Positions 1-43,107 of a DNA stretch of 43,107 bases are shown piece by piece; within the stretch, counting starts at the first letter, position 1; each line of letters begins with the position of its first letter. The stretch covers positions 1 to 43,107 of the forward strand of contig JAQVBA010000003.1 in NCBI GenBank assembly GCA_028690555.1, read 5' to 3'. The DNA comes from Acholeplasmataceae bacterium. Its GTDB lineage: Bacteria > Bacillota_I > Bacilli_A > Acholeplasmatales > Acholeplasmataceae. The notes beneath the pieces are model-generated. The model was given only the letters and a program-made list of their open reading frames with translations. It had not been told where the DNA came from and ran no database searches. The position numbers were made by a program, and so were the translations under genes.

Positions 1-596
1 GGTTCTTGCCAACCAAAAGCACGGTAAACCATGATTTGTTTAGGTGTATTTGTGATATGTTCCTCTCCCCGTAAAACATGACTGATTTCCATTAAATGAT
101 CATCAATCACAACAGCAAAATTATAGGTTGGAATTCCATTATCTTTTAAGATAATCCAATCTTCAACATCTTTACTCATAAATTTGAGTTCACCACGAAC
201 GATATCATCAAAAACATAAGTTTCATCTTTTGGAACTTTAAAACGAATTGCATATTGATCGCTATTTTCGCGATAATCTTTATAAGCTAATCCTTTATCT
301 AAAAGTTCATTGGCATAGTTTTGATATAATTCAAGTCTTTCAAGTTGGCGATAGGGTCCATACTTGCCACCTTTATCTGGTGATTCATCCCAATCGAGCC
401 CTAACCATCTTAAATTACTTAATTGTGACTCTTCGCCACCTTTAACATTTCTTAAAACGTCTGTATCTTCGATACGAACAATAAATTCACCACCGAAATG
501 GCGTGCAAATATATAATTGAATAAAGCACTACGTGCATTTCCAATATGTAGTAGTCCCGTTGGACTTGGTGCGTATCTTACGCGTATTTTACTCAT
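1..596 (-). CDS. gltX: Glutamyl-tRNA synthetase, N-terminal part (gene runs off the left edge)
   Basis: Class I aminoacyl-tRNA synthetase that charges tRNA-Glu in the cytoplasm. The frame is absent from the ORF track because it is cut by the window edge. It translates from ATG at 596 as [20 protein letters not shown]..., giving the HIGH-type motif HIGN, followed by [14 protein letters not shown] and GPYRQLER, all typical of the GltX catalytic domain. The visible 198 residues contain [20 protein letters not shown], normally found about 30 residues further along. The cysteine-containing insert after the GLAYK segment is missing, and the visible part has no cysteine. The start is supported by SD AGGTGG and a promoter just upstream. 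The KMSKS loop and anticodon-binding domain lie outside the window. Confidence 0.96.
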
Positions 597-622
597 AGAG
601 TATCCCACCTTTTGTCTTAACT

Positions 623-652
623 ATTATACGATATTTTTGATGATTCAAACAA
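623..652 (-). promoter_or_regulatory. Sigma-A-type promoter of gltX
   Basis: On the minus strand TTGTTT is followed after 18 bases by a perfect TATAAT, about 30 bases before the gltX start codon. It lies in the 71-base gap between the kinase gene and gltX. No obvious terminator is seen in this gap. Prediction by eye. Confidence 0.6.
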
Positions 653-667
653 TGACTATGTGATATT

Positions 668-1195
668 TCACTCATATTTAAAAGATCCTTTATAACCAAT
701 CTTTTTTAAATAATGATTTGTCTGGCGTCTCGTCTTAAAGACAATCACCTTGTCTTTGTAATTTTCTTTGATTGATTTTAATAATTCTTTGGAATTCTTC
801 TTTCTTCCGCTAAATAATATCCACCAAATAAAACTTAGATTGAGTCGTTCTTTACATCCTTCAGCAATCGAATCCCGGTTTTGATTGTGGAACTTGATAC
901 GTCTAAAAATCGCTCCATATAAACATTTAAAACGATTAAAATCAAAAATGAATATTTGATCTGCAAGATCAAATCGCTCAGTTGCCATTTTACGATATAA
1001 ACCATCGATGATCCAATCATCTTGTTTCATGAAATCTCTGATCTCTTGTTCAACCACCTTTTTATCACGTTCTACCCAATTTGGTGCAAAGAAGATTCGA
1101 TCAATATGTAAAATTGGAATATTATAACAGTTTGATAAACGTTTAGAAAATGTAGATTTACCAGAACTTGAGTAACCAATTACCATAATCTTCAT
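668..1195 (-). CDS. Small P-loop kinase-like protein (FlaR / adenylate-kinase-like)
   Basis: 175 residues. Residues 7-15 (GYSSSGKST) form a Walker A loop directly after the first beta strand. HIDRIFFAPNW and the conserved DDWIIDGLYRK segment are typical of the small AAA/adenylate-kinase-like proteins annotated as 'topology modulation protein' FlaR. In this family they are thought to be nucleotide- or small-molecule kinases; the substrate is unknown. The ATG overlaps the TGA of the MFS gene (ATGA), so the two are probably translationally coupled. Nothing in the sequence shows a role in DNA topology. Family assignment is good; function is unknown. Confidence 0.8.
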   Translation of the reverse strand: MKIMVIGYSSSGKSTFSKRLSNCYNIPILHIDRIFFAPNWVERDKKVVEQEIRDFMKQDDWIIDGLYRKMATERFDLADQIFIFDFNRFKCLYGAIFRRIKFHNQNRDSIAEGCKERLNLSFIWWILFSGRKKNSKELLKSIKENYKDKVIVFKTRRQTNHYLKKIGYKGSFKYE

Positions 1196-2820
1196 TGAGA
1201 ATCCCTCTTCATCATCAAATTTTTAAATAAATGTTTTCTAATTTTTTTTGCTTCCCCTTCTTTAACAAATAGAAAAGCTATGAATGCAAGTAAAACGAAT
1301 AATGTCGCATATGGAAATAAAATTAAGCGTCCATAACGATCCATCAATATACCTGACAATATGGGTGTAGCAATCTGAGCAGTCATTGAAGCTGAGTAAT
1401 AATACCCCGTATAAAGACCTGAATTGCCACCACTTGCAAGTTCAACAACCATAACATAAGTGTTAATCGAAATCATCGACCAACCCACACCAGCTAAGAA
1501 AACGATGCCTGCGGTTTGCCATGCTTGTCGTTCTTTTAGAAAATAGATCGATCCAAAGGAAAGTATTACAATAATCATACCTAAAATAATCGTTCTTCTA
1601 CGTCCAAGTTTTAAAGATAATATCCCAACTGGGACGATCATAATAATAACAAGTGCCTGTGCAACAATAAATGGAAAATCAAAATAATTCATATTCAGTA
1701 CTTTAGGAAGATAATCTGCAAGTTTACTCATCACCGCATTATAACCCATAAAGAGCATAAAGATTGAGGTAAGCAAGAAGTAAAGCGATCTTGCTTTACG
1801 TCTTGATAAATGTTTCATTGAAAATTGTTTTCTTATCGGTGCTTTTTGTTCTTCTTCTTCGATGATGATGTTTAATTGTTTTTCTAATTCAACACGATCT
1901 TTAACCCATTCGGGTTCTCTGACTTTCCATAAGAAAACACCTAAAGCAAGTAACATAATGATTCCGATGAGGATAAAGACCAATGCGTGATTATCGTAAG
2001 CATGTCGATTTAATCCGCTTAACATGATGATATACACACCCAAAATGCCACCTACGGCACCCATAAATGTAATAATGGCGTTTGCTTTCGACCTTAAAGG
2101 TTTAATTGTAATATCAGGCATAAGTGCAACCGCTGGCGATCTAAAAATAGCCATCGCAACGAGTGCAACAAAAAGCGTCGATATGAAAATGATCAAAGTT
2201 GACGGATCTCTTGAAGTCACTTCCCATGCTCGAGTTGATAAATACCCATAATATAAATCTTTAATTTCATAAAGCTGTCTTGCTGATAATTGATCACTAG
2301 CCCTAGCTAATACCGATAACATGCCGTCATGTGTTGTCTCATACCAAGATTCGTATTGATTTAGACTGATATATCCTTCGTCTAGGCTATCCAATCTTTC
2401 ATCTCGCATATTGTCAATAACAATAAACCAATGTGTTTTTTCTTCTTCTAGTTCAACAGACTCAAACGCAACATCATAATGTGTTTCGATAATATCTGTC
2501 ATTTTAATTTTTTCAGTTTGAATAAAATCAGCATACGCAAGTCCCATAAATGCAAATGCTGCAATGATAGTCCCTACGATCACATAAGGGGTACGTCTTC
2601 CAATTTTTGCATTTGATCTATCGGATAAAGACCCAAACAGTGGTAGCAAAAAAACAGCCATGATGTTATCAAGTGCCATAACGATTCCTGACCATGTTTG
2701 TGTTAGACCGTATTTATCGATCAGTGTTCTAGCAATCAACATATCATAGGTTTGCCAAAACATTGAAATGATGAAAAATACGATGCCGATATAAAATGTC
2801 CGTTTGTAATTTAATCTCAT
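1192..2820 (-). CDS. MFS transporter, SLC45/GPH-like, with a large soluble insert
   Basis: 542 residues with about 12 predicted hydrophobic segments. The N-terminal half has the cytoplasmic-loop signature GSLSDRSNAKIGRRTPY, resembling the D-x-R-x-KxGRRxP loop of sugar-transporting GPH/SLC45 carriers. The second half has LSLKLGRRRT, the matching loop. Between the third membrane segment (ending near residue 99) and the next (starting near 207) lies a hydrophilic insert of about 105 residues that is not part of the core fold. The substrate cannot be read from the sequence; a sugar or glycoside is inferred from the loop motif. First gene of a two-gene unit with the P-loop kinase. SD GAGGGG supports the ATG. 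Confidence 0.85.
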   Translation of the reverse strand: MRLNYKRTFYIGIVFFIISMFWQTYDMLIARTLIDKYGLTQTWSGIVMALDNIMAVFLLPLFGSLSDRSNAKIGRRTPYVIVGTIIAAFAFMGLAYADFIQTEKIKMTDIIETHYDVAFESVELEEEKTHWFIVIDNMRDERLDSLDEGYISLNQYESWYETTHDGMLSVLARASDQLSARQLYEIKDLYYGYLSTRAWEVTSRDPSTLIIFISTLFVALVAMAIFRSPAVALMPDITIKPLRSKANAIITFMGAVGGILGVYIIMLSGLNRHAYDNHALVFILIGIIMLLALGVFLWKVREPEWVKDRVELEKQLNIIIEEEEQKAPIRKQFSMKHLSRRKARSLYFLLTSIFMLFMGYNAVMSKLADYLPKVLNMNYFDFPFIVAQALVIIMIVPVGILSLKLGRRRTIILGMIIVILSFGSIYFLKERQAWQTAGIVFLAGVGWSMISINTYVMVVELASGGNSGLYTGYYYSASMTAQIATPILSGILMDRYGRLILFPYATLFVLLAFIAFLFVKEGEAKKIRKHLFKNLMMKRDSQ

Positions 2821-2846
2821 ATGCCCCTCATCAAACGTCTAGTCAT

Positions 2847-2874
2847 ATTATATCATAAAAAAGAAAGGACCCAA
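2847..2874 (-). promoter_or_regulatory. Promoter of the MFS-kinase operon (extended -10)
   Basis: TATAAT at 2847-2852 on the minus strand is preceded by TG plus one base (TGATATAAT), an extended -10. A weak -35 (TTGGGT) lies 16 bases upstream, inside the rpsI terminator hairpin. Prediction by eye. Confidence 0.55.
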
Positions 2875-2882
2875 GGGGTCCT
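2855..2882 (-). terminator. Rho-independent terminator of the rplM-rpsI operon
   Basis: On the minus strand AGGACCC, a three-base loop and GGGTCCT are followed by TTCTTTTTT. It starts 8 bases after the rpsI stop codon. Strong GC-rich stem. Confidence 0.9.
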
Positions 2883-2889
2883 AAATCGA

Positions 2890-3288
2890 TTAACGCTTTG
2901 AGAATTGTCCTGCACGACGTGCTTTTTTCAAGCCGTACTTTTTACGTTCTTTCGAACGAGAATCTCTTGTAATTAATCCTGCTGGTTTTAATGTTGCTCT
3001 AAGTTCTGGGTTGACTTCTAAAAGTGCGCGAGTAATACCTAAACGGATTGCTCCAGCTTGTCCAGTTAAACCACCACCATAAACGTTAACAGAAATGTCG
3101 TATTTACCTTCATTTTCTGTGATTGCAAGTGGCTGTAAGACGTCTAAGCGGGTTGCAGCAGATGGAATGTAATCTTCAAATGTTCTTCCGTTAATCACGA
3201 ATTCACCTTTACCATTCGAAAGAATGACGCGAGCGACTGAACTTTTTCTACGACCAGTTCCTAAATATTGTACTTTATTCTTTGCCAT
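2890..3288 (-). CDS. rpsI: 30S ribosomal protein S9
   Basis: 132 residues, the usual length. [12 protein letters not shown] at the N terminus and the extended basic tail ending [12 protein letters not shown] are hallmarks of S9, whose C-terminal arm reaches the P-site tRNA anticodon loop. SD GGAGG 8 bases before the ATG. It follows rplM with only three bases between, the standard L13-S9 pair, and is closed by a strong terminator. Confidence 0.98.
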
Positions 3289-3291
3289 GTC

Positions 3292-3720
3292 TTACACCTC
3301 CAATTTTTCTGGTTGTTGCGCTTGATGTTTATGTTCAGGTCCAGCATAAACGAATAATTTATCCGCCATTTGCTTTCCTAAACGTGTATGCGGTAGCATA
3401 CCAACAATTGCTTTTTCAACCATACGTGTTGGAAATTTAGCCATAACATCTTTAGCTGCTGTGCTGGAAAGACCTCCATTATAACCTGAATGGCTATAAT
3501 ACATCTTTTGATCCCATTTTTTACCAGTTAATGAAATTTTTTCTGCATTGACGACGATCACATAGTCACCACAGTCTACATGAGGAGTGTAGGTTGGTTT
3601 ATGTTTACCTCTCAATACGGTTGCGACTTCAGTTGCTAAGCGACCGAGAGTCTTGTTTTCTGCATCGACTACAAACCATTTACGTGTGACGGTTTGCGCG
3701 TTTGCCATATATGTTTTCAT
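3292..3720 (-). CDS. rplM: 50S ribosomal protein L13
   Basis: 142 residues, full length. [39 protein letters not shown] and [11 protein letters not shown] are conserved L13 blocks. L13 is an early-assembly 23S rRNA-binding protein. ATG at 3720 with SD AAGGAG. First gene of the rplM-rpsI operon, behind a clear promoter and a short structured leader. In many Bacillota this pair follows truA; here it sits about 13 kb away, next to pyrR. Confidence 0.98.
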
Positions 3721-3751
3721 GCGTTTTCTCCTTATATTCTTTGGGTTGAAA

Positions 3752-3788
3752 TAAGGGCTATAAAGTGGATAAAACTTATGTACCTTAG
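3752..3788 (-). promoter_or_regulatory. Candidate L13 leader hairpin upstream of rplM
   Basis: The roughly 60-base leader between the promoter and rplM can fold with an outer stem TAAGG/CCTTA and an inner stem ATAAG/CTTTAT with one bulged base. L13 autoregulatory leaders of similar size are known in low-GC Gram-positives. The match here is by position and fold only; I could not test it against the Rfam model. Confidence 0.4.
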
Positions 3789-3790
3789 TA

Positions 3791-3819
3791 ATAATACTAT
3801 ATTACATAGTAAAAGTCAA
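3791..3819 (-). promoter_or_regulatory. Strong promoter of rplM-rpsI
   Basis: Minus strand TTGACT, a 17-base spacer, then TATTAT. Near-consensus sigma-A promoter with ideal spacing. Confidence 0.8.
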
Positions 3820-3884
3820 CAGTTTTAATACACAAACAATACCCTTAAATGATGCTTTTAAAATCATTAATTCTTTAGATTAAT

Positions 3885-4376
3885 TTACTCGTTTTCGACA
3901 ATAAATACAGATCCATCCTGAAGGTTTACAAGAATTCTTTCTTGCTGAGAAGTTGGGATATTTTTACCAATATAATCCGCACGAATAGGTAATTCCCTAT
4001 GCCCGCGATCAATCAAAATAGCAAGTTGAATTTGATTGGGTCTCCCATGGTCATTTAATGCATCCATAGCAGCTCTAACACTTCTTCCTGTAAATAGAAC
4101 ATCATCGACTAATATAACACTCTTTTGATGGATATCAAGACCTTGTAAATCTGCTGGATTTTTTGGATAAATATCATCACGATAAGGATGAATATCTAAT
4201 GGAAAACATGGGACATCGATATCTGCAAAACGCTTCAAGTTTTCTTTCAGCATTTGTGCAATTGGATAGCCCTTTTTTAAGATACCAATTAAAACAATAT
4301 CATTTAAGTTAGCATTTCTTTCAATGATTTCATGAGTCATTCTTTTTAAGGTTCTTGAGAGTTGTTCTTGATTCAT
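3885..4376 (-). CDS. pyrR: PyrR: pyrimidine operon attenuator / uracil phosphoribosyltransferase
   Basis: 163 residues from the chosen start. The PRPP-binding loop VILVDDVLFTGRSVRAA in the middle is diagnostic of type I phosphoribosyltransferases, and LIDRGHRELPIRADYIGKN is typical of PyrR. UMP-bound PyrR binds nascent pyr leader RNA and promotes termination. The track opens 12 bases earlier (MKEI...). I prefer the ATG at 4376 because AAGGA lies just ahead of it and the product then begins MNQEQ, like known PyrR proteins. It is transcribed divergently from uraA, whose leader carries the matching PyrR-binding hairpin, so regulator and target are adjacent. No clear terminator follows. Confidence 0.95.
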   Translation of the reverse strand: MNQEQLSRTLKRMTHEIIERNANLNDIVLIGILKKGYPIAQMLKENLKRFADIDVPCFPLDIHPYRDDIYPKNPADLQGLDIHQKSVILVDDVLFTGRSVRAAMDALNDHGRPNQIQLAILIDRGHRELPIRADYIGKNIPTSQQERILVNLQDGSVFIVENE

Positions 4377-4431
4377 AATTTCCTTCATACTATCACCATT
4401 TACATGATATCATTTTTTATAATTTTTAGGG

Positions 4432-4459
4432 TTGTAATTCAAAACTTTCATGATATACT
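4432..4459 (+). promoter_or_regulatory. Promoter of uraA
   Basis: TTGTAA, 16 bases, TATACT, with TG one base ahead of the -10 (TGATATACT). It lies in the pyrR-uraA divergent region, upstream of the attenuator. Confidence 0.6.
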
Positions 4460-4468
4460 TGTAACAGT

Positions 4469-4559
4469 AAAGGTCCTTTAAGTTATGCCCGTGAGCGTAA
4501 TAAGGTATCAGAAACACTATACCCTAAACCATTTAAAGGACACGTTTGTGTCCTTTTTT
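4469..4559 (+). promoter_or_regulatory. PyrR-dependent attenuator in the uraA leader
   Basis: Three competing structures are visible. Antiterminator: GTCCTTTAA (4473-4481) pairs with TTAAAGGAC (4533-4541). Terminator: AAAGGACAC (4535-4543) pairs with GTGTCCTTT (4548-4556). Anti-antiterminator: TTATGC/GCGTAA (4483-4500) closes a six-base loop CCGTGA, with outer pairs CCTT/AAGG around a purine-containing bulge. The sequence GCCCGTGAG around this loop matches the CCnGnGAG core of PyrR-binding RNA. High UMP should therefore let PyrR stabilise this hairpin and stop transcription before uraA. Confidence 0.85.
4535..4559 (+). terminator. Attenuator terminator of uraA
   Basis: Nine-base-pair stem AAAGGACAC/GTGTCCTTT with loop GTTT, running into T residues. 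Part of the PyrR switch. Confidence 0.85.
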
Positions 4560-4596
4560 CATGGAGACCTTTCTAAATTAGAAAAGGAGAATACAA

Positions 4597-5865
4597 ATGA
4601 ATCAATCAGGTTTAATCGTTGGTATTTCAGAAAAGCCGAAATCTCTTGGCAGTTGGATTATCTTAAGTCTTCAACATGTATTTGCAATGTTTGGAGCAAC
4701 CGTCTTAGTTCCCTTATTAACCGGACTAGATGTTGGGGTCGCTTTAGTTGCTAGTGGTATTGGTACACTCATTTACATTGCATGTACAAAAGCAAAAGTT
4801 CCAGTTTACTTAGGAAGTAGCTTTGCATATATTACAACCATTCAGGTTGCGATTGCATCGAATGGCGTTGGAAGTGCATATGTCGGTTTAATGATGGTTG
4901 GATTAGTTTACGCAATCGTGGCAACCATCATTCGATTTGTCGGTAGTGATTGGTTAAGAAAATTGTTACCTCCTGTCGTGATTGGTCCAATGATTATCAT
5001 TATCGGTTTATCATTAGCACCGGTCGCAATCAGTAGTGCGGGTTTAGATGGTAGCATGACATGGAGAGAACCTGTGGTTGCACTCATTACATTCTTAGCA
5101 GTTGTTCTTCTATCGATTAAAGCACGCGGTTTCTTAAGAATTGTTCCATTCCTAGTTGCAATCTTTATTGGATACATTGCAGCAATCATCTTCGGTTTGG
5201 TAGATCTTACAACTGTATTTGCAGGTTATAGTTTCTTACAAATCCCTAATTTCTCATTTGTCGGTACTTATGAATTTGATTTCAGTGCAATCTTAATTTT
5301 CTTACCACTTGCGTTTGTTACAATTTCTGAACATATTGGTGATCATGTGGTCTTAGGTGAAATTACTGGCCAAGATTTTATTGCAAACCCTGGATTACAC
5401 AATACATTGATGGGTGATGGAATTGCAACATTTGTCTCAGCGGCTATCGGTGGACCTGCAAACACAACTTACGGTGAAAACACAGGTGTGATTGCGGTAA
5501 CTAAAGTAGGTTCTGTATGGGTAACTGGTTTAGCTGCATGTTTTGCGATCTTACTCGGTTTCTTTGGATGGATTCAAGCATTCATTAATTCTATTCCATG
5601 GGCAGTCATTGGTGGCATGACCATCATTTTATACGGTTTGATTGCAGCAAATGGTGTTAAAGTATTGATTAAAGATAAAACAGATTTATCCGATATGAGA
5701 AAGCTCATTGTTGTCTCTACAATGCTAGTTATTGGTCTTGGTGGTGCATATTTAAATATCACATCAACTTCTGGATTATCTGGCATGAGTTTAGCAGCAA
5801 TTGTTGGGATTCTATTGAACCAAGGAATTAACCTAATTGATCGTTCTAATCACAAAGAAAAATAA
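4597..5865 (+). CDS. uraA: Uracil permease (NCS2 / UraA-PyrP type)
   Basis: 422 residues, mostly hydrophobic, with about 14 membrane segments expected for NCS2 uracil:H+ symporters. The N-terminal LQHVFAMFGATVLVPLLTGL block, the SFAYITTIQ segment, TISEHIGDHVVLGEITGQDF (carrying the substrate-binding Glu of UraA-type carriers) and GPANTTYGENTGVIAVT (carrying the second binding Glu) are all present. AGGAGA precedes the ATG. Control by the PyrR attenuator supports a pyrimidine rather than purine substrate. Monocistronic, ended by a strong terminator. The 89-residue ORF at 4485 overlaps its leader and start out of frame and is not a gene. Confidence 0.96.
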   Translation: MNQSGLIVGISEKPKSLGSWIILSLQHVFAMFGATVLVPLLTGLDVGVALVASGIGTLIYIACTKAKVPVYLGSSFAYITTIQVAIASNGVGSAYVGLMMVGLVYAIVATIIRFVGSDWLRKLLPPVVIGPMIIIIGLSLAPVAISSAGLDGSMTWREPVVALITFLAVVLLSIKARGFLRIVPFLVAIFIGYIAAIIFGLVDLTTVFAGYSFLQIPNFSFVGTYEFDFSAILIFLPLAFVTISEHIGDHVVLGEITGQDFIANPGLHNTLMGDGIATFVSAAIGGPANTTYGENTGVIAVTKVGSVWVTGLAACFAILLGFFGWIQAFINSIPWAVIGGMTIILYGLIAANGVKVLIKDKTDLSDMRKLIVVSTMLVIGLGGAYLNITSTSGLSGMSLAAIVGILLNQGINLIDRSNHKEK

Positions 5866-5886
5866 GAAATTTCTAAATCATCACAA

Positions 5887-5918
5887 CAAAAAAGGGAATC
5901 CGCGGATTCCCTTTTGTA
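5887..5918. terminator. Bidirectional terminator between uraA and the purine permease
   Basis: Perfect palindrome AAAAGGGAATCCG/CGGATTCCCTTTT (5890-5915) between convergent genes, with A and T tracts on its two sides, so it can serve both strands. Confidence 0.85.
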
Positions 5919-5931
5919 TTGTATAAATTGT

Positions 5932-7278
5932 TTATACGATAGCGTTAATTGTAAAGTATGCGATAAATGCTAATGCTAAAACATACATCATCCAAGTGAC
6001 TTCTTTTGAACGTTTTTGGACGAGCATCATTAAAACATATACTACGAAACCAAATGCAATACCATTACCAATTGAATATGTAAGAATCATTGTAATAATG
6101 GTAATAAACGCTGCAGCAAGTGTTGGTTTGTCACCCCATTCAATGCCTTGAAGTTGACTAACCATTAAGATACCCACTAAAACTAAAGCCATGGATGTCA
6201 CTGCTGATGAGTTAATGAATACACTAAATACAGGATATGCAACAATACTAATTAAGAATAAAAGTCCTACAACGACTGAAGATAATCCAGTTCTAGCACC
6301 TGATTCAATACCTGATGTTGATTCAATATATGATGTTACAGTGGATGTTCCAACCATAGAACCAACGACTGTACCAATAGCATCTGACATTAAAGCGCGA
6401 TCAATATTTTCCATCTCACCTTTTTCATTGAGTAAGCCTGCAGGTTCAGCAACAGAAATTAAAGTACCCGCTGTATCAAAAATATCTAAATATAAGAAAG
6501 AGAAAACAATAAACCATAAATTAGGATGACTAAATACACTGCCTAATCCACTTCCAAATGCAAAGAAAGTATCACCAAATGTATTTAAATCTGTATATCC
6601 ACCAGTAAACGATGGCATACCAGCAACACCAATCCAACCAAGAATTAAACCAACGATTGCAGTAATTAAAATCGATAAGATGAAAGCAAACTTAGAGATT
6701 TTATGTTTCACAGCAAATAACACTAATGCGAGCATAATACCGAATAATGCGAGTAAAACTGTGGGGTTCGAAAAATCACCAAGTGCTACGAACGTAGCGC
6801 CATCTGCAACAATGATTCCAGCATTCTTTAAACCGATGAACGCAATAAAGAATCCAATACCAGCACCGATTGACTTTTTCAAACTTGCAGGTACGGCATT
6901 AATAATTGATTTTCTAAGTGGTGTAAATGAAATGATTAAGAAAATCACACCTGAGATAAAAGTTGCAGCAAGTGCTTCTTGCCATGAGTATCCAGATCCT
7001 AAAACCACTGTAAATGCAAATAAGGCATTAATCCCCATCCCTGGCGCAAGTGCGATTGGATAATTTGCATACAAGCCCATAATAAGAGTTGCGACTGCAG
7101 ATGCAATTGCTGTTGCAATAAACACACCACCCGCTGGCATACCTGCAGCACCTAAGATGTTAGGGTTAACTGCTAAGATGTAAGCCATTGCCAAGAATGT
7201 AACGAGACCACCAATCACTTCTGTACGAATGGTCGTACCTCTTTCTTCAATCTTGAAGAACTTTTTAATTCTTTCCAT
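5932..7278 (-). CDS. pbuG: Guanine/hypoxanthine permease (NCS2, AzgA/PbuG type)
   Basis: 448 residues from ATG 7278, with SD AAGGAG; the 13 extra residues in the track are leader. It begins MERIKKFFKIEERGTTIRTE, as in AzgA-type permeases, then GGLVTFLAMAYILAVNP and PIALAPGMGINALF. DIFDTAGTLISVAEPAGLL and GTSTVTSYIESTSGIESGARTG are conserved purine-site blocks. Integral membrane protein with 12-14 membrane segments. The leader carries a purine riboswitch of the guanine class (C in the specificity position), which fits uptake of guanine or hypoxanthine, repressed when purine is plentiful. Substrate choice within this family is inferred from the riboswitch. Confidence 0.93.
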   Translation of the reverse strand: MERIKKFFKIEERGTTIRTEVIGGLVTFLAMAYILAVNPNILGAAGMPAGGVFIATAIASAVATLIMGLYANYPIALAPGMGINALFAFTVVLGSGYSWQEALAATFISGVIFLIISFTPLRKSIINAVPASLKKSIGAGIGFFIAFIGLKNAGIIVADGATFVALGDFSNPTVLLALFGIMLALVLFAVKHKISKFAFILSILITAIVGLILGWIGVAGMPSFTGGYTDLNTFGDTFFAFGSGLGSVFSHPNLWFIVFSFLYLDIFDTAGTLISVAEPAGLLNEKGEMENIDRALMSDAIGTVVGSMVGTSTVTSYIESTSGIESGARTGLSSVVVGLLFLISIVAYPVFSVFINSSAVTSMALVLVGILMVSQLQGIEWGDKPTLAAAFITIITMILTYSIGNGIAFGFVVYVLMMLVQKRSKEVTWMMYVLALAFIAYFTINAIV

Positions 7279-7320
7279 GCATAATCTCCTTTTTATTTTT
7301 TTTGTATTCACATGCACAAT

Positions 7321-7353
7321 AAAAAAACAAAAACCACAAAAATTATGTGGTTT
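7321..7353 (-). terminator. Riboswitch terminator before the purine permease
   Basis: Minus strand AAACCACA, loop TAATTTT, TGTGGTTT, then TTGTTTTTTT. It is the expression platform of the guanine riboswitch. Confidence 0.85.
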
Positions 7354-7384
7354 CTACATATGAAAACAAAAAGAAACGTTTTCA

Positions 7385-7453
7385 TATCGTAGTCGCAATT
7401 TTTACGGAATCGCGGTAGAAACTTGACCTCCACATCAGGTCGATTATACGATA
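7385..7453 (-). ncRNA. Guanine-class purine riboswitch aptamer
   Basis: Minus strand reads TATCGTA (P1), TAATCG, a P2 hairpin, AAGTTTCTACC (J2/3 core), a P3 hairpin, then GCGACTA and TACGATA closing P1. These are the conserved positions of the purine riboswitch. The GACTA (not GATTA) segment puts C at the specificity position, so guanine or hypoxanthine is the ligand rather than adenine. The terminator follows before the permease gene. Confidence 0.96.
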
Positions 7454-7469
7454 CATTGAATACGGTGTT

Positions 7470-7498
7470 ATTATAACAAGATGAGCCTATAAAGTAAA
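7470..7498 (-). promoter_or_regulatory. Promoter of the riboswitch-permease transcript
   Basis: Minus strand TTTACT, 17 bases, TATAAT, placed so that transcription begins a few bases before the aptamer. Confidence 0.75.
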
Positions 7499-7516
7499 TA
7501 TGTAGTTGGTGTTAAA

Positions 7517-8503
7517 TTACAAATTTTTACGATTCTTTAAAAATAAAATTCGGTAATTGATAGCAAGCAAAATTGAGCTTACACCAATCGCAACCAAAAA
7601 CCCCACCCATTGATCCATAAAAGGAACTAAGAGTATACCTCCATGAGGAAATGTCGTTTTTGTTTTAAATAATGCAACGATGAGTCCAGCTAACCCACTA
7701 AATATCATAAAAGTCACGCGTTTTTTCTTGATCTCTTGATTTAAAAAAGGTAATGCACCCTCAGTCATAAATAATAAACCATTTAAATAATTGCTTTTAG
7801 CTTGTCTTTTTTCATCCTCAGAAAAATATTTAGAAGAAAATAAAGATGCGAGAGCAATTCCTAGTGGAGATATCATGCCACCAGCCATAATAGCTGCCAT
7901 CAAAATGGAAGGTTCATTATATTTTAAAGATAAAACACCAATTAAAAATGCAATTTTATTAACCGGACCACCTAAATCATAGCTCATCATTGCTGAGAAT
8001 ATAACAGCAAGTATGACAATAACGATATAGGGTAATTCAAAATTTGTAATATCTATAAAAAATGCTTGAATCAGTAAGTGCCAAAAATAAATTAAAGGGA
8101 TCGAAATACCGATGGTGATAAGTGGCATGATAAAATTGGAAAATATTGATTTAATACTTAAGCTCGTTTTAGATGCGATTATTTTAATACCTAAAATTAT
8201 GTAAGCTCCTAAAAAACAAAATATAAAAAGAGATACATATCCTAGATCAAAATGATATATTAAAAAACCAATAACTAACCCAGGAACAATCGCGGGGCGA
8301 TCACTTATCGAAAACATCAAAAACGCACTAAATATGGGAAAGATTAACATCCATAAAAATTCGATGATTGGGGTCATCAATTCCGTTTGCTGATCAAGTG
8401 AAAAAAGTGGACGTATGATGATCATAACTCCACTAACAATTAATAAAGGGATGATGTGTGATAAACCGGCTAATATAGGTGGTAAGAGATGTTTTTTAAT
8501 CAT
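7517..8503 (-). CDS. PTS fructose-type transporter, EIIC membrane subunit
   Basis: 328 residues, strongly hydrophobic. YDLGGPVNKIAF, LFMTEGALPF and FPHGGI are the conserved EIIC motifs of the fructose/mannitol PTS superfamily; the subunit forms the sugar channel in the membrane. In most Bacillota this domain is fused to IIA and IIB in FruA; here it is a stand-alone protein. The track opens at a TTG; I use the ATG at 8503, which has SD AGGA six bases ahead and begins two bases after the IIB stop. Last gene of the fruK-IIA-IIB-IIC operon. No convincing terminator lies between it and the riboswitch promoter. Exact sugar is inferred. Confidence 0.92.
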   Translation of the reverse strand: MIKKHLLPPILAGLSHIIPLLIVSGVMIIIRPLFSLDQQTELMTPIIEFLWMLIFPIFSAFLMFSISDRPAIVPGLVIGFLIYHFDLGYVSLFIFCFLGAYIILGIKIIASKTSLSIKSIFSNFIMPLITIGISIPLIYFWHLLIQAFFIDITNFELPYIVIVILAVIFSAMMSYDLGGPVNKIAFLIGVLSLKYNEPSILMAAIMAGGMISPLGIALASLFSSKYFSEDEKRQAKSNYLNGLLFMTEGALPFLNQEIKKKRVTFMIFSGLAGLIVALFKTKTTFPHGGILLVPFMDQWVGFLVAIGVSSILLAINYRILFLKNRKNL

Positions 8504-8505
8504 AA

Positions 8506-8808
8506 TCAATCCTCAATAAAATATTTGATAATTTTTTTAGGGTGTTTAATCGCCTCATGAGTGCTTACTTTAATCAGCTTTTTATTCATAAACCGTTGCT
8601 CATCGATCACAATATCTGATGCGATGATGACACCTAAGGAATCATCGATATCTCGATAGCTTAGTTTATTTTCGACACCAATTGCCCCATGTGTTTCAAT
8701 CTTTACTTCAACATGAAGTGATTTTCCCGCTTCTTTTAACGCTTCAGCAGCTAAATACGTATGAGCTATACCTGTAATACACGCTGAGATACCAACGATT
8801 TTTTTCAA
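8506..8808 (-). CDS. PTS fructose-type EIIB phosphotransfer protein
   Basis: 100 residues. The phospho-cysteine loop reads ISACITGIAHTY near the N terminus, matching the CPTGIAHTYMAA motif of fructose IIB, with Ile instead of Pro after the Cys. It takes phosphate from IIA and gives it to the sugar in IIC. The track starts at a GTG inside the IIA gene. The TTG at 8808 is better: AGGTG lies six bases ahead and the product then starts MKKIVGISAC, as usual for this family. Short gaps or overlaps to IIA and IIC suggest coupled translation. Confidence 0.9.
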   Translation of the reverse strand: MKKIVGISACITGIAHTYLAAEALKEAGKSLHVEVKIETHGAIGVENKLSYRDIDDSLGVIIASDIVIDEQRFMNKKLIKVSTHEAIKHPKKIIKYFIED

Positions 8809-8809
8809 T

Positions 8810-9268
8810 CTAATCACCTACATTTGCTTGATGGATTATATCAAGAATATCTTCTTTGGATTTTGCATTTAAAAGCTTATTTCGAAATGATTCATGCATT
8901 AAGTGCCTTGATAACCAAGCAAGCGTTGTTAAATGTTGTTTTGAATTTGAATCGGGCATGGCAATCATAAAAACTAAATATACCGGTTTACCATCAATAC
9001 TATCATAGGAAATCCCTTTTTCGCTTTTGCCAAAACATAATGAGGGGATCTTAACATAAGGAGATTTGGCATGAGGAATCGCAATGCCAAAACCAAAACC
9101 AGTAGTTCCCAAATTTTCTCGATCATAAACATCTTCAATAAATTGATGATAATCAGAAATTCGATCATGCCGATGTAGTAATAAAGCAAGTTCATGAAAT
9201 ACACCGTCTTTAGTACGTGCATTTAATGATAAATCAATTAAATTAACATCAATCAAAGTCTCAATCAT
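8810..9268 (-). CDS. PTS fructose-type EIIA phosphotransfer protein
   Basis: 152 residues from ATG 9268; the track extends to an upstream TTG inside fruK. The active-site His is in GFGFGIAIPHAKSP, the fructose/nitrogen IIA signature, with TTGFG just before and LVFMIAMPD after. It accepts phosphate from HPr and passes it to IIB. The start overlaps the fruK end by 8 bases, with GAGG as SD inside fruK. No DeoR-type or other regulator is found next to the operon. Confidence 0.92.
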   Translation of the reverse strand: MIETLIDVNLIDLSLNARTKDGVFHELALLLHRHDRISDYHQFIEDVYDRENLGTTGFGFGIAIPHAKSPYVKIPSLCFGKSEKGISYDSIDGKPVYLVFMIAMPDSNSKQHLTTLAWLSRHLMHESFRNKLLNAKSKEDILDIIHQANVGD

Positions 9269-10181
9269 GGCATAATTCCTCAATTTCAATAAACTTAAAC
9301 ATATCTTCTACCTTGGTTTGATTATACCCGTTTTGTTCAAAGATTTGAAGTGATGCACAAGCAATTCCATACTTCAATTTATCGATAATTTTTAATCCAG
9401 AAACGTGTCCATAAATATATCCTGCTACAAAATGATCGCCTGCACCAAATAATCTTTTAGGAGATCCTTTCACTGGTTTTGCATAATAGATATGGTTTTT
9501 ATCGATGAAATATCCGCCTTTTTCACCACATGAGACAAAAACGGATTGACTGCCTTTTTCAATCATCATTTTCGATGCTTTCACGATATCATCAACATCA
9601 TGAACTTCTTGTTTCAAAAATTGAGATAACTCAGCAAGATTAGGTTTAATTAATAAAGGCTGATAACTTAATAGCTCATCATATAAATCGCCTGGCACAT
9701 CTAAAACGATGTCGATATTTAGATATTTATAGCGTTCTAAGATTTGTTTATAAAGATTAAAATTAATTCTTGGTTGACTTCCAGATAAAATCAAAACGTC
9801 ACCGTCTTTCAATTCATCAAGAAAGTTTAGTAGTTGATCGATTTCATATGATGAAATGCGCGGAGATTTTCCAGTAACATCTGTATGTTCATTGATTTCA
9901 TGAATTTTGATATTAATTCTTGTCATATCCGTAATGGTGACAAATCGTGATTCAAATTTGTCATTACTCAGTGATTCACGCATGAAATTCCCCGTGAATC
10001 CCCCTAAAAAACCAACAGCAATTGAATCTATACCGAAATAACTTAATCCCCTAGATACATTAATGCCTTTGCCCCCTGAAATAAAGTGTTGTTCCTCGGT
10101 GGTATTAATCGTTCCTAATTTCAATGTATTAAGTTCAATTTCATAATCAATTGCAGGGTTTAAAGTCAACGTATAAATCAT
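9261..10181 (-). CDS. fruK: 1-phosphofructokinase (PfkB family)
   Basis: 306 residues from ATG 10181, which has SD AAGGAG; the track start ten residues upstream lacks one. PfkB/LacC family signs: TLTLNPAIDYEI at the N terminus, ISGGKGINVSRGL at residues 34-46, and the C-terminal FGAGDHFVAGYIYG, carrying the catalytic Asp of GAGD (His replaces the usual Ser after it). It would convert fructose-1-phosphate from the PTS to fructose-1,6-bisphosphate. Tagatose-6-phosphate kinase is the alternative, but the fructose-type PTS genes downstream favour FruK. First gene of its operon. Confidence 0.92.
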   Translation of the reverse strand: MIYTLTLNPAIDYEIELNTLKLGTINTTEEQHFISGGKGINVSRGLSYFGIDSIAVGFLGGFTGNFMRESLSNDKFESRFVTITDMTRINIKIHEINEHTDVTGKSPRISSYEIDQLLNFLDELKDGDVLILSGSQPRINFNLYKQILERYKYLNIDIVLDVPGDLYDELLSYQPLLIKPNLAELSQFLKQEVHDVDDIVKASKMMIEKGSQSVFVSCGEKGGYFIDKNHIYYAKPVKGSPKRLFGAGDHFVAGYIYGHVSGLKIIDKLKYGIACASLQIFEQNGYNQTKVEDMFKFIEIEELCHD

Positions 10182-10206
10182 AGGAATCTCCTTATATATC
10201 ATATTT

Positions 10207-10234
10207 AGCATACCACGAAGAAGGCCATATTTAA
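10207..10234 (-). promoter_or_regulatory. Weak candidate promoter of the fruK operon
   Basis: Minus strand TTAAAT, 16 bases, TATGCT, between the metG terminator and fruK. No convincing cre-like or repressor palindrome is seen in this gap. Confidence 0.35.
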
Positions 10235-10244
10235 CCCTTTAGAA

Positions 10245-10270
10245 ATCAAAAAGACCTAGGAGGTCTTTTT
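10245..10270 (-). terminator. Rho-independent terminator of metG
   Basis: Ten-base-pair stem AAAAAGACCT/AGGTCTTTTT with a three-base loop, starting at the metG stop codon; the stem ends in five T residues on the minus strand. Confidence 0.88.
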
Positions 10271-11841
10271 TATTTATCTTTCTTTTGATCGAGAATAGAT
10301 TGAATTTTTAAATCCAGGTCATAGCGTTCAAATAAAGGTGTTCCCCTACCCAATGTTTGTGAAGGATATCCTCCAAATTCATTTAAAGATTCAAAACTTA
10401 AATCTGTTATATTTAATTGTTGTGCGATTTTTTCTGCGGTTTCAGGAATAAAAGGTTGTAATAGAATCGCAATAAAACGAATCGTTTCAACTAAATGATA
10501 AAGCACATGATTTAATTCTTCTTTTTTATGCGCATCTTTAAATAATACCCAAGGTTCTGATACATCAATGTATTTATTGGCATATCGAGCGAGTTGAACG
10601 ATTTCTTCAAGCGCATCTGACACTCTAAGTTCATCCATAGATTGTCTGACATGTGGTAAAACTTCTAATGCTTTTTCTTGTAAACTCAATTCAAAAGGTT
10701 CAGCTAGAATCGTCTTTTCAATGACACCTTGACGATACTTATGTGCCATACCAATGGTACGATTGACTAAGTTACCAATGGTATTCGCTAAATCACTATT
10801 GTTTCTTTCAACAAGTAATTCATAGGTGATATTTCCATCTTGTGCATAAGGGATTTCATGTAGCACATAATACCGGATAGTATCCACACCAAAATGCTTC
10901 ACAAGTTCATCTGTATATAAGACATTACCTGTCGATTTAGACATTTTATTTTTATTGGATAAAACCCAAGGATGACCAAATACTTGTTTAGGTAATTCTA
11001 ACCCTAAAGCCATTAAAATAATGGGCCAATAAATCGTATGAAATCTCAAAATATCTTTACCAATTAGATGAACATCTGCTGGCCAATATGCTTTAAATAA
11101 ATCACTATCTTCTTGATCTGGATGATAACCTAAACCTGTGATATAGTTTGATAAAGCATCAATCCATACATAAACAACATGATCTAAATCAAAATCAACC
11201 GGGACACCCCATTTAAATGATGTTCTAGACACTGATAAATCAGGGAGTGGTTCTTTTAGAAAGTTTTGAATCATTTCATTTCTTCTTGATTCGGGTTCAA
11301 TAAATTTGGGATTGCTTTCAATATGATTAAGAAGTTTTTCTTGATAAGGTGCAAGCTTTAAAAAATAAGCAGCTTCTTTTGTCCAAACCGGAATATCCCC
11401 ATTTGGTGCTTTTCCATCGACAATGTCTTTTTCTAAAATGAAAGCTTCTTCACTAATTGAATACCAACCTTCATATTCACCAAGATATATGTCTCCTTGA
11501 TCATAAAGTTTTTTAAAGATTGCTTGAACTGATGAGACATGATCTTGATCTGTTGTTCGAATGAAACGATCATAACTGACATTCACTTTATCATAGATCC
11601 TTTTAATTTCAGAGGATATGAAATCAACATATGCCTTGGGTGATAGTTCATTTTCTTTGGCTTTACTTTCAATTTTTTGTCCGTGTTCATCTGTTCCAGT
11701 TTGAAAAAGAACGTCATAACCATCGAGACGTTTAAACCTTGCAACTGCATCAGCAAATATTGCTTCATAAACATTCCCAATGTGAGGAATAGCTGATGCA
11801 TAAGCAATTGCAGTTGTAATATAATACTTCTTTTTTTCCAT
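10270..11841 (-). CDS. metG: Methionyl-tRNA synthetase
   Basis: 523 residues from ATG 11841 (SD AGGAGAG); the 14 extra residues in the track lie in the T-box terminator region. HIGN at residues 20-23 and NKMSKSTGN near residue 300 are the class I motifs; FQTGTDEHGQK, VYVWIDALSNYITGLGY and FGHPWVL are MetRS blocks. The C-terminal EMAP-like tRNA-binding domain found in longer MetRS is absent. The zinc-knuckle cysteines of the CP domain are replaced (GWYSISEEAF where the family often has GWYCxxCE), and the protein contains no cysteine at all. Transcription is controlled by a methionine T-box. Confidence 0.97.
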   Translation of the reverse strand: MEKKKYYITTAIAYASAIPHIGNVYEAIFADAVARFKRLDGYDVLFQTGTDEHGQKIESKAKENELSPKAYVDFISSEIKRIYDKVNVSYDRFIRTTDQDHVSSVQAIFKKLYDQGDIYLGEYEGWYSISEEAFILEKDIVDGKAPNGDIPVWTKEAAYFLKLAPYQEKLLNHIESNPKFIEPESRRNEMIQNFLKEPLPDLSVSRTSFKWGVPVDFDLDHVVYVWIDALSNYITGLGYHPDQEDSDLFKAYWPADVHLIGKDILRFHTIYWPIILMALGLELPKQVFGHPWVLSNKNKMSKSTGNVLYTDELVKHFGVDTIRYYVLHEIPYAQDGNITYELLVERNNSDLANTIGNLVNRTIGMAHKYRQGVIEKTILAEPFELSLQEKALEVLPHVRQSMDELRVSDALEEIVQLARYANKYIDVSEPWVLFKDAHKKEELNHVLYHLVETIRFIAILLQPFIPETAEKIAQQLNITDLSFESLNEFGGYPSQTLGRGTPLFERYDLDLKIQSILDQKKDK

Positions 11842-11859
11842 AAGATTCTCTCCTTTATA

Positions 11860-11893
11860 AAATAAAAATCGTCCAAAAAACATCTAAGGACGA
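11860..11893 (-). terminator. T-box terminator before metG
   Basis: Minus strand TCGTCC, 13-base loop, GGACGA, then TTTTTATTTT. It competes with the T-box antiterminator that uses TAAGG...CCTTA. Confidence 0.8.
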
Positions 11894-12087
11894 ATCATCG
11901 CGGTACCACCTTAGTTCTAGATAAAAAAATCTAGCACTCAAATGCTTTAACGCAGCACATACGTTTAACCTACTTATCGGCTAAAAGGCTCAAAAACCAT
12001 GTTCACATACTTTAGGGTTCGTTTTCACCATCCACGAACTCTCTGATGTCCTAAAAAGCATGTTACTCTTTTTCTCATCGCCTATAC
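11860..12087 (-). promoter_or_regulatory. T-box riboswitch, methionine-specific, controlling metG
   Basis: The T-box core AAGGTGGTACCGCG is at 11899-11912 (minus strand), followed by CCTTA to close the antiterminator, then the terminator. The long stem I upstream has the AGAGAG stretch, the distal-loop-like GGTGAAAACGAAC, and a specifier region GTGAACATGG with codon ATG at 11998-12000, so the sensed tRNA is tRNA-Met. Uncharged tRNA-Met would pair with the specifier and the T-box bulge and let metG be read. Confidence 0.94.
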
Positions 12088-12093
12088 ACTAAC

Positions 12094-12121
12094 ATTATAA
12101 CGAATTATCAATCAAAATCAA
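12094..12121 (-). promoter_or_regulatory. Promoter of the metG T-box transcript
   Basis: Minus strand TTGATT, 16 bases, TATAAT, a few bases downstream of the rsmI stop codon. Confidence 0.7.
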
Positions 12122-12126
12122 GTGAT

Positions 12127-12963
12127 TTATTGTTCTATTTTATAGATTCGATAGATATCACTTTTTGACATCTTCCGATCTTTAGCAACAAGTTTCATTG
12201 CTTCTTTTTCATCATATCCTAAATCTATATACTGCTTGATATGATCAACGATAGAAATATCAAAGTGTTCTTCTTCTTTATTACCTTCAATTACAATCAC
12301 ATATTCTCCACGTTGATCAAATGTTTCATGGATTGCTTCATCTAGTGACATGCGGTATATCGTTTCAAACTTTTTCGTTAATTCTCTCGCATATGATACA
12401 TTCCGCTTTCCGAATATCTCATAAAGCATTTGATTGGTTTTTTGAATTCTAAGTGGTGATTCATAAATGACAAGTGTTTCTTTTCTATGCTTGAAAGATG
12501 CTAATAAGGATTTAGCTTCACTTGATTTTCTAGGTAAAAAACCAATAAATGTAAAGGGTTGTATGACTAATCCGGATGTGATAAGTGCAGCTAAAATCGC
12601 GGATGCGCCAGGAATCGGAATAACATCAAATCCATGATCGATACATGCTTTGATGATTTCATATCCAGGATCACTAATCCCAGGCGTTCCTGCATCACTG
12701 ATAAGGGCGAAATTCTTGCCCTCTTCAAGCATTCTTAAAATCATATTTTCTTTTTCGTTCTTATTGAATTCATGATAACTCATCATATGAGTTTCAATGT
12801 GATAGTGCTTTAATAAAACACCAGAATTTCGAGTATCTTCAGCTAATATAACATCCACCATTCTTAACACATCCACCGCACGATATGTCATATCTGACAA
12901 ATTTCCGATGGGGGTAGACACGATAAATAATTTAGATGAATTAGTTTCAAAACTCTTTTGCAT
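12127..12963 (-). CDS. rsmI: 16S rRNA (cytidine1402-2'-O)-methyltransferase RsmI
   Basis: 278 residues, the standard length. Tetrapyrrole-methylase fold: LFIVSTPIGNLSDMTYRAV, ILAEDTRNSGVLLKHY, LISDAGTPGISDPGYE and IPIPGASAILAALITSGL are conserved RsmI blocks around the SAM site; FIGFLPRK follows. It methylates the 2'-O of C1402 in the decoding centre. The ATG overlaps the stop of the upstream TerB-like gene by one base (TAATG). Its position between the trmN6 region and metG matches the Bacillus order. Likely the last gene of the ecfA1-to-rsmI operon. Confidence 0.97.
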   Translation of the reverse strand: MQKSFETNSSKLFIVSTPIGNLSDMTYRAVDVLRMVDVILAEDTRNSGVLLKHYHIETHMMSYHEFNKNEKENMILRMLEEGKNFALISDAGTPGISDPGYEIIKACIDHGFDVIPIPGASAILAALITSGLVIQPFTFIGFLPRKSSEAKSLLASFKHRKETLVIYESPLRIQKTNQMLYEIFGKRNVSYARELTKKFETIYRMSLDEAIHETFDQRGEYVIVIEGNKEEEHFDISIVDHIKQYIDLGYDEKEAMKLVAKDRKMSKSDIYRIYKIEQ

Positions 12964-13373
12964 TAGTGGCTTACAATCCTTTTGGCACGTTCTCTTAAAT
13001 CTCTTTCGTTATAAACAAGTCTCATGATTTGTTTTTTCTTCATTTCGTCAATTGAAAACTTTTGACAAATGTTTTCTAAGAAAAAATGTTCGGCTGTGTT
13101 GTAAAAATCATCATTCATCGTAATTTTTAATAAATTAAGATATACAATATTTTGAACAGTCGGGTTGTTTTCAGCAAAAAAACTCATCGTTTCATCCAAA
13201 TCTTTGCTTAATGCAAAATGATATTCTTGAACAATGTTATCACCAACTTCTGCAAGCATCATGTTTAGTAATCTTTGTTCAATTTTATTGGGTTCGCCAT
13301 CAACAGAGACCATATGCATGGCTAAATCTAAGAATTTTAATTTTTCTTTTCGATTAAGTAGAGATAGTAACAT
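12963..13373 (-). CDS. TerB-like small acidic helical protein, function unknown
   Basis: 136 residues from ATG 13373. The region LDLAMHMVSVDGEPNKIEQRLL resembles the first helical pair of TerB/DjlA-like domains, which carry acidic residues after a helix and often occur in stress or membrane-linked proteins. The rest is all-helical; no signal or membrane segment. The track opens eight codons earlier inside trmN6; I use 13373 because GGAGGG lies seven bases ahead. It overlaps trmN6 by 20 bases and rsmI by one, so it is translated as part of this run. In B. subtilis small genes such as yazA occupy this position; this one is not a GIY-YIG protein. The fold assignment is tentative. Confidence 0.65.
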   Translation of the reverse strand: MLLSLLNRKEKLKFLDLAMHMVSVDGEPNKIEQRLLNMMLAEVGDNIVQEYHFALSKDLDETMSFFAENNPTVQNIVYLNLLKITMNDDFYNTAEHFFLENICQKFSIDEMKKKQIMRLVYNERDLRERAKRIVSH

Positions 13374-14076
13374 CTTTTTTCCCTCCATAAAGATCAATCA
13401 ATTCTTTGGTCATGATATGTTTATCATGATACAAAATCATTGGTGGTTCAATAATTAAACCTGGTTTGCCTTTTTTCATGGCTTCAACCAAGATGTGATT
13501 TGCTTTTTTATGACTATAGGGATGAACAAATCGAATACGTTTCATTACCATATCATATTTTTCCATCAATCGAGCAATTTCTTCGAAACGATCCGGTCGA
13601 TGAATCAACGCGATATATCCACCATTTTTTAAAAATGAAGCACTTGTTTTAATCAATTCTTCTAAAGTAAGATTAATTTCATGGCGTGCGATTAAATCTT
13701 CTTTGGTCATGGATAGATGACTATCTTCATCCACTTTAAAAAATGGTGGATTCGTAATGATATAATCAACATCTTTATATTTTAACGCGCGAACATCTGA
13801 CAAAACGCATGATAACTGTGTTTCAAGATGATTGATTTGAATATTTTTTAATGCTTGCTCATAACGATTGGCTTGAATTTCAATACCAGTAATTTTGGCA
13901 TTTGTTTTTTGACTCAAATAAAGCATTAACCCACCAACGCCCGTACCAATATCTAAAATTTGTTTTGTTCGATATGGTATTTTTGCAAAACTAGCGAGTA
14001 AAATAGTATCCAAATTAAAGGCTTGACTTTCGGTTTGCTCAATCCACAAATCAGTTCCAATCAGTGTTCTTAGCAT
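13354..14076 (-). CDS. trmN6: tRNA1(Val) adenine-37 N6-methyltransferase-like (YabB/TrmN6)
   Basis: 240 residues. Rossmann-type SAM motif ILDIGTGVGGLMLYLS at about residues 42-57, an acidic residue after the second strand (ITGIEIQANRYEQA), and the N6-adenine signature YIITNPPFF. TrmN6 modifies A37 of tRNA-Val; related proteins methylate other N6-adenines, so the target is inferred. The gene starts one base after ricT, matching the tmk-holB-ricT-(yabA)-yabB order of Bacillota, but a yabA homologue is absent between them. Confidence 0.9.
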   Translation of the reverse strand: MLRTLIGTDLWIEQTESQAFNLDTILLASFAKIPYRTKQILDIGTGVGGLMLYLSQKTNAKITGIEIQANRYEQALKNIQINHLETQLSCVLSDVRALKYKDVDYIITNPPFFKVDEDSHLSMTKEDLIARHEINLTLEELIKTSASFLKNGGYIALIHRPDRFEEIARLMEKYDMVMKRIRFVHPYSHKKANHILVEAMKKGKPGLIIEPPMILYHDKHIMTKELIDLYGGKKDVTIST

Positions 14077-14077
14077 A

Positions 14078-14872
14078 TCAAACTCGCTTTAACTGATTAA
14101 CCGTTACCCATTCGATTTTTCCATCTTCAGGATAACGAACTTTCACTTTTTGTCCGATAATATTTAAATCAATAACTTGACCTAATCCATTTTCGGTTTG
14201 CACATTCTCATTTAAATCAGGCATTAACTCTTTCAACTCTGTATATGTTTCATCTTCATATTTGATACAACATAATAGTTTTCCACAAACCCCAGAAATT
14301 TTTTGAGGGTTTAATGCGATGTTTTGATTTTTTGCCATCTTAATTGAAACGGTATCAAATTCACCAATAAACGTGGCACAGCATAAAATCAATCCACACG
14401 GACCAATGCCACCAATCATTTTAGCCGCATCACGAGGCCCAATTTGACGGAGTTCTATACGCGTGTGATACACTTCGCTTAAATCACGTACGAGATTTCT
14501 AAAATCAACGCGCGTTTCAGATTCAAAATAGATCACTAAGCGTTTGCGATCTAATGTATATTCAGCACCTAACACTTTGATTTCTAGATCGTTTTGATGT
14601 GCTAATAACTTCGCTTTATCAACAATCGCAAATTCAAGTGTTTGGTTGTATTCATCTTCTTTAATGTCTTCATCTGATGCCATACGAATAATCGGTTTTA
14701 ATTCAGAAATTAAATCTGTTTCTTCAATTTCTTTAAGTAAATAAACATTGCCTATTTCAATACCACGTGAGGTTTCAACAACCACACGATCTTTTGGTTT
14801 AATATCTAATCCTTCGTATGAAAAATAGTATTTTTTTCCAGCTTCTTTAAACTGGATGAGTGCTACTTTCAA
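14078..14872 (-). CDS. ricT: RicT / YaaT, PSP1-domain regulatory protein
   Basis: 264 residues from the TTG at 14872, preceded by SD AGAGG; the track's GTG three codons upstream lacks a spaced SD. Conserved PSP1 blocks are FEAGKK-like FKEAGKKYYFS, RVDFRNLVRDLSEVYHTRIE and GPRDAAKMIGGIGPCG. The cysteine cluster GPCGLILCC and VCGKLLCC matches the residues known to ligate Fe-S clusters in the RicA/F/T complex, which in B. subtilis affects RNase Y-dependent mRNA maturation and biofilm or sporulation phosphorelay. Partners RicA and RicF are not in this window. It sits 5 bases after holB. Confidence 0.93.
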   Translation of the reverse strand: MKVALIQFKEAGKKYYFSYEGLDIKPKDRVVVETSRGIEIGNVYLLKEIEETDLISELKPIIRMASDEDIKEDEYNQTLEFAIVDKAKLLAHQNDLEIKVLGAEYTLDRKRLVIYFESETRVDFRNLVRDLSEVYHTRIELRQIGPRDAAKMIGGIGPCGLILCCATFIGEFDTVSIKMAKNQNIALNPQKISGVCGKLLCCIKYEDETYTELKELMPDLNENVQTENGLGQVIDLNIIGQKVKVRYPEDGKIEWVTVNQLKRV

Positions 14873-14877
14873 ATAAA

Positions 14878-15822
14878 TCACCTCTTTTGTTCTAAAATGT
14901 GTGCTAACTCCTCAAGGGCAAGTTCAAGGTTAATATAATAGCTTTGATGCTTTAAAATCGTTTGGATTTGATCAATCAATTCATGGATATCGGAAATTTC
15001 CATATGATCACTTTGAATTTGAATATCCGATCTTAAAAATGTATATGTAATATCTTGGTGTATTTTATAATGGACAAGATCTAACAAATATAATAAGATA
15101 AGTTCTAAAAAGTTTTTGAAAAAATCGCGATCTTGTGTTAGAAAGGCACTTTTTTCAGCAAAATATAAGGGATACGACACTTCAGGAAATGTCCATTTTT
15201 TGATGATTTCCTCGATGATGTTGATGAGTTCAACAAAATTGGGATTTTCAGAGAGTAGAACAGCTTCTTCTAAATCTTTCGTTAAGTAAGGAGCTAATAT
15301 AGCAACTCTCTCTTCAACGTTACGTTCTAAAAGTTCGTTCTCTAAATCCTTTTCAAGAATGCTTTTTAAATGAATAATCTGGCTTCTTGAACATATAGTC
15401 GTTAACACATCATCAATATTCTCAGTGAGTAAAAACCCATATACTTTTTGACTTTGTGGTTCTTCCATAAATTTAAGTAAGCTATTGGCAGCACCTTGAC
15501 TTATCTTCTCAATACTCTTGATGACATAAATTCTTGGACCGCTCACGAGTGCTGTTTTTGAAAATTCATTTTGGAGCATCAAAATTTGTTCTTTTTTAAT
15601 CACAAGTCCTTCGGGTTCAATTACCATGAGATTTGAAAGTTTTCTTTCTTGAATCTGTTGTTGAAGATGTGTATTATCTTGTTTTTGTTGAGACAAAATT
15701 AAGTATATAACATCATCAACGAGTTGAGATTTTCCGCTCCCCTTTGGTCCACTAATTAAATAAAGATGAGCAAGTCTATTTTTTTTGATGGTCTGTTCAA
15801 AAAAATGAAGTGCTTGTTTCAT
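14878..15822 (-). CDS. holB: DNA polymerase III delta-prime subunit
   Basis: 314 residues. AAA+ clamp-loader subunit: Walker A SGPKGSGKSQ at residues 24-33, IYVIKSIEKISQGAANSLLKFMEEP, and the sensor/arginine-finger-type TTICSRSQII. It loads the sliding clamp together with DnaX and HolA. The four-cysteine zinc module usual after Walker A is missing; the corresponding region has no cysteine. The ATG overlaps the tmk stop by four bases. Position between tmk and ricT is the classic one. Confidence 0.94.
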   Translation of the reverse strand: MKQALHFFEQTIKKNRLAHLYLISGPKGSGKSQLVDDVIYLILSQQKQDNTHLQQQIQERKLSNLMVIEPEGLVIKKEQILMLQNEFSKTALVSGPRIYVIKSIEKISQGAANSLLKFMEEPQSQKVYGFLLTENIDDVLTTICSRSQIIHLKSILEKDLENELLERNVEERVAILAPYLTKDLEEAVLLSENPNFVELINIIEEIIKKWTFPEVSYPLYFAEKSAFLTQDRDFFKNFLELILLYLLDLVHYKIHQDITYTFLRSDIQIQSDHMEISDIHELIDQIQTILKHQSYYINLELALEELAHILEQKR

Positions 15823-16430
15823 AGTCTCGCCTGTATTTCATGTAAGATTTGATTTTGAATATCTTCGATTGGTTGATCACCATCAATTTTGATGATTCGA
15901 TTAGGATATCTTTGACAAACCTCAAGATAACCCAATCTCACTTGATGATGAAAATCTTTAGTTTCTTGATCAAGTCTGTCATATTTTTCGCGATTTTCGA
16001 TGCGTTTCATACCAACTTGTGGATCTAAATCAATGTAAAATGTCAAATCCGGTAAATGTTTTACAGCGTAGGCGTTGATATTTAATACAAAATCAAATCC
16101 AAGATTTCTTGCGTAAGCTTGATATGCAAGCGAACTATCTAAAAAGCGATCACACAAAACAATTTTATGTGCTTTTATGGCTGGAAGTATAATTTCATCT
16201 AAATGTTGTGCTCTTGAAGCAGCAAGTAATAAGGCTTCCGTAATCGGAGTAACCCCTTCATATTTAGGATTTAAAATGACATCACGGATTGCTTCTGCAA
16301 TCATGCTTCCACCAGGTTCACGTGTTGTGATTACTTCGTGGTTCTTTCTTAGAACTTCTGCAATTTTTGCCATTAAAGTTGTTTTCCCAGTTCCTTCGCC
16401 ACCTTCAAATGTGATGAACATCTTTTTCAC
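15819..16430 (-). CDS. tmk: Thymidylate kinase
   Basis: 203 residues, full length. P-loop FEGGEGTGKTT at residues 8-18, the DRX motif in LCDRFLDSSLAYQ, and REPGGSMIAEAIRD, which carries the substrate-binding Arg. It phosphorylates dTMP to dTDP. Its stop overlaps holB; it starts 16 bases after truA with SD GAGGTG. A complete, ordinary gene. Confidence 0.97.
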   Translation of the reverse strand: MKKMFITFEGGEGTGKTTLMAKIAEVLRKNHEVITTREPGGSMIAEAIRDVILNPKYEGVTPITEALLLAASRAQHLDEIILPAIKAHKIVLCDRFLDSSLAYQAYARNLGFDFVLNINAYAVKHLPDLTFYIDLDPQVGMKRIENREKYDRLDQETKDFHHQVRLGYLEVCQRYPNRIIKIDGDQPIEDIQNQILHEIQARL

Positions 16431-16446
16431 CTCTTTTTATTCACTA

Positions 16447-17169
16447 TTAATAATTTATTTTAACTAAAAATAATCCTTTTGCTTCTGCAGTTTTACCTGC
16501 AAGTTTACGATTCTGTGTTTCTAAAATTTCTTTTATGATTGAGACATCTAATCGGTTTAATCCAATTTCAATCAAAGTCCCCATCATCGATCTCACCATA
16601 TATTTTAAAAAACTATTTCCGTGAAAAATAAATGTGTAATGTGTTTTTGTTTCCTTTAATGTAATCTCATGGATTGTCTTCATAGTGGGTTTGCCCTTAA
16701 CATATTGACAAAAGCCTTTGAAATCATGGGTTCCTTCTAAATCTTTCAAAGCAATTTTCATCCGCTCAATATCCATATTTTTAATATACACTTCATATCT
16801 TGCAGTAAATGGTGTTGAGGGTTGTTTAGCAATGACGTATTTATAAACTTTAGATTTTGCACTATGCCGTGCATGAAAATTATGTGCCACTTGTTTAACT
16901 TTTAAAATGCGAATATCTGACGGCAATCGATCATTTAAAGCCCTTACCCAAGTTTGAGGGTCGATATCTAATGGACTATCAAAATGAAAAGTTTGTCCTA
17001 GAGCATGGACGCCTTTATCTGTGCGCCCTGCACTATGAATTTGGATTTCCGTTTGTGTCATTAATCGAAAAGCTTTTTCGATAATATTTTGAATTCCAAT
17101 ACCATTAATTTGTCGTTGAAATCCATTATAATTCAAGCCGTCGTAGGCAACAGTTGCTAAATATCTCAT
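16447..17169 (-). CDS. truA: tRNA pseudouridine(38-40) synthase TruA
   Basis: 240 residues. AYDGLNYNGFQRQ at the N terminus and the catalytic AGRTDKGVHALGQ with the essential Asp identify TruA. DIRILKVKQVAHNFHARHSAKSK and the C-terminal FLKYMVRSMMGTLIEIG are also conserved. It modifies uridines 38-40 of many tRNAs. It follows ecfT by one base. In many relatives truA is followed by rplM-rpsI; here it is joined to tmk. Confidence 0.97.
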   Translation of the reverse strand: MRYLATVAYDGLNYNGFQRQINGIGIQNIIEKAFRLMTQTEIQIHSAGRTDKGVHALGQTFHFDSPLDIDPQTWVRALNDRLPSDIRILKVKQVAHNFHARHSAKSKVYKYVIAKQPSTPFTARYEVYIKNMDIERMKIALKDLEGTHDFKGFCQYVKGKPTMKTIHEITLKETKTHYTFIFHGNSFLKYMVRSMMGTLIEIGLNRLDVSIIKEILETQNRKLAGKTAEAKGLFLVKINY

Positions 17170-17170
17170 A

Positions 17171-18148
17171 TTAAATCGTTTTAACTACGATGATAATCGC
17201 TAAAATAACAAATGATATAAATAATGTCGCTAAATCAGAAAATCCAATACGATATTCATCGATTTTTGTACGCTTAGCTCCAATGACATATCCTCTTACT
17301 TCCATAGCATTCCCCAAATCTTCTGCGCGTTTAAATGAAATGACAAACACCGGAATCAATAAAGAAATGATTTGAACTACTTTTTCTTTAAATTTGCTTT
17401 CTTTAAAATCAACACCTCTAGAAGCTTGAGCTTTCATGATTTTTTCAGTTTCTCCAAGTAGTGTAGGAATATATCTTAATGTTAAGGATAACATCATTGC
17501 CATGACATCTACTGGAACTTTAATGACTTTTAACGGTCTAAGTAGTGCTTCAATGGCAAAATTCAAATCCGTAGTCATGGTCGTAAAAGTTAATAAAGAT
17601 GTCATTATGATCACATTAGTTATTCTCACAAAAATAAATAAAGCTCTCATTAGACCATCCGTATGTATATCTAATGTATATGAAGTAAATGGAACATAAG
17701 GTAGATAAGCTTGTAACACAAACACCATCAAAACAGCAGCAAAGAAATATATGATTTTAAATCGAACATACTTTTTTGACCATTGATAAAAAACAATGAA
17801 TATGATAATTCCAAGTACAGATGTAAGTGAGATGTACATAGGGATTGAAGCTAAGATATCTCCAGTTTTTACATAAAAGACTTGAATCACAAATGTGAAT
17901 GTCAATAAAAAGACAATCGGTTTAAGTCCATTAAGAACTTTTCGAATGGGGATGCCTGTTGAATATGTGAGTGCCATCACACCTAAAAAGATTACTCCCA
18001 TGGATACGAGCGGGATTAATTCATGTGATATCGGTATAAAGAAGGTAGCAACCAATAATACAACCAGACTTAATAGTTTAATTCTCGGATCCAATTTATG
18101 GAGCCAAGAATCACCAGGAATATATTGGCCAATCGTAATATTATTCAT
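17171..18148 (-). CDS. ecfT: ECF transporter transmembrane subunit EcfT
   Basis: 325 residues, longer than the roughly 265 usual for EcfT. SWLHKLDPRIKLL is the typical N terminus. Two coupling-helix motifs are visible, QASRGVDFKESKF and AMEVRGYVIG, equivalent to the Ala-Arg-Gly motifs that contact the two ATPases. About 60 extra residues with two hydrophobic stretches (roughly 98-155) lie between the early membrane segments. EcfT scaffolds the energy-coupling module shared by vitamin-binding S components, none of which is in this window. It overlaps ecfA2 by eight bases. Confidence 0.94.
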   Translation of the reverse strand: MNNITIGQYIPGDSWLHKLDPRIKLLSLVVLLVATFFIPISHELIPLVSMGVIFLGVMALTYSTGIPIRKVLNGLKPIVFLLTFTFVIQVFYVKTGDILASIPMYISLTSVLGIIIFIVFYQWSKKYVRFKIIYFFAAVLMVFVLQAYLPYVPFTSYTLDIHTDGLMRALFIFVRITNVIIMTSLLTFTTMTTDLNFAIEALLRPLKVIKVPVDVMAMMLSLTLRYIPTLLGETEKIMKAQASRGVDFKESKFKEKVVQIISLLIPVFVISFKRAEDLGNAMEVRGYVIGAKRTKIDEYRIGFSDLATLFISFVILAIIIVVKTI

Positions 18149-18989
18149 GGTTAACCTCCTTCAAATATTCAAGGAGACTTGTAAAATCGTATTTAGGAAC
18201 AAAAGGCAATCCGATGGTTTCTTCGAGGTGTTTTAATATTTTTAGAGGTGTCGGATAGTCTAAATGGTATGAATTAAAATCTGGATGAGCAAATAAATCC
18301 TCTTTTTTACCATCAAAAACAATTTTCCCTTCACTTAAAACTATGATGCGTTTTGCATACTCTGAAACTAAATCCATATCATGGGTGATTAATATAATGG
18401 TTTTATCTTCTTTTTCGTGAATTTCTCTAAAAATTTCCATGAGGTCTGTGCGCCCTTTTGGATCAAGACCTCTGGTTGGTTCATCCAAAACGAGAATTTC
18501 AGGTTCCATAGCTAATATTCCCGCAACTGCAACTCTTCGCATTTGACCACCACTGATTCTAAATGGGGACTGTTCGTATAAAGATTCATCAATTCCAACA
18601 ATTGAAGCAGCTTTTTTCGCGCTTTCTAGTGCGTGTTCTGAGGTTTCTTTAAAGTTTTTAGGACCAAACATGATATCTTTAATAATCGTTTCTTCAAACA
18701 ATTGATACTCGGGAAACTGAAAGACAAGACCAACTTTTTGTCGCAAATAATTGATCTTTTCGCTCTTCTTCGGTGGAAGTTGTTGACCAAAAACAATGAC
18801 GTTTCCTTCATTAGGAAGTAAAAGAGCATTCATATGTTGAACGAGTGTTGATTTCCCGGATCCTGTATGACCTACAATTGCTATAAACTCACCTTTAGAT
18901 TCGATGTTTAAATTAATATTTTTTATGGCATCATAACTTTTTTTGAAGCCTTTATAGGCATAGCCTACATTTTTGAATTGTATGCCCAT
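18141..18989 (-). CDS. ecfA2: ECF transporter ATP-binding subunit EcfA2
   Basis: 282 residues. Walker A VGHTGSGKST, Q-loop VFQFPEYQLFEETI, ABC signature ISGGQMRRVAVAG, Walker B ILVLDEPTRGLDP and switch His in ILITHDMD are all intact. The FPEYQLFE Q-loop and the C-terminal extension with FVPKYDFTSLLEYLKEV are typical of the second ECF ATPase. GGAGG three bases before the GC-rich start region supports ATG 18989, which overlaps ecfA1 by 25 bases. Works as a heterodimer with EcfA1 under EcfT. Confidence 0.96.
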   Translation of the reverse strand: MGIQFKNVGYAYKGFKKSYDAIKNINLNIESKGEFIAIVGHTGSGKSTLVQHMNALLLPNEGNVIVFGQQLPPKKSEKINYLRQKVGLVFQFPEYQLFEETIIKDIMFGPKNFKETSEHALESAKKAASIVGIDESLYEQSPFRISGGQMRRVAVAGILAMEPEILVLDEPTRGLDPKGRTDLMEIFREIHEKEDKTIILITHDMDLVSEYAKRIIVLSEGKIVFDGKKEDLFAHPDFNSYHLDYPTPLKILKHLEETIGLPFVPKYDFTSLLEYLKEVNHE

Positions 18990-19768
18990 AGCGCCTCCAA
19001 AAGTTTTTTATCTTCAGGTTTTTGTCGTACTAATTCATTGAATATTGCAAGTTCAAATGGTAACTCTAGATGCGAAGATTTAAGAAGATCTTCCTCTTTA
19101 AAGACATCTTTGGGTAATCCTTCTAATATGACTTTTCCGTCTTTTAAGACGATTAAATGATCGCTTTGTGCAGCAAATGAAAGATCATGCGTAATCGTAA
19201 TAATCGTTTTGTTTAAATGTTTATTTAAATGTTTAATCAATTCAATAATTTCTAATGTTCCTTCGGGATCTAACATAGAGGTTGCTTCATCCAAAATTAA
19301 TATATCTTGTTCCATTGCTAGGGCACCGGCGATTGCTACTCTTTGTTTTTGACCACCAGACAGTTGATGTGGTTCTTTGTCTAAAAAATCTTCCATGTTC
19401 ACTAATTTTGCATATTGCATAATCTTTTGTTTCATTTCATCATGTGGTATGCATTGATTTTCTAAACCAAAAGCGATGTCATGTTTAACGGTGACACCTA
19501 CAAATTGATTATCTGGATTTTGAAACACTATACCAATCTTTTTTCTGATTTTTGATAAGTTTTCTTCATTAAGCACTAATCCATCAATTGTTATTGAACC
19601 TTTAGATGGAGATAGTAAACCTACCATAAGCTTTGATAAGGTTGATTTACCAGAACCATTATGGCCTAATATCGACGTCCAAGACCCTTTATCTATGTCT
19701 AAAGATACTTCAGATAAAGCATCATCACGTCTGTTATATGAAAAGCTAACGCCTTCTATTTTTATCAT
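18965..19768 (-). CDS. ecfA1: ECF transporter ATP-binding subunit EcfA1
   Basis: 267 residues. Walker A LGHNGSGKST, Q-loop VFQNPDNQFVGVTV, signature LSGGQKQRVAIAG, Walker B ILILDEATSMLDP and ITITHDLSFA are intact; the FQNPDNQFVG loop is diagnostic of EcfA1. SD AGGTG before ATG 19768. It powers uptake of vitamins or metals through the shared ECF module. First gene of a long operon running to rsmI. Confidence 0.96.
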   Translation of the reverse strand: MIKIEGVSFSYNRRDDALSEVSLDIDKGSWTSILGHNGSGKSTLSKLMVGLLSPSKGSITIDGLVLNEENLSKIRKKIGIVFQNPDNQFVGVTVKHDIAFGLENQCIPHDEMKQKIMQYAKLVNMEDFLDKEPHQLSGGQKQRVAIAGALAMEQDILILDEATSMLDPEGTLEIIELIKHLNKHLNKTIITITHDLSFAAQSDHLIVLKDGKVILEGLPKDVFKEEDLLKSSHLELPFELAIFNELVRQKPEDKKLLEALWAYNSKM

Positions 19769-19795
19769 GAGTTCACCTACATTTCGTACCTTAGT

Positions 19796-19804
19796 ATTAT
19801 ATCA
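19796..19804 (-). promoter_or_regulatory. Extended -10 promoter of the ecfA1-rsmI operon
   Basis: Minus strand TGATATAAT (extended -10). No good -35 is visible 16-18 bases upstream, as is common for extended -10 promoters. Confidence 0.6.
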
Positions 19805-19948
19805 TGTAAAGGCTTATTTTATAAAGTGATACAGCGTTAAATCCAAAAAACTCCTTAAAAAGTATTAACAAAGTTAAATGAATTGATTTAAACGCATATC
19901 TCAAATTTTAAAGTGGGTAAATAAGTGGCTTTTTGTAAGTAAATTATT

Positions 19949-19954
19949 TATAAT
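19949..19954 (+). promoter_or_regulatory. Candidate -10 of trxA-trxB
   Basis: TATAAT 31 bases before the trxA start, with only a poor -35. The 217-base divergent gap to ecfA1 is otherwise AT-rich and shows no strong hairpin or operator. Confidence 0.4.
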
Positions 19955-19985
19955 AACTATAGCATTCAAAATTAGGAGAGATAAA

Positions 19986-20297
19986 ATGGTCATTCATTTA
20001 ACAAAAGAAAATTTTAAAAATATCGTATTAGACACTGATAAACCCGTATTAGTTGAATTTTGGGCAACCTGGTGTTCCCCTTGTCAACGCTTAGCACCAA
20101 TTTTGGAAGACTTAGCTACTGCTGTTCATCCTCATGGTGTTGTCGCAAAACTCGATGTTGATGATCAATATGAAATCGCTGATGAATTTGGCATTATGAA
20201 TATTCCAACCATTATGTTATTCAAAGATGGAAAAATTGAAGATTCTATGCTAGGCATCCATTCGAAAGACACATTAAAATCATTCATGGGACTATGA
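19986..20297 (+). CDS. trxA: Thioredoxin
   Basis: 103 residues, full-length thioredoxin fold. The active site is VEFWATWCSPCQRLAP, a CSPC version of the usual CGPC. VAKLDVDDQYEIADEFGIMNIPTIMLFKDG with the cis-Pro (IPT) follows. Reduces protein disulfides in the cytoplasm. SD TAGGAGAG before ATG. Its TGA overlaps the ATG of the downstream reductase (ATGA), so the two are co-translated, implying that they are partners. Confidence 0.95.
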   Translation: MVIHLTKENFKNIVLDTDKPVLVEFWATWCSPCQRLAPILEDLATAVHPHGVVAKLDVDDQYEIADEFGIMNIPTIMLFKDGKIEDSMLGIHSKDTLKSFMGL

Positions 20298-21163
20298 ACC
20301 AAGTTATTATTATTGGAAAAGGTCCTGCAGGGATATCTGCAGCAATTTACTTAAAACGAGCTGGAATCGATCCAATCGTCATCGGAAAAGATTTGGGTGC
20401 ATTAGGTGATTATAAAAGCACCATAGAAAATTACTATGGTTTTGATCAACCCATTGATGGAAAAAAATTAATCGAAGATGGTATCAAACAAGCATCTTTT
20501 CTTGGTATTCAAATAATAGATGAAACGGTGATTTCAATTAAAGATAACATCGATCATTTTTCTGTCATTACTAAAACAAGTAATTTGCAATCAGAAACAG
20601 TATTGCTTGCAACCGGAAAAACGAGAGAAAATCTTTCGATCCCTGGCTATCGAAAATTTAAAGGAAAAGGCATTTCGATGTGTGCTACTTGTGATGGCTA
20701 TTTTTATCGAAAGAAAAAAATTGGCATTGTGGGTTGTGGCCATTACATGAAGCATGAACTTGAATACTTAAGTCGTATGACAAAAGATATCACAGTATTT
20801 ACTCACGGGAATGAACTCGATGAGGATTTAGGATTTCCAATCATTAAAGAACCCATTCTTGAATTTGGTGGTATCGATAAAATTTCTTATGTGAAAACAA
20901 AAAATGGTACTCATGAAGTTGATGGGTTATTCATCGCCTTAGGAGCACCAAGTTCTATAGAATTTGCAAATCAACTTGGTTTGATCGTTGAAAAAGGAAA
21001 CTTGATAATCAATCAAGAATACCAAACAAATGTTCCTGGAATATTCGCTGCTGGAGACATAACGGGTGGGAAACTTCAAATCGCAAAAGCGGTTTACGAT
21101 GGTATGGAAGTTGCTGATTATATTTATAAATATTTAAAATTTAAAAAGACGAAAACGGCCTAA
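20294..21163 (+). CDS. trxB: Thioredoxin reductase-like flavoprotein with altered NADPH site
   Basis: 289 residues, about 20-25 shorter than usual TrxB. FAD-binding GKGPAGISAAIYL at residues 8-20, redox pair in SMCATCDGYFY (Cys 130 and 133), and the second FAD motif GIFAAGDITGG near the end are intact. The NADPH-binding GGGxxA motif is replaced by VGCGHYMKHELEYL, and the following HRRxxxR motif is missing (VFTHGNELDED). This pattern resembles the ferredoxin-dependent flavin thioredoxin reductases (FFTR) described in clostridia, so the electron donor may not be NADPH. Coupled to trxA. Its stop lies within its own terminator hairpin. Confidence 0.88.
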   Translation: MNQVIIIGKGPAGISAAIYLKRAGIDPIVIGKDLGALGDYKSTIENYYGFDQPIDGKKLIEDGIKQASFLGIQIIDETVISIKDNIDHFSVITKTSNLQSETVLLATGKTRENLSIPGYRKFKGKGISMCATCDGYFYRKKKIGIVGCGHYMKHELEYLSRMTKDITVFTHGNELDEDLGFPIIKEPILEFGGIDKISYVKTKNGTHEVDGLFIALGAPSSIEFANQLGLIVEKGNLIINQEYQTNVPGIFAAGDITGGKLQIAKAVYDGMEVADYIYKYLKFKKTKTA

Positions 21164-21177
21164 ATAGGCCGTTTTTT
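21152..21177 (+). terminator. Terminator of trxA-trxB, convergent with the peptidase gene
   Basis: AAAACGGCC, loop TAAATA, GGCCGTTTT then TT. It includes the trxB stop codon and ends at the stop of the convergent peptidase gene; A/T tracts on both sides suggest it serves both strands. Confidence 0.88.
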
Positions 21178-22867
21178 ATAGTTTTGAATCATCAACTGAA
21201 TCGAGATATGCTCGAATTGGTTTCACAATTTCTTTAACAGTTCCCTTAACGAATGGGTTCTTCAGATTTGCAGATTTTAATAATCCTAAGAAACTCTTTG
21301 ATCCTCCAAGTTTACATAAAGCTAAGTAGCTATCCAATGCTTCTTTTCTATTGGCTTGATGCTTAATCCAATATTGGAATGCACAAACTTGAGCGAGTGT
21401 GTAATCAATATAATAGAATGGAGAGGCAAATATATGACCTTGTCTAAACCAGTAAGTTCCTTTTTCCATAAATAGATCATCACCATAATCTTTAAATGGA
21501 AGATATTTCTTTTCTAGTTTTCGCCATAACGCTTTTCTTTCATCAGGTGTTAACTTTGGATTTTCATATACGCCATGTTGGAATTCATCCACTAATACAC
21601 CATATGGCAAGAATGATATAGCTCCAGCTAAATGATTAAATTTATATTTAGCGGTATCTTCTAGAAAGAAATTATCAATCCAAGGCCAAGCTAAGAATTC
21701 CATACTCATTGAATGAATTTCTGCAGCTTCCATGGTTGGCCAACGATATTCTGGTAACAAATTTCTACTGGAGAATACTTGAAAAGCATGTCCTGCTTCA
21801 TGAGTTAATACATCGACATCGTGTGATGTACCATTAAAATTCGCGAAAATAAATGGTGCATTATAATCTGGTAAGAATGTGCAATAACCGCCACCTTGTT
21901 TACCTGGTTTGCTATCTAAATCAAGTAATTCATGCTCTAACATAAATTCAAAGAATTCATGGGTTGCTGGAGACATCTCTTGATACATTTTACGTGCGCG
22001 CTCCACTTGCCATGCCCGATCTCCCTTTGGTGTTGGGTTACCAGATAAGAAAGATAACGCTAAATCATATGATTTTGGATGTTCAATGTGAAGGCGTTTC
22101 GCTTTTCTTTCGGTCAGTTCATTGACAAGAGGTACGATATCTTCAAAGATTTGATCGCGATAATTCTTAACATCTTTAGCATTATAATCAGTACGTCCAA
22201 AACGATCATAACCCATTTGAACAAAGTTTTCATAACCTAATTTTTTAGCCATACGATCTCTAAGTTTTACCATATCATCATAGATACGATCAAACTTTTC
22301 TTCGTTGTCAGCAAAGAATTTAGACACAACAAGTTGTGCACGATGTCTTGTTTCACGATCTTTATGTGTCACAAATGGTGCCATTTGGCTTAAATTATAA
22401 GTCCCACCATCAAATTCGATTTTTGCAGAAGCAACCAATTTTCCATATTCGGTAGATAATTTGTTTTCTTGTTGTAAGTCTTCAATGATTTCAGGTTTAA
22501 AGACTTTCAATGATAATTCAGCACGTTCAAAAAGAAGCGAACCTAATTCTTCTTCTAATGTTTTACGATGCTTTGATTTCAAGAGTTTTTCAGTAAACAT
22601 TTGTTCATACTGACGTAAGTATGGCATGTTTTCATCAAAAAACTCTTGCTCTTTTTCGTAGAATTCATCCGTTGTATTGATTGAATTACGAATACCTACA
22701 AGTTGAGCTTGTGTTCCAAGTGAATCATTTAGCTTAAAATAGGCGTGAATTGCTTCTAACTCTTCTTCAAATGTTTTATTTGATCCTACGATTTCAAGCA
22801 ATTTTTCTAATTCTTGCTTTACGGCATCAAGATTTGGCCGTTCATACTTAAATTCTGAAAATTTCAT
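21176..22867 (-). CDS. M3-family oligoendopeptidase
   Basis: 563 residues. The zinc-binding HExxH is in DVDVLTHEAGHAFQVFSS, with the third ligand expected in EAAEIHSMSMEF. YCTFLPDYNAPFIFANFNGT and YYIDYTLAQVCAFQYW are typical of the short PepF-like group often labelled 'M3 family, not pepF'. Cytoplasmic; degrades short peptides. Monocistronic with its own promoter. The start ATG 22867 gives the usual MKFSEFKYERP N terminus. No signal peptide. Confidence 0.95.
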   Translation of the reverse strand: MKFSEFKYERPNLDAVKQELEKLLEIVGSNKTFEEELEAIHAYFKLNDSLGTQAQLVGIRNSINTTDEFYEKEQEFFDENMPYLRQYEQMFTEKLLKSKHRKTLEEELGSLLFERAELSLKVFKPEIIEDLQQENKLSTEYGKLVASAKIEFDGGTYNLSQMAPFVTHKDRETRHRAQLVVSKFFADNEEKFDRIYDDMVKLRDRMAKKLGYENFVQMGYDRFGRTDYNAKDVKNYRDQIFEDIVPLVNELTERKAKRLHIEHPKSYDLALSFLSGNPTPKGDRAWQVERARKMYQEMSPATHEFFEFMLEHELLDLDSKPGKQGGGYCTFLPDYNAPFIFANFNGTSHDVDVLTHEAGHAFQVFSSRNLLPEYRWPTMEAAEIHSMSMEFLAWPWIDNFFLEDTAKYKFNHLAGAISFLPYGVLVDEFQHGVYENPKLTPDERKALWRKLEKKYLPFKDYGDDLFMEKGTYWFRQGHIFASPFYYIDYTLAQVCAFQYWIKHQANRKEALDSYLALCKLGGSKSFLGLLKSANLKNPFVKGTVKEIVKPIRAYLDSVDDSKL

Positions 22868-22894
22868 CTGATATACCTGCTTTCTCTTAGTGTT

Positions 22895-22924
22895 ATTATA
22901 CTATGTTTACCCGTGAAATAACAA
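22895..22924 (-). promoter_or_regulatory. Promoter of the oligoendopeptidase gene
   Basis: Minus strand TTGTTA, 18 bases, TATAAT, 28 bases before the start codon. Confidence 0.6.
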
Positions 22925-22957
22925 CCTTCTATATACCTCAAATCAGCATAGAACCTC

Positions 22958-22986
22958 TTAAATTAAAAATTTAATTGTGATATAAT
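22958..22986 (+). promoter_or_regulatory. Promoter of the DUF975-type gene
   Basis: TTAAAT, 17 bases, TATAAT with TG one base ahead (TGATATAAT). Confidence 0.6.
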
Positions 22987-23010
22987 AAGTGCGTATCAAG
23001 GAGGCATATA

Positions 23011-23604
23011 ATGAATTATAGAGAAATGAAAGATCGTGCAAAAGCACAATTAAAAGTAAGATATTGGTATGTTTTTCTCCTTACATTAATCGTAGGAATT
23101 ATTTCAGGAGCAAGTATACCTTTGATTATCGGTTTATTAATTATGGGTCCTTTGACCGTTGGATTATCCTATGCATTAATCCACGTGGTCGAAAATCCAA
23201 ATGGTAGTGATAATTATGAACTATTGTTTGAAGGTTTTAAACAAAGTTTTGTCACATCCTTCTTAGCAATTTTATTGGTTCGCTTATTTACATTTCTTTG
23301 GTCACTCTTATTTGTAATTCCAGGAATTATTAAAGGACTTTCTTATAGCATGACAAGTTTTATTATCGCTGAAAACCCAATGATAGATCCAATGGATGCA
23401 ATTGCGAAAAGCCAAGAGCTGATGCGAGGACATAAATTTGAACTATTTATGCTTCATCTAAGTTTTATTGGATGGTATTTGCTTGGAATCATTACATTTG
23501 GAATCGGATTATTCTTTATTATCCCTTACGTTCAAACAGCCATTGCAAATTTCTATGTAGAACTACGTGGTAAAAAAATAATTGATGCATTGATTGAAGA
23601 ATAA
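23011..23604 (+). CDS. DUF975-family integral membrane protein, function unknown
   Basis: 197 residues. The N terminus YREMKDRAKAQLKVRYWYVFLL and SFIIAENPMIDPMDAIAKSQELMRGHKFELFML in the middle are the typical DUF975 blocks. About four or five membrane segments; no catalytic motif. SD AAGGAGG supports the ATG. The gene stands alone between its promoter and a bidirectional terminator shared with the end of the ribosomal operon. Function is not known for the family. Confidence 0.82.
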   Translation: MNYREMKDRAKAQLKVRYWYVFLLTLIVGIISGASIPLIIGLLIMGPLTVGLSYALIHVVENPNGSDNYELLFEGFKQSFVTSFLAILLVRLFTFLWSLLFVIPGIIKGLSYSMTSFIIAENPMIDPMDAIAKSQELMRGHKFELFMLHLSFIGWYLLGIITFGIGLFFIIPYVQTAIANFYVELRGKKIIDALIEE

Positions 23605-23607
23605 TGA

Positions 23608-23642
23608 TAAAAAAACAAGCCAAGCTGGCTTGTTTTATTTTT
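23608..23642. terminator. Bidirectional terminator: DUF975 gene / end of ribosomal operon
   Basis: Eleven-base-pair stem AAAACAAGCCA/TGGCTTGTTTT (23612-23636) with loop AGC, followed by ATTTTTAATT on the plus side and TTTTTTT on the minus side. It closes both the DUF975 gene and the long rpsJ-rplQ operon. Confidence 0.9.
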
Positions 23643-23644
23643 AA

Positions 23645-24001
23645 TTAAACAAATTCGATAATTGCCATTGGCGCAGCATCGCCACGTCTTGGCACAGTTT
23701 TGATAATACGTGTATATCCGCCTTCGCGATCTTTATAGCGTGGTCCAAGTTCAGAAAAGAGTTTTTGAAGGGCAGTTTGTCCTTCTTTTACTTCCTCAAA
23801 TCGAACGGTTTCAGCTGCAAGTCTACGTGCACTAAGTGAACCGTCTTTTGCAAGTGTAACCATGCGTTCTGCAATTTTTCTAAGTTCCTTAGCTTTTGCT
23901 TCCGTAGTGACAATACGTTCGTTGATAATAATATCTGTTACGAGGTCACGAAAGAGCGCTTTTCTTTGATCGCTTGTGCGTCTAAGTCTACTATAAGCCA
24001 T
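23645..24001 (-). CDS. rplQ: 50S ribosomal protein L17
   Basis: 118 residues, standard bacterial length. [35 protein letters not shown] and [14 protein letters not shown] are conserved L17 blocks. Last gene of the S10-spc-alpha supercluster, 3 bases after rpoA, followed by the shared terminator. In many Bacillota ecfA1 follows here; in this genome that cluster is separated by the peptidase and redox genes. Confidence 0.98.
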
Positions 24002-24004
24002 GAT

Positions 24005-24994
24005 TTACTCCTTCTCTTCTTCATCTAAATGAAATTTAGATTCTTTATTCGATGTGTTTTCAAATTCTAAACCATGTTCAGCAAGTTTTTCTTTCAATTC
24101 TTTGAAAGATTTTCTTCCTAAACTACGGAAACGCATGACATCTTCTTCAGTCAAACGAATAATTTGAGCAACTGTATAAATACCTGAGCGCTTTAAACTA
24201 TTGAATAAGCGAACAGATAAATCGAGTTGTTCAATCTTCATTTCAAGTTTCTTATTTGCTGGTTCCTCTTCTTGTTCATAAATGAAATTAGACGAAGATG
24301 CTTGTTCACTGATTTCAACAATCACGCTGAAATAGTCAATAAGCATTTTTGATGCGAGTGCAAGTGCATCTTTCGCTTCGATTGCCCCGTTTGTTTCAAT
24401 ATCAAGCGTGAGTTCATCAGCATCTCCTCTTGTCTTTTCAACATGATAAGACACGCGAGTCACCGGTGTGAAAATAGAATCGATGGGGATAACGCTTTTT
24501 TCATTTTTGCTATAAGTCTTGTTACGATCTGCATTCACATAACCAATACCACGGCGTACAGAAACAATCATTTGGAGTCTTCCATTTTCAGAAAGATTTG
24601 CAATTTCTTGCTCCGGATTGATGATTTCAACACCATCGACATGATTAAAATCAGCTGCGGTTATTTTACCTGGTCCAACAGCATAGAGTTCAAGTTTTTG
24701 TTCAAAGTCAGAATCTGATGATTCAACTTGGAAAATAACCTTTTTTAAATTTAATACGATACCCATGACGTCTTCAAATACGCCATCGATGGTCGAAAAC
24801 TCATGCTCAACACCATCAATTTTAACATTGACAATGGCAGCCCCTGGAAGTGATGACAATAACACACGTCTCAGTGCGTTGCCAAGTGTAATCCCATAAC
24901 CTCTTTCTAAAGGGCGAATGACAAAACGACCTTTATTACCGTCAACAGATATTTCTTCTACTGCAGTTGGTTTTTCAAACTTTAAGTCTTTCAC
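24005..24994 (-). CDS. rpoA: DNA-directed RNA polymerase alpha subunit
   Basis: 329 residues. The N-terminal assembly domain shows RFVIRPLERGYGITLGNALRRVLLSSLPG; the C-terminal domain after a linker near residue 245 has LDLSVRLFNSLKRSGI and MRFRSLGRKSFKELKEKL, the UP-element and activator-binding region. The start codon is GTG at 24994, with a strong SD AAGGAGG. It nucleates polymerase assembly. The C-terminal tail is acidic (LDEEEKE). Confidence 0.98.
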   Translation of the reverse strand: MKDLKFEKPTAVEEISVDGNKGRFVIRPLERGYGITLGNALRRVLLSSLPGAAIVNVKIDGVEHEFSTIDGVFEDVMGIVLNLKKVIFQVESSDSDFEQKLELYAVGPGKITAADFNHVDGVEIINPEQEIANLSENGRLQMIVSVRRGIGYVNADRNKTYSKNEKSVIPIDSIFTPVTRVSYHVEKTRGDADELTLDIETNGAIEAKDALALASKMLIDYFSVIVEISEQASSSNFIYEQEEEPANKKLEMKIEQLDLSVRLFNSLKRSGIYTVAQIIRLTEEDVMRFRSLGRKSFKELKEKLAEHGLEFENTSNKESKFHLDEEEKE

Positions 24995-25013
24995 TAGTTA
25001 CCCCTCCTTAAGA

Positions 25014-25400
25014 TTATCCACGCGGACGTTTTGGTGGTCTGCATCCATTGTGTGGTACTGGTGTGACATCCTTGATTGCTGTGATTTCTAAGCCAGCTGC
25101 TTGAAGCGAACGAATTGCTGCTTCGCGGCCTGGACCTGGACCCTTAACGGATACTTCAACTTTAATCATTCCATTATCCATTGCAGTTTTTGCAACAGCT
25201 TCAGCTGACATTTGCGCTGCATATGGTGTTGATTTTCTACTACCCTTGAAGCCTAACGCACCTGCGCTGCTCCAAGCAATCGCATTACCATCGACATCAG
25301 TGATTGTAACGATTGTGTTGTTAAATGTTGTATGGATATGTGCTACACCAAGGGGAATATTCTTTCTAACCTTACGTTTAGTTGTCTTTTTACGTGCCAT
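25014..25400 (-). CDS. rpsK: 30S ribosomal protein S11
   Basis: 128 residues. [38 protein letters not shown] and the C-terminal [18 protein letters not shown] are unmistakable S11 segments. It lies on the 30S platform near the 3' end of 16S rRNA. SD AAGGAGG before ATG; 13 bases after rpsM. Confidence 0.98.
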
Positions 25401-25413
25401 GATCTATTCCTCC

Positions 25414-25779
25414 TTACTTCTTCTTACCAGTGATTGCCTTTGGTTTACCTTTACGTGTACGTGCATTATTGCGCGTGTTTTGTCCACGAACTGGTAATCC
25501 TTTACGATGGCGAATCCCACGGTATGAACCGATTTCCATTAAACGTTTGATGTTAAGAGTCACTTCACGGCGTAAATCACCTTCAGTTACATACTTAACG
25601 ACTTCTGTACGGATACGGTTTAATTCATCTTCAGTTAATGCTTTAACGCGAGTTTCTTCACTCACATTTGCATCCTTTAAAATTTGTTTAGCAGTGGATA
25701 ATCCAATGCCATATACATAAGTTAACGAAACCACGACGCGTTTGTCGCGTGGAATGTCAACGCCTGCTATTCTTGCCAT
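25414..25779 (-). CDS. rpsM: 30S ribosomal protein S13
   Basis: 121 residues. [26 protein letters not shown] at the start and [28 protein letters not shown] near the end are conserved S13 elements; the basic tail KAITGKKK contacts the P-site tRNA. It forms part of the head of the small subunit and the B1 bridge. Regular position between rpmJ and rpsK. Confidence 0.98.
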
Positions 25780-25791
25780 AGTTCCTCCCTA

Positions 25792-25908
25792 TTAACCTTG
25801 TCTTTGGTTATGTCTTTTATTTTTCTTATTAATGACGTAGATTTTGCCTTTACGCTTTACGATGATATCGTCTTCACTTCTTTTTTTAACTGACGCTCTT
25901 ACCTTCAT
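25792..25908 (-). CDS. rpmJ: 50S ribosomal protein L36, cysteine-free form
   Basis: 38 residues, too short for the ORF track. Translation from ATG 25908 starts [20 protein letters not shown] and ends NKRHNQRQG, which are L36 ends. The four zinc ligands of ordinary L36 (three Cys and one His) are mostly lost: the positions carry Ser, Asp and Asn. This is the zinc-independent 'C-minus' form, occupying the ancestral infA-rpmJ-rpsM location. SD GGAGG precedes the start; 12 bases separate it from infA. Confidence 0.96.
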
Positions 25909-25920
25909 GTGCGTGCCTCC

Positions 25921-26142
25921 TTATTTACGGCGGTATGTAATTCTACCGCGAGTTAGATCGTATGGTGATAATTCAACCGTTACTTTATCACCAGGTAAAA
26001 TGCGTATGTTATTCATGCGGATTTTACCAGAAACGTGAGCCAATACAATATGGCCATTTTGAATCAGTTCAACTTTGAACTTTGTATTTGGTAGAATTTC
26101 AATTACTCGAGCTTCTACTTCAATTAAATCTTGTCTTGCCAT
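25921..26142 (-). CDS. infA: Translation initiation factor IF-1
   Basis: 73 residues, single OB fold. [58 protein letters not shown] are conserved IF-1 blocks. It binds the A site of the 30S subunit during initiation. SD GGAGTG before ATG; four bases after map. Confidence 0.98.
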
Positions 26143-26146
26143 AGAT

Positions 26147-26905
26147 TCACTCCTTCTTTAGTGTTGTTAATATGTCATATCCAGTCTCAGTAATCACAAT
26201 CATATGCTCAAAATGAGCACTTGGTTTGCGATCTGTTGTTACAGTTGTCCAGTTATCGCTTAAAACCTTGACGCGTTTTGTACCGAGATTAACCATCGGT
26301 TCTACACAAAATGTCATCCCTGGTTTTAAGATTGGACCTTGATTTGGTTTCCCAAAATTTGGAACATATGGCTCTTCATGTAATTCACGTCCGATGCCGT
26401 GACCGGTAAATTCTTCAACGATTCCATAACCATAAGGTTTAACAAATGATTCAATCGCAAAAGAAATATCAGAAACATGATTTCCAGGTTTTGCCTGTTC
26501 TAAACCAACATACAGTGCTTTTTCTGTGACTTCTAATAATTGTTTAATCTCTGGGCTGATTTGACCCACTGCATAGGTTGTCGCTGAATCTGCGTGATAA
26601 CCTTTATAGTTCACGCCGAAATCCAAAGTAATAATATCGCCTTCTTTTAAAACATCTTTTTTAGAAGGGATGCCATGAACAACAACTTCATTAATTGAAG
26701 TACATAATGATCCTGGAAAGCCATGGTAACCCTTAAATGAAGGGGTTGCTCCAAGATTTTGAATAAAATTATAAGCGAGTTCATCGAGCTGAAGCGTAGA
26801 AATACCTGGTTTTACATGTTTTTCTAGCATTTGTCGTGTCAGTTCTAAGATGTGTCCTGCTTCACGCATCAGCTCAATTTCGCGTTGTGATTTAATTTGA
26901 ATCAA
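26147..26905 (-). CDS. map: Methionine aminopeptidase type I
   Basis: 252 residues. The five metal ligands can be seen: Asp in [20 protein letters not shown] (two Asp), His in [15 protein letters not shown], Glu in FCVEPMVN, and Glu near the end in [21 protein letters not shown] holds the catalytic His of the substrate side. It removes the initiator Met from nascent proteins. No N-terminal zinc-finger extension, as usual for bacteria. Between adk and infA, the standard position. Confidence 0.98.
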
Positions 26906-26907
26906 AC

Positions 26908-27552
26908 TTACTCACCTAATGCTTTCATAATCAGTGCATTGACTTCTTCAATAGTACCTGTACCATCGATATGAAGCACTGCACCTTTCTTTTCATAGTA
27001 ACCAATCACAGGTTCAGTTTGACTGTAGTACACGCCCAAACGTCTCTTAATGGTTTCTTCCATGTCATCAACGCGTTGGATGAGTTTTCCACCGTCTTTA
27101 TCGCAAATGCCTTCAACTTTTGGTTTTAAATTCGTGACATGATAAACTGCACCACATGTTTCGCACACGCGTCGTCCACCGATTCTTTCAATAATGAGTT
27201 GATCGGGAGCTTTTAAGTTTACCACAGCATCGATTTTAATTTTTGATTCAGCAAGATAACCATCGAGTGCTTTTGCTTGATCTGTGTTTCTTGGAAAGCC
27301 GTCAAGTAAGAATCCGTTTTTTGTATCGTCTTGTAACAAACGATTGTAAACGATGAGGTTTGTGATTTCATCAGGAACAAGTTCCCCACGATCAACATAC
27401 CCTTTTGCTTTCTTCCCAACTTCCGTTTGGTCTTTATAAAGTTCTCTAAAAATGTTTCCAGTGGAAATGTGAGGAATGCCATAATGCTTGCACAAAAGTG
27501 CCGCTGCAGTACCCTTACCTACGCCAGGTGGGCCCATAATAATCATGCGCAT
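26908..27552 (-). CDS. adk: Adenylate kinase, zinc-LID type
   Basis: 214 residues. P-loop [11 protein letters not shown] at residues 7-17, [13 protein letters not shown], and the LID domain, which carries a zinc site of the C-x2-C...C-x2-D type ([10 protein letters not shown] and GICDKDG), as in Bacillus Adk. It balances ATP, ADP and AMP. The retained zinc site contrasts with the zinc-free ribosomal proteins around it. Starts after secY with SD AAGGAGG. Confidence 0.98.
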
Positions 27553-27567
27553 ATTAAATCCTCCTTT

Positions 27568-28875
27568 TTATTTAAAGATACCCGTATACTCTGCTTGAGA
27601 TGCATCTGTTTCAACTTGTTGTGTGGTTTCAATCGCAACCCCAACGATGATGAGTAAACTTGTACCTCCAAGCGTAATCGCTTGTGCTTCGGTGCCTTGA
27701 AAGCCAAATACTATTGCTGTAATAATTGGCATTACAGCTAAGACAACGAGATAAACTGTACCGATAACAGTAATTTTAAATAATAATTTTGCAACAAAAT
27801 CTTTCGTATCTTCACCAGGTCTTACCCCGGGAATATAAGCATTTGATTTTGATAAGTTATTCGCAATTTTCTCAGGATTGATCGTTAAGAATGAATAGAA
27901 GAATGAGAAAATCACAATTAAGATAACAAATAAGATAAACCCAATTGGTTTTTGTGAACTGAAAATATTTTCAATCCATGCTGTCAAGTTGTTACTTGCT
28001 CCAGAAAAGCCAATGATGGATAGTGGAATCGATAAAATCGTTTGAGCAAAGATGACTGGAATCACGCTTGCACTATTAATCTTCATTGGAATATTTGAAT
28101 CAGATTTTCCTTGACGGTTTGCATATTGAACCGGAATCTTACGTGTTGCAATTTGAATATAAACAACACCAAATAGAATTGCGAAATATAATAAGATAAT
28201 CAAGATAAAGAATACAACATCCCATCCTGATGGACCACCAACAATATACTTCGTCCATAATGTTGTCCACATTGCTGGTAAGCTTGTTACAATCCCAGCA
28301 ACAATAAGTAAGGATACACCGTTACCTACGCCTTTTTTAGTGATTAGATCACCAAGCCAAATTGCAAGTGCTGTACCACCCATCATCACTAACGCCATGT
28401 AAATATAGAATACATAACGGAATTGTTCAACCACAGATGCTTCGATTGATGGGATGATGACACTACCATTCACACTAATCCCAATGATTAGTGCAAATCC
28501 TTGGATAAATGCCATAGCTAATGCTGCATAACGTGTAATTTTGTTTAACTTTTGCTTTCCTGTTTCACCTTGTTCACTCCACTCTTTAAACTGTGGAATG
28601 ACCATTTGAAGCATTTGGACTGCAATGGATGCTGTGATATACGGCGAGATACCAAGTGCCATAATTGAGAAGCGTTCAAGAGCTTGACCACTAAAATTAT
28701 TTAGAATGGCAACAAAGCTACCGCTTGCTTCCATGAAGGCCACAATGGATCCGGTGTCAAAAAGTGGTACTGTAATATGACTTAAAATTCTAACAATTAA
28801 CAAGATAAACAATGTGAACGCGATGCGTAGCATCACTGTTTTGTTACTTAGAACTCGTTTAATTCGTAACCACAC
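27568..28875 (-). CDS. secY: Protein translocase subunit SecY
   Basis: 435 residues with ten membrane segments. ILSHITVPLFDTGS is the N-terminal region, then FSIMALGISPYITASI, EWSEQGETGKQKLN (first cytoplasmic loop), KKGVGNGVSLLI, and the C-terminal cytoplasmic loop with YIPGVRPGEDT. It is the channel pore of the Sec translocon. One base after rplO and 15 before adk, the usual spc-operon order. Confidence 0.98.
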   Translation of the reverse strand: MWLRIKRVLSNKTVMLRIAFTLFILLIVRILSHITVPLFDTGSIVAFMEASGSFVAILNNFSGQALERFSIMALGISPYITASIAVQMLQMVIPQFKEWSEQGETGKQKLNKITRYAALAMAFIQGFALIIGISVNGSVIIPSIEASVVEQFRYVFYIYMALVMMGGTALAIWLGDLITKKGVGNGVSLLIVAGIVTSLPAMWTTLWTKYIVGGPSGWDVVFFILIILLYFAILFGVVYIQIATRKIPVQYANRQGKSDSNIPMKINSASVIPVIFAQTILSIPLSIIGFSGASNNLTAWIENIFSSQKPIGFILFVILIVIFSFFYSFLTINPEKIANNLSKSNAYIPGVRPGEDTKDFVAKLLFKITVIGTVYLVVLAVMPIITAIVFGFQGTEAQAITLGGTSLLIIVGVAIETTQQVETDASQAEYTGIFK

Positions 28876-28876
28876 T

Positions 28877-29314
28877 TTAGATCACCTCTACTGTTCCACC
28901 GGCTTGCACGATCGCTTGTTCAGCTGCTTTCGAAAATACGTGGGCTTTGACCGTAAGTTTCTTCTCAAGAGTACCATTTGCAAGTACCTTAACGCCTGAG
29001 TTTAATTTCTTTAAGACATTACGAGCAATTAATGTTTCCGGTGTAATAATTTCGCCGTCATTAAATTGATTTAAATCTTTAAGGTTAATCACAGCGTATT
29101 CCTTGCGATTGACATTCTTGAAGCCTCTTTTAGGGAGTCTTTGGAAGAAAGGAAGCTGTCCACCTTCAAATCCTGGGCGCGTACCGCCACCAGAACGAGC
29201 GAGCTGTCCTTTATTACCTTTACCGGAGGTTTTACCGGTTCCACTACCTGGACCTCTACCAAGGCGTTTCCGATTTTTACGGGCACCTTCAACGGGTTTT
29301 AATTCGTTTAACAT
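28877..29314 (-). CDS. rplO: 50S ribosomal protein L15
   Basis: 145 residues. [29 protein letters not shown] is the glycine-rich N-terminal extension that penetrates the 23S core; [18 protein letters not shown] follows. [28 protein letters not shown] marks the globular domain. SD GGAGG before ATG; between rpmD and secY. Confidence 0.98.
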
Positions 29315-29324
29315 GGTTGACCTC

Positions 29325-29504
29325 CTACTCTACTTCTTTAATTTCAACTAAGTGTGCAATGGTATTAACCATACCAAGGAGTGCTTCATTTGTCTCCTTA
29401 ACAACCACTTGATGAATCTTTTTTAAACCGAGTGCATGTGCTGTTTTAACTTGATTTGGCTTGCGGCCAATTAAGCTTTTTTTAAGTGTAATTTGAATTT
29501 TCAT
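29325..29504 (-). CDS. rpmD: 50S ribosomal protein L30
   Basis: 59 residues, missing from the ORF track because of length. Translation from ATG 29504 gives [18 protein letters not shown]..., with [15 protein letters not shown] typical of L30, ending VEIKEVE at stop TAG 29325. The ATG overlaps the rpsE stop by one base (TAATG). Confidence 0.97.
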
Positions 29505-30016
29505 TATGCTAACTCCGCGATGTCAACACCACGTAGTGCAGCAACTGTTTCAGCAGTTCTTAATTCTTTAAGACCTGCAAATGTTGCACGCACCATGTTG
29601 ATTGGTGTGCTTGATCCAAGAGACTTGGATAAAATGTCATTAACACCAGCAAGTTCGAATACAGCACGAACGGCCCCACCAGCGATAACTCCAGTACCCT
29701 CAGCAGCAGGTTTTAAGAAAACCTTACCAGCACCGTAATTTCCAGTGACTGCATGAGGGATAGTTGTTCCAACGATTGGAACATTAATCATATTAGTTTT
29801 TGCATCTTCAATAGCTTTTTTAATTGCATCAGGTACTTCAGCAGCTTTACCTGTTCCAAAGCCTACTTGACCTTGTTTGTTGCCGATTACAACTAAGGCT
29901 GCAAAACGGAAGCGACGGCCACCTTTAACAACTTTAGTGACGCGGTTAATGGAAACGACGCGCTCTTCGAATTCTTTTTCAGCTTGATTTTCTTGATTGT
30001 ATCTATCTCTAGCCAT
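29504..30016 (-). CDS. rpsE: 30S ribosomal protein S5
   Basis: 170 residues. The double-stranded RNA-binding N-terminal domain shows [23 protein letters not shown] and [22 protein letters not shown]; the C-terminal domain has [27 protein letters not shown]. It lies at the mRNA entry side and influences decoding accuracy. Starts with SD AAGGAGG; overlaps rpmD by one base. Confidence 0.98.
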
Positions 30017-30030
30017 GTACGTTTTCCTCC

Positions 30031-30384
30031 TTAAAATTGCAATCCTGCTTCACGAGCAGCATCAGCAAAATCTTTAATGCGTCCGTGATAGAGATAACCA
30101 CTGCGATCAAACACAACTGCAGTAATTCCCTTAGCAAGCGCCTTTTCGGCGATTAATTTACCAACTGCTTTCGCAGATTCAATGTTTGAATGCGTAAGCC
30201 CTGCTTCTTGACTACGAGCACTAACTAAGGTTGTTTGCTTCACATCATCGATGATTTGCGCATAGATTGCTTTATTTGAACGATACACTGAAAGTCTTGG
30301 ACGTTCAGCTGTTCCAGTTACAATCTTACGGATACGAAGATGACGCTTTTGACGAGTTTCATTTTTAGATAATTTCTTAATCAT
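30031..30384 (-). CDS. rplR: 50S ribosomal protein L18
   Basis: 117 residues. [37 protein letters not shown] and [27 protein letters not shown] are conserved L18 blocks that bind 5S rRNA. Good SD GGGAGG. Regular position between rplF and rpsE. Confidence 0.98.
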
Positions 30385-30399
30385 TTTTCATATCCTCCC

Positions 30400-30939
30400 T
30401 TACTTAGCAGTCTTTCCAGCTTTACGTGGAACGTATTCATCCACATAACGAATACCTTTACCAAGATATGGTTCTGGTTTTCTCGTACTACGAATCTTAG
30501 CAGCGAATTCACCAACAACTTGTTTGTCAGCACCTTCAATAATAATATCCGTATTCTTTGGAATCGTAACTGTTATTCCCGCTGGAATTTCTAAATTAAT
30601 GGGGTGTGAATAACCCATACTTAAATTCACGACATTGCCTTGGAGCGCTGCTCTATAACCAACACCACGAATTTCTAATTGCTTTTTAAAGCCTGTTGAT
30701 ACACCATGAACCATATTTGCTAATAAAGCTCTCGTAGTTCCGTGTATTTTTCTTGTGAAAATTTCATCATTTGGACGACTTACCGTAATGGTAGAGCCTT
30801 CCATTTTGATATCTAACATCGAATTGAATTGGAATTCAAGTTGACCTTTAGGACCTTTAACGACTGCGTAGTTATCATCACTAATCGTTACAGTAACTCC
30901 GGCAGGAACTTGAATCACTTTATTACCTATACGTGACAT
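30400..30939 (-). CDS. rplF: 50S ribosomal protein L6
   Basis: 179 residues. [19 protein letters not shown] at the start, [25 protein letters not shown] in the middle, and [27 protein letters not shown] at the end are diagnostic of L6. It lies near the factor-binding site. Regular spc-operon position with SD AAGGAGG. Confidence 0.98.
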
Positions 30940-30954
30940 AATATCCTCCTTAAA

Positions 30955-31353
30955 TTACCATACGTAAGCGAGCACTTCGCCGCCAATTTTTGCTAAACGT
31001 GCTTCACGATCCGTTAAAATTCCCTTTGATGTTGAAATTAGAGCAACCCCTAATCCGTTTAACACTTTAGGTAAATCTTCAACAGCTGAATATACACGAA
31101 GTCCTGGTTTCGATATCCGTTTTAGTCCTTTGATCACGCGTTCTTTTGACGCTGTATATTTCAAAGTGACTACAATTTTGCCTTGTGCTCCATCTTTCAT
31201 AACAACGAAGTCGTTGATGAAACCTTCTTTTTTAAGCACTGATAAAATATCAGATTTTAAACGAGAAGCTGGCATTTCTACTTTCTCATGACGCATTCTA
31301 TTTGCGTTACGAATACGCGTAAGCATATCCGCAATTGGATCAGTCATAACCAT
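30955..31353 (-). CDS. rpsH: 30S ribosomal protein S8
   Basis: 132 residues. [30 protein letters not shown] at the N terminus and [20 protein letters not shown] at the C terminus are S8 signatures. It binds helix 21 of 16S rRNA and in many bacteria represses the spc operon. I keep ATG 31353: GGAGG lies seven bases ahead, better spaced than for the internal ATG two codons later. Confidence 0.98.
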
Positions 31354-31369
31354 TTTTCTTCCTCCTCAA

Positions 31370-31639
31370 TTACCAGCTTGCTTTTTTGACACCAGGGAGT
31401 TCTCCCTTATGTGCCATTTCACGGAACTTAATACGTGACAAGCCAAATTTGCGCATATAGCCGCGTGGGCGACCATCAATCGCATCACGGTTTCTTAAAC
31501 GAGTTGCTGAAGCATTTCTAGGAAGTTTTTGAAGAGCTTGATAGTCTCCTTTTTCCTTTAACTCAGCAATAATATCGCGATAGCGTTCAACGATTTCACG
31601 ACGCTTCATTTCTTTAACAATTTTTGATTTTTTAGCCAT
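31370..31639 (-). CDS. rpsN: 30S ribosomal protein S14, long zinc-free form
   Basis: 89 residues from ATG 31639, which has SD GGAGG; the 123-residue track ORF runs upstream into rplE and is not the real start. It begins [20 protein letters not shown] and ends [24 protein letters not shown]. This is the longer S14 without the CxxC...CxxC zinc motif; Gram-positives usually carry the 61-residue zinc form at this locus. The replacement agrees with the cysteine-free L36 of the same operon. Confidence 0.97.
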
Positions 31640-31649
31640 AGTGCGCCTC

Positions 31650-32189
31650 CTACTTCTTAAACGGCATGCCAAGTTGTGACAATAATGCGCGTCCTTCTTG
31701 GTCAGTTTTTGCCGTTGTAACAATGACGATGTCCATACCACGAACTTTTTTAACTTTGTCTAAGCTGATTTCTGGAAAAATGATTTGTTCTTTAATACCT
31801 ACAGTGTAGTTACCACGACCATCAAATGCGTTTGAAGATATACCTCTGAAGTCACGCACACGTGGAAGTGCAATGTTAATCAATTTTTCAAGAAATAAAT
31901 ACATTCTATCGCCACGTAATGTGACTTTTGCTCCGATTGCCATTCCTTCTCTAAGTTTGAAGTTAGAAATTGAATTTTTAGCTTTCGTAATGAGCGGTTT
32001 TTGACCAGTGATGGCTCTAAGTTCTTCCACAGCATCATCTAATACTTTTGGATTGAACACAGCATCACCCACGCCCATGTTCACAACGATTTTTTCAATC
32101 TTTGGAACTTGCATAGTAGATGTATAGTTGAATGCCTTAACGAGTTCGGGTTTGACAACGTTTTCGTATTTTTCTCTAATTACTATCAT
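31650..32189 (-). CDS. rplE: 50S ribosomal protein L5
   Basis: 179 residues. [22 protein letters not shown] and [27 protein letters not shown] are typical, and the end [19 protein letters not shown] is conserved. It binds 5S rRNA and bridges to S13. AAGGAG lies eight bases before the ATG. Between rplX and rpsN. Confidence 0.98.
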
Positions 32190-32201
32190 TGTTCAAACTC
32201 C

Positions 32202-32543
32202 TTATTTATCAAGGCTTTCGCCTGATTTTTTCGCATAACGTACCTTTTTACCATCAACTTCACGATAACCCACACGTGTAGGTTTGTTAGTTTTTGGATC
32301 TAAGATTGCAACGTTAGAAACATGAATTGGTGCTTCTTTTTCAATAATGCCGCCTTTATCATTCGCTTGTGTTGGACGTTGGTGTTTTTTAATAATGTTT
32401 ACACCTTCAACTAACACGCGTTCAGTTTTTGGATAAACTTTTAAGACGCGGCCGGTCTTGCGAGCTTTTTTACCTTTTTTATCGGTTACAAATTGATCGC
32501 GTCCTGCAATCACTGCAACTGTATCTCCAGTTTTGATATTCAT
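32202..32543 (-). CDS. rplX: 50S ribosomal protein L24
   Basis: 113 residues. KOW motif at the N terminus ([39 protein letters not shown]), then [23 protein letters not shown]. It initiates 50S assembly at the 5' end of 23S rRNA. The region after residue 18 carries a short basic insert (DKKGKKARK). Confidence 0.97.
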
Positions 32544-32555
32544 GACGAGACCTCC

Positions 32556-32924
32556 TTATAATACTTCAGGAGCTAAAGAGACGATCTTCATGAAATTCTT
32601 TTCTCTTAACTCTCTGGCCACTGGTCCAAATATACGTGTACCACGTGGGTTTAAATCATCCTTAATAATCACGGCTGCATTATCATCAAATTTGATGTAG
32701 GATCCATCAGGACGACGAAGTCCTGAAACGGTACGAACGATGACAGCTTTTAAAACTTCACCTTTCTTAACCATCCCTGCAGGGGCTGCTTTTTTAACTG
32801 TGACGACAACGACGTCACCGATATTCGCATAGCGACGGCGGGTACCCCCTAAAACCTTGATCACAAGGACTTCTTTAGCACCGCTATTGTCGGCAACTGC
32901 TAATCTACTTTCTTGTTGAATCAT
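32556..32924 (-). CDS. rplN: 50S ribosomal protein L14
   Basis: 122 residues, exact family length. [33 protein letters not shown] and [20 protein letters not shown] are the conserved ends; [14 protein letters not shown] in the middle. Binds 23S rRNA at the subunit interface. SD AAGGAGG-like before ATG. Confidence 0.98.
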
Positions 32925-32938
32925 TTTGGGTATCCTCC

Positions 32939-33199
32939 TTATACGATATCGGCTTTAGCAATAACTTCTAAGAGACGGAATCTCTTGGTTTTTGATAACG
33001 GTCTAGTTTCCATAATGGTTACTTGATCACCGATATTTGCTAAGCCCTCTTCATCATGCACGTGGAATTTCTTTGATACCTTTACGCGTTTTCCGTATAA
33101 AGGTGATTTCTTGTATGTGTCAACAACCACGGTAATCGTTTTATCCATTTTGTCAGATACAACTGTTCCCGTATATACTTTTCTTTGATTACGTTCCAT
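32939..33199 (-). CDS. rpsQ: 30S ribosomal protein S17
   Basis: 86 residues from ATG 33199, with SD AAGGAGG; the nine residues before it in the track are not S17. [24 protein letters not shown] and [23 protein letters not shown] are diagnostic. OB-fold protein that binds 16S rRNA early in assembly. Regular S10-operon position between rpmC and rplN. Confidence 0.98.
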
Positions 33200-33209
33200 G
33201 GTATCCTCC

Positions 33210-33398
33210 TTATTCAGCACGTTCACTGATGATTGTCTTCATTTGTGCAATCGTCTTCTTAACTTGACTAATACGAGCTGTATTTTCAAGCTGTCCTACT
33301 GCAAGTTGAAAGCGTAGGTTGAATAACTCAGCTTTTAGCTCGACAATTCTTTTTTCAAGATCGGGTGTACTGATCTTTCTAATATCTGTCGCTTTCAC
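33210..33398 (-). CDS. rpmC: 50S ribosomal protein L29
   Basis: 62 residues, two long helices. [37 protein letters not shown] is the standard L29 core. The start codon is GTG at 33398, overlapping the rplP stop by four bases (GTGA). It sits near the exit tunnel, where it helps bind trigger factor. Confidence 0.97.
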
Positions 33399-33811
33399 GC
33401 TTGCTCACCTCTTTTAACAATCTTTGTCTTGATTGGTAATTTATGTGATGCTAAACGGAGTGCTTCTTTTGCAACTTCTTCGCTGACACCGTTAACTTCA
33501 AACATGATTTTACCTTCTTTGACAACCGCTACCCAATGGTCTGGAGCACCTTTACCGGAACCCATACGCACTTCGAGTGGTTTTTTAGTTTTTGCTAGAT
33601 GTGGGAAGATGTTAATCCATACTTTCCCTAATCTTTTCATATGTCTCGTCATCGCGATACGAGCCGCTTCAATTTGGCGGTTTGTAATCCAAGCACCTTC
33701 TTGAGCAACGAGGGCAAAATCACCATTGAGAATTTCATTTCTTCCCTTAGCTTTTCCTTCATAACTCACACGGTGAGGACGACGAAATTTCGTTCTTTTA
33801 GGCATTAACAT
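33395..33811 (-). CDS. rplP: 50S ribosomal protein L16
   Basis: 138 residues. [14 protein letters not shown] and [39 protein letters not shown] are conserved, and [25 protein letters not shown] is the central loop. L16 shapes the A site of the peptidyl transferase centre. GGGAGG precedes ATG 33811. Overlaps rpmC by four bases. Confidence 0.98.
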
Positions 33812-33813
33812 GA

Positions 33814-34563
33814 TTATTTGCCTCCCTTGCTATCACGACGAGGTCCACGATCACGTCTTGGACGATCTTGGCGTGGTGCTCTTTCGTCTTGCTTTCTTAA
33901 GTTTTCTTCGCGTGTTTGGCCTGGTAAAACTTCACCATTATAAATCCAAACTTTAACGCCAAGAATCCCATAAGTTGTATGTGCTTCTGCAGTTGCATAA
34001 TCAACGTCTGCTCTAAGTGTATGTAGTGGAACTTGTCCTTCTGAATACCCTTCACTACGTGCAATTTCAGCGCCACCTAAGCGTCCAGAAACCATGGTTT
34101 TAACACCTTTTGCTCCTGATTTAAGTGCTCTTTGCATCGCAATTTTTTGTACACGACGGAAAGATGCGCGGTTTTCAAGTTGTTCTGCAATACTTTGTGC
34201 AACAAGTGTCGCAACCCGTTCCGGGCGTCTCACTTCGACAACGTTAAAAATAATTTCTTTTTTAGTTAATTTTTCAAGAGACTCGACTGCCTTCTTTTTC
34301 GTTTCAGCATCTCTACCAATAACGATCCCTGGCTTTGCAGTGTGAAGTGTAACTTTAACGCGGTCTTTTCCGCCTTTACCCTTAACACGTTCGATTTCGA
34401 TGTTAGAAACAGCGGCTTTCTTGTAAAAATCATTAAGGTATTTGCGGATATTCGCATCTTCTTTGACCAATGCTGGTACATCTTGCTTTTCAGCATACCA
34501 TTTTGATTCCCAAGTGCGGATGATTCCGAGTCTCATACCAATTGGATTAACTTTTTGACCCAT
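33814..34563 (-). CDS. rpsC: 30S ribosomal protein S3
   Basis: 249 residues. [24 protein letters not shown] at the start, the KH domain with [23 protein letters not shown], and [47 protein letters not shown] in the C-terminal domain. It lies at the mRNA entrance. The C-terminal tail is rich in Arg, Asp and Gly ([16 protein letters not shown]), an extension seen in some low-GC bacteria. Confidence 0.98.
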
Positions 34564-34575
34564 GCTTCTTCACCC

Positions 34576-34914
34576 CTACTCTTTCGTTGCCACAACGACT
34601 GTAATGTGGCTTGTTCTCTTTTGAATAATGTCGCCTTGACCTTTAGCTCTTGGTAAAAGTCTCTTTAAGCGAACACCTTCGTTCACATATGCTTCTTTGA
34701 CATAAAGATTATCAATATTCTGGTTGTTGTTGTTTTCTGCATTTGCTACTGCACTGTTCAACACCTTGAGAATAATTGGTGAAGCTGCACGTGGTGTAAA
34801 CATTAAAATCGCTTGTGCTTCTTTAATATTTTTGCCACGGATTAAGTCAATGACTAATCGAGCTTTACGTGGAGCAATGCGAACCGTTCTAGCTATAGCT
34901 TTAGTTTCCATCAT
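34576..34914 (-). CDS. rplV: 50S ribosomal protein L22
   Basis: 112 residues from ATG 34914; the track uses a TTG four codons earlier that is part of the SD (GGAGGAG). [27 protein letters not shown] and [20 protein letters not shown] are L22 signatures, the latter forming the beta hairpin that lines the exit tunnel. A second ATG directly follows, so the start could be one codon later. Confidence 0.96.
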
Positions 34915-34926
34915 TTTCTCCTCCAA

Positions 34927-35208
34927 TTACTTCTTCTTAGCTTTCTTGTCTTCTTTACTGTGTCCATGATAAGTACGTGTTGGTGCAAATTCACCGAACT
35001 TGTGTCCTACCATATCTTCTGTAACGTAGACAGGAATGTGTGACTTACCATTGTAAACGGCAACCGTATGTCCAACGAAATCAGGGAAAATCGTCGAACG
35101 ACGTGACCATGTTTGAATTACTTTATTTTCATTTGCTGCATTTTGTTTTTGAACCTTCTTAATTAGATGGTCATCACAAAATGGTCCTTTTTTTAATGAA
35201 CGTCCCAT
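34927..35208 (-). CDS. rpsS: 30S ribosomal protein S19
   Basis: 93 residues. [66 protein letters not shown] are near-invariant S19 sequence. It lies in the head of the small subunit near the A-site tRNA. Regular position between rplB and rplV; basic tail KEDKKAKKK. Confidence 0.98.
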
Positions 35209-35218
35209 GTTTTCCCTC

Positions 35219-36049
35219 CTACTTCGTACGACGACGAACGATTAAATCGTTTGACGCTTTCTTATTGTCGCGTGTCTTCACACCGCGTGCTTTCTTACCC
35301 CATGGAGTCATTGGTGACTTACGACCGATTGGTGTACGTCCTTCACCACCACCGTGTGGGTGATCATTTGGATTCATCACTGAACCACGAACTGTTGGAC
35401 GAATGCCCATATGTCTTGTGCGACCAGCTTTACCGATATTTACAAGTTCCCAAGATTCATTACCAACAACACCGATGGTTGCGCGGCAAGTACCTAAGAT
35501 TCTTCTAACTTCGCCTGACTGTAATCTAACTAATACATATTTGTCTTCACGTCCAAGAATTTGAGCAGAGTTACCTGCACTTCTTGCAATTTGTCCACCA
35601 CGTCCTGGGCTTAACTCAACATTGTGGATAATGGTACCAACTGGAATATTCATAATTGGTGCTGCATTACCTGTTTTAATGTCAACTTGTTCGCCAGATA
35701 CGATTTCGTGTCCAACTTCTAGACCTTTAGGTGCTAGGATATATCTTTTTTCACCATCTACATAATGGATAAGTGCGATGTTTGCACTACGATTTGGATC
35801 GTACTCAATCGTTGCTACTTTACCAACGATGTTATCTTTATTACGCTTAAAATCAATTACACGATATTTTCTTTTCGCACCGCCACCGATGTGACGTACA
35901 GTGATCTTACCTTGATTGTTACGACCGCCTGTGCGAGAGAATGGCTCAAGTAGTGATTTTTCAGGAGTAGATGTGGTGATTTCTTCATAAGTGAGAACAC
36001 TCATGTTACGACGTCCATTGGTCGTCGGTTTGTACTTTTTAACCGCCAT
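35219..36049 (-). CDS. rplB: 50S ribosomal protein L2
   Basis: 276 residues, standard length. [15 protein letters not shown] at the start, [26 protein letters not shown], and [32 protein letters not shown], which carries the conserved His needed near the peptidyl transferase centre. SD GAGGAGG. Primary 23S rRNA-binding protein. Confidence 0.99.
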
Positions 36050-36076
36050 TTGGTTAAACCTCCTCTAATATTTCAC

Positions 36077-36364
36077 TTATACTGTGAAGGCGTCAATCTT
36101 GTTACCTTCAGCCAACTGGACAACAGCTTTTTTATAAGCTGATTTATATCCTTCGTATTTACCCATTCTTTTGAACTTTGGTAATACGTTAACAGTGTTT
36201 ACCGCAATTACTTTTACGTTAAAAATTGTTTCAATTGCTTTTTTAATTTCAACTTTGTTTGCTTTACGATCTACTTTGAAAGTGTATTTATTTTGGCTTT
36301 CAATTAGCTTTGTAGATTGTTCAGTGATAATTGGGGCTTTTATGATGTCGTAGTACTTAGTCAT
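36077..36364 (-). CDS. rplW: 50S ribosomal protein L23
   Basis: 95 residues. YYDIIKAPIITEQSTKLIESQNKYTFKVDRKANKVEIKKAIETIFNVKV is the standard L23 core. It forms the docking site for trigger factor and SRP at the tunnel exit. The ATG overlaps the rplD end by eight bases, implying coupled translation. Confidence 0.98.
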   Translation of the reverse strand: MTKYYDIIKAPIITEQSTKLIESQNKYTFKVDRKANKVEIKKAIETIFNVKVIAVNTVNVLPKFKRMGKYEGYKSAYKKAVVQLAEGNKIDAFTV

Positions 36365-36986
36365 TTCCTAATACCTCCTCTAAAGTCTCAATAGCGTCTT
36401 TAGTTATAATGAGGTTCTTGCAATTCAGGATGTCATAAACGCTCACATGATTCACTTGAGAGAATGCAACAGAAGGAATATTTCTAGCTGCTAATACTTC
36501 GTTATCTCCAAAATCTCTTGCGACTACAAGTGTTTTTCCTTCAACACCAAGTGTTACTAACAATTCTTGGAATAGTTTAGTCTTTGGTGCTTCAATTGCA
36601 AGTGATTCAACAACTTTTAATTGACCATTTGCTGCATGATATGATAATGCAGATCTTAGTGCAAGTTGACGTACCTTTTGATTCATTTTCACTGCATAAC
36701 TTCTTGGTGTTGGTCCGAAAACTACACCACCATGACGCCATTGTGGTGAACGTGTAGATCCTTGACGTGCTCTACCTGTTCCTTTTTGTCTCCATGGCTT
36801 TCTTCCACCACCAGAAACTTCTCCACGATTTTTAACATCATGTGTTCCTTGTCTCATTGCTGCTCTTTGTGCATTTACGACATCAAAGAGTGCTTGTTGA
36901 TGGGGCTCAATACCGAAAACATAATCGGATAAGGTTACTTCAGCAACTGTGTTACCTGTTTTATTGTATACATTAACTTTTGGCAT
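36357..36986 (-). CDS. rplD: 50S ribosomal protein L4
   Basis: 209 residues. RQGTHDVKNRGEVSGGGRKPWRQKGTGRARQGSTRSPQWRHGGVVFGP is the tunnel-reaching loop of L4, and RSALSYHA follows. Besides its structural role, L4 autoregulates S10 operons in many bacteria; the structured rpsJ leader in this window is its likely target. Overlaps rplW by eight bases. Confidence 0.98.
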   Translation of the reverse strand: MPKVNVYNKTGNTVAEVTLSDYVFGIEPHQQALFDVVNAQRAAMRQGTHDVKNRGEVSGGGRKPWRQKGTGRARQGSTRSPQWRHGGVVFGPTPRSYAVKMNQKVRQLALRSALSYHAANGQLKVVESLAIEAPKTKLFQELLVTLGVEGKTLVVARDFGDNEVLAARNIPSVAFSQVNHVSVYDILNCKNLIITKDAIETLEEVLGND

Positions 36987-36997
36987 GATAACCCTCC

Positions 36998-37639
36998 CTA
37001 CTTCGCACTCTTAATTGCAGTTTTCACAATAACAAAACCTTTTTTAGGTCCTGGTACGCTTCCACTGACTAATAAGAGTTGGTTTTTAACATCGACACCT
37101 GCAACTGTCAAGTTTTGAATTGTAACTTGTTCAGTTCCCATATGTCCTGGTAAATTTTTACCTTTTAGTTTACCTTTGATTGGTCCCATAGAACCTGGTC
37201 CACGATGATATCTTGAACCGTGTGTCATTGGTCCACGAGATTGGTTGTGGCGTTTAATACTACCAGCAAACCCTTTACCTTTTGATGTTCCTGTAACATC
37301 AATTTCTTCTCCGACTTGAAACAAGTCTGTATTGACAAGTTCACCGACCGCTAAATCCGCTAATTCATTTTTAAGCTCTTCTTTAAAGCGGATTTCTTTA
37401 ATGAAGCGCTTAGGTGCTGTATTAGCTTTTTTCACGTGCCCTTGTTCAGGCTTGTTACTTAAATTTTCCCGTTTTGATTCGAAACCAACTTGTGTTGCTG
37501 CATAACCGTCTGTTTCAACAGTTTTTTGTTGCAAAACCACATTGTCAGCCACATCAATCACGGTTACTGGAACTAAAACGCCATTTTCATCAAAAATTTG
37601 CGTCATTCCAAGTTTTCTACCTAAGATTCCTTTGGCCAT
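36998..37639 (-). CDS. rplC: 50S ribosomal protein L3
   Basis: 213 residues. [20 protein letters not shown] at the start, [39 protein letters not shown] in the centre (the loop reaching the peptidyl transferase centre, with the Gln that can be methylated) and [20 protein letters not shown]. Primary assembly protein. Regular position after rpsJ. Confidence 0.98.
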
Positions 37640-37659
37640 TGCCTTACCTCTTTCTTAAT

Positions 37660-37968
37660 TTATTTTTTTAATACGATATCAATACCTGATGGTAAATCAA
37701 TGTCCATCAATGCACTGATTGTTTTAGGATTTGGATCAATAATTTGAATCAATCTCTTATGAGTTCTGCGTTCGAATTGTTCGCGAGAATCTTTGTTCAC
37801 GTGTGGTGAACGTAAAACCGTGAATATTTCCTTTTCAGTTGGAAGAGGAATCGGACCTTGAACAGTTGCTCCTGTTCTAAGTGCACTTTCAACGATTTTC
37901 TTAGCTGATTGATCGAGTAATCTGTGATCGTAAGCCTTTAAACGAATTTTAATTACATCTTTTGCCAT
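37660..37968 (-). CDS. rpsJ: 30S ribosomal protein S10
   Basis: 102 residues. [66 protein letters not shown] are conserved S10; it also acts as NusE in antitermination. ATG 37968 with SD AAAGGAG. First gene of the 30-gene operon ending at rplQ. Confidence 0.98.
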
Positions 37969-38095
37969 TTTAATAGCTCCTTTCGCCTATAATCTTGTAT
38001 AGACTTGCTCCATAGAAAAACCTAACACGTAGACAACGGCTATCCGTGTGTCAGCAACCTTCCATTTCACAGCCTCTTCGCGTTTACACACGAGC
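37969..38095 (-). promoter_or_regulatory. Structured leader of the S10 operon (probable L4-responsive element)
   Basis: About 127 bases of leader RNA with a long-range stem CGTGTGT (38086-38092) to ACACACG (38045-38051) enclosing AAACGCGAAGAGGCTGTGAAATGG..., followed by GGATAGCCG and a further AT-rich part. Its GGTTGCTGACACACGG segment resembles what I recall of S10-operon leaders in other Gram-positives, where L4 represses its operon. Identity as an L4-binding leader is by position and similarity, not tested. Confidence 0.55.
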
Positions 38096-38101
38096 GTTTC
38101 T

Positions 38102-38130
38102 ATTATATACAAAAAGAATGAGGAATGCAA
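38102..38130 (-). promoter_or_regulatory. Main promoter of the S10 ribosomal operon
   Basis: Minus strand TTGCAT, 17 bases, TATAAT. Near-consensus; about 130 bases before rpsJ. The -35 and spacer lie inside the hairpin that ends the preceding operon. Confidence 0.85.
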
Positions 38131-38159
38131 CCTTTTTGGTTAATTTACTCATTCTTTTT
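38105..38159 (-). terminator. Terminator of the ROK-pseudo-Enzyme I operon, overlapping the S10 promoter
   Basis: Minus strand AAAAAGAATGAG pairs perfectly with CTCATTCTTTTT (38111-38122), giving a 12-base-pair stem ending in T residues. The loop contains a small inner stem AACC/GGTT. The hairpin begins 3 bases after the stop codon of the upstream gene. Confidence 0.75.
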
Positions 38160-38161
38160 TG

Positions 38162-39847
38162 TTATTTTTTCTCTTTATCTTTGTCGTTAAGTGCTTGAAG
38201 TTGTCGCTGTTTCATCAATCTTTTCATTCTTTCTTGACGATAAACGCCTATAAATCTTCCTCTTGAATTGCAATACTCTGTAAATGTCTCTTCAATTACT
38301 CTAATTTTACTTAAAGGTATTGAAAAATCTGTGAACCCATAATTGATTAATTGCCTAAAAATAAATGGATTCCCAACGACATTTCCTGCAAGAATATGTT
38401 TTGTTGGATAGTATCTATTATTTAAATGTTCGTGAATGTCTTTAATTAGTGGTAAAAATAATTCATTAAACTGTGTGATGGATAACTCGGTATATCGATT
38501 AAAATGAATCGAATTTTCTTCAACTAAGTTATCAAACCCAATTATAACAAAATCAACTCTAGGAAACTGATTATAAAACTCATAAGCTGCTTCAGTTTCT
38601 AAAACATACCCAAACTCTGGAATTCTTAAATCTTCATCGAGATATGCCATGATGACATGTCTTTTCCAATCTGATAACTCAGATGCCATCACAACTTTTG
38701 GAATGACGATTTTAACATCTGCTTTAGTGGCTTTAACTGCTTTTGCAATCGCAGTAAAATTATCAAAAAATAATTGATGTTGACTATGAATAAATCCAGT
38801 ATCACTATGTGCAGCTTCCATATATTTAAGCGGCTTATCTGGTGTAAAGTCAGGAACTTTTAAATAAATCGGCAGTCCATTTGCTTTATTAAAAAAATCA
38901 ATAAAAAACTCGACTTGATCATCAATTGTCGGAAGAATCCCTCTCGTCATGAAAAAGAATTCCGTATTGAATGGTCCGATACCATCATACCAATTATAAC
39001 TTGTAATTCGATCTAAATGATTGGCGTTTGCTACTTCAGCATATAGTTTAATTCGATGAGATCCATAACTCGCAATTTCGCCAAACTTAAATGTTAAACT
39101 GTAATATTTTTCGTAGAATCTTTCAAGATCTTCTTTATCCGGGTTAAAGGTTATGCGATTGATTTCTCCATTAATAATTGCAATTTCATCATCGGGATAT
39201 ATTAATGTGCACTGTGCGATTGGTATTTCAAATTCTGTCGCTAATCTTCGAATTAATTCTAATTCTTTCTCTTCTTTTCTTGTGATAATCCCTTTAACAT
39301 TTTGAGGAATATTATGTAAATATTCAGGACGAAATCCGTCACAAACTAATATGATATCCGCTTTTACTTGCTTAAGCATCTCATAGAGAAAAAATGATTC
39401 AAATCGTGTCAAAAGATAATTCATAAAAGTATTTAATTGATTGACAACCTCTTCTCTTCCAGAAAGGTAAAATTCTTTAAGCCCGCTTTCATTTCTTCTT
39501 ATCTGACGCTCAATTTCATTTATAAATAAAGATGGAAAGTAAACTGTTTCTCTTTTTGCTTTTGTGCGACATCTATTCAAAATATCTGGACTTATTAAGA
39601 TTTCATAAATAAAAAAAGCAAAAAGTTGTTTTAGTTTATAATCACCAGATTCAGTCAATATGAATTTGTGATAAGCTCTGCTTTCTTCACTTTTAATCTG
39701 ATCTAATTTTGTGATGAGTAATTCAATATCTTGTGAGTATTGAAACTTAATGACGGATTCTTGATCGAAATGAAATATTTTCCCAATGCATAATCCGCCA
39801 TATACGAATTGGTTATATCGTCGATTTACAGTTTGTTTCCTAGGCAT
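38162..39847 (-). CDS. Degenerate PTS Enzyme I homologue lacking its catalytic residues
   Basis: 561 residues, close to the roughly 575 of Enzyme I, and alignable by eye over its whole length. FVYGGLCIGKIF (16-27) matches the Enzyme I start; VKGIITRKEEKELELI (184-199) lies where the phospho-His loop GGRTSH should be and has no His; GIGPFNTEFFFM (289-300) matches GVGLYRTEFLFM with Arg to Asn; VDFVIIGFDNL (431-441) matches VDFFSIGTNDL with the Asn-Asp pair swapped; ILAGNVVGNP (485-494) replaces the catalytic MCGELAGD, with Cys to Ala. The PEP-site Arg of the IVRT segment is Lys. It probably cannot pass phosphate from PEP to HPr. It overlaps the ROK kinase gene by eight bases and ends at a terminator. 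A regulatory or scaffold role is inferred; its function is unknown. Confidence 0.82.
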   Translation of the reverse strand: MPRKQTVNRRYNQFVYGGLCIGKIFHFDQESVIKFQYSQDIELLITKLDQIKSEESRAYHKFILTESGDYKLKQLFAFFIYEILISPDILNRCRTKAKRETVYFPSLFINEIERQIRRNESGLKEFYLSGREEVVNQLNTFMNYLLTRFESFFLYEMLKQVKADIILVCDGFRPEYLHNIPQNVKGIITRKEEKELELIRRLATEFEIPIAQCTLIYPDDEIAIINGEINRITFNPDKEDLERFYEKYYSLTFKFGEIASYGSHRIKLYAEVANANHLDRITSYNWYDGIGPFNTEFFFMTRGILPTIDDQVEFFIDFFNKANGLPIYLKVPDFTPDKPLKYMEAAHSDTGFIHSQHQLFFDNFTAIAKAVKATKADVKIVIPKVVMASELSDWKRHVIMAYLDEDLRIPEFGYVLETEAAYEFYNQFPRVDFVIIGFDNLVEENSIHFNRYTELSITQFNELFLPLIKDIHEHLNNRYYPTKHILAGNVVGNPFIFRQLINYGFTDFSIPLSKIRVIEETFTEYCNSRGRFIGVYRQERMKRLMKQRQLQALNDKDKEKK

Positions 39848-40802
39848 CCGTTTTCTCGTTTCTTTTTATTGTATTTTTCACTAAATGTGCAGCACCTATA
39901 ATGCCTGCATCATTACCAGTATTTGCAAGTATAAATGGTATATTCCCAGAAGAAAATCTCGCTTCTGTCTTATAATATTTCTCAATTTTGTCGATTAAAA
40001 AGGACCCTGCTTTTGAAACTCCACCACCAATAATGAAAATCTCAGGATCAACAATCATTGCTAATATGCTTGAGCTAATTGCGAGGTATTTTGCAACTCT
40101 ATCAATCACTTGATTTGCAACATTATCTCCATCCTTTGCAGCGTCAAATACTGCTTTTACCGAAAGTTTATTTAAATCAATTGTGGTCTTATTCTTTTTT
40201 GCAAGTTGCTTCGTATATTCTAAAATCCCATGAGTTCCACATATTTGTTCTAAACATCCTCTAGATCCACAGCCACATGTCAATTCTTTTTCTTCATATA
40301 CTCGCATGTGTCCAATTTCTCCACCATAACCCATTGAACCTTCGTGGATATTTCCGTCGATGACAACGCCGCCACCTACACCTGTACCTAGTGTAATTAG
40401 GACAGCATTTTTATAGGGTATTTCAAGGCTTTCATTCTCACCAAGTGCAGCCAATGAGGCGTCATTTGATACTGCTACTTTAACGTCTGATGGGAATATT
40501 TTATGTAATTCTTTAACTATGTCGATATTACTCCAATCCAAGTTAGGGCAAGCAAAAACATAACCATTTTTAATTGGACATGGGACAGCAACACCAATAC
40601 CTATCAAATCTTCCATTTTAATTTTTAGCGATTTAATAATGGATTCAATTTCTTTTTTAACATGAATAAAAATGGATTGATTTTGATCTCTTTTAGGTGT
40701 TTTAAACTCTACTTTATCGATTAATTCAATTTTTTCACTATCAAATATACCTATTTTTATATTCGTACCACCAATATCAACACCAGCAATATACTTTTTC
40801 AT
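39840..40802 (-). CDS. ROK-family sugar kinase (glucokinase type)
   Basis: 320 residues. ATP-binding VDIGGTNIKIGIFD at residues 8-21, LGTGVGGGVVIDGNIHEG, and the ROK signature with the zinc-binding cysteines LTCGCGSRGCLEQICG. GGEIGHMRV carries a His before the cysteine cluster. The intact glucokinase-type motif makes it a hexose kinase, most likely for glucose; N-acetylmannosamine or fructose kinases are alternatives. No DNA-binding domain, so it is a kinase rather than a repressor. First gene of a two-gene operon; SD GAGGAG before ATG 40802. Confidence 0.92.
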   Translation of the reverse strand: MKKYIAGVDIGGTNIKIGIFDSEKIELIDKVEFKTPKRDQNQSIFIHVKKEIESIIKSLKIKMEDLIGIGVAVPCPIKNGYVFACPNLDWSNIDIVKELHKIFPSDVKVAVSNDASLAALGENESLEIPYKNAVLITLGTGVGGGVVIDGNIHEGSMGYGGEIGHMRVYEEKELTCGCGSRGCLEQICGTHGILEYTKQLAKKNKTTIDLNKLSVKAVFDAAKDGDNVANQVIDRVAKYLAISSSILAMIVDPEIFIIGGGVSKAGSFLIDKIEKYYKTEARFSSGNIPFILANTGNDAGIIGAAHLVKNTIKRNEKTDA

Positions 40803-40832
40803 ACGATACTCTCCTCATTATCATTCTTTAAT

Positions 40833-40841
40833 ATAATATCA
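40833..40841 (-). promoter_or_regulatory. Extended -10 promoter of the ROK kinase operon
   Basis: Minus strand TGATATTAT about 30 bases before the start codon; no clear -35. Confidence 0.5.
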
Positions 40842-40857
40842 CAAAAAACACCATTCT

Positions 40858-40888
40858 ATATAAAATAAAAGGCACTTTTTCAAGTGCC
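40858..40888 (-). terminator. Terminator of the DegV-MarR operon
   Basis: Minus strand GGCACTT, loop GAAA, AAGTGCC, then TTTTATTTTA. Stable GNRA-type loop, 5 bases after the MarR gene stop. Confidence 0.9.
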
Positions 40889-40893
40889 AAATG

Positions 40894-41331
40894 TTAATAT
40901 CTTTGTTTAAAATAATTGCTTATGTTTTCTAGTGATTTCATCAAAGTCTCATCTTTTTCTAATTCTAGATCTTTAAAAATTGATTCAATCATTTCATCAT
41001 GAAATGCATCATGAATTTTTAAAACGTGTTTAGCTGTGCTTGTTAATTCCAGATAGACTTTTCTTCGATCGGCTTCATCTCTAAATCTATTAACATATCC
41101 TTTTCGAACTAAAGCGTTAATGGATGTTGTTAATGTACCTAGTGTAACCCGTAATTTTTGTGCAACATTTCCCATAATAGGAACTTGAACATTACGAATA
41201 GCCTCCAAAACATGAATTTCAGTCATTGAAATTTTTACACCTTTTTCTTTTAACACATTAGATTCAATGCTAAGAATGTGGTTAAAAACATCAACTAACA
41301 ACTCATTAATAACGACTTTAGGGGATACCAT
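40894..41331 (-). CDS. MarR-family transcriptional regulator
   Basis: 145 residues. Winged-helix core: MTEIHVLEAIRNV, GNVAQKLRVTLGTLTTSINALVRKGYVNRFRDEADRRKVYLELT, with the DRR wing motif typical of MarR. Flanking helices form the dimer interface. It is 12 bases after the DegV-like gene (SD AAGGAG) and shares its promoter. The operon leader has a TTTGA-N3-TCAAA palindrome with the architecture of FabT sites; FabT is a MarR-type repressor of fatty-acid synthesis in streptococci. A FabT-like role in lipid control is inferred from that site and the lipid-binding neighbour. Confidence 0.88.
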   Translation of the reverse strand: MVSPKVVINELLVDVFNHILSIESNVLKEKGVKISMTEIHVLEAIRNVQVPIMGNVAQKLRVTLGTLTTSINALVRKGYVNRFRDEADRRKVYLELTSTAKHVLKIHDAFHDEMIESIFKDLELEKDETLMKSLENISNYFKQRY

Positions 41332-41343
41332 ATTCTCTACTCC

Positions 41344-42198
41344 TTATAAAACAATATAGCCTACACCAAGCGTGCCTGGACCTGCATGTGCTCCAACAAC
41401 TGGGGTTAATGGAACAAGTTGAATTTCAAGATCTGGTTTGGAATTCATTAACTGTTGCTTAATTTCTTTAGCTTTTTCTTCATTATTTGTGTATGCAATA
41501 AACATTATAACATGTTTATCCTTAATATCGCTTTGAATTACCTCAATTAAGCGAGCTTGAGCTTTTGCTGTGGTTCTAATTTTTTCAAAAGGAACAAGGC
41601 TGCCATCTTTTTGAATATGGAGTAGGGGTTTTATTTTTAACAATGTTCCAAGAAATCCACTTGCAGCAGATAAACGGCCATTTTTTACTAAAAATTTAAG
41701 CGTATCAACGAGTACATAAATATAAATATGATCTCTTATTTTTTCAAGTCTATCAATGATCTCAACCATTTTATGCCCGTTTTTAATCATTTTAATAGCT
41801 TCTAAAACTAAATATGCTTCGCCATAAGAGACACTTCTTGAGTCAATTACATAGACATTCAGGTCTTGAACAAGGTCTTTTGCTAAGATTGCACCTTGGA
41901 ACGTTCCACTTAGTTTAGATGAAATAACAATCACAATAATATTTTTGTATCCTTCTTCTTTCATTTCTTCATATACTGATGCGATTTTCCCGGTTGAAGT
42001 TTGCGAAGTGGATACATCAATATCCGAATTTGATTCAATAATTTTATAAAACTCTTCTGCTTTAATATCGATAAAATCTTCATATTCTTTTCCATCTAGA
42101 TTTAGAGTAGATCTGATTAATCGGACTGGATAATCTAACTTCATGTAATCTACTCCGGAGTTTCCACATACAATAATACCTATTTTTTCATTTTCCAT
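41344..42198 (-). CDS. DegV-family fatty-acid-binding protein (FakB-like)
   Basis: 284 residues from ATG 42198; the track start six codons upstream is a TTG that is part of the SD region (AAGGAG). IGIIVCGNSGVDY at the N terminus, DVSTSQTSTGKIASVYEEM with the conserved Thr/Ser lipid-headgroup loop, SSKLSGTFQGA, and the C-terminal VGAHAGPGTLGVGYI are typical of DegV proteins, which hold a fatty acid and, as FakB, present it to the kinase FakA. FakA is not in this window. Co-transcribed with the MarR regulator. Confidence 0.93.
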   Translation of the reverse strand: MENEKIGIIVCGNSGVDYMKLDYPVRLIRSTLNLDGKEYEDFIDIKAEEFYKIIESNSDIDVSTSQTSTGKIASVYEEMKEEGYKNIIVIVISSKLSGTFQGAILAKDLVQDLNVYVIDSRSVSYGEAYLVLEAIKMIKNGHKMVEIIDRLEKIRDHIYIYVLVDTLKFLVKNGRLSAASGFLGTLLKIKPLLHIQKDGSLVPFEKIRTTAKAQARLIEVIQSDIKDKHVIMFIAYTNNEEKAKEIKQQLMNSKPDLEIQLVPLTPVVGAHAGPGTLGVGYIVL

Positions 42199-42211
42199 AA
42201 TTGCTTTCTCC

Positions 42212-42233
42212 TTCAAATTGTTTGAACTTCAAA
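42212..42233. promoter_or_regulatory. Candidate operator in the DegV-MarR leader
   Basis: TTCAAATTGTTTGAACTTCAAA contains three alternating half-sites (TTCAAA, TTTGAA, TTCAAA) forming two overlapping palindromes. The right one, TTTGA-ACT-TCAAA (42221-42233), has the spacing of FabT boxes (TTTGA-N3-TCAAA). It lies just downstream of the promoter, where a bound repressor would block transcription. Confidence 0.55.
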
Positions 42234-42249
42234 ATTTATTACTAATTAA

Positions 42250-42277
42250 ATGATAACACAGACTTTTTTAAAGTCAA
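42250..42277 (-). promoter_or_regulatory. Promoter of the DegV-MarR operon
   Basis: Minus strand TTGACT, 16 bases, TATCAT. A perfect 15-base palindrome GACTTT-TTT-AAAGTC (42261-42275) overlaps the -35 and spacer. Confidence 0.65.
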
Positions 42278-42283
42278 CACTTA

Positions 42284-42961
42284 TTACTCTGCTAGTGCTA
42301 TTTTTTTTAATTGCTCAATAGCAGAAAGTTCATTCTGATGATCAATATGAATTTTTAGAAAATTTCCTAATCTAGCTAATTCTTCATTATTATACAAAAT
42401 ATTATCATTTAATCGAGTGCTGTTGATTCGACTAAATTCCGGTCGATAGATCATGACATAATTAACAACATCAATTTGTGATTGAACCATGTTTGCCAAT
42501 AATTGTCTATAATTAATAGATTCTTGGAGTTTTTTGGTATATCTCTCTTCACTTCTTTTTTCGTCTTGATTGAACATTCCAAATTCTAAAACAACGATTA
42601 GTCTATCGTAAACAATCAAGTAATCTGATCTCATATGATTACCAAACACCAGTGGATATTCCAAAATCAAGTTAATTTGATCAGTTTTGATTCCTTTTTT
42701 AAATAATAGAATAAAAAGTCGACGAATTAATAACATCGTATCAAACCAAGTAATGACTTCTTCTGGTTTTAAATCCCATATGGATAATTTTTTACTCTTA
42801 AAATCTTGTGAAAGTTCAATAAAATAGGGGTTTTTCTGATATTTAATGACCCTATCCTTCAGTAACTCCTTTTCAATATTCCAGCTAGATTCTTCTAAAA
42901 AATTTGAAAACTTATTAAATTCTTCAAAGCCGTTAAATATTCTTAGTGATTTTATTTGCAT
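42284..42961 (-). CDS. Uncharacterised protein, possible nuclease-fold
   Basis: 225 residues from ATG 42961, which has SD GGAGG; the track's TTG start is inside the SD. I do not recognise the family. The centre has FGNHMRSDYLIVYDRLIVVLEFG, then a charged helix DEKRSEERYTKKLQESINYRQLL. A strand with Asp, a second strand ending in V-L-E-x, and a following helix with Gln and Tyr resemble a PD-(D/E)xK nuclease core, but the catalytic Lys after the Glu is not evident (EFG). No signal peptide or membrane segment. It lies between the tRNA-Phe region and the DegV operon with no clear terminator after it. Confidence 0.6.
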   Translation of the reverse strand: MQIKSLRIFNGFEEFNKFSNFLEESSWNIEKELLKDRVIKYQKNPYFIELSQDFKSKKLSIWDLKPEEVITWFDTMLLIRRLFILLFKKGIKTDQINLILEYPLVFGNHMRSDYLIVYDRLIVVLEFGMFNQDEKRSEERYTKKLQESINYRQLLANMVQSQIDVVNYVMIYRPEFSRINSTRLNDNILYNNEELARLGNFLKIHIDHQNELSAIEQLKKIALAE

Positions 42962-43017
42962 GTAATTGTCCTCCAATTAATATTAGATCAATTTTTAGGA
43001 AATTACTCTTAGTGGGA

Positions 43018-43048
43018 TAAAAATAAAAAAAGCCGTACTAATGGCTTT
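43018..43048 (-). terminator. Terminator after tRNA-Phe
   Basis: Minus strand AAAGCC, eight-base loop, GGCTTT, then TTTTATTTTTAT, 13 bases after the tRNA 3' end. It marks tRNA-Phe as the last gene of its transcript. Confidence 0.75.
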
Positions 43049-43060
43049 ACGTTGCGATGG

Positions 43061-43107
43061 TGGTGGCTCCGGGCAGAATTGAACTGCCGACACAAGGATT
43101 TTCAGTC
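43061..43107 (-). tRNA. tRNA-Phe (GAA), 3' part; 5' end beyond the window
   Basis: The minus strand gives GA-CTGAAAA-TCCTT-GTGTC-GGCAG-TTCAATT-CTGCC-CGGAGCC-ACCA: anticodon loop with GAA, variable loop, T arm with a five-base-pair stem GGCAG/CTGCC and loop TTCAATT, acceptor 3' strand and an encoded CCA. Anticodon GAA reads Phe codons. Confidence 0.95.

Follow-up and report, generated by a model that had tools for sequence, protein, structure and literature searches.

A probable FabT-type operator before the degV-marR operon of an Acholeplasmataceae bacterium and its recurrence before lipid genes of relatives

We analyzed a 43,107-nucleotide stretch of DNA from an Acholeplasmataceae bacterium (the window), whose minus strand carries a degV gene followed by a marR gene, with a promoter and palindromic elements ahead of them and a terminator-like hairpin behind (Table 1). 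Read in minus-strand order, the leader consists of TTGACT-N16-TATCAT, 16 nt, TTTGAAGTTCAAA, caa, TTTGAAGGAG and the ATG of degV at 42198; the plus strand at 42212–42233 reads TTCAAATTGTTTGAACTTCAAA. The promoter has 10 of 12 matches and a TG before the second hexamer, is the top-scoring promoter-like site in the region and is kept across the leaders of relatives. The preliminary description had placed a TTTGA-N3-TCAAA element between promoter and gene, and this is what the leader holds: TTTGAAGTTCAAA is a perfect 13-bp palindrome with a single-base centre, occupying about +11 to +23 relative to the predicted transcription start (centre about +17) and separated from degV-marR by 22 nt. The overlapping second palindrome, said to be made from the same half-sites, is also real: the half-site TTTGAA, which shares bases with the start of the Shine-Dalgarno sequence GAAGGAG, creates TTCAAAcaaTTTGAA together with the primary operator. 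An in-frame TTG at 42216, upstream of the ATG, falls inside this half-site and was judged not to be a start. Further upstream, positions 42284–42976 (minus strand) encode a 230-aa protein without a Pfam or NCBIfam match; several related genomes have a similar ORF ahead of degV. At 38162–39847 (minus strand) the window encodes a 561-aa PtsI-like protein in which Pfam recognises the PEP-binding domain only; its gene is a conserved neighbour of the ROK sugar kinase gene beside degV-marR.

Table 1. Features of the degV-marR locus in the window.
Feature	Position	Strand	Basis
Promoter: -35 TTGACT (42277–42272), spacer 16, extended -10 TATCAT (ends 42250)	42250..42277	-	Promoter scan
Primary operator TTTGAAGTTCAAA (TTTGA-N3-TCAAA)	42221..42233	-	Sequence and conservation among relatives
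Half-site TTTGAA	42212..42217	-	12-leader alignment; 16 bp downstream of primary operator
degV, FakB-like fatty-acid-binding protein, 284 aa	41344..42198	-	Pfam DegV, 3.6e-78
marR, FabT-like MarR-family regulator, 145 aa	40894..41331	-	Pfam MarR
Terminator-like hairpin ending the degV-marR operon ahead of the ROK kinase gene	40871..40888	-	Sequence

The best PDB sequence match of the MarR protein is FabT of S. pneumoniae (6jbx, E = 2.3e-23), which leads the next entry (4.7e-7) by sixteen orders of magnitude. The AlphaFold model of the protein (pLDDT 91) recovers the FabT-DNA complex 6jbx as the first and second Foldseek match. The protein has the winged-helix fold of the MarR family according to both Pfam and this structural match, and FabT is its nearest characterised homologue, with an identity of only about 35–37% over the fold alignment. 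The FabT model is also the best in NCBIfam, at 120 bits, below the 200-bit equivalog cut-off. This cut-off is strict, since no match above it was found in 296 genomes of the class or in control genomes including Lactococcus. As the cut-off is not reached, we call the protein FabT-type and not a proven FabT orthologue. The DegV protein has a fold related to FakB, and its top PDB matches are the FakB1 structures 7sg3 and 6mh9; with 212 bits against the NCBIfam FakB1 equivalog it misses the cut-off of 350 and is named FakB-like only. The link of the two proteins to FakB and FabT, drawn earlier from the letters of the window, is supported by these matches.

A single copy of TTTGA-N3-TCAAA in a window of 43 kb is non-significant: at least one copy occurs in 29 of 100 shuffles, with a shuffle mean of 0.36. 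The significance of the site comes from its conservation among relatives and not from this count. Orthologues of the MarR protein (at least 54% identity) were found in 31 of 61 relatives, their hosts including Acholeplasmataceae MAGs, Acholeplasma laidlawii, A. oculi, A. granularum, Izimaplasma and Anaeroplasmataceae, and degV and marR are adjacent as one conserved unit in dozens of genomes. The exact site stands at the same place before degV in 24 of 30 relatives, against a shuffle mean of 0.08. A second set of degV-marR loci from named genomes, among them A. laidlawii, A. oculi and A. granularum, has it in 33 of 34 cases; the two sets partly overlap in genomes and are not fully independent. 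It is likewise present in 10 of 11 degV-marR loci from other families of the class. Where the exact site is present, variation falls on its central three bases and on the flanks and leaves both half-sites fixed; no exact site precedes degV in the more distant orthologues G011, G018, G029, G033 and G045, or in G050. Other, more distant FabT-like MarR genes, at L247 and L255–L258, adjoin acpP without degV and have no exact TTTGA-N3-TCAAA box nearby.

The sequence TCAAAN3TTTGA, to which the second palindrome of the window belongs, ranks second of 8192 palindromes before degV. It is the junction between tandem sites 16 bp apart, and its rank is explained by the recurrence of full or half-boxes every 16 bp. 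In the window it joins one full site and one half-site: alignment of 12 leaders reveals that the second box has kept just its first half here, which merges into the Shine-Dalgarno sequence. The L023 leader (G036) has a full second site, and the accB leaders of eight genomes have a nearly complete second box (e.g. TTTGAATTTCAAAtcaTTTGAAATGCAAA).

Further copies before lipid genes, which the preliminary description had proposed to seek, are present before acpP and before the acc-fab operon. The genome to which the window belongs (G000), a draft of 1.32 Mb in 149 contigs with 87.6% completeness, contains 18 sites compared with 5 for the reversed control pattern; most are intragenic, and the few clearly intergenic ones include those of acpP and degV. 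In four near-complete relatives the intergenic sites lie mainly before degV, acpP and accB. Most of the other exact sites in G000 and these relatives, being intragenic, were taken as chance. The exact site precedes acpP in 17 of 29 genomes with the MarR protein (the own genome and 16 others) versus 1 of 29 without it (Fisher 6.8e-6, uncorrected for kinship); not every genome with the regulator has it there, exceptions including G005, G012, G018 and G025. The gene accB opens the acc-fab operon or stands close to its start, and all 16 located cases have the exact site upstream; these were found by a start-pattern search in 16 genomes, and elsewhere accB stood on a broken contig or in another gene arrangement, or escaped the pattern. 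Inspection by eye outside the 16 recovered the exact site before accB in G024 and G033, two exact sites before an acp gene neighbouring accB in G025, a one-mismatch site in G034 and no site before accB in G060. When the motif was not preset, TTTGAN3TCAAA headed the ranking of 8192 palindromes in the degV, acpP and accB sets alike (shuffle means 0.06–0.09), and it was missing from the top palindrome list of the acpP set without the MarR protein.

In G001, a genome of the same genus, degV-marR follows directly on the operon accB-accC-accD-accA-fabH-fabK-fabD-fabG-fabF-fabZ-birA, whose genes were named from sequence features, with AccB, FabH, FabF, FabZ and AccA backed by separate searches. The FabH and PlsX loci with flanks of 1.5 kb revealed no conserved exact site; for FabH this is because the fab operator stands in front of accB, several kb ahead of fabH. 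In three g21 genomes plsX is preceded, at about 75 bp, by one-mismatch boxes, which we do not claim as sites. The same operator stands before an MFS transporter gene in three species of one genus (L288, L313 and L318 in G016, G027 and G035), and a similar-looking transporter in L144 (G012) likewise has it. The MFS transporter is a possible further member of the regulon.

The position of the box relative to the promoter differs between targets. At degV and accB its centre lies about +10 to +19 from the predicted start, a position suited to repression. At acpP the box is upstream of the -35 element, with centres at -51 to -53 or -59 to -62 and one exception at -46. The two acpP positions (-52 or -61; L050–L074 leaders) occur in different genera and are about one helical turn apart. 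The acpP spacing has R = 0.63 at 10.5 bp (p about 0.004 versus uniform; 13 values, not all independent). A place upstream of the -35 is unusual for simple occlusion, and its geometry could reflect activation or interference with RNA polymerase.

FabT is known from streptococci, enterococci and lactococci (PMC10138225, PMC13046290), with published boxes ANTTTGATTATCAAATT and ANTTTGACTGTNAAATT (PMC10138225, PMC8406281); it is a repressor of fab genes that responds to acyl-ACP (PMC9083066, PMC5487221, PMC13046290). The system analyzed here shares with the FabT regulon of Streptococcus, Enterococcus and Lactococcus a MarR-family regulator whose nearest solved relative is FabT, an operator of the form TTTGA-N3-TCAAA, like ANTTTGANNNTCAAATT, which at the sequence level precedes the regulator's own transcription unit, and acp and the fab operon as targets (acpP only in the own genome, fab from relatives). 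It differs in gene order: the regulator is part of a separate degV-fabT operon, whereas in Lactobacillales fabT comes first and heads the fab operon. Further differences are the tandem boxes often present before accB at a spacing of 16 bp, the acpP site upstream of the -35 and the failure to find FASII genes in the draft genome of the window. In S. pyogenes the degV gene fakB4 belongs to the FabT regulon, and there too the box falls after the transcription start and before the translation start (PMC10138225). Unlike here, fakB4 is not reported to form one operon with the regulator (PMC10138225), and the DegV protein of the window is closest to FakB1-type structures.

Very probably, the palindrome is the operator of the FabT-type MarR repressor encoded in degV-marR, which would regulate its own operon and use the same site at acpP and acc-fab, with acyl-ACP as the most likely signal. 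We infer that the MarR protein would bind TTTGAAGTTCAAA just past the transcription start of the bicistronic operon and block expression of this operon, including the FakB-like fatty-acid carrier. Copies of the site before acpP would likewise be bound, as would those before the accB-accC-accD-accA-fabH-fabK-fabD-fabG-fabF-fabZ operon where a relative possesses it, with repression expected at degV and accB. Long-chain acyl-ACP, to which FabT responds, is by analogy the likely ligand and co-repressor. Plentiful acyl chains, either exogenous (through FakA/FakB-PlsX) or home-made, would then raise acyl-ACP, strengthen DNA binding and turn the supply down. A lipid-linked, self-regulating unit had been put forward in the preliminary description, and the operators before the own operon, acpP and acc-fab support it as far as sequence can. 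At the sequence level, these genome comparisons give good support to a self-regulating lipid regulon of FabT type in Acholeplasmatales and their neighbours, with its regulator in the degV-fabT operon.

The alternatives concern either the origin of the palindrome or the molecule it serves. Chance in AT-rich DNA would account for a motif that 29 of 100 window shuffles contain at least once. This reading is refuted by the conservation of the site at degV (24/30, 33/34 and 10/11) and in the acpP and accB sets: in dozens of genomes it keeps its place ahead of three lipid transcription units, where the shuffle expectation stays under 0.1, and we regard chance as practically negligible. An RNA element, with hairpins of TTTGAAGTTCAAA and TTCAAACAATTTGAA close to the Shine-Dalgarno sequence that control the translation of degV, would fit the location within the predicted 5' leader and the overlap of the half-site with the Shine-Dalgarno sequence. 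We reject it as highly improbable: at acpP the motif lies upstream of the -35 and is therefore not transcribed from that promoter, and the three central bases are free to vary with the half-sites fixed and no compensatory change.

It is improbable, to a lesser degree, that a different regulator (another MarR or a TetR) binds the palindrome and that the neighbouring MarR protein is unrelated to it. Each genome encodes further MarR paralogues, and in G026, which has the acpP site, no close orthologue of this MarR protein was found. G026, however, is a fragmented draft of 200 contigs whose genus-mate G015 has the orthologue, and the acpP site tracks this MarR protein in the comparison of genomes with and without it. 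The motif is also immediately upstream of the protein's own operon, and it is the published FabT box next to a FabT relative. A further alternative leaves the operator unaffected and concerns the signal: a fatty acid bound by DegV, or DegV itself, rather than acyl-ACP, might be the direct effector of the MarR protein. The neighbouring of degV and marR in dozens of genomes gives this some appeal, as co-transcription suggests functional coupling; co-regulation also accounts for co-transcription, though, and characterised FabT responds to acyl-ACP (PMC9083066, PMC5487221), which makes a DegV-borne signal rather unlikely.

A study of promoters and regulators in Mollicutes does not mention fatty acids, lipids or DegV (PMC5138195), and no FabT paper mentioning Acholeplasma was found in the literature searched. 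We thus found this variant of the FabT-type regulon undescribed for Acholeplasma and its wall-less kin. Acholeplasma laidlawii is a classic model of membrane lipid adaptation, for which the FabT-type regulon gives a concrete, testable candidate regulator. In the degV-fabT operon, conserved in several families, co-transcription would tie the fatty-acid carrier to the regulator.

Searches for FabF, FabZ and AccA gave no match in the own genome (the 87.6% complete draft), in G002 or in G046. The FabH-family matches in these three genomes are weak only, resembling in length and score the second copy present in most relatives; they differ from the strong match that the FabH of the fab operon gives. 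With a completeness of 99%, G046 keeps the regulator together with the acpP and degV operators. The fab cluster of G001 is one contiguous block, so a single assembly gap could delete it from drafts; in both drafts another gene occupies the place next to degV. The absence of FASII in the species of the window is probable. A tentative extension, which we hold to be somewhat doubtful, is that in this lineage the FabT-type regulator outlived FASII, with the regulon shrunk to acpP and degV-marR and sensing acyl-ACP from scavenged fatty acids alone; from the class-I-like acpP site upstream of the -35 the regulator might then act as an activator or compete with RNA polymerase for upstream DNA. If true, a circuit surviving without FASII would show a repressor of synthesis reused as a sensor of scavenging.

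The components of the FakA/FakB-PlsX pathway are shared: the own genome encodes a FakB-like DegV and PlsX, and the genus has a FakA-type kinase. The difference lies in the kinase: no full-length FakA-like_C match was found in this genus, and the FakA counterpart in G001 is a Dak2-FakA_M-DegV fusion. The own-genome counterpart of this fusion (G000:C125) contains a masked run of N. In G001 the fusion has 587 aa (L244:2153-3913; G001:C19) and is apparently the FakA of this genus with a built-in fatty-acid carrier.
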